Assembly: GCF_003050785.1 (NCBI RefSeq)
Contig: NZ_QAOH01000003.1
Span: 248,001-312,000, forward strand
Source of the DNA: Celeribacter persicus
Lineage (GTDB): Bacteria; Pseudomonadota; Alphaproteobacteria; Rhodobacterales; Rhodobacteraceae
Direction of reading: 5' to 3'
DNA length: 64,000 nucleotides
Below, in pieces: positions 1 to 64,000 of the stretch. The notes beneath the pieces were generated by a model, which was not told the origin of the DNA, did not search any database, and saw only the letters and a program-made list of their open reading frames with translations. Position numbers and translations under genes: made by a program. Positions within the stretch are counted from its first letter, which is position 1; each line of letters starts with the position of its first letter.

Positions 1-156
1 CTCGAAGAGTACAACGCAGCCTACGACGTGGGCGCCTATCGCGATGCCCCCGCCGGTCTGCGCGTGTGGTGTGGTGCGACGGTCGAGTCCTCCGACATCG
101 AAGCCCTGACGCTCTGGCTCAAATGGGCCTTTGAAGAGTGCATCGCCGAGCAATAA
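1..156 (+). CDS. serC: Phosphoserine aminotransferase SerC, C-terminal end (partial)
   Basis: Only the last 51 residues and the TAA stop are inside the window; the 5' part lies off the left edge. SerC converts 3-phosphohydroxypyruvate to phosphoserine in serine synthesis, using PLP and glutamate. The tail contains the segment [17 protein letters not shown], which resembles the C-terminus of alphaproteobacterial SerC proteins. The best support is context: serA, the preceding enzyme of the same pathway, follows 78 bp downstream on the same strand. The catalytic lysine region is not visible, so the call rests on the tail and on linkage. Confidence 0.8.
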
Positions 157-177
157 GCCCGCGCACCCAAGGACCTG

Positions 178-198
178 ACGGGCGGCCCGACCGCCCGT
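178..198 (+). promoter_or_regulatory. Perfect hairpin in the serC-serA intergenic region
   Basis: ACGGGCGG and CCGCCCGT form a perfect 8-bp stem around a 5-nt loop, between the serC stop and the serA start. No T-run follows, so it is not a typical intrinsic terminator. It may be an RNA-stability element or a processing site separating serC and serA expression. Function is inferred only from position. Confidence 0.4.
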
Positions 199-234
199 AT
201 TCCCCAAAGAATTCTGTTAGATAGGAGCCCTCCA

Positions 235-1827
235 ATGGCCCCCAAAGTTCTCGTCTCCGACAAACTCTCGGAAACCGCCGTTCAGATCTTCCGTGATCGT
301 GGCATCGACGTCGATTTCATGCCCGAGCTTGGCAAGGACAAGGAAAAGCTCGCCGAGGTGATCGGTCAATACGACGGTCTTGCGATCCGTTCCGCGACCA
401 AGGTGACCCCCTCCCTGCTGGAAAAAGCCACCAAACTGAAAGTGGTGGGGCGTGCAGGCATCGGCACCGATAACGTCGACAAGGAAGCCGCGTCGAAAAA
501 AGGTGTGATCGTGATGAACACGCCGTTCGGCAACATGATCACCACCGCAGAACACGCCATCGCGCTGATGTTCGCGGTCGCCCGTCAGATCCCCGCCGCC
601 GATGCCTCCACACAGGCAGGCAAATGGGAGAAATCCAAATTCATGGGGGTCGAGCTGACCGCCAAGACGCTGGGCGTGATCGGTGCGGGCAACATCGGTG
701 GCATCGTCTGCAACCGTGCTCTGGGCCTGAAAATGAAAGTGATCGCCTACGATCCGTTCCTCTCCGAGGAGCGCGCTGGCGAACTGGGCGTTGAAAAAGT
801 CGAGCTGGACGAGCTTTTGAAACGTGCCGATTTCATCACGCTGCACGTGCCGCTGACCGACAGCACCCGCAATATCCTCTCGAAAGAGAACCTTGAAAAG
901 ACCAAGAAAGGCGTGCGCATCATCAACTGTGCCCGCGGCGGTCTTGTGGATGAGGTTGCCCTCGCCGAGCTGATCAAATCCGGTCACGTTGCCGGTGCGG
1001 CCTTCGACGTGTTCTCGGAAGAGCCTGCAACCGAAAACCCGCTGTTCGGTCTTCCGAACGTGGTCTGCACGCCGCACCTCGGCGCCTCCACCACGGAAGC
1101 ACAGGAAAACGTGGCACTGCAAGTGGCCGAGCAAATGTCCAACTATCTGATGGACGGGGCTGTCGAAAACGCGCTGAATATGCCGTCGATGACCGCCGAA
1201 GAAGCCAAGGTCATGGGCCCGTGGGTCAAGCTTGCCGAAGCTCTGGGCTCCTTCATCGGTCAGGTGACCGAGGAAGCCATCGAGACGATCAACATCACCT
1301 ATGATGGCGTCGCCTCCGAAATGAACCTCAAGGCGCTCGAAGCCGCCGTCGTGGCTGGTATCATGCAGGCGGTGAACCCGGACGTGAACATGGTCTCCGC
1401 GCCGTTGATCGCGAAAGAGCGTGGCATCCAGCTTTCGAAAACCACGCAAGACGCGTCGGGGTCGTTCGAAGGCTACATCAAACTCGACATCCAGACCGTC
1501 GAGAAATACCGCACCATCGCGGGCACGGTGTTCTCCGATGGCAAGCCGCGCTTCATCCAGATCAAAGGCATCACCATTGACGCCGAGGTCGGCGAGCACA
1601 TGCTCTACACCACCAACAAAGACGTGCCGGGCATCATCGGCAAACTCGGTACGCTGCTGGCCGAGCATAACGAAAACATTGCAAACTTCACGCTGGGCCG
1701 TACCGACGCGGGTGGCGATGCGATCGCGATGACCTTCCTCGACACGCCGGTGAAGGCGGAAACAGTGAAGGCGCTGAAGGACTCTGGCCTGTTCCAGCGC
1801 GTGATCCCGCTGCACTTCAAAGCCTGA
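235..1827 (+). CDS. serA: D-3-phosphoglycerate dehydrogenase SerA
   Basis: Catalyses the NAD-dependent oxidation of 3-phosphoglycerate, the committed step of serine synthesis. The 530-residue length matches the long SerA type, which has a substrate/NAD domain, an intervening ASB domain and a C-terminal ACT domain. Visible features are the Rossmann motif GVIGAGNIGGIV near residue 145, the catalytic arginine in CARGGLVDE, the catalytic histidine in TPHLGAST, and an ACT domain over roughly the last 75 residues (NKDVPGIIGKLGTLL), where serine feedback acts in this family. The start is the ATG at 235, preceded by a GGAG ribosome binding site. It follows serC, and a strong terminator follows it. 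Confidence 0.97.
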   Translation: MAPKVLVSDKLSETAVQIFRDRGIDVDFMPELGKDKEKLAEVIGQYDGLAIRSATKVTPSLLEKATKLKVVGRAGIGTDNVDKEAASKKGVIVMNTPFGNMITTAEHAIALMFAVARQIPAADASTQAGKWEKSKFMGVELTAKTLGVIGAGNIGGIVCNRALGLKMKVIAYDPFLSEERAGELGVEKVELDELLKRADFITLHVPLTDSTRNILSKENLEKTKKGVRIINCARGGLVDEVALAELIKSGHVAGAAFDVFSEEPATENPLFGLPNVVCTPHLGASTTEAQENVALQVAEQMSNYLMDGAVENALNMPSMTAEEAKVMGPWVKLAEALGSFIGQVTEEAIETINITYDGVASEMNLKALEAAVVAGIMQAVNPDVNMVSAPLIAKERGIQLSKTTQDASGSFEGYIKLDIQTVEKYRTIAGTVFSDGKPRFIQIKGITIDAEVGEHMLYTTNKDVPGIIGKLGTLLAEHNENIANFTLGRTDAGGDAIAMTFLDTPVKAETVKALKDSGLFQRVIPLHFKA

Positions 1828-1870
1828 TCGCGAATCTCTGGTCGCACAGGCCTCTTTAGGAAAACAATCA

Positions 1871-1910
1871 GACGGGCCGCTGGACAAACCAGCGGCCCGT
1901 CGTCTTTTTA
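1871..1910 (+). terminator. Rho-independent terminator after serA
   Basis: Perfect 12-bp stem: ACGGGCCGCTGG at 1872-1883 pairs with CCAGCGGCCCGT at 1889-1900 around the loop ACAAA. The T-rich tail TCTTTTTA follows at 1903-1910. It ends the serC-serA transcript. Confidence 0.9.
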
Positions 1911-1988
1911 TGGCCTAACACAGCATCAAAGCGCTAACATATCGACATGCACAAACGGGGCGAGGGCCCCACAAGGGAGGAAGACCCC

Positions 1989-3118
<1,130 letters not shown>

Positions 3119-3119
<1 letters not shown>

Positions 3120-3958
3120 TGCAGGTTAAATCCACAAACCGCAGTCACGGTGGCACGCAAAGCGTTTACACCCATGCGTCCAAAGCGACCGGGACGGAGA
3201 TGGAATTTTCCGTCTTCGTGCCGGATCATGAGGACGGCGAAAAGCTTCCGGTGGTGTTCTATCTCTCGGGTCTGACCTGCACGCAGGCCAATGTCACCGA
3301 AAAGGGCGAGTTCCGCGAGGCCTGCGCGGAGCTTGGCCTGATCTTTGTTGCGCCGGACACATCTCCGCGTGGCGAGGGCGTGCCGGATGATGCCGAAGGC
3401 GCCTATGATTTCGGTCTCGGTGCCGGGTTCTATGTCAACGCCACAGAGGAGCCTTTCGCAAAACACTACCGGATGCGGGAGTATATCGAAGAGGAACTGC
3501 CCGCACTGATCGGCGCGCATTTCCCTGCCGATATGGAGCGCGTCAGCATCATGGGCCATTCCATGGGCGGGCACGGCGCGCTAACCGCCGCGCTGCGCAA
3601 TCCGGGCGCGTTCAAATCCGTCTCGGCCTTTGCCCCCATCGTCAGCCCGCTGAATTGCCCGTGGGGCGAAAAGGCACTGACCGGTTATATCGGTGCGAAC
3701 AAAGCGGCGTGGCGGGAGTATGACGCCTGTGCGCTCATTGAGGATGGCGCACGTGTGCCGGAAATCCTTGTAGATCAGGGCACATCCGACAATTTCCTTG
3801 AAAATCAGCTCAAACCGGAGCTTTTGACACAGATTTGTGAAAAGACCGGACAGCCTCTAACACTCCGGATGCAAGAGGGCTATGACCATAGCTATTACTT
3901 CATCTCCACCTTCATGCGTGACCATCTGGAGTGGCATGCGATCCGCATGAAGTCCTGA
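3119..3958 (+). CDS. fghA: S-formylglutathione hydrolase
   Basis: Serine hydrolase (esterase D family) that splits S-formylglutathione into formate and glutathione, completing glutathione-dependent formaldehyde oxidation. The 279-residue protein has the nucleophile elbow GHSMGGHGA and a late histidine in EGYDHSYYF; an aspartate in VDQGTSDNF completes the triad typical of the family. The ATG at 3119 shares a base with the TGA of frmA, and the preceding TTG codon is a poorer start. Also called FrmB. Confidence 0.96.
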
Positions 3959-4018
3959 CACGTTTCGCGTCGGATCAGAGCCGCTCATCCGACGCGCGAC
4001 ACACCCAGGGAGGCTCCC

Positions 4019-4762
4019 TTGCGCATTTACGCCATCGGCGACATTCACGGTCAACTCGACATGCTCAAAGCCGCGCATGCGCGAATCGAGGCGGACAAGG
4101 CACGGGTCGGAGACTCGGACGCGCGCATCATCCACCTCGGAGATTATGTGGATCGCGGGCCGGACAGTGCGGGGGTCATCCAATACCTGATGGACGGGAT
4201 CGCAGAGGGCAAACCCTGGCGGACCATTCGCGGCAATCACGACCGGATGTTCACCCGTTTCGTGCGCCATGGCATCGCCCATGACGATCATATCAAATCC
4301 GGCAAAAGCTGGCTCCACCCGGCTCTGGGCGGCCCCGACACATTGGCCTCCTACGGGGTCGAGGCGGTGGACGGGGAGTTCGAACTGGCCCATATGCGCG
4401 CCGCCAGGGCCGTACCGGAAGCGCATATCGAATTCATCGAGAACGCGCCGCTGACCTACGCCTGGGGCGATTACCTGTTCGTCCACGCGGGCATCCGCCC
4501 GCGCGTGCCGGTCGAACACCAGACGGAGGACGACCTGATCTGGATTCGCGAAGGTTGGCTCGATTACCACGGCGCTCTGCCCTACACGGTGGTGCATGGT
4601 CACACCGCGCTCGACACCCCGACGCATTTCGGCCACCGCATCGACATCGACTCTGGCGCAGGCTACGGGCGTCCGATGACGGCAATGGTCATTGAGAACG
4701 GCGTTGAAGAGGTGGTGACAGAGACAGGTCGCGCACCGCTGTTCCACGCCGAACCGGCCTGA
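4019..4762 (+). CDS. Metallophosphoesterase, serine/threonine protein phosphatase-like
   Basis: 247-residue member of the calcineurin-like metallophosphoesterase family. The metal-binding motifs are all present and in order: GDIHG near residue 7, GDYVDRG near 41, GNHD near 70, and later HAGIRP and HGHTAL histidines. These motifs suit a PrpA/PrpE-type protein phosphatase or an ApaH-like dinucleotide hydrolase; the sequence alone does not decide between them. The start is a TTG at 4019 with GGGAGG about nine bases upstream; no better-placed ATG is present. It follows fghA by 60 bp and may be cotranscribed with it. Confidence 0.88.
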   Translation: MRIYAIGDIHGQLDMLKAAHARIEADKARVGDSDARIIHLGDYVDRGPDSAGVIQYLMDGIAEGKPWRTIRGNHDRMFTRFVRHGIAHDDHIKSGKSWLHPALGGPDTLASYGVEAVDGEFELAHMRAARAVPEAHIEFIENAPLTYAWGDYLFVHAGIRPRVPVEHQTEDDLIWIREGWLDYHGALPYTVVHGHTALDTPTHFGHRIDIDSGAGYGRPMTAMVIENGVEEVVTETGRAPLFHAEPA

Positions 4763-4856
4763 AGCACGCACAGCCACTGTCCGGTCGACATTCCAAAAGG
4801 CTTTTACCGCCACTGGGACGAAAGCCGCGAATTTTCCGTCAATTTTCACGATCCGG

Positions 4857-4871
4857 TTAAGACTCTTTTCA
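4857..4871 (+). promoter_or_regulatory. CtrA-like motif upstream of the hybrid kinase gene
   Basis: TTAA-N7-TTCA, one mismatch from the CtrA consensus TTAA-N7-TTAA, lies 67 bp before the kinase start. The spacer contains a GACTC (GANTC) site. A single degenerate match in 175 bp of intergenic DNA is weak evidence. Confidence 0.3.
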
Positions 4872-4937
4872 CCCTGTTCGGACCATTCTGGCGCAAAGCC
4901 CGGATTCCATGTCCGGCAGGGTTTGAAGAGGTCTCGT

Positions 4938-7100
<2,163 letters not shown>

Positions 7101-7110
7101 TCCGCACACG

Positions 7111-9174
7111 TCAGGCGGCGTGAATCGCCTCAATCATCGCGGGACCGAAACGCTCGGCGGGTTTGTCGCCAACAATGCGGGCAAAACTCGCCATATCACC
7201 GGGGCGCATTTTCACGAGTCTGGTGATCTGCGAGGCCGTGAGGCTCATCGGCTTGAGCGTCCCGCAGGCACCGCGCGTCAGATCGTGGTGGATCACCTGC
7301 AACCGGTCGAACAGATCGCCACCGCCAGAGCTCGCCAGCTTGCGCCGAGCGGGATGCAGTTCCGGTACCGGCGCGCCGAGTATGACGGAGAGAAACAGAT
7401 CGCCATAGCGTTCGAGTTTCTTCGCCCCGACCCCACCGATCCGCCCCATCTCGTCGAGCGTCTGCGGGCGTTTTTCGGCCATCTCGATCAGGGTCCGGTC
7501 GGCAAAGACCACATAGGCAGGCACGCGGGCCTCTTCGGCGAGCGCGCGGCGTTTCGCCTTGAGCGCGGAGAGCACGGGCGCGTCTTCCTCGGACACCAGC
7601 GCCTTGGCGACCGGGCCTTTGCGCGCCTTCGCCAGCGTGTCCTTGCGCAGGGTAATCGTCTCTTCGCCCTTGAGGATCGGCATCGCCGGCTCGGTCATGT
7701 AGAGCGCGCCGTGGCGTTCTGGGTCCGGGCGCAGCAGATCGGCGCCCATCATCTGCCGGAAAATCGCGTTCCACTGGCGTTTGTCATAGTCCTTGCCGAT
7801 GCCGAAGACGGAGAGGCGATCATGGTTCCACTGGCGCACCTTGTCGGTCAGGTTGCCTGTCAGCACGTCGATGAGATGCCCCGCGCCAAATCCCTGATCG
7901 CAGCGCAGCACGGCAGAGAGCGCCTTGCGCACCGCCGTTGTGCCGTCGAAAATCTCCGGCGGGTTATCGCAGAGATCGCAATTGCCGCAGGGCGCGGCTT
8001 CTTCGCCGAAGAATTTCAGAAGCGTCTGACGCCGACAGACCTGCGCCTCAGCCAGCCCCAAAAGGGCATTGAGGCGGGCATGATCAGCGGCGCGGCGCTC
8101 CGGGGGGGCAAGGCTTTCGTCGATCTGGGTACGGCGAAAGCGGATGTCGTCGGGACCGAAGAGGGTGAGCGTCTCGGCCGGAGCACCGTCGCGGCCCGCA
8201 CGTCCGATTTCCTGATAATAGCCTTCGACGCTTTTCGGCAGATCGGCATGTGCGACCCAGCGGATGTCCGGTTTATCAATCCCCATGCCGAAGGCGATGG
8301 TGGCGACGACGATCAACTCGTCCTCCTGTTGAAACCGTCGCTCGACCTCACGACGACGCTCCGGCTCCATGCCACCGTGATAGGCGAGCGCCATATGACC
8401 CGCGTCCGAGAGCGCCTTTGCGAGGCTTTCGGTTTTGGCGCGGGTGCCGCAATAGACAATGCCGGACTGACCTTTACGCGCGCTTGCGAAATCGAGGATT
8501 TGGCGGCGCGGGCTATCCTTGACGGCAAAGGCGAGGTGGATGTTCGGACGATCAAACCCGCGCAGGAAACTTTCGGGTTGGATGCCATCGAACAAGCGCG
8601 TGACGATCTCGGCCTGAGTTTCTTCGTCGGCGGTGGCCGTGAAGGCCGCCAGAGGCACGCCCAGCGCGCGTTTGAGATCGCCGATACGCAGGTAATCGGG
8701 TCGGAAATCATGACCCCATTGCGAAACACAATGGGCCTCGTCGACGGCAATCAGGGAGACATTCGCGCGGCGGAGCAGCGGCAGCGTGCCGGCGGAGGCG
8801 AGCCGCTCAGGCGCCATGTAGAGAAGTTTCAACTCGCCACGGGACAGCGCCGCAAACACCGCATCGTTTTCTTCGTCAGTATTGCCGGAGGTCAGCGCGC
8901 CTGCGGCGACACCGGCGGCTTGCAACCCTTGCACCTGATCGCGCATGAGGGCGATCAACGGCGAAATCACCACGGTCAAGCCGTCGCGCACCAGAGCGGG
9001 GAGTTGGAAACAGAGCGATTTGCCGCCGCCTGTGGGCATGATGGCGAGCACATCGCGACCGGCAACTACGGCCTCCACAATCTCCGCCTGCCCAGGACGG
9101 AAGTCGTCAAATCCGAAAACGGAGGATAAAAGCCCCTGTAAGCGCCCCTCAAAAGGCTCCTGTGCCGTGTCCAT
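7111..9174 (-). CDS. recQ: ATP-dependent DNA helicase RecQ
   Basis: 3'-5' DNA helicase acting in RecF-type recombination and stalled-fork repair. The 687-residue protein has Walker A MPTGGGKSLCFQ, the Walker B/DEAH box AVDEAHC, and helicase motifs ending in GRAGRDG. The RQC zinc cysteines are visible in CRRQTLLKFF and CGNCDLC. A winged-helix region and a C-terminal HRDC-like segment (RVPAYVVFADRTLIEMA) follow. It converges on the kinase gene, with only 10 bp between the stops. Confidence 0.96.
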   Translation of the reverse strand: MDTAQEPFEGRLQGLLSSVFGFDDFRPGQAEIVEAVVAGRDVLAIMPTGGGKSLCFQLPALVRDGLTVVISPLIALMRDQVQGLQAAGVAAGALTSGNTDEENDAVFAALSRGELKLLYMAPERLASAGTLPLLRRANVSLIAVDEAHCVSQWGHDFRPDYLRIGDLKRALGVPLAAFTATADEETQAEIVTRLFDGIQPESFLRGFDRPNIHLAFAVKDSPRRQILDFASARKGQSGIVYCGTRAKTESLAKALSDAGHMALAYHGGMEPERRREVERRFQQEDELIVVATIAFGMGIDKPDIRWVAHADLPKSVEGYYQEIGRAGRDGAPAETLTLFGPDDIRFRRTQIDESLAPPERRAADHARLNALLGLAEAQVCRRQTLLKFFGEEAAPCGNCDLCDNPPEIFDGTTAVRKALSAVLRCDQGFGAGHLIDVLTGNLTDKVRQWNHDRLSVFGIGKDYDKRQWNAIFRQMMGADLLRPDPERHGALYMTEPAMPILKGEETITLRKDTLAKARKGPVAKALVSEEDAPVLSALKAKRRALAEEARVPAYVVFADRTLIEMAEKRPQTLDEMGRIGGVGAKKLERYGDLFLSVILGAPVPELHPARRKLASSGGGDLFDRLQVIHHDLTRGACGTLKPMSLTASQITRLVKMRPGDMASFARIVGDKPAERFGPAMIEAIHAA

Positions 9175-9235
9175 GTCGCCTGCTCTTTATGATTGGCGAC
9201 AGAATCGCATGCAGAGGCACGAGGCTCAAGGGCGT

Positions 9236-9523
9236 TTAGTAGAACATGCCCATGTTATTGTAGATGATCCGCTCAATGGCATAAATCGCGATGAAGGCTA
9301 CCAGAGGCGCGAGGTCCAGCCCATTCATCGGAGGCAGGATTTTGCGGATCGGGCGATAGACCGGCTCCAGAAGGCGCGAGAGACCTTCCCAGATCTGATA
9401 GACCAGCGGCTGACGCACATTGAGCACCTGAAAATTGATCAGCCAGCTCATGATGATCTGAACGATCATGACGAATTTCACGACGCCGAGGATCATCAGC
9501 AGAATTTGCACCAAAGACAGCAT
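9236..9523 (-). CDS. YggT family membrane protein
   Basis: 95-residue protein with a hydrophobic N-terminal helix (residues about 3-30), a short loop containing a PVYRPIRKILPP segment typical of YggT proteins, and a second membrane helix near the C-terminus. YggT proteins are small inner-membrane proteins, often linked to cell division or osmotic stress; their biochemical role is not settled. It lies upstream of recQ on the same strand. Confidence 0.88.
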   Translation of the reverse strand: MLSLVQILLMILGVVKFVMIVQIIMSWLINFQVLNVRQPLVYQIWEGLSRLLEPVYRPIRKILPPMNGLDLAPLVAFIAIYAIERIIYNNMGMFY

Positions 9524-9655
9524 ATTTCAGGTTCCTATATTGACGGTCGTTCTCTCACCTAAGGTCTCCGTCCCGATCACACAAGGGTGCCTGTAGACGA
9601 CCTATGCCGCAACGTCCGACTTGACCTTTGCCCTCGCAACAAGACAGTGGCGTGC

Positions 9656-10189
9656 ATGTATCCTTTCGTCCGCATGTTCTATCAGGCGTGGAAATATAAA
9701 AACGCGCCCAAACTCGGCCTCTTCGAGCCGCATTATTCCCGGCATATCTGTATGCCCTGGGATATCGACTTCTGGCTTGAACTGAATAACGGCAGAACCT
9801 TAACAATCTTTGATCTCGGCCGTGTGCCGATGTCGATCCGCAACGGCACGGCGAAGGCCGCGAAAGAAGGCGGGTACGGCATGGCAGTCGCAGGCGCTTC
9901 GGTGCGCTATCGTCGTCGGGTCACGACGTTTCAGACCGTGGACATGGTGACAACGCCTATCGGGTTCGATGACAAATTTCTCTATATCGAACAGTCGATG
10001 TGGGACCGAAAAGGCGAATGCTGCAACCATATCCTGATCCGTGGAGCCGTGATCAAGAAGCGCAGGATGGTGCCGCCGAAAGAGCTTCTTGAGCGTCTGG
10101 AACCGGGCGTCGAAAGCCCTGAGTTGCCGGACTGGGTAAAGAACTGGATTGCGGCAGATGACACACGGCTCTGGCCGCCAACGCGTTGA
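9656..10189 (+). CDS. Acyl-CoA thioesterase-like protein (hot-dog fold)
   Basis: 177-residue protein beginning MYPFVRMFYQAWKYK. The N-terminal region (HYSRHICMPWDIDFWLELNNGRTLTIFDLGR) resembles thioesterases of the 4HBT/THEM6 group, where a W-DID-F-ELNNG-type motif is typical. A hydrolytic activity on acyl-CoA is likely but the substrate is unknown. The start at 9656 is chosen because homologous sequence begins there; upstream in-frame residues look non-coding. It stands alone between yggT and a transporter gene. Confidence 0.75.
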   Translation: MYPFVRMFYQAWKYKNAPKLGLFEPHYSRHICMPWDIDFWLELNNGRTLTIFDLGRVPMSIRNGTAKAAKEGGYGMAVAGASVRYRRRVTTFQTVDMVTTPIGFDDKFLYIEQSMWDRKGECCNHILIRGAVIKKRRMVPPKELLERLEPGVESPELPDWVKNWIAADDTRLWPPTR

Positions 10190-10294
10190 AGCCCGATCCG
10201 CGCCTGTCAAAGCCTTTCACGAAACGCTTTAAGCGTTGCGTGCGCAGTGCTTTGCCTGTTCTATCGCCGCAACTGAGGTGAGAGGGACAGGCAC

Positions 10295-11677
10295 ATGGCG
10301 GAACCGAGCCATCGCAAGCGCATCTGGGGCTGGATGATGTATGACTGGGCGACGCAGCCCTTTCATACGCTGGTCCTCACCTTCATTTTCGGGCCGTATT
10401 TCGCCGAACAGTTGATCGCCTATCTGACGGCGGGTGGCATGGACACTGCGCATGCCAAAGCAGAGGCGCAGTCGATCTGGGGTTACGGGTTAACCGTCGC
10501 GGGGCTTATGATCGCCTTTTCCGCACCCGTGCTCGGGGCCATCGCCGATGAAAGCAAGCGACGGATGCCCTGGATCTGGCTGTTCTCCGCGCTTTACGTG
10601 ATCGGATCGGCGGGGCTTTGGGTCGCCTCGCCGGAGAGTTTCCCCACGGTTCTGGTGCTTGTTTTCTTCGCTTTGGGCCTGATCGGCGTCGAATTCACCA
10701 CGATTTTCACCAATGCGCTTTTACCCGCTCTCGGGTCGCGCGAGGAAATCGGTAAAATCTCCGGCAATGGCTGGGCCTGGGGCTATGTCGGTGGGATCAT
10801 CGCACTGGTGATCATGCTTTTGCTCTTTGCCGAGAATGCTGCGGGCGTGACGCTTTTGGGAAGCGCACCGCTGTTCGGCCTCGACCCCGCCACACGGGAA
10901 GGCACGCGCTTCGTCGGCCCCTTCGTCGCACTCTGGTTCGTGATTTCGATGGTGCCGTTCTTCCTTTGGGTGCGGGAGCCGAAAAGTACGGTGACTGCGC
11001 AACCAGGGGCGATCGGCCGCAGCATCGACGAGTTGATGAAGACCCTGCGCAGCCTGCCGAAACGGCGCTCGCTCTTTGCCTTTCTCGGGTCCTCGATGTT
11101 CTACCGCGATGCGTTGAACGGTGTGTTCACCTTCGGCGGCATCTACGCGCTCGGTGCGCTGGAATGGAGCGTCGTGCAAATCGGCGTCTTCGGCATTCTC
11201 GCGGCCTTGACCGGCGCGATCTTTACCTATTTCGGCGGTATCGCAGACCATAAATTTGGCCCGAAACCGGTGATCATCTTTTCCATCGCCGTGTTGGTGA
11301 CCGTCTGCCTCTTCATTCTGTCCATCACGCGTGAAAGCGTCCTGTTCAGGACCGTGGAGGCGGGCAGCAAGCTTCCCGACATCGCCTTCTACATCTGCGG
11401 AGCGGTGCTCGGCGCCGTGGCGGGGGTGATTCAATCCGCCTCACGCACGATGATGGTGCGACAGGCCGATCCCGAGCGCATGACCGAGGCCTTTGGCCTC
11501 TATGCGCTCTCCGGCAAGGCCACCACATTTCTTGCGCCCGCACTGATCGCTGTGGTCTCCGATATCACCAATTCCCAGCGTCTCGGCATCACTCCGCTCA
11601 TCGCCCTTTTCATTCTGGGGCTCGTGCTGCTAGCTTGGGTGCATCCGGAAGGCACAAAGGTCACTGATGATGCGTAA
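10295..11677 (+). CDS. MFS transporter of the UMF1 family
   Basis: 460-residue integral membrane protein with about 11-12 hydrophobic segments. The N-terminal motif WMMYDWATQPFHTLVLTF closely matches the YDWANSA-type signature of UMF1 (Atg22-like) transporters. The substrate cannot be read from the sequence; related proteins have been linked to export of amino acids and muropeptides. The start ATG at 10295 has GAGGGAC upstream. The stop lies inside the first codons of mepA (11-bp overlap), so transport and murein hydrolysis are likely co-expressed. Confidence 0.88.
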   Translation: MAEPSHRKRIWGWMMYDWATQPFHTLVLTFIFGPYFAEQLIAYLTAGGMDTAHAKAEAQSIWGYGLTVAGLMIAFSAPVLGAIADESKRRMPWIWLFSALYVIGSAGLWVASPESFPTVLVLVFFALGLIGVEFTTIFTNALLPALGSREEIGKISGNGWAWGYVGGIIALVIMLLLFAENAAGVTLLGSAPLFGLDPATREGTRFVGPFVALWFVISMVPFFLWVREPKSTVTAQPGAIGRSIDELMKTLRSLPKRRSLFAFLGSSMFYRDALNGVFTFGGIYALGALEWSVVQIGVFGILAALTGAIFTYFGGIADHKFGPKPVIIFSIAVLVTVCLFILSITRESVLFRTVEAGSKLPDIAFYICGAVLGAVAGVIQSASRTMMVRQADPERMTEAFGLYALSGKATTFLAPALIAVVSDITNSQRLGITPLIALFILGLVLLAWVHPEGTKVTDDA

Positions 11678-12575
11678 ATGGTTGGGCTTCGCTCTGATCG
11701 CGACATTGGCCGCCTGTGTGGGCGGCGAAAAGGACAGGGCCCCGACCCCCAAGGTCTCGGTCTCTTCCTCCGATCACCGTCCGGCCAAGGACCTGTTCGG
11801 TCCCGTGGCGCTGCCTTCGCAGCAAACTCCTGCATCTTTCGGCAGCTATTCACAAGGCTGTCTGGCGGGGGCCATTGCCCTGCCGGAAAGCGGTCCGACC
11901 TGGCAGGCCATGCGCCTGTCGCGCAACCGCAACTGGGGTCAGCCGGTTCTCGTTGATTTCCTTAAGCACCTGTCACGCAAGGCCGCCGCACAGCCCGGCT
12001 GGAACGGCCTCTACATCGGCGACATGAGCCAGCCGCGCGGCGGTCCGATGTCGTCAGGACACGCGAGCCATCAGGTCGGTCTCGACGCCGATATCTGGAT
12101 GCTGCCGGCAACACGTCTCGACCTGAGCCGGGCGGAGCGTGAAAACCTGTCGTCGATCTCGATGCAGCGGGCCTCCGGCGCCTATACGAACGCAAGCTGG
12201 ACCCGCGCGCATCACGAAATTCTCAAGGCAGCCGCCTCCGACCCGCGTGTATCGCGGATTTTCGTCTTCCCCGGCGCGAAAGTTCAGATGTGCAAGGACG
12301 AGACGGGCGACCGGTCATGGCTTCGGAAAATTCGGCCATGGTGGGGGCACCACTACCATTTCCACGTCCGGTTGAACTGTCCGAAGGGCGATAAATACTG
12401 CGTGGATCAGGCTCCGCCACCCTCCGGTGACGGGTGCGACGATGCGCAGGAATGGGTGAACAACATCCTCAACCCGCCGCCGCCCGATCCCAATGCCAAG
12501 CCCGCGAAACCGAAACCGCCGATCACACTCGCCACGCTGCCCGCACAATGTTCCGCCGTCTTGTCCTCGCGCTGA
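11667..12575 (+). CDS. mepA: Penicillin-insensitive murein endopeptidase MepA
   Basis: Metallo-endopeptidase cutting D-alanyl-meso-diaminopimelate cross-links in peptidoglycan. The 302-residue protein starts with a lipoprotein signal (lipobox LAAC, cysteine at about residue 17), so it is anchored in the envelope. The zinc motifs of the family are present: [17 protein letters not shown] (H and D ligands) and [12 protein letters not shown] near residue 230. A proline-rich tail ends the protein. The start codon overlaps the end of the UMF1 gene, and the next gene begins 28 bp before its stop, giving a tightly packed three-gene operon. Confidence 0.93.
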
Positions 12576-13429
12576 TCGCGAGCACTCTGCCCCTCCTGTC
12601 TCAGGCCGCAGAGTTGAAATATCTCGGATCCTTTACCTGGATTTCTGCGGATGCACGGGTCGGCGGGCTTTCGGGGTTGGAGCTGTCTGAGGATGGTCTG
12701 TCCTTCTGGGCCTTGTCGGATCGTGCGATGGTGTTCCATGGCGGTCTCAAACGTGACGAAAAGGGTGTGGTTTCCGGTGCTTTTGTCGAAACAGCGCAGG
12801 GGTTTCTGACCTCGGACGGAAAGCCTCTGCCCCGTTATTCCGACGACAGTGAGGGGATTGCGGTCTCGTCGAGTGGCCAGATTTTCCTGTCCTTCGAGGG
12901 CAACCACCGCGTCGCGCAAATGGCCCCGAAAACCGGACGGCTAACCGATCTGCCGAACCACCCGGATTTTGCCGGGATGCAGAACAACTCCTCGCTCGAA
13001 GGACTGGCCATAGATCGCAAGGGTACGCTTTACACATTGCCCGAACGCTCCGGCGAGATGACCCGTCCCTTTCCACTTTACCGCTATCGCCCCGGTGCGG
13101 GCTGGGATCGCCCGTGGTCGATCCCCCGTGACGGCACCACGGATTTCCTGCCTGTGGGGCTTGATATCGGTCCAGACGGTCGGCTCTATCTTCTGGAGCG
13201 CTGGTTTACCGGGCTGGGCTTTGCCAGCCGTGTGCGGCGCTTCGATCTTGGGCCGAAGGGTCCCGTGAACGAGCAGCTTCTCCTGCGCACGCTGACCGGC
13301 ACCCATGACAATCTCGAAGGCATCGCGGTCTGGGGCACCCCCGACGATGTCCGCGTAACGATGGTGTCCGACAACAATTTCAAGTTCTTCCAACGCACCG
13401 AATTCGTCGATTACCGCGTCGAAGAATAA
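12548..13429 (+). CDS. Secreted esterase-like / phytase-fold protein
   Basis: 293-residue protein with a clear signal peptide ([20 protein letters not shown], cleaved before AELKY). The mature part has the features of the 'esterase-like activity of phytase' family, a beta-propeller fold: [49 protein letters not shown] and [10 protein letters not shown]. It is probably periplasmic and hydrolytic, but the substrate is unknown. It overlaps mepA by 28 bp, so it is translated as part of the same operon. Confidence 0.82.
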
Positions 13430-13483
13430 GGCTTGATTTGTCTCCGGGCGGGGGTTAGACCGCCGCGTCGCCCCAAAACGGGG

Positions 13484-13517
13484 CCGAGTTGCCGTCACCT
13501 TCGATAAAAAACGGGTC
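13484..13517 (+). promoter_or_regulatory. Probable preQ1-I riboswitch before the queuosine-precursor transporter gene
   Basis: Directly before the transporter start (ATG 13523) is a short stem (CGAG 13485-13488 with UUCG 13500-13503, one G-U pair or a bulge), an 11-nt loop TTGCCGTCACC, and then the tail ATAAAAAACGGG. The loop bases CCGT (13492-13495) can pair with ACGG (13511-13514), the H-type pseudoknot expected of preQ1-I aptamers. The A-rich tail followed by the pairing strand is characteristic. The pseudoknot would cover the weak ribosome binding region, so ligand would repress translation. Two GC-rich hairpins (13447-13464 and 13470-13484) lie just upstream. Covariance scoring was not possible here. 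Confidence 0.62.
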
Positions 13518-13522
13518 ACATC

Positions 13523-14164
13523 ATGAATCGTATCCTTCCTGGCATTCTTGCCATGGCCGCCATTGTCGTGGCCTCCAACATCCTCGTTCAGTTCCTCATC
13601 GCAGATGGGCTTCTGACATGGGGCGCTTTCACCTATCCCTTCGCCTTTCTCGTCACCGACGTGATGAACCGGGTCTATGGCGTACAATCCGCGCGCAAGG
13701 TCATCTTTGCCGGTTTCGTCACCGGGATCGTGTGCTCCCTTATCGGCACGCAGATCACCCTGCAAGGCGACGGCTATACCTATCAGGCTGTGGCGCTTCG
13801 TGTCGCCATTGGGTCCGCCATTGCTTTCCTCATCGCCCAGCTCACGGACGTGTTCGTGTTCGACAAGCTGCGGGAAGGCTCGTGGTGGAAAGCCCCCTTT
13901 GCCTCCTCGATCATCGGCTCCGCTCTCGATACCGCAATCTTCTTTTCCATCGCCTTCTCGCAGAACCTTCATGTCTTTGGCGAAAGCGCGGATATGGAAG
14001 TGTCTTGGGCCTGGGAAAGCGTGCCTTTCCTGAATTTTGGCACTCCTGTTCCTCTTTGGGTTTCGCTCGCAGTGGCCGATTGGTGTGTGAAACTTGCCCT
14101 CGCTTTGATCGCTCTGGTGCCTTTCCGCCTAATTGTTAGGCGGCTCACGGCACGTATGGTATAA
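13523..14164 (+). CDS. yhhQ: Queuosine precursor transporter (YhhQ/YpdP family, COG1738)
   Basis: 213-residue membrane protein with about six hydrophobic helices. The segments TYPFAFLVTDVMNRVYG and the D-K-R-G-WWKA region are characteristic of the YhhQ family, which imports preQ0 or preQ1 for queuosine synthesis in tRNA. No queuosine synthesis gene is near it in the window. Regulation by a preQ1-I-like leader is suggested by the structure just upstream. The start is the ATG at 13523. Confidence 0.9.
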   Translation: MNRILPGILAMAAIVVASNILVQFLIADGLLTWGAFTYPFAFLVTDVMNRVYGVQSARKVIFAGFVTGIVCSLIGTQITLQGDGYTYQAVALRVAIGSAIAFLIAQLTDVFVFDKLREGSWWKAPFASSIIGSALDTAIFFSIAFSQNLHVFGESADMEVSWAWESVPFLNFGTPVPLWVSLAVADWCVKLALALIALVPFRLIVRRLTARMV

Positions 14165-14219
14165 ATTTACTTGCCATATACCAAATCTGTGCCACCATTT
14201 ACCTATCGGCAATTCATCG

Positions 14220-14235
14220 AAAGGAGGTGGTCCAG
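14220..14235 (+). promoter_or_regulatory. Extreme Shine-Dalgarno: 16-nt complement of the 16S rRNA 3' tail
   Basis: AAAGGAGGTGGTCCAG can pair with the standard bacterial 16S 3' end (CUGGAUCACCUCCUUU) over 16 consecutive positions, with one G-U pair and no mismatch. Ordinary ribosome binding sites in this window pair over 4-7 positions. It sits 7 nt before a GTG codon. The segment ATCTCCT at 14342-14348 is complementary to its AGGAGGT core and could mask it. Confidence 0.75.
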
Positions 14236-14291
14236 TGTCTAGAGTGATGTTGGAGAGCGAGGTCAAGACAGTCGGGGGGGCCGCCACCTAG
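14235..14291 (+). CDS. 18-codon mini-ORF in the arfB leader (possible leader peptide)
   Basis: GTG-started frame reading VSRVMLESEVKTVGGAAT then TAG (initial residue would be fMet). It is supported only by the exceptionally strong ribosome binding site 7 nt upstream and by lying inside a short unit that ends in an intrinsic terminator. The peptide is not recognised. An internal ATG at 14247 is an alternative start. The stop region overlaps a small hairpin, CTAGA/TCTAG at 14288-14304. It may be a leader peptide, an sRNA-borne small protein, or just a ribosome-binding decoy. Confidence 0.4.
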   Translation: MSRVMLESEVKTVGGAAT

Positions 14292-14358
14292 AGGAAAAAT
14301 CTAGTGTGAAACATCCCTGATTGGGTCTTCCTAACTGGCCCATCTCCTGAGATCTCGG

Positions 14359-14390
14359 AGGGCTGCTCTATCTGGCAGCCCTTTTCCTTT
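14359..14390 (+). terminator. Rho-independent terminator between the mini-ORF and arfB
   Basis: AGGGCTGC at 14359-14366 pairs with GCAGCCCT at 14375-14382 as a perfect 8-bp stem with an 8-nt loop, followed by TTTTCCTTT. It ends 17 nt before the arfB start. It therefore either ends a stand-alone small transcript or acts as an attenuator in the arfB leader. Confidence 0.82.
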
Positions 14391-14406
14391 GCGCTATAGT
14401 TGCCCC

Positions 14407-14823
14407 ATGCCCCTGACCGTCACAGATCAAATCACCATCGCCGACTGGGAACTCACCGAGCAATTCATCCGCTCGTCGGGGCCCGGTGGGCAGAACGTGA
14501 ACAAGGTCTCCACGGCGGTCGAGTTGCGGTTTGAAGCGGCGCGCTCTCCTAATTTACCCGAACCTGTGAAAAACCGCTTGAGACGCTTGGCCGGACGACG
14601 CTGGACCAAGGAAGGCGCTGTCGTCATTCAGGTCGAAGAGACCCGGTCGCAGGCGCGAAATAGGGAGATCGCGCGGGAGCGATTGGCCGAACTGGTGCAG
14701 AAGGCGCTTGTGGTGCCGAAACGCCGGGTGAAGACGAAGCCGACGAAAGGGAGCGTTGAGCGGCGGATCAAGGCGAAGAAGGAACGGGGGGAGGTTAAGA
14801 AGTTGCGGGGGAAGGTGGGTTAG
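14407..14823 (+). CDS. arfB: Alternative ribosome-rescue factor ArfB (YaeJ)
   Basis: Peptidyl-tRNA hydrolase that enters ribosomes stalled at the end of truncated mRNAs and releases the nascent chain. The 138-residue length is normal for the family. The catalytic GGQ motif is in SSGPGGQNVNKVST at about residues 23-36, and a lysine/arginine-rich C-terminal tail (VKTKPTKGSVERRIKAKK) matches the part that inserts into the empty mRNA channel. The ATG at 14407 is preferred over the TTG at 14389, which lies within the terminator T-run. The 3' end overlaps the convergent next gene by 4 bp. Confidence 0.93.
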   Translation: MPLTVTDQITIADWELTEQFIRSSGPGGQNVNKVSTAVELRFEAARSPNLPEPVKNRLRRLAGRRWTKEGAVVIQVEETRSQARNREIARERLAELVQKALVVPKRRVKTKPTKGSVERRIKAKKERGEVKKLRGKVG

Positions 14824-15836
14824 TCCTCATAATCACGACGTAGAAGTAGTGACATGGCTGAGGGAGGCCTATTTGCTGAGCCTTTGATCTTTGCGGCTAT
14901 GGTTTTTCCATCCTCGCGGAACTCTTTAAGGCGATCTTGAACACGACCAATTTTAGTAACGTCCAAATTGATGCGCAAAGCGGTGCCAGGGAAGCTAGTC
15001 ATATAGTTCCACTTGGATTTTTTTGTAAAGTGTATTGCTGACTCTCCGCTCGCAATTACGAAATTACCACCGTTTCGAGCCAGCCTGTTTGTCATATAGA
15101 GCCCGTAGCCAGAATTGAACCAAACGTTTGAGCGGCGCGGCAAATGTGTTTTACCTGAAACGCCGGGAAGTAAGCTATATTCAAGCGCTTCTTTGTCTGT
15201 TGGGAAGCGAAAGTTTGGGTTGGTACCCAAACCATTCCGAATACCAATTCCAAAATCAGCTACGGCAAACTCTACTTTTTGGCTGTTTGGCCAGAACTGA
15301 GCACAGAAATACAGGCTTTCAGCCTCAGCATGCTCGAACACATTTCGAAATATTTCTCGAATGGAATAGGAAAGGACATCGAACATCTGCCCATTTTCAT
15401 CATGATCTCTGCAAAGTACGTCTGCGCTCCTATCCACAGATCTCTGAATTAGGTCTGGGAGTTCTTCATACTGATCAATTGATTTCTCATAGAAACTTAC
15501 CTTAGAAATTTCTGTGAGTGGCAAGTAGTTGATACTTCCTAGAGCCTCACCAAGCTCCTTCCCATGGTCGAAGCCACACATGGAGAAAAAACCCATATGC
15601 GACAGATATCCATGATGTTCCCATCCATTGAATACTACAGTAAGTCGAGGGCATTTCTCACGAAGGTATCTAATTTTTGAAGCGATCACCAACATAGAAA
15701 AGGGAGCAAAAAAGGTACCCGGGGCTAGTTCAAAAATTATTCGATCGTGTTGAGAATAATAGTCTAATTCTTTAATGAATTTGAGTACTTCTGAAAGTGT
15801 TAGGTTATTGGGAAATGGGATTCTTGCATTAGGCAT
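14820..15836 (-). CDS. Orphan STAS-like / GHKL ATPase protein (AT-rich, probably acquired)
   Basis: 338-residue protein. The first about 100 residues look like a STAS-type fold (LTLSEVLKFIKEL, APFSMLVIASKIRYLRE). The C-terminal half is a GHKL ATPase: N-box YSIREIFRNVFEHA at 157-170, G1 ADFGIGI at 194-200, G2 NSGYGLYMTN at 241-250, then SFPGTALRI. There is no phospho-acceptor histidine domain, so it is not a classical sensor kinase. It resembles the ATP-binding proteins found with STAS-like (DUF4325) partners in accessory genomic regions, but here both parts appear in one chain. The coding region is markedly more AT-rich than its neighbours, which suggests transfer. Function unknown; an anti-sigma-type switch or a defence role are possibilities only. 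Confidence 0.75.
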   Translation of the reverse strand: MPNARIPFPNNLTLSEVLKFIKELDYYSQHDRIIFELAPGTFFAPFSMLVIASKIRYLREKCPRLTVVFNGWEHHGYLSHMGFFSMCGFDHGKELGEALGSINYLPLTEISKVSFYEKSIDQYEELPDLIQRSVDRSADVLCRDHDENGQMFDVLSYSIREIFRNVFEHAEAESLYFCAQFWPNSQKVEFAVADFGIGIRNGLGTNPNFRFPTDKEALEYSLLPGVSGKTHLPRRSNVWFNSGYGLYMTNRLARNGGNFVIASGESAIHFTKKSKWNYMTSFPGTALRINLDVTKIGRVQDRLKEFREDGKTIAAKIKGSANRPPSAMSLLLRRDYED

Positions 15837-15912
15837 GATCTACTCGTTCACTATTCGCCTCTGTTGCTGAAAAGATAGATTTATTACTTCCTAATATAAT
15901 AAGTGCATTATC

Positions 15913-17205
15913 CTAAACCACAACCTCCATCGCCTCCTGCTCACCAACCCCAAACACCCGTTTATACCGCGTGACTTCCTCGGCAGGTCCCATCGCCTTG
16001 TTCGGGTTGTCGGACAGTTTCACCGTCGGATTGCCGTTCGCGGAGATCGCCTTGCACACCAGCGAGAAGGGCGCCAGAGCGTCGTCCGGGGTCAGGCCGC
16101 GGAAGTCGTTGGTGAGCAAAGTGCCCCAGCCGAAGGAGGTTTTCACCCGGCCTTTGAACTGTTTATGCAACTCGATGATCTTGTCGGTGTCGAGGCCGTC
16201 GGAGAAGATGATGAGCTTGCTCAAAGGGTCTTCGCCCCGTGATTTCCACCAGTCGATGGCAATCTCCGCCCCGGTCGCGGGATCGCCGCTGTCGATGCGG
16301 ATACCGGTCCAGCCAGCGAGCCAATCGGGAGCACGATCCAGAAAGCCCTTGGTTCCGTAGGTGTCGGGCAGGATGATGCGCAGGTTGCCGGAGTGCTCGT
16401 CCTGCCAGTCGCGCAGCACATCATAGGGGGCTTCGGCCAGCGCCTTGTCGTCGCGGGCCAGCGCGGAGTAGACCATGGGCAGCTCGTGGGCGTTGGTGCC
16501 GACGGCTTCCAGATCGCGCATCATGGCGATGTGGCAATTCGAGGTGCCGGTGAACTTGTTGCCCAGACCCTCGACCATGGCCTGCACGCACCAGTCCTGC
16601 CAAAGGTAGGAATGGCGGCGGCGGGTGCCGAAATCGGCGATTTTGAGACCGTCGAGGGGTTGGAGCCGTTTGACCTTTTCCCAGAGCTTGGTCATGGCGC
16701 GGGCGTAGAGCACCTGAAGCTCGAATTTCTTCATTGGGCCGAGGACGGCGCGGGAGCGCAACTCCATGAGGATCGCAAGCGCGGGGATTTCCCAGAGCAT
16801 GACCTCGGGCCAGCTCCCCTCAAAGGTCAGTTCATATTGGCCATCGTGTTTTTCAAGTTGATAGGCGGGCAGGCGCAGGTTCTCGAACCATTCCATGAAG
16901 TCGGAGCGGAACATCTGGCGTTTGCCATAGAAAGTGTTGCCGCGCATCCAAGTGCTCTCGCCGCGTTTGAGCGAGAGGGAGCGGACGTGATCGAGCTGTT
17001 CACGCAACTCACCTTCGTCGATCATCTCGGCGAGGCGAATGTCTTTCGAGCGGTTGATAAGGGAAAAGGTGACGGTGGTGTCCGGTTTGTTGCGGAATAC
17101 CGACTGACACATCAGGAGCTTGTAGAAATCCGTGTCGATCAGGGAGCGGACGATCGGGTCGATCTTCCATTTGTGATTGTAGACGCGGGTGGCGATGTCG
17201 ACCAT
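15913..17205 (-). CDS. pncB: Nicotinate phosphoribosyltransferase
   Basis: Makes nicotinate mononucleotide from nicotinate and PRPP in the NAD salvage (Preiss-Handler) pathway. The 430-residue length fits the bacterial PncB type. Visible family segments are LIDTDFYKLLMCQSVF near the N-terminus, FGTRRRHSYLWQ (active-site histidine region), FTGTSNCHIAM and IRIDSGDP. Its partner pncA, which supplies nicotinate from nicotinamide, lies 1.3 kb upstream on the same strand, with a transporter between them. Confidence 0.95.
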   Translation of the reverse strand: MVDIATRVYNHKWKIDPIVRSLIDTDFYKLLMCQSVFRNKPDTTVTFSLINRSKDIRLAEMIDEGELREQLDHVRSLSLKRGESTWMRGNTFYGKRQMFRSDFMEWFENLRLPAYQLEKHDGQYELTFEGSWPEVMLWEIPALAILMELRSRAVLGPMKKFELQVLYARAMTKLWEKVKRLQPLDGLKIADFGTRRRHSYLWQDWCVQAMVEGLGNKFTGTSNCHIAMMRDLEAVGTNAHELPMVYSALARDDKALAEAPYDVLRDWQDEHSGNLRIILPDTYGTKGFLDRAPDWLAGWTGIRIDSGDPATGAEIAIDWWKSRGEDPLSKLIIFSDGLDTDKIIELHKQFKGRVKTSFGWGTLLTNDFRGLTPDDALAPFSLVCKAISANGNPTVKLSDNPNKAMGPAEEVTRYKRVFGVGEQEAMEVVV

Positions 17206-17279
17206 GTCAGAGGCCCTCTTCCAGTAACCGCCCTGTTAAAGCAGGGCGGGCAAGGGTTTGGCAAGGTTGATGTTAACGC

Positions 17280-18539
17280 TCACTTGTCGCGCGGCGTCCA
17301 GTCCGGGTCCTCGACGCCGCGACGCGACAGGCGCAGGGCGAGACCCAGCGCAATGCCGGTGCCAATGGCGACCGTGAGATCGGTGAGAACGGTCAGCACC
17401 AGAGTGATGAACAGAAGCGCCACATCGGACCGCCGTCCGCGCAGATATTCACCCCAGCGATGCGGTTCGGACATGTTCCAGGCGGTGAGGAGCAGAAGAC
17501 CCGACAGCGCGGGCAGGGCGAGATAACTGGCCAAAGGCGCGGCGAGCATCATGATCGCCAGCAGCGTCAGCGCATGGACAATGCCGGCCACGGGGGTCTT
17601 GCCGCCCGCACGCACATTGGTGGCGGTCCGGGCAATGGCGCCGGTGGCGGGCAGGCCACCGAAAAGCGAAGAACCGATATTCGCCCAGCCCTGCGCCATC
17701 AACTCGGCATTGGAACGGTGCCTGCCACCGATCATCCGGTCGGCAACCATGGCCGACAAAAGGGATTCGACACCGGCGAGAAAGGCAATGACCAGCGCGG
17801 AGGGCAGAAGCTCGCGCAGAGTGGCAAGGTTCAGATCCGGCAGATGCGGGGCCGGGAGGCTTTGCGGCAACTCGCCGAAACGGGAGCGGATGGTTTCGAC
17901 CGGCAGATCGAACAAGGCGACAGCAGCAGAGGTCAAAGCGACTGCAACAATCAACCCCGGCAAGCGCGGAAAGGCGCGGCGCAGGAGCGTGATCAACACC
18001 ATAGTTGCGAGACCGATAGCGAGAGAGGCAGGGTTGAGGCCGGGCAGAGCCTTGAAGAGTGCCGGGATTTTTTCAAGGAAATCGGCGGGAAACGGTCCGG
18101 CAAGACCGAAGAGATCGGGGAGCTGGCTGGTGCCGATGATCACGCCGATGCCGATGGTGAAGCCATTGATCACCGCTTCGGGCACGTGGCGCACCAGTTG
18201 TCCCGCGCGGAACAGACCGGCGATGATGAGAACGATCCCGGCAAGGAAGGTCGCGGCAACGAGACCATCATAGCCATGGGTGGCAATCACGCCCGCCACG
18301 ACGACGATGAACGCCCCGGTGGGACCACCGATCTGAACCCGGCTGCCACCCAGCGCGGAGATCAGAAAACCCGCAACGATCGCTGTGACGAACCCCACGG
18401 CGGGCGCGGCTCCGGAAGCGATGGCAATGGCGATAGACAAGGGCAGGGCCACCAGTGCAACGGTAACGCCTGCGAAGAGATCAGAGCCGAACTCGGCCCG
18501 GGTGTAGGTTTTCAGGGTGGTGAAGAGTTTCGGTGTCAT
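17280..18539 (-). CDS. SulP family anion transporter lacking a STAS domain
   Basis: 419-residue protein with about 10-12 hydrophobic helices. SulP signatures include DLFAGVTVALVALPLSIAIA near the N-terminus and GGSRVQIGGPTGAFIVVV. The usual cytoplasmic STAS domain (about 100-150 residues) is absent; the protein ends soon after the last membrane segment. SulP proteins carry sulfate, bicarbonate or related anions; the substrate is not evident here. It lies 4 bp downstream of pncA on the same strand, so cotranscription is likely. Confidence 0.88.
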   Translation of the reverse strand: MTPKLFTTLKTYTRAEFGSDLFAGVTVALVALPLSIAIAIASGAAPAVGFVTAIVAGFLISALGGSRVQIGGPTGAFIVVVAGVIATHGYDGLVAATFLAGIVLIIAGLFRAGQLVRHVPEAVINGFTIGIGVIIGTSQLPDLFGLAGPFPADFLEKIPALFKALPGLNPASLAIGLATMVLITLLRRAFPRLPGLIVAVALTSAAVALFDLPVETIRSRFGELPQSLPAPHLPDLNLATLRELLPSALVIAFLAGVESLLSAMVADRMIGGRHRSNAELMAQGWANIGSSLFGGLPATGAIARTATNVRAGGKTPVAGIVHALTLLAIMMLAAPLASYLALPALSGLLLLTAWNMSEPHRWGEYLRGRRSDVALLFITLVLTVLTDLTVAIGTGIALGLALRLSRRGVEDPDWTPRDK

Positions 18540-18543
18540 GACC

Positions 18544-19143
18544 CTACAAGACCTCGACCCCGGCGGACTTCATGCCGTCGAGCGCCCCCGTGAGGGAGCC
18601 GTCCATGTCAATGGCACGGCAGAGATCGGCGCGCACGGTGACCTTGAAGCCGAGCTTCGCGGCATCCACCGCGGAGAAGTTCACGCAGAAATCGGTCGCC
18701 AGCCCGACCATGGTCAGCGTGTCGATTCCGCGCGTGCGCAGATAGCCTTCGAGCCCCGTGGGCGTCACATGATCATTCTCGAAAAAGGCGGAATAGCTGT
18801 CGATTTTCGGGTTGAAGCCCTTGCGGATGATCAGGTCGCCCGTGGTCACGAGATCCTTGTGAAAAGCCGCGCCTTCGGTGCCCTGAATACAGTGATCGGG
18901 CCAGAGAACCTGTGTGCCGTAAGGCATTTCGGTGGTCGAAAACGGCGCGGCGCCATGGGTGGTTGCGAAAGAGCTGTGGTCCGCCGGGTGCCAGTCCTGC
19001 GTCAGGATCACAGTGGGGAACTCGGTCATGAGCGCATTGACGCCCGGCACAATTTCGTCTCCGCCAGCAACCGCAAGCGCACCGCCGGGACAAAAATCAT
19101 TCTGGATGTCGATGACAATAAGAGCTTCGTTCGCTGCACGCAT
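18544..19143 (-). CDS. pncA: Nicotinamidase (pyrazinamidase) PncA
   Basis: Hydrolyses nicotinamide to nicotinate and ammonia in NAD salvage. The 199-residue isochorismatase-fold protein shows the catalytic aspartate in VIDIQNDFCPGGALAV, metal-site residues in TQDWHPADHSSF, the catalytic lysine region RKGFNPKIDSYSAF and the nucleophilic cysteine in GLATDFCVNFSA. It heads a likely pncA-sulP unit, with pncB downstream. Confidence 0.95.
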   Translation of the reverse strand: MRAANEALIVIDIQNDFCPGGALAVAGGDEIVPGVNALMTEFPTVILTQDWHPADHSSFATTHGAAPFSTTEMPYGTQVLWPDHCIQGTEGAAFHKDLVTTGDLIIRKGFNPKIDSYSAFFENDHVTPTGLEGYLRTRGIDTLTMVGLATDFCVNFSAVDAAKLGFKVTVRADLCRAIDMDGSLTGALDGMKSAGVEVL

Positions 19144-19336
19144 GGGAGGACTCCTTTGCGCACTGTGGTAACGCGCAGGAGGAGTGTGGGCAAGCCTGCC
19201 GCAAAGGACATTTGCTGCCTTAAACCACTCCGTCGCCTTGCTCGCCTTGAGGATAATCAGCTTAAGGCGAACATGGGAGAGCGTGGTAAGAGGGCAGAAA
19301 GCGTCCTCTCACCACAGTTTTCGCCGGATTAGGCTC

Positions 19337-20731
19337 TTATTGCACCCGCATCCGCAACAAGCGTCCGCCCCGATCAATGGTGATCAGCCACATGCCGATC
19401 TTTTGCCGGGCGACGTTCTGAAGCGTCTTTGCCGTGTCGATCTCTGTGCCATTCACCTCAACGATCCTGTCTCCGGGTTGAAGTCCGAGACGCGCGGCAG
19501 TGCCTTGAGCCTCAAGGAGAACAACGCCCTCAGATGTGAGGGAGAGGTCGAATTCGTCGATCAGCGCGGGGGTCAGATCGGCAACGATCATCCCGCCCAA
19601 AGGACCCGGTGAGTTGATCTCAACCGTGTCTGTTTGCTCCGACCCCGGAGCTGAAATCAGAGACAAATCCAGATCAACAGGCTCTCCAGAACGCAAAGCG
19701 GAGAGCTTGACGGTCGATCCGACCGGCAGGATCGACAGCCGGTATTCGAGATCGGAGGGAGACAGGATCGGTTGATCATCGAGAGACAAAAGCACATCGC
19801 CTGCCGACAGGCCCAGCGCAGCGAAAGGCGATTGCGGGTGCAATTCGGCCAGAACGACACCCTCGGGCCGGTCGAGACCCAAAGCGTCGGCGACCGAGTC
19901 GTCCACGGATTGCGTCGTCACGCCGGACCAGGGGTGGATGAAGCGGGTCTGTCCGGCCTCCGCCTGGCGGGCGAATTCGCGCACGAGGTTGGCGGGGATG
20001 GCAAAGCCGATCCCGTTCGAACCACCCGAACGCGACAGGATCGAGGTGTTGATGCCGACAAGACGGCCCGACATATCGACAAGCGCACCGCCGGAGTTGC
20101 CGGGATTGATCGCGGCATCGGTCTGGATATACGACCCCGCGCCACCCGGAATGGCGGAGCCGGAGCGCGCGAGGCCCGAAACGATACCGGAAGACACGGT
20201 CTGTCCCACACCGAAAGGGTTTCCAATGGCCAACACCAGATCGCCGACTTCGAGCGCATCGCTGTCGGCGAAAGGCAGTGCGGGCAGGTCGGTGGCCCCG
20301 TCGAGACGGAGCACGGCGACATCGGCCTCCTTATCTGCCAGAATCACTTCGCCCTTGTATTCGCGCTTGTCGGAAAGGACGACACGGATGTCAGAAGCTT
20401 CGCCCACAACGTGATAATTCGACACAACAAGCCCGTCGCCGGAGACGATCACACCCGATCCGAGGGAGCGTTGAACCCGCTGTCGCGCAGGGCCAGAACG
20501 AAAGAATTGCGAAAAGAACGGATCGCCCGCAAAGGGAGAAAGCCGCTCCTCGACCACACGGGAGGCGTATATGTTGACCACGGAGGGCGATGTTTCCTTG
20601 ACGATGGGAGAAAAGGAAAGTTGGATTTCGGCGCGGCTTTCGGGCACCTGCGGCGTTTCCGCGAAGGCCATTTGGGCCGGGTTAGAGACGGAAATAGCCA
20701 GAAAAGCGGCGATCAGGGCACTTCGTTTCAT
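19337..20731 (-). CDS. Periplasmic Do-like serine protease (DegP/DegQ type)
   Basis: 464-residue secreted protease and chaperone for misfolded envelope proteins. It begins with a signal peptide cleaved near AFA-ETP. The trypsin-like domain shows the catalytic histidine in SNYHVVGEA, the aspartate in KEADVAVLRL and the serine in NPGNSGGALVD. Two PDZ domains follow (GVVLAELHPQSPFAALGL and GVVLLEAQGTAARLGLQ). The linker loop is short, closer to DegQ/DegS. It is divergent from trhO. Confidence 0.93.
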   Translation of the reverse strand: MKRSALIAAFLAISVSNPAQMAFAETPQVPESRAEIQLSFSPIVKETSPSVVNIYASRVVEERLSPFAGDPFFSQFFRSGPARQRVQRSLGSGVIVSGDGLVVSNYHVVGEASDIRVVLSDKREYKGEVILADKEADVAVLRLDGATDLPALPFADSDALEVGDLVLAIGNPFGVGQTVSSGIVSGLARSGSAIPGGAGSYIQTDAAINPGNSGGALVDMSGRLVGINTSILSRSGGSNGIGFAIPANLVREFARQAEAGQTRFIHPWSGVTTQSVDDSVADALGLDRPEGVVLAELHPQSPFAALGLSAGDVLLSLDDQPILSPSDLEYRLSILPVGSTVKLSALRSGEPVDLDLSLISAPGSEQTDTVEINSPGPLGGMIVADLTPALIDEFDLSLTSEGVVLLEAQGTAARLGLQPGDRIVEVNGTEIDTAKTLQNVARQKIGMWLITIDRGGRLLRMRVQ

Positions 20732-20832
20732 CGCGGGGCCTCATGTCTGTGCAGGATGCGATTAGATGACGCAGACAGGTGGCGTTTTGCAAGCTCTTGC
20801 CTGATCACGGCTTGGAGCGTATCGAACACATC

Positions 20833-21741
20833 ATGTTTACCGTCTGCGCTCTGTATCACTTCACCCGCTTCACCGACCCCGCCGCTTTGCGGGGGCCGCT
20901 TCTGGAACTTTGCCTCTCGGAAGGCATCACGGGGACGCTCTTGCTCGCCAGGGAGGGGATCAACGGCACCGTGGCCGGACCGACACCCGCCGCGATTGAG
21001 CGCTTGGTGTCGCATATCCGGGGCCTGCCCGGCTGTGCCGATTTCGAGTACAAGCTTTCGACAGCAGAAGAGCAACCATTTGCCCGGATGAAAGTGCGGC
21101 TCAAGAAAGAGATCGTCACCATGGGGCAACCCGATGTCAACCCAAAGGCAAGGGTTGGACACTATTGCACGCCAGAGGAGTGGAATGAACTGATCTCGTC
21201 GCCGGATGTGGCGGTGATCGACACGCGCAATGATTACGAGGTGCAGATCGGCACGTTCAAGGACGCAATCGACCCGCATACCAAAACCTTCCGCGAATTT
21301 CCGCAATGGTGGGAAGAGAACAGGGATCGCTTTCACAACAAGCGGATCGCGATGTTCTGCACCGGTGGTATTCGCTGCGAGAAATCGACGAATTTCCTTT
21401 TGGGGCAAGGAATCGAGGAGGTTTATCACCTCAAGGGCGGCATCCTGAAATACCTTGAAGAGATGCCGCAGGAAGAGAGCCTTTGGGAGGGCGAGTGCTT
21501 CGTGTTCGACGGGCGAGTGTCTATCGGGCACGGGCTGACCGAGGGACCGCATGAGCTGTGCCATGCCTGTCGACGTCCGATCCTGCCGGAGGACAAGGCG
21601 CGCCCTGACTACGAGGAAGGCGTGTCCTGTCATCAGTGCATCGACGAATACGATGCGGCACGCAAGGAGCGGTTCCGCGAACGGCAGCGGCAGATCGCAT
21701 TGGCGAAGACGCGCGGCGAACGTCATATGGGTAGGGTGTAG
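20833..21741 (+). CDS. trhO: tRNA uridine(34) hydroxylase TrhO (rhodanese-like, YceA)
   Basis: O2-dependent hydroxylase making 5-hydroxyuridine at the wobble position of certain tRNAs. The 302-residue protein has an N-terminal acylphosphatase-like part (GTLLLAREGINGTVAGP), a rhodanese domain with the active-site cysteine in MFCTGGIRCEKST, and a C-terminal cysteine-rich segment (CHACRRPILPED, CHQC). The ATG at 20833 is where family similarity begins; upstream in-frame codons have no good ribosome site. Confidence 0.93.
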   Translation: MFTVCALYHFTRFTDPAALRGPLLELCLSEGITGTLLLAREGINGTVAGPTPAAIERLVSHIRGLPGCADFEYKLSTAEEQPFARMKVRLKKEIVTMGQPDVNPKARVGHYCTPEEWNELISSPDVAVIDTRNDYEVQIGTFKDAIDPHTKTFREFPQWWEENRDRFHNKRIAMFCTGGIRCEKSTNFLLGQGIEEVYHLKGGILKYLEEMPQEESLWEGECFVFDGRVSIGHGLTEGPHELCHACRRPILPEDKARPDYEEGVSCHQCIDEYDAARKERFRERQRQIALAKTRGERHMGRV

Positions 21742-21774
21742 CACCCCAAATTTTGCCCGGCTGAGCGAATGCTC

Positions 21775-24700
21775 TTAGGTGAGAAACAGAAGGGTCAAAT
21801 CAGGTGCATCGGCAAGAGTGAGTCCTTCAAGGATGACGGACTGACCGGCCCAGAGAACCACCAGATTCCCATCAGCCGTTTCGCCATAACTCAAATCGCT
21901 TTTGCTATATCCCGCAATGTCGAAATAGAGACTGTCGAGCCCGATCTCGTAATCCCTGACGGTATCCTCCCCGCTGGTCGCATCGAACACAAAAACATCC
22001 GCCCCAGCCTCTCCGAGCAGGATGTCGTTTGCCATTCCACCTTCCAGACGATCATCGCCATCGCCGCCGTAAAGCCGGTCCGTCCCGTCTCCGCCATAAA
22101 TCACATCGTTGCCATCCTGACCGTAGAGACGGTCGGGGCCGCCCTCGCCGTAAATCGTATCGTCGCCAATCCCCCCGTAGACATAATCCGCGCCAGCACC
22201 ACCGAAGAGCATGTCATTGTCCTCATCGCCATGCACCCGGTCGTCTCCGCCACCGCCCGTCAGCCAATCCTCGCCGGTACCTCCGAAAAGGATGTCATCA
22301 CCCGCTTCTCCGTCCCCGATGTCCGCACCGGAACCGCCATAGAGGCGGTCTGTGCCACTGCCCCCGTACATTTCGTCGTTGCCGTGCTGCCCATAGAGCC
22401 GGTCGTTGCTCTCCTCACCATGAAGCACGTCATCATCGCTGCCCCCGTAGAGGTAATCGCTGCCATCTCCTCCGAACAGAAGGTCGTCCCCGTCATCGCC
22501 ATGTAGCCGGTCGTTATCGGCACCGCCATACAACCGGTCCAGCCCCGTGCCACCGAACAGAAGATCATCCCCCTCCTGCCCATAAAGGCGGTCACTGCCA
22601 TCGTCGCCGTAGATTCTATCCTGCCCTGTACCGCCGTAGACGTAATCCATACCGTCCCCGCCATACAGCTCATCATTGCCCTCATCGCCATGAACGCGAT
22701 CGTTGCCAGCACCGCCATTCATCAGATCATGACCACCACCACCGAACAGAATATCGTCCCCGTCTTCGCCTCTGCCGTCATCGTTCCCTTCACCACCATA
22801 GAGCCGATCATTGCCGAGACCGCCCCGCATCGTGTCATTCCCGTCCTGACCGTAGAGACGATCCCCGCTTTTGCCCCCGATCAGGGTGTCATGCCCTCCA
22901 CCACCATAAAGATAGTCGCCGCCCGCATCGCCATAGAGAGTGTCGTCGTCTTCATCACCATGAAGCCGGTCGTTGCCGAGGCCACCGGATATCCAGTCCT
23001 GTCCCGTACCGCCAAAGACACGGTCGGCACCATCCGCTCCGTAGATCGTATCATTGCTCGCGTCGCCGTATATCTGGTCGTCGCCGGTATCCCCGGACAG
23101 GGTGTCGTCGCCATCACCACCATGAAGCACGTCGTCCCCATCGTCGCCATGGAGTGTGTCGGCCTCACCCTCGCCGTACAATTCATCGTTGCCTTCGCCA
23201 CCGTAGAGCACATCCATGTCGCCACCGCCGAAGAGAATATCGTTGCCGGAATCGCCGTAGAGCGCATCATTTCCGGCATAACCATAAAGGACGTCATCGC
23301 CACCGAACCCCGAAATATCGTCCGTGAACTCGGTACCGGCCAGAATATCGTTGCCCTCCGTCCCGCGCATGCTCCCCGCCGAAGCAAGGGCGGGACGGTG
23401 AGGGGTTATGAAGGCATTTTGTAAAACCTGACCAATCGTCAGATCGTATCCGTCATGGGAATAAATTTCGACAACATCGCCATTGAGCCTCAGGGCGATT
23501 CCCCCGGCAAGGCTGTAATATTCAACGCTGTCCGGGATATAAACCATGGCATAATTCGAGAGATCGAGACGATCTTCACCGGGCTTGAAATCCATGATCC
23601 GGTCGATTGAGCCATCGGCGGTCAGCACGAACACATCGCTCCCGCTTCCTCCCGTAAGCTGATCCGCACCCTGACCGTCGATGAGAATGTCGTCTCCGGC
23701 ATTGCCGAAGAGCAGATCGTCCTGAGCACCACCATCGAGAATGTCACGCGCGCCACCGCCCGTCAGCGTATCGGCGGAGGTTGTCCCTGTCAGTGTCTGC
23801 CCCCATGCCGCACTGTCGAATGCGAGCGTATAAACACCTCCCGTGCTGCGGGAGGTGAAATAAAGGGTGATATCATCCCCCTCCTGCACCACGGACAGCC
23901 CATCGGCATCGTATAGCGGCATACCGGACCAGGCCAAACTGGTCTCGACCAGCACCAGATGCCCAGACCCGGTCAGCAGAAAGAGACTGAACCCCGCATC
24001 GGCACCGCTGGCGATAATGAATGTGCTGCCCGCAACGCTGAAACTCTCGACCATGGTGGCGGCGGAGAACCCGGTAACATGTGTGTCGAGCACATGATCG
24101 ACTGCCGTCAGCACTCCTGTCGCGTCGAGGTGAAACACCGAAAGGGTTCCCGCCTCCACACCGCTGGCCACGACGACATAGGTCTTGCTTCCTACCTCGA
24201 CCACAATGAAATCGTTCGGGGAATGGATGCCGACCTGTTGCGAAGCCCCGTTTCGGGACAATTCCACGACAGTGCCCACCTCTGCATCAAAGACGTAAAC
24301 GACCAGATCGGAATGTGTCTGATCCGCCACCAAAAGGAATTTTCCCGCTGAGGTGGTCACGATTTCCACATCGGATGCGACATCGGAATTCAGGACCTGA
24401 GACAAATAGCCATTCAGGGATGCCGCCGTCGTGGACACCCAGTGAACCGCGATCTCGCCATTTGCACTGGTGGTCAGGATTTGGGCGATCCCTCCGGCCT
24501 CCTCGATCACCTGAATGGCACGCAATTCGCGGATATCCGTCGCCGTGCTGCTCATAATGACCAGAGAACCGATCACACCGGTCGATGAGATTGGATAAGC
24601 ATAAAAATCACCGGCTCCCGAGGCACCGCTGATCAGATAAACCTGTCCGTTCAGCGTCAGAACGGCCATCCGGGTTGTTTCGGAATCGAGCGTGCCGCCT

Positions 24701-24894
24701 ATAAACGGCCGCGTGTTGAGAAGGGATAATTGTCCATTGGGTGCAACAGAATATGTCGCGATCCCACCGTTGACGCCATTGATCGCCAAGGCAAGCGTAC
24801 CGGAATTCAGATCGAGAAAGATCAGATCCCGGATGTCACTGTCGTAAGTCGGGACACCGCTTTGGGAGAACCCAATGTAATTGAAAGCACTCAT
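21775..24894 (-). CDS. Large RTX (hemolysin-type calcium-binding repeat) protein
   Basis: 1039 residues. Residues about 1-365 form a repeated beta-strand region resembling a beta-propeller, without enzymatic motifs that I recognise. A small RTX block (about 370-420) precedes a beta domain (FKPGEDRLDLSNY), and then about 48 nearly uninterrupted GGxGxDxLx nonapeptides span about 510-950. A C-terminal tail rich in aspartate and hydrophobics (LTLADAPDLTLLFLT) is of the type I secretion kind, and no N-terminal signal peptide is seen. Secreted RTX proteins fold on binding calcium outside the cell; roles include adhesion, S-layer or matrix, and enzymes. The start at 24894 has AGAGGTG upstream; the frame extends to 25104 without a good site. 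No type I secretion genes are nearby. Confidence 0.9.
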   Translation of the reverse strand: MSAFNYIGFSQSGVPTYDSDIRDLIFLDLNSGTLALAINGVNGGIATYSVAPNGQLSLLNTRPFIGGTLDSETTRMAVLTLNGQVYLISGASGAGDFYAYPISSTGVIGSLVIMSSTATDIRELRAIQVIEEAGGIAQILTTSANGEIAVHWVSTTAASLNGYLSQVLNSDVASDVEIVTTSAGKFLLVADQTHSDLVVYVFDAEVGTVVELSRNGASQQVGIHSPNDFIVVEVGSKTYVVVASGVEAGTLSVFHLDATGVLTAVDHVLDTHVTGFSAATMVESFSVAGSTFIIASGADAGFSLFLLTGSGHLVLVETSLAWSGMPLYDADGLSVVQEGDDITLYFTSRSTGGVYTLAFDSAAWGQTLTGTTSADTLTGGGARDILDGGAQDDLLFGNAGDDILIDGQGADQLTGGSGSDVFVLTADGSIDRIMDFKPGEDRLDLSNYAMVYIPDSVEYYSLAGGIALRLNGDVVEIYSHDGYDLTIGQVLQNAFITPHRPALASAGSMRGTEGNDILAGTEFTDDISGFGGDDVLYGYAGNDALYGDSGNDILFGGGDMDVLYGGEGNDELYGEGEADTLHGDDGDDVLHGGDGDDTLSGDTGDDQIYGDASNDTIYGADGADRVFGGTGQDWISGGLGNDRLHGDEDDDTLYGDAGGDYLYGGGGHDTLIGGKSGDRLYGQDGNDTMRGGLGNDRLYGGEGNDDGRGEDGDDILFGGGGHDLMNGGAGNDRVHGDEGNDELYGGDGMDYVYGGTGQDRIYGDDGSDRLYGQEGDDLLFGGTGLDRLYGGADNDRLHGDDGDDLLFGGDGSDYLYGGSDDDVLHGEESNDRLYGQHGNDEMYGGSGTDRLYGGSGADIGDGEAGDDILFGGTGEDWLTGGGGDDRVHGDEDNDMLFGGAGADYVYGGIGDDTIYGEGGPDRLYGQDGNDVIYGGDGTDRLYGGDGDDRLEGGMANDILLGEAGADVFVFDATSGEDTVRDYEIGLDSLYFDIAGYSKSDLSYGETADGNLVVLWAGQSVILEGLTLADAPDLTLLFLT
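22057..22974 (-). repeat. Higher-order repeat in the RTX array: two 459-bp units
   Basis: The array contains two 153-residue blocks, each made of a 10-nonapeptide set followed by a 7-nonapeptide set. Block one is 22516-22974 and block two is 22057-22515. Each set begins with NDR(L/V)HGDE/D or DDRVHGDED and passes through DY(L/V)YGG, DRLYGQ and DRLYGG at matching positions. The shorter set lacks the three nonapeptides that carry DDILFGG in the longer one. Confidence 0.8.
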
Positions 24895-24991
24895 AGCCCA
24901 CCTCTTCCACCGAGGAAAAGCTATCCGGCGACGCTTACCAGGAGCTGATACAAATCGGGCGAAATTGCGCCTTTTACATAGAACTGAAATG

Positions 24992-25006
24992 AACCCCTTA
25001 AGGGTT
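24992..25006. promoter_or_regulatory. Inverted repeat AACCC-CTTAA-GGGTT in the RTX/GT divergent region
   Basis: AACCC and GGGTT flank CTTAA, followed by TTTCC, in the 187-bp interval between the divergent RTX and glycosyltransferase genes. It may be an operator or a weak bidirectional terminator. Confidence 0.35.
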
Positions 25007-25081
25007 TTCCAATAATGCTCCGATACGATGCCAGACAGACGGCGCGAGAAGCCGTCATGTTGCGGGCATCGAAGGAGCACC

Positions 25082-25837
25082 ATGGTAAAAATTTCAATCG
25101 TCATCCCGGTTCATAATGCAGAGCGCTACCTGTCGGACTGTCTTGAAAGCGTGGTAGCGCAAACACTGGAACATTTCGAGATATGTGCGGTAGATGACGG
25201 CTCCACCGATCGCAGCCGCGCTATCTTGGAACATTGGGCGCGCCGCGATCCCCGCATAAGATATGATTGTCTGCCGCAAAGGTCCGGAGCGGCTGCGGCA
25301 CGCAACCGGGGCATCGACATGGCCAGCGGCGATTACATCGCATTTCTGGATGCCGACGACCTGTGGCACCCTGACAAGCTGAAACGCCAGCTTGCCCATA
25401 TGCGTGACACCGACAGCGGTTTCAGTTGCACGGCCTATGAGCGCATGGACGAGGCGGGCAAATATCGCGGGATGCGCCGGGTGCCCCCTCATGTGGATTA
25501 CAACACATTGTTCCTCAACAATACGATCGGAACCTCTACCGTCATGGTCCGGCGCGATCTGTTGGGGCCAACCCGGTTTCCCCGGCTCGAAAGACGTCAA
25601 GACTTTGCGCTTTGGCTGCGGCTTTTGAAACCCGGAGGCGTTTGCACCGGCTTCGATGAACCGTTGACCCGTTATCGTCGTCACGCGCTGTCGCTTTCGG
25701 CAAACCGCCTGCGCGCGGCACTTTCAACATGGCGGGTGTATCGGACATTGCCCGAGATTTCTCTTCGGCGCGCACTCTGGAGCTATGGCAACTACCTGTT
25801 CCGCACGACACGTAAACACGTATTGCAGGCCGGTTAA
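25082..25837 (+). CDS. Family 2 glycosyltransferase
   Basis: 251-residue GT-A fold enzyme. The nucleotide-sugar motifs are VDDGSTDRSRAILE, ARNRGIDMASGDYIAFLDADDLW (split here: ARNRGI, then FLDADD with the metal-binding acidic residues) and a late LERRQDFALWLRLL catalytic region. It would add a sugar to a surface glycan; donor and acceptor are unknown. The start at 25082 has AAGGAG upstream. It faces the other capsule genes, and its TAA overlaps the convergent gene's TAA in a shared TTAA. Confidence 0.9.
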   Translation: MVKISIVIPVHNAERYLSDCLESVVAQTLEHFEICAVDDGSTDRSRAILEHWARRDPRIRYDCLPQRSGAAAARNRGIDMASGDYIAFLDADDLWHPDKLKRQLAHMRDTDSGFSCTAYERMDEAGKYRGMRRVPPHVDYNTLFLNNTIGTSTVMVRRDLLGPTRFPRLERRQDFALWLRLLKPGGVCTGFDEPLTRYRRHALSLSANRLRAALSTWRVYRTLPEISLRRALWSYGNYLFRTTRKHVLQAG

Positions 25838-26682
25838 CGGCGCTCCGGTTCTCCCCGGAACAGCAACCTCAGGCTTTCAGCCATCAAACAGGCCCAAAGC
25901 AGGTTTTGCGCCAGAATGGCTCTGACCCGCTGTTGTATTGGAAAGGGAACCCGCCAGAGCTGGCCGCTTTCCCGAAACGGCGGAAGGAAGGAGAGGACCG
26001 TCCATGCCGCACGCCGCCTCAACGGCCCCGACCGGATTTGCCCACCCCGCACCCGCCGCGCCTTGCACCAGACGTCGGAAAAGGTTTCCCGGCAAGGATG
26101 TGTCACGACCGCCTCTCCGACATAAAGCACCGGAACCGACAATCGTCGGCAAAACTCGGCATCCCCACCGGACAAACGCGTTTCATCGAACCCTCCGTCC
26201 GCATCGAAAAGTGCGCGGGGAACCGTGAGATTGGCACAGGCCCCGTAACCCCGCGCAACATAGCGCTCCTGCGGAATGCCGCGCAGACAATCATAGTCCG
26301 ACCAGAGGGTTCTGTGTTCTGCGGGCAAAATCCCGACCCGGCCCGCAAGGATGGCCGCTGGCAATTTCTCGTGAGCGATCAGAAGCTGTCGAAGAAAATC
26401 CGGATCCGGCCTGCAATCCGCATCCGTAAACGTCAGCAAATCACTTTCCGCCAGCGACGCACCGAAGTTCCTTGCCGCATAGGAACCGGGCTTCAGACAT
26501 GCGCACAGAGTTACCGGAAAGGATGTTTCCGGAGGCGTGTACCCATCCGGAAGAGGTTCATTCGCAACAAGAATCAGGTCGAATTCCGTTGGCGACAGGG
26601 TTTGCGCATCGAACCCCGCGAGCAGGGCCCGCAGGTGGTGCCATTGCTTGTAAACCGGGACAACAACCGTGATTTTCCGCAT
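25834..26682 (-). CDS. Family 2 glycosyltransferase, last gene of the capsule operon
   Basis: 282-residue GT-A enzyme. It begins MRKITVVVPVYKQWHHLRALL and contains KPGSYAARNFGASLAESDLLTF with the acidic metal motif FTDADCRPD, then GGFDETRLSGGDAEFCRRL, the usual acceptor-side region. The C-terminal part has a hydrophobic segment that may associate with the membrane. It follows the next upstream GT gene by only 4 bp, so the two are cotranscribed. Confidence 0.9.
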   Translation of the reverse strand: MRKITVVVPVYKQWHHLRALLAGFDAQTLSPTEFDLILVANEPLPDGYTPPETSFPVTLCACLKPGSYAARNFGASLAESDLLTFTDADCRPDPDFLRQLLIAHEKLPAAILAGRVGILPAEHRTLWSDYDCLRGIPQERYVARGYGACANLTVPRALFDADGGFDETRLSGGDAEFCRRLSVPVLYVGEAVVTHPCRETFSDVWCKARRVRGGQIRSGPLRRRAAWTVLSFLPPFRESGQLWRVPFPIQQRVRAILAQNLLWACLMAESLRLLFRGEPERR

Positions 26683-26686
26683 CGTT

Positions 26687-27841
26687 TCATCCGGATATGC
26701 CAGGATGCGGCACGGAATCGTTCAAAAGGGCCAAATAGCTTTGTGCAACCGTGGACGGCAAAAACCGTTGCAAGGCCTGCTGCGCCTCCTCTTCGGTGAG
26801 AACCCGCCCATTACCATTGGCCGCCTCTGTAATTGCATCGGCCAAGGCCCCGGCATTTCCGGGAGGAACCAGCCGACCATAGCGCCCTCGCTCCAGAATC
26901 TCGGACGGGCCCGAGGGACAATCCGTTGCGATCACCGGACAGCGAGATGCCAGAGCCTCGGCGATCGCGATCCCAAAGCCTTCCCAGAGGGCGCTTGAAA
27001 CGAAAAGATCCGCGAACCGCATGAAATCCATGGGATTTTCGACATGACCAGGAAAGATCACCCTGTCTTGCAGAGACAGAGCCTCGACCCTCTGCAAAAG
27101 TTCTCCGCGCAGCGGCCCCTCGCCCAGAACGATCAAACGGACGGGCCGCCCTGATGTCTGGCACGATATTGCGTTCAGCAATGTCACATAGTCCTTTTGC
27201 GGAACCAGACGACCACAGGCAACAAGGGTGAAAGGGCGCTTGCTATCCGGTTCAAGCCAGGGGTGCGGTGCGGTGCGATCGGTATTCATCGGCAGGGCAA
27301 TCGGATTGTGAATAATCTCAACTCTCCTCCTCGCGGTGCCGTACCGCGCTGGAAGGAAACGCGCCTCAATGTCGTCAGCAACTCCGCCGGACACGGCAAT
27401 AAGATGATCGACATGGCCGCTCACGGCGAAAGCGGCCCTGTAAAGCACCTGCCACGCCCGAGGTTTTGAAGCGGCTTCAAGGCTTTGATGCGTGTGGAAT
27501 GTCCAGACCAGACGCGCCTGTCGACACCGCGCCAGCTTGCGAGCCAGCAGCATCAAGAGGTCTATATACACGCGTGCCGTGATGATCAGATCGGGTTGCG
27601 CGGTTTTCAGATAACCGACCGCCCGAAATAAAGCCCCGCGCGTGCGCGCACCCAGACCGATGACCGACACGCTTTTCGGGATCTGGACCTCCCTGGGCAC
27701 CGGACCGATGACCAACAGATCGACCCTGTGTCCGAGATCCGTCAGAGCCTGAGCAAGCGCCAGAAACGCGGTCCTGATCCCGCCTTGTGTCAATGCGCCA
27801 AGAGACAAGCATATCCTGAGACTTTGGGGAGCATGCGCCAT
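26687..27841 (-). CDS. Family 4 glycosyltransferase
   Basis: 384-residue GT-B enzyme. The N-terminal domain has the GALTQGGIRTAFLALA loop expected for donor/acceptor contact. The C-terminal donor domain shows VACGRLVPQKDYVTLLNA, FVSSALWEGFGIAIAEALASRCPVIAT with the E-x7-E type motif (EGFGIAIAE), and a following CPSGPSEIL. It lies between the sulfotransferase gene (3 bp upstream) and the last GT2 gene, in a tightly spaced minus-strand operon. Confidence 0.92.
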   Translation of the reverse strand: MAHAPQSLRICLSLGALTQGGIRTAFLALAQALTDLGHRVDLLVIGPVPREVQIPKSVSVIGLGARTRGALFRAVGYLKTAQPDLIITARVYIDLLMLLARKLARCRQARLVWTFHTHQSLEAASKPRAWQVLYRAAFAVSGHVDHLIAVSGGVADDIEARFLPARYGTARRRVEIIHNPIALPMNTDRTAPHPWLEPDSKRPFTLVACGRLVPQKDYVTLLNAISCQTSGRPVRLIVLGEGPLRGELLQRVEALSLQDRVIFPGHVENPMDFMRFADLFVSSALWEGFGIAIAEALASRCPVIATDCPSGPSEILERGRYGRLVPPGNAGALADAITEAANGNGRVLTEEEAQQALQRFLPSTVAQSYLALLNDSVPHPGISG

Positions 27842-27844
27842 GGC

Positions 27845-28870
27845 TCACACCCCTTCGAGTTGGAGCAGGAACTGATTCAGGAATGTGGGATCCAGCGCAT
27901 CGCCAAAGACCAGCCTGTCGTTCAAATCCGGCTTGAACATCGGGGCATCCTGCACCGTGTCCGGCATATATTCACGCTTCAGAAGCTCATTTGCATCGAC
28001 ATAACGATCATGAAACGCCTGCATGTCCGCAAAGTCACGATAAAGGCTTCGTTTGGGTAGCGCCTGGAGTTTTCGCCCCAGATCACCAGTCAGAAGCCTA
28101 TCCATACGGTGACGCATATCCACCTCATTGACCGCAGCCGCATGCAACATCCGTTTCAGGATCACCATGTCCGGCGGCAAGGCGACGTTCGAAAGAGGCG
28201 CGGGTTTCAGGCCTTCCAGCGGCACACCAAGCGCCTCCCCGAATTTCAGCAGAATATCGGCATGACCAATCAGGTCTTCGAAACGCAGCACGTGCAGTTT
28301 GTGAAAAACCGCGTCCCAGGCACGGGCCTGACGCAAATAGTCGAAACGATGCCAGAACTGGTTTCGGAAAGTTTGGAAATCGCCCGAATAGCGGCTGGTT
28401 TTGACATGCTCCTGATAGAGCGACATGCCGTATTCAACCTGGCGCCTCACCACCATGACGACCTCGACACCATCGACAGGCAGATGCGCCTTCACATCCC
28501 GGATGTAATCCATACGCGCGGGCCAATAGGCCTCTGCCCGACCGGGGACTTTCCGAACCTCTCCGTTCGCTCCGAACCCCACATGCCGGAAAAACGGTTC
28601 GGCACTTATGATCGTCACATCGTAATCGACCGAACGCCGGGCGACTTCTTCGAAAAACCGGATGGCATCGGCGCGCGTCATCTGTTTGTGCGCCTTGGAA
28701 AAGGCGTTGACGATGCCAAGATGCGCGTAATGATCCCGAAACCCGATCAGGTCATAAGAGGGATAGAAAATGCCGCGCTTTTCCAAAAGTGCCCGATTGA
28801 GAGACAGCCCTTTCTGAATGCTCGTGGTGCCTGTCTTATGCGTGCCGATATGGAGGATAAATCGTCCCAT
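27845..28870 (-). CDS. PAPS-dependent sulfotransferase family protein
   Basis: 341-residue protein with the 5'-phosphosulfate binding loop HIGTHKTGTTSIQ close to the N-terminus, and a 3'-phosphate binding-type region VVMVVRRQVEYGMSLYQEHV. A histidine-rich acceptor region is not obvious. In a capsule locus it most likely sulfates the polysaccharide, a common trait of marine glycans. The ATG at 28870, with GAGGAA upstream, is preferred over upstream in-frame starts that would run into the neighbouring GT gene. Confidence 0.85.
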   Translation of the reverse strand: MGRFILHIGTHKTGTTSIQKGLSLNRALLEKRGIFYPSYDLIGFRDHYAHLGIVNAFSKAHKQMTRADAIRFFEEVARRSVDYDVTIISAEPFFRHVGFGANGEVRKVPGRAEAYWPARMDYIRDVKAHLPVDGVEVVMVVRRQVEYGMSLYQEHVKTSRYSGDFQTFRNQFWHRFDYLRQARAWDAVFHKLHVLRFEDLIGHADILLKFGEALGVPLEGLKPAPLSNVALPPDMVILKRMLHAAAVNEVDMRHRMDRLLTGDLGRKLQALPKRSLYRDFADMQAFHDRYVDANELLKREYMPDTVQDAPMFKPDLNDRLVFGDALDPTFLNQFLLQLEGV

Positions 28871-28880
28871 TGCGTGTTCC

Positions 28881-30107
28881 TCAGGCTTTTCCGAGTTGCG
28901 GCACAGGCTCTGTCCCATGGATCGCAACCTTCCAGAGATCCAGTATCCGCTCCGGGGCAAACCGCTCGATTGCCTTGAAACCACCCTCTCCCAATGCCGC
29001 ACGTCGCTCCGGGTCGCGCATGAGTTTAGCCATCTCAACACTCAGATTTTGCGCGCGATTTCCTTCGGATGGCACGAAAATACCACTTCGGCCATTTTCG
29101 ACGATGAAATTGAAACCCGAACAATCTTCATATCCCAGAACCGGAAGGCCATGGGCCAGAGCCTCCGTGATCACAAGTCCAAACCCCTCGAACTTTGCGG
29201 GGTGCGCCAGCAATGATGCTGAAAAATAGACACTTTCGATGTCGCGGGTGTCGCCCATCAACATGACGGTATCCTCCAGGCCATGCTTTCGAATGAGATC
29301 AGACAGTTCATGCTCCAAAGGGCCGACGCCATAAATCCGGCAGCTCCAGTCGGGAAAATCGGCCTTGAGATGTGACCAGGCCTCGATCAGCAGGCGGTGT
29401 TCTTTCACATCCGCCAGACGACCGACCGAGATCACGGTCTTTTCCCGTTTTGCCTGCGCAAGACGGGATGGCGACACGGGCGGGACGGCATTGGGCATGA
29501 CGATCAACCTGTCCTGCAACCGTGTCGGGAACCAATCGCGAAATTCGGGCAACAGGATACCGATTGCGTCGTAACGCTCCAGAACCCGTCGCCGGTACAT
29601 CCGGTCGACCGGGTTCGGGTCCCAACGCTCGGGATTGTCGAAATCCTGTTCCGGAACATTGTGCAAAGACGCAAACAGCCGGGGTTTGTGACGGAACCGT
29701 GCCAGCCCGAGCGCAGTCACGGCCGGGGGCAGGAAGGCGACAACGATATCGGGCGCTGTCGCATCTATATGGCGCCCGAGGCGCCGCCAGAATCCACCGT
29801 GCATACTGACCCATTTCAGGCGCCGGACACCTGGCCAGAGCACATCGCTGCGATGGAACCGGGCACGCAGACGATCCAGAACACGCCTTCCCCGCGATCT
29901 GAATTCATTGGCCGGACGAATGTTCGACTGAATGATGCCCGCGCGCAGGGGGTAGAAGGGCGGTTTGCCACGGGGTTCATGAGTGACGATCTCGATGGCA
30001 TATCCAGCATCGTGGAGCGCATTGGCCGTCTCGATCAGGACACGTTCGGCCCCACCGCTGCGCAACGCAAGTTTTTCGATCACGAAACAGATTTTCAACT
30101 GACGCAT
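28881..30107 (-). CDS. Family 4 glycosyltransferase
   Basis: 408-residue GT-B enzyme. Residues near the start read FVIEKLALRSGGAERVLIETANAL, the classical GT4 loop, and the donor domain has VISVGRLADVKEHRLLIEAWS and AHPAKFEGFGLVITEALAHGLPVLGYE with the E-x7-E motif. The ATG at 30107, which has GAGGGAGGG upstream, is chosen over 30146, which overlaps the previous gene. Its product adds a retained-configuration sugar; donor not known. Confidence 0.92.
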   Translation of the reverse strand: MRQLKICFVIEKLALRSGGAERVLIETANALHDAGYAIEIVTHEPRGKPPFYPLRAGIIQSNIRPANEFRSRGRRVLDRLRARFHRSDVLWPGVRRLKWVSMHGGFWRRLGRHIDATAPDIVVAFLPPAVTALGLARFRHKPRLFASLHNVPEQDFDNPERWDPNPVDRMYRRRVLERYDAIGILLPEFRDWFPTRLQDRLIVMPNAVPPVSPSRLAQAKREKTVISVGRLADVKEHRLLIEAWSHLKADFPDWSCRIYGVGPLEHELSDLIRKHGLEDTVMLMGDTRDIESVYFSASLLAHPAKFEGFGLVITEALAHGLPVLGYEDCSGFNFIVENGRSGIFVPSEGNRAQNLSVEMAKLMRDPERRAALGEGGFKAIERFAPERILDLWKVAIHGTEPVPQLGKA

Positions 30108-30127
30108 TTTGGGTTTTGCCCTCCCTC

Positions 30128-30841
30128 TCATCCGCTCAAACCGCAAAACTTGTTCACGTAGATGTCAGCCAGGCTTTCGAGCAATTTGTCAGGGTTCATC
30201 ATCGAGGGGCGCATACCCGATTTGCTCATGAAAGCATGACGCTCCGCCAAAAGACTTATCGCCCGGTCATGTGACTCCGGCGAAAGGCCCCGCCTTTCAA
30301 GATGCTTGCAGAAAGAGGAAAGGTTTCCGGACGCCCATTGATTGGCCGCCATACTGCCGGGGATATTCGGCGATGCCGGAGTAAGACGGATGGAAGAAAG
30401 ATCGGAGATCACGATCTCCTCATTCCGCAGAGTCTGAAAGACCGCGAAATGCGCGGGCGGTTCCGTGATTGCGGCCATGTCGGTCATCGTGACGCGATAC
30501 GGGTGCACCGTGAGCCTGCGACTGCCCAGATGGGTTTTCATCTGCCGGAGCATCGCGGCAACGCGTTCCGCCATTACCTGACTGTCCAGAGCACTTGGGA
30601 AAATCAACACCGGCCAGTGATCACCGGAGCTTTCCACCTCAAGAGCCAGTGAAGCCGCCTCAAGCCGACGGTCCGCTTCGAACTCCAGCAAGCGCTCATG
30701 ATAATACCGCCCCGCTGTCCGGGAATACCATGGCATTTCAAAGACAACCGCCTGCTCGGGCAAAAACTCATGCAATTCGGGAATGGTGATATACCGCGGC
30801 AAAAGCAAAGAGCTGTCACCTATAACCAGAATAAGCTCCAT
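30128..30841 (-). CDS. Unrecognised capsule-locus protein
   Basis: 237 residues, beginning MELILVIGDSSLLLPRYITI. I do not recognise a family. It is not predicted to cross the membrane and has no signal peptide. The N-terminal VIGDSSLLL hints at an alpha/beta core, possibly a nucleotide-sugar or SGNH-like fold, but no catalytic set is clear. It lies 4 bp after the GT2 gene and 20 bp before a GT4 gene in the same operon, so a role in making or modifying the polysaccharide is the simplest reading. Confidence 0.7.
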   Translation of the reverse strand: MELILVIGDSSLLLPRYITIPELHEFLPEQAVVFEMPWYSRTAGRYYHERLLEFEADRRLEAASLALEVESSGDHWPVLIFPSALDSQVMAERVAAMLRQMKTHLGSRRLTVHPYRVTMTDMAAITEPPAHFAVFQTLRNEEIVISDLSSIRLTPASPNIPGSMAANQWASGNLSSFCKHLERRGLSPESHDRAISLLAERHAFMSKSGMRPSMMNPDKLLESLADIYVNKFCGLSG

Positions 30842-30844
30842 GGT

Positions 30845-31735
30845 TCAGCCTTTCTGAAGCGATGTTTTCGTGCGGTACAGGGCATACCTTGGATCGCTTC
30901 CGAAGGCCTGCAGCCAGAACTTGAGCGCCATCAGCGGCCTTTTGTTGTTTTCGGCAAAACGTGCTGCGACAAAGTCGGCCTTGGCATGGGAACGGCGACG
31001 AAAACCGTGACCGTATCGGCCCAGGGCAGGCCCGTGTTTGTTGAAAATCGTATCGTAACAATCGCGAATTTCCTGCGCATTACGCCCGACATCGGATTTG
31101 AAATAACAACACAGGGGCTCAGACTGGCCGGTGTTCACCAAACGCCCGCCACCGCGGACGAAAGAAATGAAATAATCCAGATCCTGTAATCTCGGGAGGC
31201 GTTCGTCAAAGCCCCCGACCAGATTGAAGGACTCGCGCGTCCCCAGAAGCGTCCAGAGATATGCCCGCAGCCTGTCGCCGACGAAAAGGTTCTTGAGTTG
31301 ATCGCCAGAGGTGGTCTGAGTGACCTTCCGACGCTTTCGCCCCATCCATTGCCAATCATAATTGCAGGTGACCCAGATGCGGTTCAGATCTTCCCCCGCA
31401 TATACGCATTGATAGATCGTGTTGAACTGATCTTGCAGTTTGTGTTTGTACCAGACATCGCCCGCATCTAGCCATGCAATGAAACGCGCATCGGCCGCCG
31501 CGAGAAGTTTGTTCCGGGTCACCGGGCGACCGCGGTTTTCAGGGCTTTTCATAAATTCGATTTTCAACGCGCTGTTCAGGATAACCTTTTCGGCATGTGC
31601 CAGTTCTTCCTTATCCGACCCGTCATCCATCACTATCGCACGCAGCTTTCCTTTCCAGCTCTGTGCCTCAATCGACTGAAGCGTCATGTCCAGCGCAGCA
31701 GCGTCGTTATAATGCGGTATGAGAACGTCCAGCAT
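30845..31735 (-). CDS. Family 2 glycosyltransferase
   Basis: 296-residue GT-A enzyme starting MLDVLIPHYNDAAALDMTLQ. It has the nucleotide motif IVMDDGSDKEEL, the donor region GRPVTRNKLLAAAD and the acidic WLDAGDVWYKHKL in place of the usual DADD, then a GGFDERLPRLQDLDYFI acceptor segment. The ATG at 31735 has AAAGGGAG six bases upstream; a GTG at 31756 is a weaker alternative. It follows the kpsT-like gene by 51 bp. Confidence 0.88.
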   Translation of the reverse strand: MLDVLIPHYNDAAALDMTLQSIEAQSWKGKLRAIVMDDGSDKEELAHAEKVILNSALKIEFMKSPENRGRPVTRNKLLAAADARFIAWLDAGDVWYKHKLQDQFNTIYQCVYAGEDLNRIWVTCNYDWQWMGRKRRKVTQTTSGDQLKNLFVGDRLRAYLWTLLGTRESFNLVGGFDERLPRLQDLDYFISFVRGGGRLVNTGQSEPLCCYFKSDVGRNAQEIRDCYDTIFNKHGPALGRYGHGFRRRSHAKADFVAARFAENNKRPLMALKFWLQAFGSDPRYALYRTKTSLQKG

Positions 31736-31786
31736 GTCACTCCCTTTTCGTTTCACGGCAGGGGAAGCTGCGACGCGCAGCGCCCC

Positions 31787-32455
31787 CTAGCCGTAATCTC
31801 GCGCATTCATGTTGTTTTCATGCGCGTGAATCGCCTCTCTGATATCGCCGAAAAAGGTTAATGAGCCGTTTTCCAGAACCGCACCGCAGTCACAAAGATC
31901 ACGGATCATGCGCATGTTGTGAGACACGACGATCGCTCCGCTGTGTTGCAGGCGTTCATGCATCACGGCACTGCTTTTCTGCCGAAACGCCGCATCACCG
32001 ACCGAAGTCACCTCGTCGATGATATAGGTATCGAAAGGAATCCCCACCGAAACGGCAAAGGCCAGACGCGCCTTCATACCTGACGAATAGGTTCGGACCG
32101 GCAGATGAAAGTCTTCGCCAAGCTCGCAAAAGTCCTCGGCAAATGCGCAAAGCTCATCCGTATCCACACCGTACACACGCGCCACGAATCGCGTGTTTTG
32201 CGCCCCAGTCAAGGCTCCGTGAAAGGAGCCCGAGAATCCGACCGGCCAGGAAATGGAGCCTCTCGTCCGGATATTGCCAAAATCCGGTTTGAGGCTTCCG
32301 GCAATCATGCGCAAAAGCGTGGATTTCCCGGCACCGTTACGCCCCAAAAGCGCCACGCTGCGCCCTCCGGGAATGGTCAGGCTGGCGTTGCGCACGATAT
32401 ATTTGAGCGTGGTTCCGTTACGATAGGCTTTCGTCAGATGTTCGAGGCGCACCAT
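31787..32455 (-). CDS. kpsT: Capsule export ABC transporter ATPase (KpsT-like)
   Basis: 222-residue ABC ATPase of the polysaccharide-export type. It shows Walker [11 protein letters not shown], the signature [14 protein letters not shown] and Walker [12 protein letters not shown] with the catalytic glutamate, followed by an H-loop VSHNMRM. The short length with no C-terminal regulatory domain matches KpsT. Its start is adjacent to the stop of the kpsE-like gene. It should pair with the KpsM-like permease encoded divergently at 33738. Confidence 0.92.
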
Positions 32456-32456
32456 A

Positions 32457-33656
32457 TCAGCGGCGATCCCGCAGCGAATAATAGACCAGAATACCGATCA
32501 TCCAGATGAAAAACGCAAAGAACAGAACCATACCGGGAACGAGAAATTTTTTCGGATATTCCGATGTCTGCGCCAGCGTGGGTCGGACATGGGCCGCCAG
32601 ATACCGGCTACGATGACTGGCCTCAGCCATCGCGACATCCAGAGCGGTCATGGCTTGCAAATAGGATTTTTCAGCGAACTCAACCTCGACGCTCAACTCT
32701 TCGAACTGCCCTATCAGGTCGGCATAAGCATTCTTTCCGTCCTGCATTTGCGGCCCGAATTTTTGGCGCTGCACGTCGAGCTGATGTTCGATCACCTTGA
32801 TCTTGCGATCGAGTTGCTCGATCCGCGGATCCGCTCCGGTCGTGGTCATTGCGATCATACCCCGATCAATGAGCGCGTCCGTCAACTGTTCCTGTAAATT
32901 GGCAATCACCCCCATCTGGCCGCTCAGATCCACTTCCGGGTCCATGATCTGGGTCTCACTGCGGAAACTCGCAAGATTCTTGCGCGCCGTTTTGAGACGT
33001 TGCACAGCAATATCAAGCTCTTGTCGTGCATATCTTGTGGCATCCTCCCGGGCAGACGATGCCAGATTATTGATCATCATACTGCTGAGATCGAAGATCC
33101 CATTGGCGACGTCCTGCGCCTGAATCGGGTCGAAAGCACGCACTTCAATCTCAAGAATGCCCGCGCCACCGTCATAAGACACCGATACCACCCTGCGCCA
33201 ATAAGCGACAAGGTCCTCCACCGTCGACTGAGGATACAAGCAGAAGACAATGTCCTTCTGCTCCGGCAGACAGGCATAGATGCCCCTGAGATTGAGCCGT
33301 GCATCGAGTTCCTCGACCAAAGCCTGACTATGGATAAAATCGGCCAGAATCTCGGAATCCAGCGAATCCGCGCCCCCGAGCTGGCTCATGCCGCCAAGGA
33401 TTTCGAGAGCAGGCGCGCTCTGTGCGCTTCGGACGGAAAAGGCGATGCGGGAGGCATACTGGTCTCGTGCCACGCCCCAAATGTAACCGACCGCGAGCAG
33501 AACCGGCAAAATCGTACAGAGCAGAAAGGAGAGAAACAGAAAACGATGCCTTTTGCGCAACCTTACGGGCCTCGCGGAAGGCAGAATGACCACCGGTGCT
33601 GGTTCGACCACAGAAATATTCGGTGAATTAGATTTTCGCGATGCTTTCCCGGCCAA
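32457..33656 (-). CDS. kpsE: Capsule export inner-membrane protein (KpsE/CtrB/BexC-like)
   Basis: 399-residue polysaccharide co-polymerase/export protein. A membrane helix near residues 35-60 ([20 protein letters not shown]) and another at the C-terminus ([19 protein letters not shown]) bracket a long periplasmic, partly coiled-coil region ([22 protein letters not shown], a Q/E-rich heptad stretch). This is the topology of KpsE-type proteins linking the ABC pump to the outer-membrane channel. It heads the minus-strand capsule operon. No kpsD, kpsC or kpsS is present in the window. Confidence 0.9.
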
Positions 33657-33678
33657 AGTGCTTACCTCTCGGTCCCAG

Positions 33679-33693
33679 TTAACCGATTTCTAA
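33679..33693. promoter_or_regulatory. CtrA-like motif in the kpsE/kpsM divergent region
   Basis: TTAA-N7-CTAA, one mismatch from the CtrA consensus, in the 81-bp interval between the divergent capsule genes. The same stretch has a CCGA/TCGG inverted repeat. Low-complexity chance matches cannot be excluded. Confidence 0.35.
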
Positions 33694-33737
33694 CTCGGCA
33701 TGACGTAAGCCTCATCACATCAGCAATTGGTAAATAA

Positions 33738-34565
33738 ATGATGAGGTTCAGTGCACTACATGCGAATGACGGGACAGACAGCATGAGTATGGCCGGGCAC
33801 TCACCCTCCCTTGGGCGCGCCGTGCGGACGATCTCTGCCTTGATGCTAAGGGAGATGGCGACGAATTACGGCCGCACACCGGGAGGATATCTTTGGGCGA
33901 TTCTCGAACCCGTGGCCGGGATTACGCTCATCACAATCTTCTTTTCGCTCGCCTTTCACCAACCTCCGATTGGTGAACATTTCATACTGTTTTATGCTTC
34001 GGGGATACTGCCCTTCACCATGTACAAGGACATGTCGACAAAGATTGGTCGGGCCATTTCCTTCAATGAGAAACTGCTATCCTATCCATCCGTGACCTTC
34101 ATGGACGCGATTCTGGCGCGACTCATGCTGAATGCGCTCACACAGGTCATGATCTTCTGCCTGATGTTTGGCGCCATCCTGCTTTTCACTGGCACAGACT
34201 TACGTCACCTCAACCCGTCCATGATCGCACTCGCCTTGTGTGGCGTCATCGTGTTTTCGTTCGGCATCGGTGTCATCAATGCATTGTTGTTTGAAAAGCT
34301 GCCCGTCTGGGAACAGATCTGGGCCATTCTGAACCGCCCCATGTTCTTGATTTCGACAATTTTCTACCAGTTCGAAAACATTCCGGACGCTTTCAGGCCA
34401 ATCCTCTGGTTCAATCCTCTGGTGCATATCGTCGGGGTGATGAGGCGTGGGATCTATCCGACCTATGACGCGGATTTTGTATCCCTGCCGTATATTTTCG
34501 GGCCGCCTCTCGTTCTGTCGGCCTTTGGCATTCTATTCCTGCGGGCTTTCCATAATGGTCAATAA
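33738..34565 (+). CDS. kpsM: Capsule export ABC transporter permease (KpsM-like)
   Basis: 275-residue ABC-2 type membrane protein with about six hydrophobic helices. The N-terminal amphipathic part has LGRAVRTISALMLREMATNYGRTPGGYLWAILEP, the usual cytoplasmic start of KpsM/Wzm proteins. It should form the pump with KpsT, which is encoded in the opposite direction. The first ATG (33738) has only a weak ribosome site; ATGs at 33741 and 33783 are alternatives. Transcribed divergently from kpsE. Confidence 0.9.
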   Translation: MMRFSALHANDGTDSMSMAGHSPSLGRAVRTISALMLREMATNYGRTPGGYLWAILEPVAGITLITIFFSLAFHQPPIGEHFILFYASGILPFTMYKDMSTKIGRAISFNEKLLSYPSVTFMDAILARLMLNALTQVMIFCLMFGAILLFTGTDLRHLNPSMIALALCGVIVFSFGIGVINALLFEKLPVWEQIWAILNRPMFLISTIFYQFENIPDAFRPILWFNPLVHIVGVMRRGIYPTYDADFVSLPYIFGPPLVLSAFGILFLRAFHNGQ

Positions 34566-34591
34566 GAGCAGAAATTCGGATGCCCCTCCAT

Positions 34592-34626
34592 AAAAGAAGC
34601 TGCCATGGCAATCGCATGGCAGCTTC
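34592..34626 (-). terminator. Rho-independent terminator after gyrB
   Basis: GAAGCTGCCATG (34596-34607) and CATGGCAGCTTC (34615-34626) form a perfect 12-bp stem with a 7-nt loop. Read on the minus strand, the stem is followed by TTTTA, so it ends the gyrB transcript. On the plus strand it lies just after kpsM, but without a T-run. Confidence 0.85.
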
Positions 34627-34661
34627 CCCGTCCCATCATATCGCGCGTTTGGCGCGAACCG

Positions 34662-37121
<2,460 letters not shown>

Positions 37122-37198
37122 CTATTTTATACGCGAGCGGGTCCGGGATGTCACGCAATTGACATAGAAAAGCGTGGGAAAAAGACGGGTTTTCGCGA

Positions 37199-37819
37199 TC
37201 AGACGAAAGGCAAGATCAGACCGACGAAAATCAGCAGGCTGCCTGCGGAAATATTCATCCGCCTGAGTGCTTTCGGGGAGGTCATGATCTTGCGCACCGC
37301 ACCGACGGAGGCCCCCAGGATCAGGTTGCCGACCAGAGGGATCACGGCGGAGATCGTACAGATGGCCGCAATGTCGTAAACGGTCAAGGCCGAGAGATCG
37401 AAGAACCCCGGCAGAAAGCCCATGTAGAACAAGATCGCCTTCGGATTGCCGAGGATGCAGATCAGACCCGCAACAAACCCCGCCCACATACCGGGACGGG
37501 TCAGGCGACTGTCGGCGGCGATTTGTTTATCGGCGTGACGGATGAGCAACCCCCCCATGGCGATGAACATCACCACGGCAATCCAGCGCATGACGGTAAG
37601 AAAGCCCGAAAATTCGGAAACGATCCAGCTCACGCCGAGGATCGCCAGAAGCGACCACAGGAAATCGCCGATCACAACGCCGAGCGCCAGAGGCCATGCG
37701 GCATGAAACCCGCCCGAAAGCGAGCGCGCCAGCATGGCGAGCCAGACGGGGCCGGGAGTCAGAAAGAGGATCAGAAGCGCGAAGGCATAGAGGCCAAGAT
37801 CGCCGGGGGTGATGGTCAT
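37199..37819 (-). CDS. LysE/RhtB family exporter
   Basis: 206-residue membrane protein with about five to six helices. The family motif near the N-terminus, LILFLTPGPVWLAMLARSLSGG, and GFVAGLICILGNPKAILFYMGF in the middle mark a LysE-type amino-acid or homoserine exporter. It overlaps the VOC gene by 4 bp (ATGA), so it is part of a recF-VOC-lysE translational unit. Confidence 0.92.
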   Translation of the reverse strand: MTITPGDLGLYAFALLILFLTPGPVWLAMLARSLSGGFHAAWPLALGVVIGDFLWSLLAILGVSWIVSEFSGFLTVMRWIAVVMFIAMGGLLIRHADKQIAADSRLTRPGMWAGFVAGLICILGNPKAILFYMGFLPGFFDLSALTVYDIAAICTISAVIPLVGNLILGASVGAVRKIMTSPKALRRMNISAGSLLIFVGLILPFV

Positions 37820-38262
37820 TCGGGGTCTTTCTCGGGCTCTTGCAAAGTAAGACTACCGTCCGCATCGAGCGGCCAGAACGGATTGTAAGCCAGTTCCCAG
37901 ACATGGCCGTCCGGGTCGGCGTAATAGCCGGAATAGCCACCCCAAAAGACCTTTTCCGGGCGTTTCAAAACGGTTGCACCCGCCGCTTCGGCCAACGCGA
38001 AAGCTTCATCGACCTCTGCTTCCGACAGGAAGTTCTGTGCCAGCGTCATTGCCCCGGTGCCAAGAGGCGTACCGGGACGGGCCTGATCCTCGGCCAGAGT
38101 TTCCCGTCCGAAAAGCCCGAGTGCAAACCCGTTCGCCTGGTAGACGGTCATCTCGTCTTGCGAACTCGGATGCATCTGCCAGCCCAAAGCCGCATAAAAG
38201 GCACGGGCGCGCGCCATATCGTCCACACCAAGGGTGATCAAGGTCACACGTTGCGGCGTCAT
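37816..38262 (-). CDS. VOC family (glyoxalase/bleomycin-resistance fold) protein
   Basis: 148 residues, starting MTPQRVTLITLGVDDMARARAFY, the first VOC beta-alpha-beta unit, with a second unit ending in YYADPDGHVWELAYNPFWP where the metal-ligand glutamate of the family sits. It may be a glyoxalase-like lyase or dioxygenase; no substrate is indicated. Its start overlaps the recF stop by 4 bp. Confidence 0.88.
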   Translation of the reverse strand: MTPQRVTLITLGVDDMARARAFYAALGWQMHPSSQDEMTVYQANGFALGLFGRETLAEDQARPGTPLGTGAMTLAQNFLSEAEVDEAFALAEAAGATVLKRPEKVFWGGYSGYYADPDGHVWELAYNPFWPLDADGSLTLQEPEKDPE

Positions 38263-39374
38263 CCGGGTATCCTTTCGTCAATCAGGGAAAGACCTGCGTC
38301 TTCCCGCACTTCGATCTGCATCGCGCGCGTGCCGAGTTCGGCGAACAATTCGGGGCCCGTCCCGGTCATGAAAGCCTGCGCGCCCAGTGCGCAAATCTCA
38401 TCATAGAGCGCCGCGCGGCGGGAGGCATCGAGATGGGCTGCAACCTCGTCCAGCAGAAAGATCGGCGCAGCTCCGAAGTCTTCCGCCAAAGCGCGACCAT
38501 TTGCAAGGATGAGCGAAATCAGAAGCGCCTTTTGCTCTCCGGTCGAGCACTGATCTGCTGGTACACCTTTGGCCGTGTAGATCGCTCCCAAATCGGCGCG
38601 ATGCGGCCCGATCAACGTGCGACCTGCTGCCAGATCGCGCGGACGTCCCTCCCGAAACGCGGCCAGAAGGTCCTCTTGCCCGACAGGCAGTTCCATATCG
38701 TCAGACGCCTTGAGCGACAATTCCGCCGCCGGGAACGCGGTTTCCGCCCCGTCCTGCGCCTCCGCCAATCGGGTCAGCGTCGAGATGCGATGCGCCATGA
38801 TCGCCGCCCCATGCTCCGCCATCTGCGCCTCAAGCGCGCCATACCAATGCGCGTCCCGCACCATGTCCTTCAATAGGCGATTGCGCTCCCGCATCGCCTT
38901 CTCATAGGCCAGAACCGCCTCGGCATGGCGCGGCTCAAATGACATCACCATGCGGTCTAGAAACCGCCTCCGCCCTTCGGCCCCTTCGATCCAGAGCCGG
39001 TCCATCGCCGGAATGAGCCAGACGACCCGCGCGATCCGGCCCAGGGCAACCTGTGGCGCGGGTTTGCCGTCGATCTTCACACTCCGGGACGCGCCCGGTT
39101 CGGCCCAGGTTTCCACCTCATGCAACTGATGCAGAGAGTGCAGATCGGCGCGAATTTTCCAACCGAGTCCCTCGGGCTTGCGCGCAATCTCATCGGGACT
39201 CGCGCGCCGCAACCCACGCCCCGGAGAGAGCAAGGAAACCGCTTCGAGAATGTTCGTCTTACCCGCGCCATTCGGCCCCCAAATGGCGACAGGCCGCCCG
39301 TCCAATTCGAGACGCGCGGCCTTGTGGGAGCGGAAATGCGACAGGCTCAGCTCTTCTATGAACAGGCCGCCCAT
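38259..39374 (-). CDS. recF: DNA replication and repair protein RecF
   Basis: 371-residue SMC-like ATPase that helps load RecA at gaps. Walker A is GPNGAGKTNILEA; the signature region is QCSTGEQKALLISLILA, and Walker B is FLLDEVAAHLDASRR. The start MGGLFIEELSLSHFRSHK at 39374 matches the family; longer in-frame extensions run into dnaN's end. It lies 34 bp after dnaN in the conserved dnaA-dnaN-recF order. Confidence 0.96.
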   Translation of the reverse strand: MGGLFIEELSLSHFRSHKAARLELDGRPVAIWGPNGAGKTNILEAVSLLSPGRGLRRASPDEIARKPEGLGWKIRADLHSLHQLHEVETWAEPGASRSVKIDGKPAPQVALGRIARVVWLIPAMDRLWIEGAEGRRRFLDRMVMSFEPRHAEAVLAYEKAMRERNRLLKDMVRDAHWYGALEAQMAEHGAAIMAHRISTLTRLAEAQDGAETAFPAAELSLKASDDMELPVGQEDLLAAFREGRPRDLAAGRTLIGPHRADLGAIYTAKGVPADQCSTGEQKALLISLILANGRALAEDFGAAPIFLLDEVAAHLDASRRAALYDEICALGAQAFMTGTGPELFAELGTRAMQIEVREDAGLSLIDERIPG

Positions 39375-39408
39375 CGCATCCCTCTGGTTTTCTTCTTGGC
39401 AGAAATAC

Positions 39409-40527
39409 TCAAACCCGCATCGGCATGACGACATAGACAGCGGAGGTGTCATTGCCTTCGCGCATCAAAGTCGGATCGCCCGAGGAATTGAACAGGAACA
39501 CGGCGTTTTCGCGATCCACCTGAGAGGCGATTTCCAACAAGTATTTCGCGTTGAACCCGATCTCAAGGCGCTCGTCGTTGTAAGCCACAGCCAGCTCTTC
39601 CTCGGCAGCACCGCTGTCGGGCGCATTAACAGAGAGCGTCAGCTTGTCGTCTTCGAGCGTCAGTTTGACCGCGCGGGAACGCTCGGAGGACACGGTGGCC
39701 ACACGGTCCACGGCCTTCGCGAATTCGGCGGCGTCCACTTCGAGCTTTCGGGTGTTGCCCACGGGGATCACCCGGGAGTAATCCGGGAAGGTGCCGTCGA
39801 TGACCTTGGAGGTCAGGGTGATCTCGGGCGTGGCAAAACGCACTTTCGCCTCGGAGACGGAGACAGCGATCGTCATCTCGTCATCGTCGAGAAGCTTGCG
39901 CAGTTCACCCACGGTTTTACGCGGTACGATGACGCCAGGCATATCCGCAGCCTCGGGCGGCAGCGGCGCGTCGATGCGGGCCAGACGATGGCCATCGGTG
40001 GCCACGCAACGCAACGCACGGCCGTTTTCACTGTCGGCGACATGCATGTAGACGCCATTCAGGTAATAGCGGGTTTCCTCAGTCGAGATCGCGAATTTCG
40101 ACTTGTCGAACAGGCGACGCAACACCGGCGCGGGCACGGCGAAGTTGCTGTCGTATTCGGCGGTGGCCATCACCGGGAAGTCCTCTTTCGGCAGCGTCGC
40201 GAGAGAGAAGTTCGACCGCCCCGCCTCGACCGTCAGACGGCCCGTAGTGCTGTCATCGGTGAGTTGGACCATCGCCCCGTCCGGCAGTTTGCGCACGATC
40301 TCGTGCAGCGTCACGGCGGAGACGGTGGTGGCACCGGCACGTTCGACCATGGCCGCGCATTTGTCCACCACTTCGATGTCGAGATCGGTGGCGCGGAAGG
40401 ACACGGTGTCACCCTCGGCCTCGATCAGAACATTGGCGAGGATCGGGATCGTGTTGCGGCGTTCGACAACCGATTGTGCCTGACCGACCGCTTTCAGAAG
40501 CGTGCCGCGTTCGATGCTGATTTTCAT
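39409..40527 (-). CDS. dnaN: DNA polymerase III beta subunit (sliding clamp)
   Basis: 372-residue clamp that holds DNA polymerase III on DNA. The protein begins MKISIERGTLLKAVGQAQSVVERRNTIPIL, and the C-terminus ends with the typical NDTSAVYVVMPMRV (peptide-binding pocket region with YVVMPM). The ATG at 40527 has GAGGG upstream; the extended frame to 40647 lacks similarity. Follows dnaA. Confidence 0.97.
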   Translation of the reverse strand: MKISIERGTLLKAVGQAQSVVERRNTIPILANVLIEAEGDTVSFRATDLDIEVVDKCAAMVERAGATTVSAVTLHEIVRKLPDGAMVQLTDDSTTGRLTVEAGRSNFSLATLPKEDFPVMATAEYDSNFAVPAPVLRRLFDKSKFAISTEETRYYLNGVYMHVADSENGRALRCVATDGHRLARIDAPLPPEAADMPGVIVPRKTVGELRKLLDDDEMTIAVSVSEAKVRFATPEITLTSKVIDGTFPDYSRVIPVGNTRKLEVDAAEFAKAVDRVATVSSERSRAVKLTLEDDKLTLSVNAPDSGAAEEELAVAYNDERLEIGFNAKYLLEIASQVDRENAVFLFNSSGDPTLMREGNDTSAVYVVMPMRV

Positions 40528-40701
40528 ACCACCCTCGCGTGTTTCAAAGCCCGGGGCGATGAAGGTAAACGATCCATCGCCGGGTGCAATAGTTTGTTTG
40601 CCCAGACTGTGTTGCGTCCGGTTCCGAAGGTCAAGAGACGCAGGCACCGCCAGAGACGATTGTCACGGCGGTGCAACGCATTTGACTCAGGTTCGCTACG
40701 C

Positions 40702-42075
40702 TTACGCCTCAAGCGTGCGGCGCAGCATTTCCAGATCGTCGGCGATCTGGCTGTCGGTGGCCTTGAGCTCTTCGATCCGGCGCACCCCATGCATCACGGT
40801 GGTGTGGTCACGCCCCCCGAAACGCCGCCCGATTTCCGGCAGGGACCGCGTGGTCATGTGTTTCGCCAGATACATCGCCACCTGACGTGGACGAGCAATG
40901 GAGCGTACCCGTTTCGGACCAATCATATCGGAAAGGCGAATGGCGTAATGTTCGGACACCTTGCGCTGGATTTCCTCGACCGTCACCTTACGCTCGGAAG
41001 CCTTGAGAATATCGGCAAGACATTCCTGCGTCAGATCAAGTGTGATCTCGCGGCCCACAAGAGAGGCGAAGGCAAAGAGACGCATCAGCGCACCTTCGAG
41101 CACGCGCACGTTGGTCGAGATGCGATGCGCGAGGAATTCGAGCACGCCATCGGCGAATTTCAGATCCGGGTACTGGGCGCGATAGCCTTCGGCTTTGGTT
41201 TGAAGAATGCCGAGACGCAGCTCGTAATCTGTAGGGTGCAGGTCGACGACAAGACCGCATTGCAGACGCGATTTGATCCGGTCTTCAAGACCCTGGATTT
41301 CACCCGGGGCGCGGTCGGCGGAGATGATGATCTGTTTGTTCTGATCGACCAGCGCATTGAACGTGTGGAAGAATTCTTCCTGCGTGCTGTCCTTGCCAGC
41401 GATAAACTGCACGTCATCGACCATAAGCACGTCGACGGATCGGAAAATCTGTTTGAAGTCGATCATCTGACGGTCACGCAGCGCCTGGACGAAACGATAC
41501 ATGAACTGTTCGGCGGAGAGATACAGCACACGCGCCTCGGGGTCGCGCAGGCGAATTTCATGCGCGATGGCGTGCATCAGGTGGGTCTTCCCGAGCCCCA
41601 CACCACCGTAGAGGAACAGAGGGTTGAACGTCACCGGACCGCCCTCGGCCACACGGCGCGCTGCGGCATGGGCCAACTCGTTCGGCTTGCCAACGACGAA
41701 ATTGTCGAAGGTGAAACGCGGGTCGAGCGGCGCGCCGGGCAGATCGGCGGCGGGAGCCTCATGCACCAGGGTCGGGGTCTGATTCGAGGTTGCAGGTGCG
41801 GTTTCAGCCGGAGCGACAGCAGGCTGACTCTGGTGCGGCTCGACTTTGAATTCGACGCGCGAAGCCGGTGCATTCGCCGCCTTGAGATGGGTCAGGATGG
41901 TGTCGGCAAAATTGCGCGACACCCAGTTCGCCATGAAACTCGTCGGCACTGAGAAAACAGCGACACCATTGTCGACTTTTCTCAGTTCCAGCGGCTCGAT
42001 CCAGTTCGCGTAATTGCTGCGCCCCACAGACTCAAGAAGTTGTTCCTTAACACGTCCCCACGTCTCGTTTTTCAT
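40702..42075 (-). CDS. dnaA: Chromosomal replication initiator protein DnaA
   Basis: Initiator ATPase that binds DnaA boxes and opens oriC. The predicted 457-residue protein has domain I (WGRVKEQLLESVGRSNYANWIEPLEL), a proline/alanine-rich linker, the AAA+ domain with Walker A LYGGVGLGKTHLMHA and Walker B VLMVDDVQFIAGK, and domain IV with the DNA-binding signature RPRQVAMYLAKHMTTRSLPEIGRRFGGRDHTTV (in parts). The start is uncertain: ATG at 42075 is taken because domain I similarity begins there, with in-frame ATGs at 42093 and further upstream as alternatives. Confidence 0.95.
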   Translation of the reverse strand: MKNETWGRVKEQLLESVGRSNYANWIEPLELRKVDNGVAVFSVPTSFMANWVSRNFADTILTHLKAANAPASRVEFKVEPHQSQPAVAPAETAPATSNQTPTLVHEAPAADLPGAPLDPRFTFDNFVVGKPNELAHAAARRVAEGGPVTFNPLFLYGGVGLGKTHLMHAIAHEIRLRDPEARVLYLSAEQFMYRFVQALRDRQMIDFKQIFRSVDVLMVDDVQFIAGKDSTQEEFFHTFNALVDQNKQIIISADRAPGEIQGLEDRIKSRLQCGLVVDLHPTDYELRLGILQTKAEGYRAQYPDLKFADGVLEFLAHRISTNVRVLEGALMRLFAFASLVGREITLDLTQECLADILKASERKVTVEEIQRKVSEHYAIRLSDMIGPKRVRSIARPRQVAMYLAKHMTTRSLPEIGRRFGGRDHTTVMHGVRRIEELKATDSQIADDLEMLRRTLEA

Positions 42076-42340
42076 TTTCTCTATTCGACCCATTATCGTT
42101 TTTATCCATGCCGGTTTTTGCTCCGACATCGGGGCCTGCGGCTGCCCGCAAATCCCACGGCTCTTGCGCCTCGGGTCATCTTGCCAACAAACAGGCAACA
42201 AAACGGTCAGCCCCGCGACACCCTCACAAAGTCGCGGCTGCGGCCGACCCGGCCAGATGTTGACGTACCAACTGTATCGCACGTCTTTCACCCATGGGGA
42301 CCTCACCCCCCACAGACACAGACGCACGAACGGCGGCACG

Positions 42341-42625
42341 GGATATATGGACAGACCGGACTGCCCAGCACGGAAGTGTGGACAACCGGACAACCGCTTC
42401 CCGGATACCCCTATCCGGGAAAGGTCTCAGACTCATGCGCTTTGACAAAAGGAACCTGTCGGAAAGAAAGCGTTTCTCTCCGGCAAAATCCAATCGCTCA
42501 TCCGCGACACGACCCTGAATGTCCCCCCAAGACGACGTGAATCGCATGGCCAAGCTAGCAACCCCATTGGCGGAGTCGCAATCGAACTTCGCGCTTGACT
42601 CTGCCTTTACCAAAATCGAATCCCA
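42341..42625. other. Origin-like region between dnaA and rpsT
   Basis: The 775-bp interval 42076-42850 holds no credible gene. Within it are: a tandem 8-mer GGACAACC GGACAACC at 42380-42395, preceded by related GGACAGACC (42349) and GGACTGCC (42358); a DnaA-box-like TTGTCCACA (minus strand, 42377-42385, one mismatch to TTATCCACA); a 10-bp inverted repeat at 42398-42421; and GANTC sites at 42430, 42539, 42573, 42597 and 42618. This is suggestive of oriC or of a cell-cycle-regulated dnaA promoter, but only one good DnaA box is seen. Confidence 0.35.
42398..42421. repeat. Perfect 10-bp inverted repeat with a CCCC loop upstream of dnaA
   Basis: TTCCCGGATA and TATCCGGGAA flank CCCC. No T-run follows on either strand, so it is not a typical terminator. 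It lies directly after the GGACAACC tandem repeats and could form a cruciform. Confidence 0.75.
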
Positions 42626-42801
42626 AAAGCTCAATAAGCACTGCGGGAGACGTGGCGCATTTGCCTCAGATCGCGTCTCTTCGAGAAAGATTTGAGCAAG
42701 ATGATTGTCACTACCACATAAGTCTTGCTAGGCGCCGCCGCCGCGAAAGATTCGCTGCACAGCCGCATTGAAATCATCGAAAAAACCGTCGGCACAAACG
42801 C

Positions 42802-42824
42802 AAAAAACGCGCCCGAAAGGCGCG
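42802..42824 (-). terminator. Rho-independent terminator after rpsT
   Basis: Read on the minus strand, CGCGCC and GGCGCG form a 6-bp stem around a 5-nt loop (42808-42824), followed by TTTTTT (42807 down to 42802). It lies 27 bp after the rpsT stop. Confidence 0.88.
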
Positions 42825-42850
42825 CTTTTCTCATAAATTCTTCGCAAATA

Positions 42851-43114
42851 TCAGCCGAGCGCTTTGACGCGGGACGACAGGCGGGACATTTTGCGGGCAG
42901 CGGTGTTCTTGTGAACCACACCTTTGGTGACGCCGCGCATCAGCTCCGGCTGAGCGGCCTGCAGAGCGGCTTTCGCAGCGGCCTGATCGCCGGAAGCAAT
43001 GGCCTCTTCGACTTTGCGCAGGTAGGTGCGGATGCGGGAACGACGGGCTTTGTTGACGTCGGTGCGACGGACGGCCTGACGGGCGCGTTTTTTGGACTGG
43101 GGCGAATTCGCCAT
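42851..43114 (-). CDS. rpsT: 30S ribosomal protein S20
   Basis: 87-residue, highly basic protein of the small ribosomal subunit. It begins [21 protein letters not shown] and has the helical [19 protein letters not shown] core and the C-terminal [17 protein letters not shown] typical of S20. It is monocistronic, with a terminator right after it. An inverted repeat CCCAA-ATA-TTGGG at 43171-43183 lies in its upstream region. Confidence 0.97.
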
Positions 43115-43283
43115 GATCTTTTCCTCTTCGAGGTCGTGTTACAATTTCGATTGCGCGAACAGACCCCGAACCCAAATATTGGGCGGTCAATCATAGCCTA
43201 AGCGGGCTCCACGCGCATGTAAGGCCTCCCTTTAGGCGAGAATCGCCCAAAAGAAAAGCCTGTTTTCACCTAAATCTGTCGGC

Positions 43284-44060
43284 TTACTTGTCGCGGAACT
43301 GCGGCGCACGTTTTTCCATGAAGGCGGCCATGCCTTCTTTCTGGTCTTCCGTGGCGAACAGCCCCTGAAAACTGGTGCGTTCGAAACGCACCCCCTCGGA
43401 CAGGGTCAGCTCATAGGCACGGTTCACCGCCTCTTTCGCGGCAGCCACGGAAATCGCGCTCTTCTCGGCGATCTTGTCGGCCACGGAAAGCGCTTCCTCA
43501 ATGAGTTTCTTGGCGGGCACCACGCGGGACACGAGGCCCGAACGTTCCGCCTCCTCGGCCTCCATGAACCGCCCGGTCAGGATCATTTCCATCGCCTTCG
43601 ACTTGCCCACGAAGCGGGTCAGGCGTTGGGTACCACCAATACCGGGAATGATGCCGAGATTGATCTCCGGCTGACCGAATTTCGCATTATCCGCCGCCAG
43701 AATGAAATCGCACATCATCGCAAGTTCACAGCCACCGCCCAGCGCATAGCCCGCCACGGCCGCGATCACCGGCTTGCGCGTCGCCACGATCCGGTCGGCG
43801 TCCTCGGCAAACAGGCGTTCGGTGGCCATATCGGCATAGCTCTTTTCCGACATTTCCTTGATATCGGCCCCGGCGGCAAAGGCCTTCTCCGATCCGGTGA
43901 TGACGATGGCGCGCACTTTCGGGTCGAGATCGGCCTTGCCCAGCGCATCGGCCAGTTCGCAGAGCAATTCGGAATTGAGCGCATTGAGCGCCTCGGGCCG
44001 GTTCAAACGGATCAGTTCGACACTGTCCTTGATCTCTATAAGAAGCGTTTTGTAGGCCAT
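43284..44060 (-). CDS. Enoyl-CoA hydratase/isomerase family protein
   Basis: 258-residue crotonase-fold enzyme. The oxyanion-hole segments are [11 protein letters not shown] and [18 protein letters not shown], and the catalytic glutamates are in [18 protein letters not shown] and the preceding GGGCELAM, as in mitochondrial-type short-chain enoyl-CoA hydratases. It hydrates 2-enoyl-CoA in fatty acid oxidation. No other beta-oxidation gene is near it. Confidence 0.93.
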
Positions 44061-44120
44061 GGCACCCTCCGGTTTCTGATCCTTCCCGGCAGTCCTAACA
44101 TCTCGCCCATAGGTATCAAG

Positions 44121-44972
44121 TCATCTTTGACAGGTCGGACAAAAGAAGCTGGATCGCCCCGATTGAGTGATCCTTTTTATGCGTGACGCACAATCCGGCG
44201 TCACGCAGGGCTGCCCCTCGCGTCCGTAAACCCGGAAATTGTGCTGAAAATATCCAAGCTCTCCATCGGCCTGACGGAAATCTTTGAGCGACGATCCCCC
44301 CGCCTCAATTGCCTCCAACAGCACCTCGCGGATGATCGGCACAAGTGACCCGATGCGCGCTGCGGAAATCTTTGAGGCCTTGCGCGCCGGATGAATACCC
44401 GCGCGAAACAGAACCTCACAGACATAGATATTACCCAGCCCCGCGACGACATGCTGGTCCAGAAGCGCCGATTTGATCGGGGTGTTCTTGCCTTTGAGCG
44501 CGGAAATCAGGTGATCCTCGCTGAACGTGTTGCCCAAAGGCTCCGGCCCGAGTTTCGCCAAAAGAGGATGCGCCTCCTCCGTCCCCGTGGCCATCAGGTC
44601 CATCGCCCCGAACCGCCGCGGATCGTTGAAGGTCACGCGCGCACCATTGGCCATATGAAACACCACATGGTCATGCTTTTCCTGCGCCGGGTGATCATAC
44701 ACGAACTGCCCGAGCGGATCGCCGGACACGGTCATTCGCCCGGACATGCCGAGATGGATCAGCAGGGTTTCTTTTGTATCGAGATCGGCGAGGATGTATT
44801 TCGACCGCCGTCGCAACCGCTCCACCGTTGTCCCTGTCAGCCGCTCCGCCATCCGTTCCGGGAAGGGCCAGCGCAGATCGGGCCGGTTCACATCGGCCCG
44901 TGCAATCCTCACCCCCGTCATCGAGGGCTCTAACCCGCGACGAACCGTCTCGACCTCTGGCAATTCCGGCAT
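44121..44972 (-). CDS. mutM: Formamidopyrimidine-DNA glycosylase (MutM/Fpg)
   Basis: Removes 8-oxoguanine and ring-opened purines. The 283-residue protein starts [16 protein letters not shown], where the N-terminal proline after Met removal is the catalytic nucleophile, with Glu3 also catalytic. A lysine-rich [22 protein letters not shown] segment and a C-terminal zinc finger (C-x4-C ... CPTC, starting CVTPDC) complete the family. The start at 44972 is fixed by the catalytic proline; the upstream extension to 44996 would bury it. It diverges from ubiE. Confidence 0.97.
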
Positions 44973-45059
44973 TTTGGCCCCTTCGCTTTGCGACATGCGA
45001 TTGTCACGCCCGACGTGAGCCCTATAAGAAGGGTGAGTTTCGAGAAAGGTTCAAGAGCG

Positions 45060-45809
45060 ATGAGCGAGAACGGCAAAACCACCCATTTCGGTTTCAAGGA
45101 TGTGGCCGAGGATCAGAAAGCCGGGATGGTGCATGGGGTGTTTACCTCGGTTGCCTCGAAATACGACATCATGAACGATGTGATGTCGATGGGCATCCAT
45201 CGGGTCTGGAAAGATGCGATGATGGACTGGCTTGCGCCGCGCCCGGATCAGCATTTGCTCGATGTTGCGGGCGGCACCGGCGACATTTCCTTCCGTTTCC
45301 TGAAACGTGCGCCGGGTGCAACGTCTGTTGTGCTCGACATGACCGAGTCGATGCTGGTGGAGGGCCGCAAACGCGCCGAGGCCGAGAAAATGGCCGACAG
45401 CCTGCAATGGGTCACCGGCGACGCGATGCAGCTTCCGTTAGAGGACAACCAGTTCGACGTCTACACCATTTCCTTCGGCATCCGGAACGTGACCCGCATC
45501 CCCGATGCGCTGTCTGAGGCCTACCGCGTTCTGAAACCCGGCGGGCGTCTCATGGTGCTCGAATTTTCGCAATTGCCGAATCCGATGATGCAGAAGGCCT
45601 ATGATCTCTATTCCTTCAACATCATCCCGCGCATGGGTCAGATGATCGCCGGCGATCGTGATAGCTACCAATATCTCGTGGAGAGTATCCGCAAATTCCC
45701 CGATCAGGAAACGTTTGCACAAATGATCCGAACCGCAGGGTTTTCCAACGTCAAGTATCGCAATTTGACGATGGGCATCGCGGCATTGCATTCCGGATGG
45801 AAACTCTGA
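45060..45809 (+). CDS. ubiE: Ubiquinone/menaquinone biosynthesis C-methyltransferase UbiE
   Basis: 249-residue SAM-dependent methyltransferase acting on the benzoquinone ring of ubiquinone precursors. It shows [20 protein letters not shown] near the N-terminus, the SAM motif [28 protein letters not shown] and [11 protein letters not shown]. The ATG at 45060 gives the usual N-terminus; the upstream frame has no good support. Its stop overlaps the ubiB start. Confidence 0.96.
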
Positions 45810-47344
45810 TGCGCGGACCTCACAACATCTGGCGGCTCATTCGCACCGGCGCGACCATGGAGCGTACCGGGGCGATGACACAGGCGATGGATGCGCTCGA
45901 CGCTCCGCGCGCCTTTCGCATTCTGGCCCGCACCGTGGTCTGGCCCTTCCGCTGGCTGGGATACAAGGGCGATCCGAACCTTCCGCCGCTGACGCGCGCA
46001 ATTACCGCGCTGGGCCCCGCCTATATCAAATTCGGACAAATCCTTTCGACCCGTCCCGATGTCGTCGGCGTCGATCTCGCCAGGCAGTTGCAGGTGCTTC
46101 AGGACCGCATGCCGCCCTTCCCACGCGATGCGGCGATCAAGACGGTCGAGACCGAGCTTCAGGCTCCGATATCCAAGCTGTTTTCCGAGTTTTCCGAACC
46201 CGTCGCCGCCGCCTCCATCGCACAGGTGCACAAAGCCGTGCGCGCCGACACCGGGCAGGCGGTTGCGGTCAAGGTATTGCGTCCGGGGATCGAGAAGGCG
46301 TTTCGCACCGACATCGACGCCTTCTATTTCCTCGCCTCCCTGATCGAGAGCCTCTCCCCGGCCTCGCGCCGTCTGCGTCCGACCGATGTAATCGCGCATT
46401 TCGAAGGCGTCGTGCATGGCGAGTTGGACCTGCGACTGGAAAGCGCCTCAGCCTCCGAATATGCCGCGAACACCGCGAAAGACGAAGGCTTCTCCGTGCC
46501 TGCCGTCGACTGGGGCCTATCCTCAAAACGGGTCATGACACTTGAGTGGGTCGAGGGGATCACCGCTTCCGACATCGACGAGATTGTGGCCGCCGGGCAT
46601 GATCGCACCGTGCTCGGCCCGCGGGTTTTGCAGATGTTCCTGACCCACGCGTTGCGCGACGGCTTCTTCCACGCCGACATGCATCACGGCAATCTCAAGA
46701 TCGCGCCAAACGGTGATATCATCGCCCTGGATTTCGGCATCATGGGCATGCTCGATGAGTATACAAGACGTGTTTACGCCGAGATTTTGTACGGCTTTAT
46801 CAAAAAAGACTACAAACGCGTGGCAGAGGTCCATTTCGAGGCGGGCTATGTTCCCGCCGATCGGGACGTGGATGAATTCGCGCGCGCACTGCGGGCTGTG
46901 GGCGATCCGATCTTCGGGATGGACGCTACGCGCATCTCCATGGCGCGGCTGTTGTCCTACCTTTTCGAAGTGACGGAACGCTTCGGGATGCAGACCCGCA
47001 CAGAGCTGATCCTGTTGCAACGCACCATGGTGGTGGTCGAAGGCGTTTCCCGCTCGCTCGATCCGCATATCAACATCTGGGAAGTCTCCAAGCCGGTGGT
47101 CGAGGCGTATATCAAGGCCAATATCGGGCCCAAGGCTATGGCGCGCGATCTTTTGCGCACCGCCACGGTGCTTGCACGTTTCGGGCCGCGCCTGCCGCAA
47201 CTGGCCGAGGCGCTTTTGATCGCCCAGAGCAAGGAGACCGCCGAACCCGTTGAGCGCACGAATTGCTGGCAGGTTTTGTGGCTGATCGCCGGGGGTGTGG
47301 TTTCCGCCGGGATCGGAGCTGCGGTCATGCTTCTGTTGGGGTGA
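45809..47344 (+). CDS. ubiB: Ubiquinone biosynthesis kinase-like protein UbiB
   Basis: 511-residue ADCK/ABC1-family atypical kinase/ATPase needed for ubiquinone synthesis. Family motifs are KxGQ (ALGPAYIKFGQILSTRPD), AAASIAQVHKA (A-rich loop), AVKVLRPGI with the ATP-site lysine, and HADMHHGNLKI then IALDFGIMG for the metal site. One or two C-terminal membrane helices (LWLIAGGVVSAGIGAAVMLLL) are present. The ATG at 45809 overlaps the ubiE stop (TGATG); 45797 is an alternative. The 3' end overlaps the convergent next gene by 20 bp. Confidence 0.95.
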   Translation: MRGPHNIWRLIRTGATMERTGAMTQAMDALDAPRAFRILARTVVWPFRWLGYKGDPNLPPLTRAITALGPAYIKFGQILSTRPDVVGVDLARQLQVLQDRMPPFPRDAAIKTVETELQAPISKLFSEFSEPVAAASIAQVHKAVRADTGQAVAVKVLRPGIEKAFRTDIDAFYFLASLIESLSPASRRLRPTDVIAHFEGVVHGELDLRLESASASEYAANTAKDEGFSVPAVDWGLSSKRVMTLEWVEGITASDIDEIVAAGHDRTVLGPRVLQMFLTHALRDGFFHADMHHGNLKIAPNGDIIALDFGIMGMLDEYTRRVYAEILYGFIKKDYKRVAEVHFEAGYVPADRDVDEFARALRAVGDPIFGMDATRISMARLLSYLFEVTERFGMQTRTELILLQRTMVVVEGVSRSLDPHINIWEVSKPVVEAYIKANIGPKAMARDLLRTATVLARFGPRLPQLAEALLIAQSKETAEPVERTNCWQVLWLIAGGVVSAGIGAAVMLLLG

Positions 47345-48182
47345 GTTCAGCCTCCGCCGCTTCGAGATAAATCGCTTCGCCCCGCCCCGCTTTCCACACG
47401 CAATAGGCCGCCATGCGCCATCGGTAAAAGGGTGCAAGTTGCCGGTAACGCGCAATGATATCGACGTTGGGGTAAGCGGAAAGCGCCGCCTCCTGCTCCG
47501 TTTTTGACAATCCACCCGCACCATAAACATGGTGCATGGCAGGCGACAGGGCTATGGCCAAATCCGCCGTCGCATCGCCCCGCGCCGGACATTGCCAGTC
47601 GATGAACCGACGCTGCCCGTCGTAGATCAGAACATTCGCGGGCACCGGATCGCCATGAAGGAACACCTCTTTTCCTGCTGCAACAGGATATGGAGAAGGT
47701 TCGATTTCTCGCAGATGTCGCGCAAGGGAGCCCTCCAGCCCATGCAGGAAAAACCGTCCCTGCTCCAGCAAAGCCGTAGGGCTTGTGTCAATCGTGCGCA
47801 GGTCAGGTGGGGGAGTCAGACGGTGCAGGCGGCCCAACGCCCGGATGGTGTCGGGGTCCGTTTTTCCGGAAAACACACCCGCGACATAATGGTAAACGAG
47901 GCACACACCCTCGTATGTCTCGAAACGCGCCACGAATTCCGGTGCAAGGTCCATCCCCCCCAAGGCGATCAACGCATAGCGTTCCGCCTCCGGGTCGTTC
48001 GGGAAAAGCGGGTTGGCCCGTCGGGGATCGAACAGTTTGACCACCCAGTCACAGGACGGCCCTGTCACGCGCCAACTGCGGTTCGTCCGTCCGCCCGGAA
48101 GGCGCAACCAGTGAAGCGGAGCTGAGACACGCGCCGCAACAACGTCCTGAAGCCCCTTCGGGGGAAGGTTTGAGGCATGCAT
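47325..48182 (-). CDS. Phosphotransferase of the aminoglycoside/choline-kinase-like family
   Basis: 285-residue protein-kinase-fold phosphotransferase. The catalytic loop is VFLHGDPVPANVLI and the metal-binding aspartate is in RRFIDWQCPARGD. The N-terminal lobe contains WVVKLFDPR, a candidate ATP lysine. Substrate unknown; choline, a sugar or a small metabolite is more likely than an antibiotic in a marine bacterium. It lies downstream of flgD on the minus strand and overlaps the end of ubiB. Confidence 0.82.
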   Translation of the reverse strand: MHASNLPPKGLQDVVAARVSAPLHWLRLPGGRTNRSWRVTGPSCDWVVKLFDPRRANPLFPNDPEAERYALIALGGMDLAPEFVARFETYEGVCLVYHYVAGVFSGKTDPDTIRALGRLHRLTPPPDLRTIDTSPTALLEQGRFFLHGLEGSLARHLREIEPSPYPVAAGKEVFLHGDPVPANVLIYDGQRRFIDWQCPARGDATADLAIALSPAMHHVYGAGGLSKTEQEAALSAYPNVDIIARYRQLAPFYRWRMAAYCVWKAGRGEAIYLEAAEAELTPTEA

Positions 48183-48246
48183 GGAGACGCTCCAGAGTTA
48201 CGAACCGCCAGAGTTTAACGAGGGAGTGTTACGCTCTGCAAGCGTA

Positions 48247-48924
48247 TCACGACGGATCGCGCAAGGCGGTCACATCGTCGGATCCGATCTCATTGCCTCC
48301 CGCCAGAACCAGAACGACATCGCCATCGTCAGAACGCGCCTCGACAATCCGGGAATAGCTTTCGACCGTGGTGGTAGAGAGGTAATCGCCGTTGTGATAA
48401 TTTTCGATCTTGAAGCTGTAGAGCCCGGCATCGAACGCATCGCCATTCTCATCAAGGCCGGTCCACTCGAACGCGTCATCCGTCGGGGACATGGTCACCT
48501 GTTGAACGACCGTCCCGTCGGTGTCCCGCACAATCAGCACACCGGTATCAGCCGAGGTGGCAAAGTCGCCGGTCAGGGTCACCGGAGAAGACCCGTCGAA
48601 ATAGGTCGCAGCCTCGCTTCTGGCATCCATGCCAACCCAGCCGGACAATTCCGAAAATCCCATGAGGCCAAGTTGCGCCGAAAGATCTTCCAGAAGATCG
48701 TTGGTGATCACGGATTGCTCGACCTGCGAGAAGGTGGCGAGTTGCACCGCGTAATCGGTCGATTCGATCGGATTAAGCGGGTCCTGGTTTTGCATCTGGA
48801 CCGTGAGCATCTTGAGAAACGTATCGAAATCAGAACTCAGTGTGGCACTGGAACTGCTCGAACCTGAACTGGCCGAACCCGTCGTAGCAGTTGCCGTGGT
48901 CGCGGCGGTGATCGTGTTTACCAT
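48247..48924 (-). CDS. flgD: Flagellar hook assembly (capping) protein FlgD
   Basis: 225-residue scaffold for hook growth. The N-terminal region has the FlgD signature LSSDFDTFLKMLTVQMQNQDPLNPIESTDYAVQLATFSQVEQ (in parts), followed by a beta-rich FLG-D-type region with FEWTGLDENGDAFDAGLYSFKI. It follows fliK by 12 bp on the same strand, giving a fliK-flgD hook module. Confidence 0.95.
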   Translation of the reverse strand: MVNTITAATTATATTGSASSGSSSSSATLSSDFDTFLKMLTVQMQNQDPLNPIESTDYAVQLATFSQVEQSVITNDLLEDLSAQLGLMGFSELSGWVGMDARSEAATYFDGSSPVTLTGDFATSADTGVLIVRDTDGTVVQQVTMSPTDDAFEWTGLDENGDAFDAGLYSFKIENYHNGDYLSTTTVESYSRIVEARSDDGDVVLVLAGGNEIGSDDVTALRDPS

Positions 48925-48936
48925 CTTGTGCTCCTG

Positions 48937-50802
48937 TTAAAGCCGGATATCCATGCCCGACGAGTTTCCGAGCGACAGGCGCACGGGGGCATCGGTGGGC
49001 ATCGGGTCGATCATATCGGATGAGGCGGATGAGCCGCTCAGGGAACCGAAGGCATCGGTGCCGCCCTGTTGCGTTCCCTGATCGAAATTCTGGAAAGAAA
49101 ATCCGCTGTCAGTATAGCCGAGGTCGCGGAACTCTCCGATCAGACTGTCGACATTGCGGCGCAGCAGATCGAGCGTGTCCGCCCGTTCGGCAGCGATCAC
49201 CACATGCATTGCACCGTTCTCGGACAGGTGAAAAGACAGCCTTACCTTGCCGAGTTCTTCGGGAGACAGTGTGATCTCCACCGGGCGGTCCGGCAATTGC
49301 CGGGCCGCATCTGCGATTTGCGACGCCATATGTGTGGGCAACTCGATCCGATTCGCGACACCTGTAGCCGTAATCTGCTCCCGCACAGTTCCCGTTCCCG
49401 AGACAACATGGGTGGCCGGACCGACATCATCGCGCAGCTGAAGTTGATCCGTCTCGCCCATGGTGGACCCTTGAAATTCTATAGATGTCAGTGGCGCAGC
49501 CGAAACCGCAGCGTTTTGCGCCGGTTTCGGAACAGAGAAATCCGCCAGTTCAGAGGTCCCAGCCTCGGCAGTCATATCTGACGATACCTCCGAAACTGCG
49601 CCTTCCTGAGTCTCGGGCCTCGCCTCCGAACGGCCAAGCGGGAGGTGGGGAACAAGGCTCACCTCGTCAGTCAGGCCTGCGGCGAGTGTTTGAGTCTGAT
49701 CAAGCGGCGCGGATGTTTTCTGCGATGCGGTCGCTACGGATGTCTCAAGATCGGCAGGTACACGCGAATCCGATTGAGCCGCATATGCAACGTTCCCATA
49801 TTCCACAAGATCACCAGACGGGCGCACAGCCATCGCAGACGTTCCGACCGCCTCATAATGACTTTTGGCACGCAGGCCCGTTATGGGAACAAACAATGTG
49901 TCGGCTTCTTGCAGTTTCGGCCCCCTATCGCCTCGCGTCACATCCGTAGCGCTATCGTCGACGTCGATCTCTGTCGCAAGGGCCTGTGTGGTTACGTCAG
50001 ATGCCATCGCTATCACCTGATCCTTTGACGATGTTATCTCAAAAATTTTCCACACATTGTCTTTTGAAACAGCTTCAACGCCCTCTGTCGCATGTCGCTC
50101 AGTCATTACGACGGATGGGGGCACAACCTCGTGTGATAAGACGGCCCGTTGCTCGGAACCCATGTCGATATCGGCCTCCCCAAGCAATGCGCCAACCGAG
50201 AGAGGAGAGTTGTCTGGCCTCCAATAAGCACGCGTGCGATCCCAATCTTCGGAGGCCAGGCCCGTTGCAGAACATTCTTCCTCGGAAACATCGGTCGCGG
50301 CCTTATCCGCCCGCATCATTATGTGGAGGCCCGGCACCGCAGCAGCAACTGTGTGTGTGACGGGTTCGAACGGAGTTTCAGAGCTTTCAGAGGGAGTCGT
50401 TTGATCGTCGACCTGCTCCACCTGGATTTTAGACCTAACAGCCAAACCTTCACCCGAGACGAGTGCCTGAATGGCTGTATCCCTAACAATTTCACTGTCG
50501 CTCTGTATCCTCATGGTTCGGGTTTCACTCACCTGACACTCATGTTTGGCTTGTAAGGGCTGGTCCCGAGAACTCCCGAGTGTTGCCCCCTGCGAGACGG
50601 TCGGTTTCGAATCATTTGCGGTTGCTGTGTTTGCGAACATGTCTTTAAAGCCGGTTTCCAACGCAGAATTCGCCCCCGTCAGCACATCGAAAGCCGACAT
50701 CTTTCGGGATCGTCCGGTCTCAGGACTGCTCGCGGTCTTCATGAGGTCAAAGGTCTGAAACTGCATTTCCTGCATCCGGGATTTCTTTCGCCGTGATGCC
50801 AC
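48937..50802 (-). CDS. fliK: Flagellar hook-length control protein FliK
   Basis: About 621 residues. The long N-terminal part is low in conservation and rich in S, T, A, E and Q, as expected of a molecular-ruler region. The conserved C-terminal domain is near residues 490-580 (LPDRPVEITLSPEELGKVRLSFHL and ADTLDLLRRNVDSLIGEFRDLGY), which switches export specificity via FlhB. The GTG at 50802 is the longest start; ATGs at 50775 and 50766 are alternatives, one of them near a GGAA site. It diverges from the flgJ-like gene. Confidence 0.88.
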   Translation of the reverse strand: MASRRKKSRMQEMQFQTFDLMKTASSPETGRSRKMSAFDVLTGANSALETGFKDMFANTATANDSKPTVSQGATLGSSRDQPLQAKHECQVSETRTMRIQSDSEIVRDTAIQALVSGEGLAVRSKIQVEQVDDQTTPSESSETPFEPVTHTVAAAVPGLHIMMRADKAATDVSEEECSATGLASEDWDRTRAYWRPDNSPLSVGALLGEADIDMGSEQRAVLSHEVVPPSVVMTERHATEGVEAVSKDNVWKIFEITSSKDQVIAMASDVTTQALATEIDVDDSATDVTRGDRGPKLQEADTLFVPITGLRAKSHYEAVGTSAMAVRPSGDLVEYGNVAYAAQSDSRVPADLETSVATASQKTSAPLDQTQTLAAGLTDEVSLVPHLPLGRSEARPETQEGAVSEVSSDMTAEAGTSELADFSVPKPAQNAAVSAAPLTSIEFQGSTMGETDQLQLRDDVGPATHVVSGTGTVREQITATGVANRIELPTHMASQIADAARQLPDRPVEITLSPEELGKVRLSFHLSENGAMHVVIAAERADTLDLLRRNVDSLIGEFRDLGYTDSGFSFQNFDQGTQQGGTDAFGSLSGSSASSDMIDPMPTDAPVRLSLGNSSGMDIRL

Positions 50803-50882
50803 TATCTTCGAAGAGAGTTACCGGTTCTTTACCGGATTGCAGTTAGGAATCGAAAAAATGCTTCGAATTGGAGTGAACCCTC

Positions 50883-51158
50883 ATGACCGTGCCTGCTGTT
50901 CCATCCGTGTCAGTCCAAAACCTTCCACAGATTTCGCAGGATGAAAAACTGCGTGACGTCTCGAAACAACTGGAAGCGACCTTTTTGGCGGAAATGCTGA
51001 AAAGCGCCGGTTTTGGGCAGACCCCGAATGCCTTCGGCGGTGGCTCGAGTGAGGACCAGTTCTCATCGTTCCTGGTACAGGCACAAGCAGAAAAAATGGT
51101 CGAGGCCGGAGGAATCGGCCTTGCTGAACAGATTTTCAACGCGTTGAAGGAAAAATAA
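50883..51158 (+). CDS. Rod-binding protein (FlgJ N-terminal-like)
   Basis: 91 residues with KLRDVSKQLEATFLAEMLKSAGFG and SSEDQFSSFLVQAQAEKMVEAGGIGLAEQI, the rod-binding motif of FlgJ. It lacks the muramidase domain, so it is the short single-domain form seen in alphaproteobacteria. The next gene begins 2 bp after its stop. Confidence 0.88.
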   Translation: MTVPAVPSVSVQNLPQISQDEKLRDVSKQLEATFLAEMLKSAGFGQTPNAFGGGSSEDQFSSFLVQAQAEKMVEAGGIGLAEQIFNALKEK

Positions 51159-51159
51159 G

Positions 51160-51513
51160 ATGGCATTTCTTGATGCATTCCGCCCGGCGGCGGCCCTCGC
51201 CGATCTGCTCGACAAAGAGAAAGCCGCGATCCTGAAAGGCGACTTCGCAACTTTGGGAGTGCTATTGAAATCGAAGGAATCGCTTCTGACGATCGTTGCG
51301 AAATCAAAGACGCCCGCCGAGGTTCTCAAAGACCTGCAAAAACGCAGCGACCATAACAAACGCCTCCTTATGGCCTCTGCCAAAGGCATTCGCACGGCAC
51401 GCGAGCGCATCCTGTCTTTGCGCAACCAGGTACGGGGTTTCACGACCTATGGACCTGCCGGCAAGGCGACCGAAATCAAACGCCAGTCATTAACCATGGA
51501 GAGAAAAGCCTGA
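51160..51513 (+). CDS. FlgN-like flagellar chaperone
   Basis: 117-residue, mostly helical protein rich in K, L and E, with AFRPAAALADLLDKEKAAILKGDF. This resembles the FlgN chaperone family, which escorts hook-filament junction proteins to the export gate. It lies between the rod-binding gene and flagellin. No other family is recognised. Confidence 0.72.
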   Translation: MAFLDAFRPAAALADLLDKEKAAILKGDFATLGVLLKSKESLLTIVAKSKTPAEVLKDLQKRSDHNKRLLMASAKGIRTARERILSLRNQVRGFTTYGPAGKATEIKRQSLTMERKA

Positions 51514-51740
51514 GATTTCGTGCGCCTTTACCTCAAATTGAAAGCATCAATCTGAGCCAGCTTAGGAAACTCTTAGCCTTTAAGCTCCAAATATCAGAGT
51601 GCATCCCGAGGGGGTGGCGCGGTCGACCGGAAGCGGTCATCCGTAATCGGTCAGAATGACGATCCTGAAACCGCCCGTGGGGGCGGATCTCGAAACTCGT
51701 GCGGCGCAAAACGCGTCCCAAGATCAAAGGAAATTATGCT
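51514..51740 (+). promoter_or_regulatory. Flagellin promoter and structured leader region
   Basis: The 227-bp region before flagellin contains a GACCG-GAAG-CGGTC hairpin at 51625-51638 and a CCGCCC-GTGG-GGGCGG hairpin at 51671-51686, near the end of the leader. A TTAG-N7-TTAG motif lies at 51562-51576. No sigma-specific promoter could be assigned with confidence. In Caulobacter, FlbT binds the flagellin leader and destabilises it; the presence of flbT downstream makes this leader a candidate target. Confidence 0.5.
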
Positions 51741-53288
51741 ATGTCCAGCATTCTGACCAACAATAGCGCGATGGTCGCGTTGCAGACTCTGAACGCCATC
51801 AACTCCGACCTGTCCAAAACCCAGAGCATGATTTCAACGGGTAAGGCCGTTGCCTCTGCCAAGGACAACTCTTCCGTCTGGGCAATTTCAAAAGTGATGG
51901 AATCCGACGTCGCGGGCTTCAACGCCATTTCCGACAGTCTCGCGCTCGGGGAATCAACCCTGGCCGTGGCGTCCGAGGCCGCTGAAACCGTCACCGACCT
52001 GCTGACCCAAATCAAGGAAAAGGTCGTTTCGGCACAGGAGGAAAACGTCGATCGCGAGAAAATTCAAACCGATATCGACGCTCTGGTCGACCAGGTGAAA
52101 TCGGTGATCGGTGCCGCTCAGTTCAACGGTCTGTCGCTCGTCGAAGGCACCGATGACGTCAACATCCTGTCGTCTCTGGATCGCGCCTCCGACGGCACTG
52201 TAACCGCTTCGGACATTACGGTCTCCCGTCAGGATCTCAGTACCTCCACCGGTACTTTTGGCACGGCTTTGACCGATGCCGAATCGGCCGCTTACGGCAC
52301 CGTGAACGGGTCCACGAACTCCAATTTCACCACAGATGCGGGCGGTACCGTGGCGCTGCTCGAAATTACGGCAGGTGACGTTGGCGACACCTTCTCTCTG
52401 TCGGTCGGAAACGAGACTGTGAGCTACACCATGGAAACCGGTGACGACGCGGATACGATCCGTGATGCACTTGCTTCTCAGGTAAACGCTCTTGGCATTG
52501 AGGGCCTTTCGGTAGATGCGAGCACAACCGGTGAATTGACACTCAAGAACACCAACGCGTTTTCGACAATGGAAATCTCTGCAACCGCCGATGGTGATGC
52601 AACCGATTTTGAAATTGCCGAGATCAACGGTGAAGACATCGCCGACTCCAACGGTCCGGAAACTCTGAATCAGCGCGCCGCAACGATTGACTTCAGCACC
52701 ACGGCGAACATCAACGAAGGTGACAGCTTCAAGGTTACTGTCGGGTCTGAATCTTATACCTATGTCGCCGGTAAAGGCGAAACCATGGAAGACGTCGCCA
52801 AAGGTCTCAAAACCGCGATCGATTCCGCAGGAACTGAGGGGGTTACCACAGGGGTTCAGTATGACGATGATGCCGGTCAGTGGAAACTGGCAATCGACGA
52901 TGAAAATGGTGACGGTTCCAGCACAACCCTGAAACTCACTGTGGGTGAAGATGGCGAAGCATCCGGCGGCCTTTTCGGGCTCGACAGCATTGACGTGACC
53001 ACCAACGCAGGGGCGGATGCGGCACTTGGCAATGTCGAAACCCTGATCAACAACGCTGTCGATGCGGCCGCGGAGTTCGGCTCTGCCCAGGGCCGGATCG
53101 AAACCCAGTCCACGTTCATCTCCAACCTGACCGATGCTCTGACCTCCGGGATCGGATCCATGGTCGATGCCGACATGGAAGAAGCTTCCGCGAAACTGCA
53201 AGCGCTTCAAGTACAGCAACAGCTCGGTGTGCAATCTTTGTCGATTGCCAACCAAGCGCCGCAAACCATCCTATCGCTCTTCGGCTAA
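51741..53288 (+). CDS. Flagellin with a large central insert
   Basis: 515 residues. The conserved ends form the filament core: N-terminal MSSILTNNSAMVALQTLNAINSDL (in two parts) and C-terminal LGVQSLSIANQAPQTILSLFG. The middle, about residues 200-405, is surface-exposed and contains two related domains of about 80-90 residues (DTFSLSVGNETVSYT near 216 and DSFKVTVGSESYTYV near 328). AAAGGA precedes the ATG at 51741. It is followed by the regulators flaF and flbT. Confidence 0.95.
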   Translation: MSSILTNNSAMVALQTLNAINSDLSKTQSMISTGKAVASAKDNSSVWAISKVMESDVAGFNAISDSLALGESTLAVASEAAETVTDLLTQIKEKVVSAQEENVDREKIQTDIDALVDQVKSVIGAAQFNGLSLVEGTDDVNILSSLDRASDGTVTASDITVSRQDLSTSTGTFGTALTDAESAAYGTVNGSTNSNFTTDAGGTVALLEITAGDVGDTFSLSVGNETVSYTMETGDDADTIRDALASQVNALGIEGLSVDASTTGELTLKNTNAFSTMEISATADGDATDFEIAEINGEDIADSNGPETLNQRAATIDFSTTANINEGDSFKVTVGSESYTYVAGKGETMEDVAKGLKTAIDSAGTEGVTTGVQYDDDAGQWKLAIDDENGDGSSTTLKLTVGEDGEASGGLFGLDSIDVTTNAGADAALGNVETLINNAVDAAAEFGSAQGRIETQSTFISNLTDALTSGIGSMVDADMEEASAKLQALQVQQQLGVQSLSIANQAPQTILSLFG

Positions 53289-53297
53289 GCGCTCTCG

Positions 53298-53325
53298 CCG
53301 GGTGCCTGACCGGCACCCGGTTTCT
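53298..53325 (+). terminator. Probable terminator after flagellin
   Basis: CCGGGTGCC (53298-53306) and GGCACCCGG (53312-53320) form a perfect 9-bp stem with a 5-nt loop, followed by TTTCT. A second hairpin, GCGCGG/CCGCGC, follows at 53326-53343. The weak T-run means some read-through into flaF is plausible. Confidence 0.7.
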
Positions 53326-53375
53326 GCGCGGTAAAAGCCGCGCGTTGAAAGTCATTGTCACCGGAAGGATAAGAC

Positions 53376-53747
53376 GTGAACGCTCTTCAGATGGCCCGAA
53401 CGGCCTATTCCAATACTGCCGCTCCGATCCGGACGCCACGCGGCACCGAATACGAGGCCTTTGCCAGAATTACGCATCGCCTTCGTCAGACAGCCCAAGA
53501 CAAAAAACGGTCCTATTCCGCCTATGTAAAGGCATTGTATGACAATCGCCGTCTGTGGACCCTTCTTGCTTCGAATGTCGCCGAAAGCGACAATCAGCTA
53601 CCGAAGGAACTGCGCGCGCAGATTTTCTATCTCGCACAATTCACGGCGAAACACACCTCCGACATTCTGGCCAGGAAAGCCGATGAGATGCCCTTGATCG
53701 ACATCAACACGGCGATCATGCGCGGCCTGCAACGGGAGGGCCAGTAA
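53376..53747 (+). CDS. flaF: Flagellar biosynthesis regulator FlaF
   Basis: 123 residues, starting with a GTG at 53376 and preceded by GGAAGGA. The sequence MNALQMARTAYSNTAAPIRTPRGTEYEAFARITHRL matches FlaF (in parts). FlaF promotes flagellin translation or assembly and works against FlbT in Caulobacter. It is followed directly by flbT. Confidence 0.92.
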   Translation: MNALQMARTAYSNTAAPIRTPRGTEYEAFARITHRLRQTAQDKKRSYSAYVKALYDNRRLWTLLASNVAESDNQLPKELRAQIFYLAQFTAKHTSDILARKADEMPLIDINTAIMRGLQREGQ

Positions 53748-54155
53748 ATGAGCGGTCTTGTTCTCAAGCTCGGACCCAAGGAACGGGTTCTGATCAACGG
53801 GGCCGTCATCGAAAACGGTGACCGCAGGTCGCGGTTGTCCATCGTGACGCCGAACGCAAATATTCTGCGGTTGCGCGATGCGATCCATCCCGAAGAGGTC
53901 AACACCCCTGTGCGGCGGGTCTGTTACATCGCTCAACTGATTCTCTCCGGCGATGCGGACCCCAAAGAGGCAAGCCTGCAACTCATGCGTGGCATCGAGC
54001 AGCTCAGTCAGGTTCTCACAGACCCGGACAGCCGCAAGCTACTCAATACGGCAACAACGGAGATTCAAAGCGGACAGTTCTATCAGGCCCTCAAGATACT
54101 CCGTGTACTATTGCCTAGGGAGGAGCGGCTTTTGTCTGCCGCGCATTACCAATGA
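53748..54155 (+). CDS. flbT: Flagellin mRNA regulator FlbT
   Basis: 135 residues with LKLGPKERVLINGAVIENGDRRSRL, the conserved FlbT N-terminal segment. In Caulobacter, FlbT binds flagellin mRNA leaders and limits flagellin synthesis until the hook is complete. The start ATG follows the flaF stop without a gap. The last codons overlap the DUF1217 gene by 4 bp. Confidence 0.93.
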   Translation: MSGLVLKLGPKERVLINGAVIENGDRRSRLSIVTPNANILRLRDAIHPEEVNTPVRRVCYIAQLILSGDADPKEASLQLMRGIEQLSQVLTDPDSRKLLNTATTEIQSGQFYQALKILRVLLPREERLLSAAHYQ

Positions 54156-54949
54156 CATATCAACCTGTCATCCCATTCAGCGGTTACGCTGGATGGGTCG
54201 TTCTCCAAAACACTCAGGTCGCTCAGCAGGAAGCGTTCAATCAATCTGCCGAGATTCAGAGAGACGTAGAGTATTTCCGGGAAAACATTGCAAATGTGAC
54301 CACTGCCGAGGAACTGGTCTCGGATTACAAGCTGTTGAAGGTCGCCTTGGGTGCATTTGGCCTCGACGATGACATCAACAGCAAGTTTTTTGTCGAGAAA
54401 GTCCTTAGCGAAGGCACACTTGATGATGATGCGCTTGCGAACAAACTGACCGATACGCGATATTTCAAACTCGCGGAAGCTTTCGGGTTCGGGAATTTCG
54501 ATACACCTAACACCGTGCTGAGCGATTTCCCGGACAAAATCATCTCCGCGTATCAGGAAAAACAATTCCAGATCGCCGTCGGAAATCAAAACGAAAACAT
54601 GCGCCTCGCGCTCAACCTCGACGCCGAATTGGCGGAGTTGGTTGAGAAAGACACCACGGACAATGGTCGCTGGTATTCGATCATGGGAAATGAGGCCTTG
54701 CGAACCGTTTTTGAGACCGCCCTTGGCCTCCCGAGTTCTGTGAGCAGCCTTGATCTTGATCAGCAGTTGAGCATCTTTCGCGACAAGGCCGAGCAGTATT
54801 TTCACGAGTCCGAAGTGTCGCAATTCTCGGATCCGGCAAAACGGGAGGAACTCGTGAAACTGTTTCTCATTCGCTCCGAGTTGAACTCCGGCACCACCGG
54901 GACTTCGGCAGCCTCGAATGCGCTTGCCTTGCTGACCGGGTCATTCTGA
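54152..54949 (+). CDS. DUF1217 domain-containing flagellar-locus protein
   Basis: 265 residues. The sequence contains LVSDYKLLKVALGAFGLDDDINSKFFVEKVLSEG and YQEKQFQIAVGNQNENMRLAL-type segments (in parts) that mark DUF1217, a family found repeatedly beside flagellin regulators in alphaproteobacteria. Precise role unknown; it has no signal peptide or membrane segment. Overlaps flbT by 4 bp, so it belongs to the same unit. Confidence 0.85.
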   Translation: MTYQPVIPFSGYAGWVVLQNTQVAQQEAFNQSAEIQRDVEYFRENIANVTTAEELVSDYKLLKVALGAFGLDDDINSKFFVEKVLSEGTLDDDALANKLTDTRYFKLAEAFGFGNFDTPNTVLSDFPDKIISAYQEKQFQIAVGNQNENMRLALNLDAELAELVEKDTTDNGRWYSIMGNEALRTVFETALGLPSSVSSLDLDQQLSIFRDKAEQYFHESEVSQFSDPAKREELVKLFLIRSELNSGTTGTSAASNALALLTGSF

Positions 54950-54953
54950 TGGC

Positions 54954-56279
54954 TTACGCCTTTTCCCGATCCACGAAACAGGCCTTGAGCCGCTCAAAGC
55001 TTTCCCGCGTCCCCTTGAGTTCAGACTCCGCCAGAAACTGATCCAGTTTCGGCCAGGTCGCAATTGCCTCGTCAATACCCGGATCCGTGCCTACGGAATA
55101 GAGACCCGCCTGAATCATCATCTCAGAACGGTCGAATACCCCAAGCAGGCGTCGTGCGCGTGAGATCAGAGCGTTTTCCTCCTCCGATGCGGCATGCGGC
55201 AAAGCGCGGGAAACGGATCTCAGGAGGTCAATCGCGGGAAAACGGCCGCGTTCCGCGATCTGCCGATCAAGCACGATATGCCCGTCGAGCACACCGCGCA
55301 GGATATCCGCAATCGGCTCTTCCATATCGGAACCGGCCACCAGAACAGAAAACACCGCCGTAATGTCTCCCGTATCTCCGATCCCGGGACCTGCCCGTTC
55401 ACAAAGTGTGGTGATCAAATGGGACGTAGAGGGCGGGAAACCACGCAGGGAGCTGGTTTCGCCGGTCGCAAGCGCCACTTCGCGATGCGCTTCGGCAAAA
55501 CGTGTCACGGAATCGGCCAGAAAGAGGACCTGTTTCCCCTTGTCGCGAAAATATTCAGCGACCGACATGGCCGTCCAGGCACAGCGACGACGCACCATCG
55601 GAGACTGATCCGAGGTTGCGGCGACGATCACCGAACGCTTCATCCCAGCTGGACCAAGCACCCGGTCGATAAATTCACGTACCTCACGTCCACGCTCACC
55701 GACCATGGCAATCACTACGACATCCGCCTGCAATCCCATGGCAAGTTTCGCGAGCAGGGTGGATTTCCCAACGCCGGAACCCGCAAAGAGACCAATCCTT
55801 TGGCCCCGCACAATCGGCAGCAAGGTGTTGAAGACCGCAAGGCCAGTTTCGAGCCGTGCCCCCAAAGCCCGCCGTTTCGTCGGATTGAGCGGTTCACCAC
55901 GCAAGGAACGGGGTATGAGACCTTGAAGAATGGGTTTTCCGTCAATGGCTTGCCCGAACGGGTCAATCACCCGGCCGATCCAACTTTCATCCGGGGCAAT
56001 ATGGTTCTTGCCCAGGTGCGCAACCGGATCACCAATGGACAAACCGTCCGGTCCACCATCCGGCAGCACCGTCACGGTTTGCTTGTCGAGTTGCAAAACC
56101 TCGCCCCGGCGAATCCGGTCCTCATGACCGATCTCGACCAGATCGCCCAAGGCCGCAATCCCGCTCAACCCAGACACAGTCAGAACCCCGCGTGAGACCT
56201 CGATCACACGGCCTACGGATTGGACGGGTTTGACCGCAGCCACTTCGGCAAGAAGCAATTCGAATCCGATTCCCTTCAT
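54954..56279 (-). CDS. fliI: Flagellar export ATPase FliI
   Basis: 441-residue F1-beta-like ATPase driving type III export. Walker A is FAGSGVGKSTLLAK, with VGERGREVREFID and the Walker B region KQVLFLADSVTRFAEAHRE. The ATG at 56279 has GGAGGT upstream; the TTG at 56300 is a weaker alternative. It is divergent from flgB. Confidence 0.96.
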   Translation of the reverse strand: MKGIGFELLLAEVAAVKPVQSVGRVIEVSRGVLTVSGLSGIAALGDLVEIGHEDRIRRGEVLQLDKQTVTVLPDGGPDGLSIGDPVAHLGKNHIAPDESWIGRVIDPFGQAIDGKPILQGLIPRSLRGEPLNPTKRRALGARLETGLAVFNTLLPIVRGQRIGLFAGSGVGKSTLLAKLAMGLQADVVVIAMVGERGREVREFIDRVLGPAGMKRSVIVAATSDQSPMVRRRCAWTAMSVAEYFRDKGKQVLFLADSVTRFAEAHREVALATGETSSLRGFPPSTSHLITTLCERAGPGIGDTGDITAVFSVLVAGSDMEEPIADILRGVLDGHIVLDRQIAERGRFPAIDLLRSVSRALPHAASEEENALISRARRLLGVFDRSEMMIQAGLYSVGTDPGIDEAIATWPKLDQFLAESELKGTRESFERLKACFVDREKA

Positions 56280-56321
56280 GAACACCTCCGCTTTCGACAA
56301 CTCTTTCTAAAGGAATCAGAG

Positions 56322-56336
56322 TTAAGCCTTGGTTGA
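56322..56336 (+). promoter_or_regulatory. CtrA-like motif upstream of flgB
   Basis: TTAA-N7-TTGA, one mismatch from the CtrA consensus TTAA-N7-TTAA, sits about 24 bp before the flgB start in the fliI-flgB divergent region. This fits known CtrA control of flagellar genes in alphaproteobacteria, but it is a single degenerate match. Confidence 0.45.
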
Positions 56337-56359
56337 GATAACTCGGAGGAGAAGCCCCG

Positions 56360-56749
56360 ATGTTCGAAAACCTGGATATCTTCAAGATGGCGAGCGGACT
56401 GGCCAGTCATGCCGTCTCCCGTCAGGAAGTCATCGCGAAAAACATCGCAAATGCCGATACGCCCGCGTATCGTGCAAAGGATATCGCGTCTTTTGCCGAC
56501 ACCTATAAAAGTGGTGATTTCGGCGCCGGTATGCACGCCACACGGGCGGCGCATCTCATCGACACGCAGGAAGCATCTCAGGGCTATACACTGTTGGACG
56601 CGCCGGATGCGGGCTCGCCCAATGGCAACACTGTGTCGCTCGAAACCGAGATGATGAAAGCGACTCAGGTGCGGCAACAACATGAAACCGCGCTCGCCGT
56701 TTACAAAAGCTCGATGAACATTCTCCGCACTTCGATCGGGCGCAAATAG
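56360..56749 (+). CDS. flgB: Flagellar basal-body rod protein FlgB
   Basis: 129-residue proximal rod protein. It has the rod signature NIANADTPAYRAKDIASFADTY near residues 30-50 and a QQHETALAVYKSSMNILRTSIG C-terminal helix. The ATG at 56360 has GGAGGAGAA upstream. It heads a plus-strand operon flgB-flgC-fliE-fliQ-flgF-flgG-flgA-flgH-fliL. Confidence 0.95.
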   Translation: MFENLDIFKMASGLASHAVSRQEVIAKNIANADTPAYRAKDIASFADTYKSGDFGAGMHATRAAHLIDTQEASQGYTLLDAPDAGSPNGNTVSLETEMMKATQVRQQHETALAVYKSSMNILRTSIGRK

Positions 56750-56760
56750 GGGAAATATGA

Positions 56761-57153
56761 ATGTCTGACCTTCAGAATATCCTCAACCTCTCCGCCTCCG
56801 GGATGAAGGCACAGGCCAGCCGCCTGCGCCATGTCTCCGAAAACATCGCGAACGCGGACACGCCAGGCTATCACCGCAAAACCGTATCTTTCGAGGAGAT
56901 CGTCGATCAGGGCGTGAAGACCGGTGCCGTGACTGTGGGCGATGTGCAACTCGACAGCTCGCCGCTCAAGGAGATTTACAACCCCGGTCATCCGCTTGCG
57001 GGGGAAGACGGATTTTATGACGGCTCCAACGTCGAGTTGATGATCGAAATGGCAGACGCGCGCGAAGCGCAACGCAGCTACGAGGCAAACCTTAAAATGT
57101 TCGATCAGGCCCGGCAGATGTCGTCATCCCTGCTTGATCTTTTGCGTCGGTAA
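56761..57153 (+). CDS. flgC: Flagellar basal-body rod protein FlgC
   Basis: 130 residues. Rod signature SENIANADTPGYHRKTVSFEEI and a C-terminal helix SYEANLKMFDQARQMSSSLL define the family. It lies 11 bp after flgB. Confidence 0.95.
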   Translation: MSDLQNILNLSASGMKAQASRLRHVSENIANADTPGYHRKTVSFEEIVDQGVKTGAVTVGDVQLDSSPLKEIYNPGHPLAGEDGFYDGSNVELMIEMADAREAQRSYEANLKMFDQARQMSSSLLDLLRR

Positions 57154-57184
57154 AACACCGGCAGTTCACCGATAGGAGACCAGA

Positions 57185-57481
57185 ATGGACATCCGATCCG
57201 CATTCGCCGCCCAAGGTTACGCCGCCACCCGCCCGGCCACCGCTCCGACACCGGGCGAGACGGCAGGAACCACCCAGAACACGCTTGGACAAGCGGCCAC
57301 GAGCTTTGCCGAGACGCTGGCTCATAGCGAAGAGGTCGCGCAGGCCGCCATGGTCGGGAAAGCCGACAGTCAGGCTCTGGTTCAGGCACTCGCACAAAGC
57401 GAACTGGCCATCGAGACCGCCGTGACCGTGCGGGACAAAGTCGTCGAAGCCTATCAGGAAATCCTCAGGATGCCGGTGTAA
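57185..57481 (+). CDS. fliE: Flagellar hook-basal body complex protein FliE
   Basis: 98 residues. The conserved C-terminal half (ALVQALAQSELAIETAVTVRDKVVEAYQEILRMPV in parts) is typical of FliE, the MS-ring-rod adaptor. It follows flgC by 31 bp with GGAGACC before its ATG. Confidence 0.92.
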   Translation: MDIRSAFAAQGYAATRPATAPTPGETAGTTQNTLGQAATSFAETLAHSEEVAQAAMVGKADSQALVQALAQSELAIETAVTVRDKVVEAYQEILRMPV

Positions 57482-57484
57482 GCG

Positions 57485-57751
57485 ATGGATGATCTGGTTT
57501 TCTACGACACGCTGAGACAGGCGCTTTGGATCGCAACGATAATCTCGACACCGATCCTTGTTGTCGCGTTGATCGCCGGTATCGCAGTCGGTTTGTTTCA
57601 GGCGCTCACGAGCATTCAGGAAATGACGCTCACCTTCGTGCCGAAACTGTTGGCAATCCTGATCGTGTTCTGGATGTCGATGGGCTTCATGACGGAAACC
57701 CTGACCAGCTTTTTCACCGACCGCCTCATCCCCCTGATCGGAGGTTTGTGA
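57485..57751 (+). CDS. fliQ: Flagellar export gate protein FliQ
   Basis: 88-residue protein with two membrane helices (LWIATIISTPILVVALIAGI and LLAILIVFWMSMGFMTETL) and the FQALTSIQEMTL motif between. FliQ is part of the FliP-FliQ-FliR gate. It begins 3 bp after fliE, and its TGA overlaps the flgF ATG. Confidence 0.95.
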   Translation: MDDLVFYDTLRQALWIATIISTPILVVALIAGIAVGLFQALTSIQEMTLTFVPKLLAILIVFWMSMGFMTETLTSFFTDRLIPLIGGL

Positions 57752-58467
57752 TGGACAGCGCAGGATATACCACCCTCACCCGCATGGCCGGTCTCAGTCG
57801 TGAATTGCAGACCATTGCGAACAATATCGCGAACGTCTCGACCACCGGCTATCGCAGAGAAGGGCTGCTGTTTTCCGAACATATCGCCCGGCTGGAAAAG
57901 GGCGAGGACAGCCTCTCCATGGCAGACGGCAATGTCCGTATCACCAATGAGGCGCAGGGGCCACTGACGCCCACCGGCGGCACCTATGATTTCGCTATCG
58001 AGGGCAACGGGTTCTTCCTGATCGACACACCGAACGGACAAGCGCTGACCCGCAACGGGGCCTTTACCACCAATGCCGAGGGCGAATTGACCACGCATGA
58101 CGGGTATCCGCTTCTGGACAATGGCGGAGCAGCGATCTTCATCCCGCAAGACGCGAAAACCGTGGCCGTGTCCTCGGACGGGACCGTCTCTGCGGATGAT
58201 CAACCACTGTCGCAAATCGGGCTCTACATGCCCGAAGATCCGACAAGTCTGACCCGCAGCAACGGCGTCCGTTTCTACACCGACGGAGCCATCATACCGC
58301 AGGAAGAGGCGGTCATTCTCCAAGGTTACGTCGAAAACTCGAACGTCAACGCGATCACCGAAGTCGCCCGGATGATCGAAGTGCAACACGCCTACTCCAC
58401 GGGCCAGAAATTCTCGCAGCAGGAAGATGAGCGGATCAAATCCGTCATCTCCACACTCGGTCGCTAG
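57751..58467 (+). CDS. flgF: Flagellar basal-body rod protein FlgF
   Basis: 238 residues. It contains LQTIANNIANVSTTGYRREG near residue 20, AIEGNGFFLIDTPNGQALTRNGAF and a C-terminal NSNVNAITEVARMIEVQHAY, as in FlgF/FlgG rod proteins. The true start is the ATG overlapping the fliQ stop. Confidence 0.93.
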   Translation: MDSAGYTTLTRMAGLSRELQTIANNIANVSTTGYRREGLLFSEHIARLEKGEDSLSMADGNVRITNEAQGPLTPTGGTYDFAIEGNGFFLIDTPNGQALTRNGAFTTNAEGELTTHDGYPLLDNGGAAIFIPQDAKTVAVSSDGTVSADDQPLSQIGLYMPEDPTSLTRSNGVRFYTDGAIIPQEEAVILQGYVENSNVNAITEVARMIEVQHAYSTGQKFSQQEDERIKSVISTLGR

Positions 58468-58481
58468 GAAAGGAGCCTGAC

Positions 58482-59267
58482 ATGCGCGCCCTCAAAATCG
58501 CCGCCACGGGCATGAGCGCCCAGCAGATGCGGGTGGAAACCATTTCGCAGAACCTCGCGAACATGAGCACCACCGGCTACAACGCCCGGCGTGCCGAATT
58601 CGCCGATCTGCATTATCAACAGGCCTCGCGTCCCGGCACGATCAACGCCTCGGACGGCACGGTTCTGCCGACCGGGGTGCAGCTCGGTCTGGGTGTCCGG
58701 CCCTCTTCGGTCACGCTGGAACTGGCGCAGGGGTCTTTGTCGCAAACCAGCGGAGATCTCGACATCGCAATCGAAGGCAAAGGCTATCTCGAAGTCACCT
58801 TGCCCTCCGGCCAATCCGCCTATACCCGGGACGGTGGGCTGAAACGCTCCGCTGACGGGCAAATCGTGACCTCTGACGGCTATCCTGTCGTGCCCGACAT
58901 CACCATTCCCGACGAGACCTTGTCGCTTTCAATCAATGCGGATGGGGAGATTTACGCCTATTTTTCCGACCAGATCGAGCCGGAGCTTCTGGGTCAATTC
59001 ACCCTCGCCGGCTTCTCGAACGCCAAGGGGCTTGAGGCCATTGGATCGAACCTGTTTCTGGAAACCGAAGCCTCGGGTCCCGCCAATGTCACCACGCCCG
59101 GTCTCGACGGGCTGGGCACTCTGCGTCAGGGCTATCTTGAGGACAGCTCCGTCGACGCAGTGCGCGAGGTTACCGAGCTGATCGAGGCTCAGCGCGGTTA
59201 CGAGTTGAACGCCAAGGTCATCACCGCCGCCGATCAGATGCTTTCCGCGACGACGCAAATCAGATGA
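58482..59267 (+). CDS. flgG: Flagellar distal rod protein FlgG
   Basis: 261 residues, the expected FlgG length. It has QNLANMSTTGYNARRAEF, IAIEGKGYLEVTLPSG, QLGLGVRP and a C-terminal SSVDAVREVTELIEAQRGYE. It follows flgF by 14 bp and its stop overlaps flgA by 4 bp. Confidence 0.95.
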   Translation: MRALKIAATGMSAQQMRVETISQNLANMSTTGYNARRAEFADLHYQQASRPGTINASDGTVLPTGVQLGLGVRPSSVTLELAQGSLSQTSGDLDIAIEGKGYLEVTLPSGQSAYTRDGGLKRSADGQIVTSDGYPVVPDITIPDETLSLSINADGEIYAYFSDQIEPELLGQFTLAGFSNAKGLEAIGSNLFLETEASGPANVTTPGLDGLGTLRQGYLEDSSVDAVREVTELIEAQRGYELNAKVITAADQMLSATTQIR

Positions 59268-59701
59268 TCAAGCCTGTTCTCATAACCGCCTGCCTCTGGC
59301 TGACCGCCACCCCGGCTCTTGCCGATACGGTCGCGGCCGCGCGAACCATTCGCGCCCAAACCATCCTTGCGCCGACGGATCTGACCATGATCGCCGGTGA
59401 CGTGCCCGGTGCCATCAACTCGCTCGACGAAGCGGTCGGCCTGGAGGCCCGTGTGATGCTTTACACGGGTCGGCCGATTTCCACGTCAGACATCGGGCCG
59501 GCGGCCATCGTCGAACGCAATCAGATCGTCGTGTTGCGCTACAGCCATGGTGGACTTTCGATTTCCGTGGACGGGCGGGCACTCGACCGGGCCGGGGCTG
59601 GCGATGTCGTCCGTGTCATGAACCTCTCTTCCAAAACAACCGTGTCCGGCGTGGTCGCGCCGGATGGGTCCATCCAGGTCGGCGGGCTTGCCGCTCAGTA
59701 A
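59264..59701 (+). CDS. flgA: P-ring assembly chaperone FlgA
   Basis: 145 residues with a signal peptide cleaved near ALA-DTV and a SAF/beta-clip domain (VARTIRAQTILAPTDLT, VYTGRPISTSDI-type LYTGRPISTSDIGP, VRVMNLSSKTTVSGVV). This short form is usual in alphaproteobacteria. It acts in the periplasm on P-ring assembly. Confidence 0.9.
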   Translation: MIKPVLITACLWLTATPALADTVAAARTIRAQTILAPTDLTMIAGDVPGAINSLDEAVGLEARVMLYTGRPISTSDIGPAAIVERNQIVVLRYSHGGLSISVDGRALDRAGAGDVVRVMNLSSKTTVSGVVAPDGSIQVGGLAAQ

Positions 59702-59713
59702 TCAGGATTTGTC

Positions 59714-60439
59714 ATGCGTCTTCACCTCATGCTCCCCGCCCTTTTCGTCCTCTCCGCCTGCACCGATCTCAAGGAGGTTGGGCGTCTGCCAGAGTTTACC
59801 CCGATCCAAAGCTCGGCCGAGACTGCGGCCATGCGCAACCCCTCTCTTCCGGAACAGATCGTAAGTCGCAGTCCTTCGGATGCGGCCTCGCTCTGGAACG
59901 CCTCGCGGCAATCGCTTCTCGGCGATCGTCGCGCCATCGAACGGGGCGATATTCTCACAGTTGTCATCGAGATCGACGACAGTGCGGAAATGTCGAATAC
60001 TTCGAGCCGCGGACGCTCAGGCTCCGAAACGATGGGGATTTCTTCCCTCTTCGGCATTCCCGAACGGATCAACCAAGTGCTTCCCGATGGTGCCAGCCTG
60101 GAGTCTGCCGTCGGAACCAATTCCAGCTCGTCGTCGTCCGGCAACGGCAGTGTGAAGCGCAACGAAAAACTCGAACTGATGGTCGCCGCGACCATCGTCG
60201 ATGTGCTGCCCAACGGTGTGCTGCACATTCAGGGTTCCCAGGAGGTGCGCGTGAACTACGAGATTCGCGAACTTCTGGTCGAAGGCTACGTACGGCCCGA
60301 AGACATTTCGCGCCAGAACGAGATCACCTATGACAAGATCGCCTCAGCCCGGATTTCCTATGGTGGGCGCGGTCAAATCACCCAAGTGCAACAACCGCGC
60401 TATGGCCAACAAATCGCCGATATCGTCCTGCCGTTCTGA
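59714..60439 (+). CDS. flgH: Flagellar L-ring protein FlgH
   Basis: 241-residue outer-membrane lipoprotein with lipobox LSAC (cysteine near residue 16). It contains SLWNASRQSLLGDRRAIERGDILTV and the family segment GVLHIQGSQEVRVNYEIREL (in part), and ends in YGGRGQITQVQQPRYGQQIADIVLPF. Forms the L ring. Confidence 0.95.
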   Translation: MRLHLMLPALFVLSACTDLKEVGRLPEFTPIQSSAETAAMRNPSLPEQIVSRSPSDAASLWNASRQSLLGDRRAIERGDILTVVIEIDDSAEMSNTSSRGRSGSETMGISSLFGIPERINQVLPDGASLESAVGTNSSSSSSGNGSVKRNEKLELMVAATIVDVLPNGVLHIQGSQEVRVNYEIRELLVEGYVRPEDISRQNEITYDKIASARISYGGRGQITQVQQPRYGQQIADIVLPF

Positions 60440-60450
60440 GGAATCGTGCC

Positions 60451-60972
60451 ATGATCAAGAAGCTTCTTCCCCTTTTTCTGGCAGTGATCGGTCTCGGCGC
60501 GGGGATCGGTGGCGGGCTGATGCTCCGTCCCGAACCGCAAGAAGTCGTCGAGATCAATCCCTGTGGCGATGTGCCTGCGACGGACGCGGCACATGATCCG
60601 CATGCCGCGACGCATGAACCCGGCGAAGAAGACCCCGAACATACCACGTTCGAGTATGTCAAACTGAACAACCAGTTCGTGATCCCCGATCTCGAAGCCG
60701 GGCGCGTCGTGTCAATGGTGGTGCTCTCGCTCAGTCTCGAAGCCCGAACGGGTTCCAGGGAAAGCATCTATGCGCGAGAGCCGAAACTGCGGGATGTGTT
60801 ACTTCAGGTCATGTTCGATCACGCGAATTCAGGTGGGTTCAAAGACGATTTCACGGACAGTGTCACGATGAACGCTTTGCGCCATGCGCTTCTGGAAGCG
60901 GCACAGGCCACTCTCGGACCGGAGATCAACGACGTTCTGGTGATCGACATCGTGCGTCAGGATATGAGCTGA
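60451..60972 (+). CDS. fliL: Flagellar basal body-associated protein FliL
   Basis: 173 residues with a single N-terminal membrane helix (LLPLFLAVIGLGAGIGGGLM) and a periplasmic domain containing FEYVKLNNQFVIPDLEAGRVVSMVVLSLSLE (in parts), which identifies a FliL-type protein near the motor. It is the last gene of the plus-strand flg operon and converges on the next gene. Confidence 0.82.
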   Translation: MIKKLLPLFLAVIGLGAGIGGGLMLRPEPQEVVEINPCGDVPATDAAHDPHAATHEPGEEDPEHTTFEYVKLNNQFVIPDLEAGRVVSMVVLSLSLEARTGSRESIYAREPKLRDVLLQVMFDHANSGGFKDDFTDSVTMNALRHALLEAAQATLGPEINDVLVIDIVRQDMS

Positions 60973-61003
60973 GACCGGGCATCACCAAAAGCACTCCTTT
61001 CGC

Positions 61004-61372
61004 TCAACGCTTGAGATCATCGCGCTCGGCCAACCGGTCGAGCGCGTCTTTTTTGCCAAAGGCCCTGCGCGTCCGTTCCAGTTGCGTTTCCCGACGCGCG
61101 GCGAGTTTGGCAAGCGCCATCATGGCTTTGCGCTTTTCATGTTTCGCCCATGTTTCCCAGGCACGATCCGTCCCCATCAGGCTCGACATATCGAATTCCT
61201 CTGCTGCGGCGAGCGCCGTGGCACGATCATGTCGAGCCTGATCAATCTCATGCACTCGCGCACGGAACGGTTCCTCTTCCCGTTTGATCACAGCCAGATG
61301 CGCCAACTCCGCGTTGAATGCCAGCGCTGAGACCTCCTTGAGACGCTTCAACTGTTCCCGCCTCTTCGACAT
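61004..61372 (-). CDS. Small coiled-coil flagellar-locus protein, possibly FliJ-like
   Basis: 122 residues, almost entirely charged helix (KRREQLKRLKEVSALAFNAEL ... RRETQLERTRRAFGKK). The composition and place right after flhB suggest a FliJ-like export coupling protein, but I see no firm family motif. The start ATG at 61372 is 2 bp from the flhB stop. Confidence 0.6.
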   Translation of the reverse strand: MSKRREQLKRLKEVSALAFNAELAHLAVIKREEEPFRARVHEIDQARHDRATALAAAEEFDMSSLMGTDRAWETWAKHEKRKAMMALAKLAARRETQLERTRRAFGKKDALDRLAERDDLKR

Positions 61373-61374
61373 GC

Positions 61375-62466
61375 TTATTTCCCAAACTGGTTTTTCATTT
61401 TCTGACGCATCTGCTCGGCAAAGCGGATTGAGGCCGCAACCGCGCGGTAATGCTCGGGCAGAATCTGCTCACCGAGTTCGACCGTCGCATAAAGCGCACG
61501 GGCCGTCGGCGGATCACGGTGAATGGGGATGCTGTTTTCATTGGCCACTTCGCGAATACGCGCCGCAATCTCATCGACCCCTTTCGCCACACAGACCGGC
61601 GCACCGCCCACCATACGATCCCATTTAAGCACCACCGCGTAATGCGTCGGGTTCACGATCACCACATCCGCCTTCGGCACTTCGGCGAGCATCTGGTTCA
61701 TCACGATTTCAAAGCCCTTCTGGCGCCGCTTCTGTTTGAAATGCGGATCGCCTTCCTGCTCCTTCGCCTCGTCGGTGAGTTCCTTGCGGGTCATGCGGTG
61801 CTTGCGGATATGCTCGTTGTGCTGGAACAGATAATCCACAGCGCCGATAACCAGAGAAATCATCAACACGATCAGCATGAAACCCACGACCAGATCGACT
61901 AGGGTTGCCGCCACCAGCCCGGGACTGAACGACATGGTGGACATGATTTCAGGAAGCTTGGCGTAGAGATAGACCCCAAGAACAACCGAATAGATCGTCA
62001 ATTTGAAAAAACTCTTGGCAAATTCGAAAAGCCCGGAGCGACCGAATTTGTTTTTGGCGTTGGAAACAGGCGAGATTTTCGAAAGTTTCGGCTCAAGTTT
62101 GGAGGTCGCGAAAATCATCGAGCGGGTCGCGAAAATCACAACGAGCGCCATAGCGGCGGGGATGGCGAACCACGGCAAAAGCCCCACGCCGACGGTTTGC
62201 ATCAGACCCATCGCCCAAGGTTCGGCAGAACCTTCGAACCAAGCCTCCGCATTCAGATCCGCATTGCCCAGCATGAATTGAAGCACGGTGCCCATCTTTT
62301 GCAGGCTGCCAGCCCCAAAAGCCATCGCTACCACGATGAAGCCGAAATAAGAGGCCGTCGTGATCAGATCGGTCGAACGCGGAATTTCACCCTTTTTGCG
62401 CGCATCATCGAGGCGTTTCTGTGAAGGCTCATATTGCTTGTCACTGTCGTCATCGCCCTCCGCCAT
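61375..62466 (-). CDS. flhB: Flagellar export protein FlhB
   Basis: 363 residues with about four membrane helices and a cytoplasmic C-terminal domain carrying the autocleavage motif NPTH (VVIVNPTHYAVVLKW). Cleavage there lets FliK switch export from hook to filament subunits. The N-terminal part begins DDSDKQYEPSQKRLDDARKKGEIPRSTDL. Overlaps fliR by one base. Confidence 0.96.
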   Translation of the reverse strand: MAEGDDDSDKQYEPSQKRLDDARKKGEIPRSTDLITTASYFGFIVVAMAFGAGSLQKMGTVLQFMLGNADLNAEAWFEGSAEPWAMGLMQTVGVGLLPWFAIPAAMALVVIFATRSMIFATSKLEPKLSKISPVSNAKNKFGRSGLFEFAKSFFKLTIYSVVLGVYLYAKLPEIMSTMSFSPGLVAATLVDLVVGFMLIVLMISLVIGAVDYLFQHNEHIRKHRMTRKELTDEAKEQEGDPHFKQKRRQKGFEIVMNQMLAEVPKADVVIVNPTHYAVVLKWDRMVGGAPVCVAKGVDEIAARIREVANENSIPIHRDPPTARALYATVELGEQILPEHYRAVAASIRFAEQMRQKMKNQFGK

Positions 62467-63242
62467 CAGTCCACTCCGAACGGATCAAGCAGCAACCCGG
62501 CAAAACCGAAGCGCCAGACTTCGAGGAGGATAGGTGTCGTGGCAAAGAGCAACAACAAGCCCCCAAGTGTGATCGCAGGCGCCCCCACGAAGGCCACCAT
62601 GAGGGACGGCATGGCCCGGTTGATGACACCGAGCGCGACATTGTAGATCAGCGAAGCGATGACGAAGGGGGCGGCGAAACTGAAGGACAGGGCAAAGGCC
62701 GACGAAATATGGTTGACGCCCCAGATCATCACGTCTTCGGGCGGCACGAACAGACCGGCAGGGAAGTAGTCATAGGACAGGATCAACATCTCGGCGACCC
62801 GCACATGCAGGTTCATCATCACCGCCAATGCCAGACCTGCGACAAGGAACAAATGACCAATAGCCGGCTGCGCTTCGACAGAGCCGCCGCCGAGAATTTG
62901 GGACAGGGAGGTGGATTGCGCCACCATCGTGCCCGCAATCTGTAGCACCATGATAAAGAGGCGCAGAACGAGACCGAGAAGCAAACCCGCGATGACTTCG
63001 GTCGCGAGACCACGCATGAGGCCCGACGTGGTGGAGACAAACTCCTGAAGTTCTCCCGCCACAGCCGGAAAGACAATTGCCGTAAAAGCGATGGCCAGAA
63101 CGAGACGCACGCGTTCCGGGATCGAACGCTCTCCAAACGCGGGCAAGATCGCCATCATGGCCCCGACACGCAGAAAGACAAGGAAAGCCAGAGTAAGATT
63201 GCGCTGCGCCAAACCCATCAATTCCGCCAGCACATCCGTCAT
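62466..63242 (-). CDS. fliR: Flagellar export gate protein FliR
   Basis: 258-residue protein with about six membrane helices, starting MTDVLAELMGLAQRNLTLAFLVFLRVGAMMAILPAFG (in parts), with GEFIGLS-like LATEVIAGLLLGLVLRLFIMV, as in FliR. Its start overlaps the flhA stop by 4 bp. Confidence 0.93.
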   Translation of the reverse strand: MTDVLAELMGLAQRNLTLAFLVFLRVGAMMAILPAFGERSIPERVRLVLAIAFTAIVFPAVAGELQEFVSTTSGLMRGLATEVIAGLLLGLVLRLFIMVLQIAGTMVAQSTSLSQILGGGSVEAQPAIGHLFLVAGLALAVMMNLHVRVAEMLILSYDYFPAGLFVPPEDVMIWGVNHISSAFALSFSFAAPFVIASLIYNVALGVINRAMPSLMVAFVGAPAITLGGLLLLFATTPILLEVWRFGFAGLLLDPFGVD

Positions 63243-64000
63243 ACCGGCACCAATCCGACGAGAGAGGGTTTGGCATCGGTTCCGATTTCCTCGAACGAAT
63301 AGACCGGGTTCTGGATGCCCTGAGCCGACAACACCGTGCGCAGGAACCGTCGGCGGCGGGTTGAGGTCACAATCCCCGGATAGATACCGCTTTCTCCGGC
63401 TTTGGCAATCTTGTCCGCCATAGTTTTCGCAAGCCGGTTAAATTGGTCTGGAGGGAGGGCAATATCGGAATGACCGCGTTCGCCATCAATCTGATAGGTC
63501 GAAAAGCGATCCTCCCATTCCGGCGCGAGCTGCAAAAGCGGAAGCGTGCCATCGTCGCGCTTGATCTCGGAAATCAACTGGAATCCAAGACGTTGGCGCA
63601 CATGTTCGCAAATCGATTCCGCGGTCGCATGTGCGCCCCGCGCCTCGGAGATAGATTCGAGGATCAGCGCCATATTGCGGATCGACACCCGTTCCTCAAG
63701 CAAAAGGCGCAGAACCGACAGCAAGAGATCCATCGGCACCCGGTCCGGAACAAGCTCGTTGAGCAATTTCTGATTGGCTTCTCCGCGCGCCTTGTCGGTG
63801 AGGTTCGTCATTTCATCGAGCAGTCGACGCAGGGACTTCATTGTCAGAAGACGCGGGAAATTCCGTTTGATCACCTCAAGAAGATGGGTCGCAAGCACTT
63901 CGGTCGCACCGACCACGGTACTGCCCATCAAGGCGGCCTCCTCCTTTTGAGACGGGTTGATCCAGCGGGCGGGCGCTCCGTAGACGGGTTCCACCACGTC
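63239..64000 (-). CDS. flhA: Flagellar export gate protein FlhA, C-terminal end (partial)
   Basis: Only the last about 253 residues are inside the window; the N-terminal membrane part lies beyond the right edge. The segment contains VGATEVLATHLLEVIKRNFPRLLTMKS, the dense helical cytoplasmic domain typical of FlhA, and LLLEERVSIRNMALILESI, with a family-like PVLS-type region. It heads a minus-strand flhA-fliR-flhB-fliJ-like operon. Confidence 0.92.
   Translation of the reverse strand, partial: DVVEPVYGAPARWINPSQKEEAALMGSTVVGATEVLATHLLEVIKRNFPRLLTMKSLRRLLDEMTNLTDKARGEANQKLLNELVPDRVPMDLLLSVLRLLLEERVSIRNMALILESISEARGAHATAESICEHVRQRLGFQLISEIKRDDGTLPLLQLAPEWEDRFSTYQIDGERGHSDIALPPDQFNRLAKTMADKIAKAGESGIYPGIVTSTRRRRFLRTVLSAQGIQNPVYSFEEIGTDAKPSLVGLVPV

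Follow-up and report, generated by a model that had tools for sequence, protein, structure and literature searches.

We consider it rather likely that the DNA between yhhQ and arfB in the window (the 64-kb stretch of Celeribacter persicus DNA analysed here) holds an autonomous, terminated RNA gene of ~180 nt, within which a micro-ORF has its ribosome-binding site masked by the RNA itself. The RNA is probably translation-gated and a gene in its own right, not a switch for arfB, which encodes a ribosome-rescue factor. Sequence comparison supports its predicted parts: a promoter-like block, a masked Shine-Dalgarno sequence (SD), a start codon held in helix P2, a pseudoknot, an 18-codon frame and a terminator (Table 1). 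An earlier, sequence-only reading had described a unit in this interval, and all the elements that it named are present where it placed them. On the side opposite arfB the unit is flanked by yhhQ, which a Pfam search identified as Vut_1. Across the 64-kb window, neither Rfam at the gathering threshold nor a tRNA/tmRNA search returned a match.

Table 1. Features of the unit between yhhQ and arfB, in window positions; the 5' end of the RNA was placed (~14204-14206) from the -10 box.
Feature	Position	Strand	Basis
RNA promoter, predicted, TTGCCA-16-CACCAT	14171..14198	+	position-conserved block in relatives
RNA, predicted, ~180 nt	14205..14390	+	matches to RF01867 and covariance model R1
Extended Shine-Dalgarno, 17-nt complement of the 16S 3' tail	14219..14235	+	duplex energy, conservation
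GTG mini-ORF, 18 codons and TAG (MSRVMLESEVKTVGGAAT)	14235..14291	+	length kept in relatives
P1 5' strand, SD core AGGAGGUGG	14222..14230	+	MFE pairing with 14340-14348, relatives
P1 3' strand, anti-SD element CCAUCUCCU	14340..14348	+	MFE, relatives
P2 hairpin with start codon (14231-14238/14247-14254)	14231..14254	+	helix 2 in relatives
Pseudoknot 5' strand in P2 loop, only 3 bp in window	14242..14244	+	helix 3
Pseudoknot 3' strand, just ahead of terminator	14354..14356	+	covariation
P3 5' strand	14262..14265	+	helix 4 in relatives
P3 3' strand	14336..14339	+	helix 4 in relatives
Intrinsic terminator of the RNA	14359..14390	+	helix 5 in relatives, control stretches
arfB promoter, predicted, CTGGCA-17-TATAGT, overlaps terminator	14372..14400	+	promoter scan, offsets in relatives
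arfB (Pfam RF-1 domain PF00472, 1.3e-22), neighbour outside the RNA	14407..14823	+	Pfam

The most conspicuous part is the sequence AAAGGAGGTGGTCCAG (14220-14235), for which a mismatch-free complement to the 16S rRNA tail with one G-U had been claimed; the claim was borne out, and together with G14219 the pairing with the 16S tail of the same genome reaches 17 bp. The predicted duplex is worth -32.4 kcal/mol; two SDs used as yardsticks reach -8.2 and -13.6. When the whole genome was searched with the 16-mer at no more than one mismatch, two sites were returned, the unit and the 16S 3' end, and the reversed control pattern returned one. With three mismatches allowed in the 64-kb window a match was also obtained in 26 of 100 shuffles, so that it is the exactness and the conservation of the match that carry the case. 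The bare 10-mer AAAGGAGGTG is no commoner than its reversed control (seven sites in the genome against nine), and hence only the extended form is special. Among the 90 pattern loci, contiguous 16S pairing spans 16-18 nt in 87 and is 12 or 14 nt long in the remaining three, but these loci were selected for the 16S complement and were measured with substituted flanks; in 30 divergent loci, measured with their real flanks, it spans 10-12 nt in 27 and 16 nt in three. The comparison thus marks AAAGGAGGUG as the nearly fixed part, the longer 16S complement being common but dispensable. Given the 27 shorter divergent copies, a fixed 16-nt complement was dropped as an essential part, and competition cannot involve the whole 16S tail in every copy.

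The unit is conserved in almost all Rhodobacterales sampled. A search of 244 genomes (100 genera) from the order for a 19-mer, allowing one mismatch, gave matches in 192 genomes and 77 genera, with no match to the reversed control in the rows listed, and the covariance model R1 matched 233 of the 244 genomes and 97 of the 100 genera at E <= 0.001, although two of these 233 matches (G064, E 4e-4; G150, E 2e-4) are no better than noise in other genomes. R1 was built from alignment A1, comprising the 79 of 85 sequences that passed an identity filter (L009, L016, L018, L029 and L087 having been left out beforehand), so that a match of the model to these loci is built in; its match in the window (14213-14384, 137.7 bits) is to one of these 79 building sequences.

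By sequence and model comparison, the unit and the Caulobacter sRNA CC2171 (RF01867) are divergent relatives. The RF01867 model matches the window at 14211-14382 with 30.8 bits, below the gathering cut-off of 75, yet this is the only match in the genome and its E-value of 1.7e-4 places the homology above chance. Of 142 genomes of the class, 26 were matched at E <= 0.001, five of them over the cut-off, and among 14 control genomes Caulobacter vibrioides alone was matched. In each of two genomes (G255, with L254/L255, and G281, with L256/L257) RF01867 matched twice, once weakly, which suggests that paralogous copies may exist; the second copy in G255 shows an 18-codon frame.

Outside Rhodobacterales the element is, as judged from pattern scans, widespread but patchy. 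A scan of named genomes returned at least 119 stretches, a few of them outside the class; the matches listed include Rhodobacterales, Bradyrhizobium, Bosea, Methylobacterium, Ancylobacter, Microvirga, Devosia, Brevundimonas, Phenylobacterium, Acetobacterales and others. A looser scan of the class matched 87 of 385 genomes and 67 of 277 genera, with the reversed control matching in eight genomes when counted by hand; these 87 are not all necessarily the element, and among 30 class loci inspected one (L115) is a long frame that we took to be unrelated. That a gapped pattern matched only one of 18 genomes from families mostly without matches likewise argues for patchiness. Two gammaproteobacterial loci, from a SAR92 cluster MAG (L181) and a Cellvibrionales MAG (L216), carry the same block around the AAAGGAGGTGATCCAGTGTC match, and their frame enters a strong hairpin and T run without a stop codon ahead of it, so that the predicted transcript is a tiny non-stop mRNA; by eye, a tRNA-like sequence lies just downstream in L181. 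A Gemmatimonadota MAG (L143) and an uncultured bacterium (L187) share a variant with an extended SD, a short frame and the segments CTGGCCAAC and CCTCGAGG.

The limits of the RNA are marked by a putative promoter and terminator. A strict promoter scan found sites in 60 of 90 relatives within the 85 nt upstream of the RNA and in three of 90 within the next 85 nt; the boxes in the window itself are weak and absent from the consensus scan list. The terminator claimed ahead of arfB is a hairpin, GGGCTGC/GCAGCCC (14360-14381), followed by a broken T tract ending 16 nt before the ATG at 14407. No terminator was listed at 14359-14390 when the window was scanned strictly, yet the claim is upheld by the relatives, 83 of 90 of which have a hairpin and T run at this distance, compared with none and two in two control stretches. 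Among the matches listed for named loci, 37 of 53 usable ones have both, versus one and three in control stretches. When terminator ends were chosen by a rule requiring T3, the lengths obtained fell between 187 and 212 nt in 87 of 90 loci.

Between these limits the RNA is predicted to fold back on its own SD. In the minimum free energy (MFE) structure of the window RNA taken alone (-75 kcal/mol, z -2.75), CCATCTCCT (14340-14348) pairs with AGGAGGTGG (14222-14230) in a 9-bp helix, which confirms the proposal that an ATCTCCT segment can pair with the SD core. The "small hairpin" described behind the mini-ORF belongs to a larger fold with several branches. Applied to 85 sequences in a MAFFT alignment that had not been fitted to any structure, RNAalifold and a covariation scan recovered the pairing of the SD core with CACCUCC, the start-codon hairpin, the P3 stem and the terminator. 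In the same scan the top covarying pair belonged to the pseudoknot, in which the hairpin loop pairs with the stretch before the terminator. When tails were permuted among species the pseudoknot pairing fell from 10.70 to 9.99 +/- 0.18, and the observed value was reached in 0 of 300 permutations. The covariation and conservation search that the sequence-only reading had proposed returned both a unit conserved in the order and covarying helices.

We also counted pairs in alignment A2. Its 99 sequences, of which 87 came from the 90 pattern loci and 12 were hand-picked after inspection from the 30 divergent loci, were fitted to R1, into which part of P1, P2, P3 and the terminator is built, the pseudoknot being absent from it. 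Of 3435 cells, 93.2% were paired, compared with 88.7% after shuffling and 43-54% after sliding, and 22 pairs had changed on both sides compared with 12.2 after shuffling; all these counts ignore phylogeny. P1 was paired in 96.8% of cells, with no pair changed on both sides because the SD is fixed. The other helices did show such double changes: three of eight pairs in P2 (93.2% paired), all five in the pseudoknot (78.7%), all five in P3 (93.3%) and nine of ten in the terminator (97.7%). The base beside the SD core, one position beyond P1, was compared as well. Among 76 distinct rows (37 of 169 without a recognisable segment were dropped, and 10 of the 30 divergent loci were unparsed), a C there goes with a G before CACCTCC in 10 of 18 rows versus 0 of the 58 others, although the C rows may share ancestry; a G goes with a C in 16 of 17, and an A with a T in only four of 41. 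The CCUCC segment can alternatively pair with GGAG of codons 6-7, which may represent a second state of the RNA.

Masking was also sought in each locus separately. In the 60 of 90 order loci tested, the SD partner within the RNA had a mean z of -1.97, with 58% below -1.5; in 60 named loci among the matches listed, which lack the Rhodobacterales-type peptide and include a few from outside the Alphaproteobacteria, the mean z was -1.39, with 57% below -1.5. The partner in other orders is often a look-alike of the 16S tail that lies inside the frame; for instance, in Methylobacterium tarhaniae the look-alike CCTGGATCGTCGCCTCCG forms the codons of TWIVAS. No masking partner stands out in three of four Bosea loci, both Brevundimonas loci and some others. 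We infer that self-masking recurs across orders, with the mask in different places.

The GTG mini-ORF of 18 codons proposed at 14235-14291 is present and is kept in the relatives. Of the 90 pattern loci, 85 have an 18-codon frame (the others have 12, 12, 17, 20 and 22 codons), and the stop codon is TGA in 41, TAG in 33 and TAA in 16. The frame again has 18 codons in 23 of the 30 divergent loci, drawn from genomes without the pattern. The divergent loci start with GTG (13), ATG (11) or TTG (six), the start being assigned by rule as an ATG, GTG or TTG located 11-17 nt past the core and followed by TC, AT or CA. Asked whether the frame is conserved in sequence or in length, a question posed by the sequence-only reading, the comparison answers mainly in favour of length and stop position: across 34 pairs a dN/dS-like ratio was 0.88 overall, with the two wrong frames at 0.80 and 1.04. 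By part, this ratio was 0.53 for codons 2-8, 0.59 for codons 9-12 and 1.25 for codons 13-18, indicating that the last six residues show no sign of purifying selection and that the first twelve codons, which overlap RNA structure, are mildly constrained. Frames in other orders have 14-57 codons and encode unrelated peptides. With weak peptide conservation, the peptide as a conserved product was set aside. As in a leader-peptide ORF, length and stop are kept and the peptide varies, with mild constraint over codons 2-12; a regulated gene in cis is not seen, no downstream gene being common across orders. Three loci of class relatives (L098, L119 and L120) have a frame of 54-57 codons behind the same extended SD, with a start that by eye resembles a signal peptide. 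The Devosia version (23 aa, pI 4.05) is similar in length and acidity, the only features by which we likened them, to SEP1 of Sinorhizobium (23 aa, pI 4.18), which had the top translation efficiency among novel sORFs according to an excerpt of its report (PMC10117765); a search with the Devosia peptide gave 0 of 240 matches, an empty result that is uninformative for this tool. Ribosome profiling in Caulobacter is reported to have found two formerly predicted ncRNAs to be translated (PMC4117421).

The sequence-only reading had suggested that the unit controls read-through into arfB, such that ribosome behaviour on the mini-ORF decides whether the terminator is passed. In the order, yhhQ lies upstream of the RNA in 80 of 90 loci. 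Synteny favours such an attenuator in that arfB follows on the same strand in 70 of these 90 loci, never on the opposite strand, at a median of 60 nt past the terminator; among the matches listed, it also follows in 43 of 59 named loci with a Rhodobacterales-type peptide. An attenuator is expected to keep its regulated gene downstream, however, and arfB was not found within the ~1.3-1.5 kb examined in the other 20 order loci, nor was arfB or yhhQ found beside the RNA in any of the 60 named loci, among the matches listed, whose peptide is of another type. The nearest downstream ORF, by a crude rule, is on the plus strand in 56 and on the minus strand in 55 of 111 named loci, again among the matches listed. 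Moreover, a promoter between the terminator and arfB, which had been named in advance as evidence against read-through, was found as a prediction: CTGGCA-17-TATAGT is the only promoter-like site in 14100-14500 (shuffles averaged 0.3). In 20 of 70 relatives a TAnnnT motif is positioned at -13/-12 relative to the arfB start, with no more than two at any single other offset, and this placement of the -10 box predicts that arfB is leaderless and independently transcribed. On this predicted promoter arfB is probably a separate gene with a leaderless mRNA, and the position of TAnnnT suggests that many Rhodobacterales have a leaderless arfB. A sequence past the stop codon, GGCAGCCC, resembles the 3' arm of the terminator; it seems unlikely to be an antiterminator, as by eye it ignores terminator changes in A1 and it is missing from the window, and no other alternative pairing in A1 tracks those changes by eye. 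We therefore regard attenuation of arfB as very unlikely, although the synteny could reflect some read-through coupling within the order.

Other functions for the RNA must be weighed against self-masked translation. A ribosome sitting on the SD might free CCUCC to pair with the SDs of other mRNAs, making the unit a trans-acting sRNA. CCUCC is strongly conserved and precedes the terminator, many sRNAs carry such an element in that position, and its relative in Caulobacter is classed as an sRNA; against this, CCUCC is paired in the fold, P1 accounts for its conservation and the fixed-length frame is left unexplained, and so we find this possible but doubtful. The second option of the sequence-only reading, an RNA that engages 30S subunits, may hold in some form; it is decidedly unlikely that the RNA is a decoy tying up 30S subunits through its 17-bp SD helix. 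The strength of that duplex and the breadth of the 19-mer would suit a decoy, but the SD is masked, most divergent copies offer 10-12 nt only, and decoy action has no need for a stop codon in a fixed place. Nor do we expect the RNA to be a plain mRNA for a functional micropeptide, which seems unlikely given a dN/dS-like ratio that rises above one in codons 13-18 and overall lies between those of the wrong frames, and given the unrelated peptides of other orders, even though frame and start are kept through start-codon changes and codons 2-12 are the more constrained. A tentative extension of the favoured reading, which we advance with considerable doubt, is that this widespread alphaproteobacterial RNA gauges free 30S subunits: an internal look-alike of the 16S tail would hold a maximal SD shut, only spare ribosomes would open the RNA, and it would then act in trans. 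For such a gauge the look-alike would lie in the 3' part in Rhodobacterales; in many Hyphomicrobiales and some Acetobacterales it would lie within the mini-ORF and there force peptide motifs such as TWIVAS.

Several known systems share features with the self-masked unit. Type I toxin mRNAs have a small ORF whose SD is masked by long-range pairing, and encode a hydrophobic membrane peptide; the unit has the first two features, but the window peptide of 18 aa has a GRAVY of 0.26, short of such hydrophobicity, and there is no conserved peptide. Cuckoo-type anti-SD sRNAs expose a CCUCC motif in loops, whereas here the element is paired in P1. CC2171 shares the 5' block (AU)CGAAAGGAGGUGRUCCAGUGUCU, a similar length and a terminator, and a similar long-range closure, in that the RF01867 consensus CAUuGuC (codons 3-5 in MSHC relatives) pairs with GaCaAUG before the terminator; it is filed as an sRNA gene and differs in mini-ORF body, anti-SD element and P2. 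In mainly open-access literature, we found nothing on CC2171/RF01867 beyond one table row, for Mesorhizobium huakuii (excerpt of PMC5596092), and one database line, in a table of the Rfam 15 paper (excerpt of PMC11701678). The closest working analogy is rpsU of Flavobacterium johnsoniae, whose extended SD depends for its use on access to the 16S tail; that mRNA, however, encodes a ribosomal protein in a phylum with a hidden anti-SD, and the excerpt of the report describes no self-masking mini-ORF RNA (PMC9976891). The rnTrpL/peTrpL RNA of Sinorhizobium is likewise small and terminated and has a micro-ORF of leader-peptide type, but is leaderless and trp-linked according to excerpts of PMC10117765 and PMC7298713, whereas the present unit has no downstream gene common across orders. 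The rbfL uORF of S. aureus, a short GUG uORF that acts through ribosome occupancy and involves extended SDs, differs in that it overlaps the ribosome-binding site of its regulated gene (excerpt of PMC13009471). We recognised no paper describing the self-masked mini-ORF layout in a mainly open-access literature, excerpts of PMC13009471, PMC4117421, PMC11005374, PMC5036791, PMC2873474, PMC5756330, PMC5082802, PMC10117765 and PMC9976891 included.

In the translation-gated RNA that we favour, the molecule would stay closed until a 30S subunit arrives, whose free 16S tail would contend with the internal anti-SD for the extended SD that both can pair with. As the ribosome initiates and sweeps through the frame, P2 and P3 would open and the 3' half would become exposed, and translation would keep the RNA open. 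What the open state delivers may be the peptide, an altered stability, or a freed CCUCC that base-pairs with other mRNAs.

The RNA, mostly single-copy, is present in nearly all sampled genomes of the order and in many other alphaproteobacterial families, and such wide retention makes it likely to matter to these bacteria. If self-masking is true, these bacteria would possess in the unit a small natural reporter of their initiation capacity. It would then also be a dual-function RNA, with a peptide sequence that is largely a by-product of RNA pairing.
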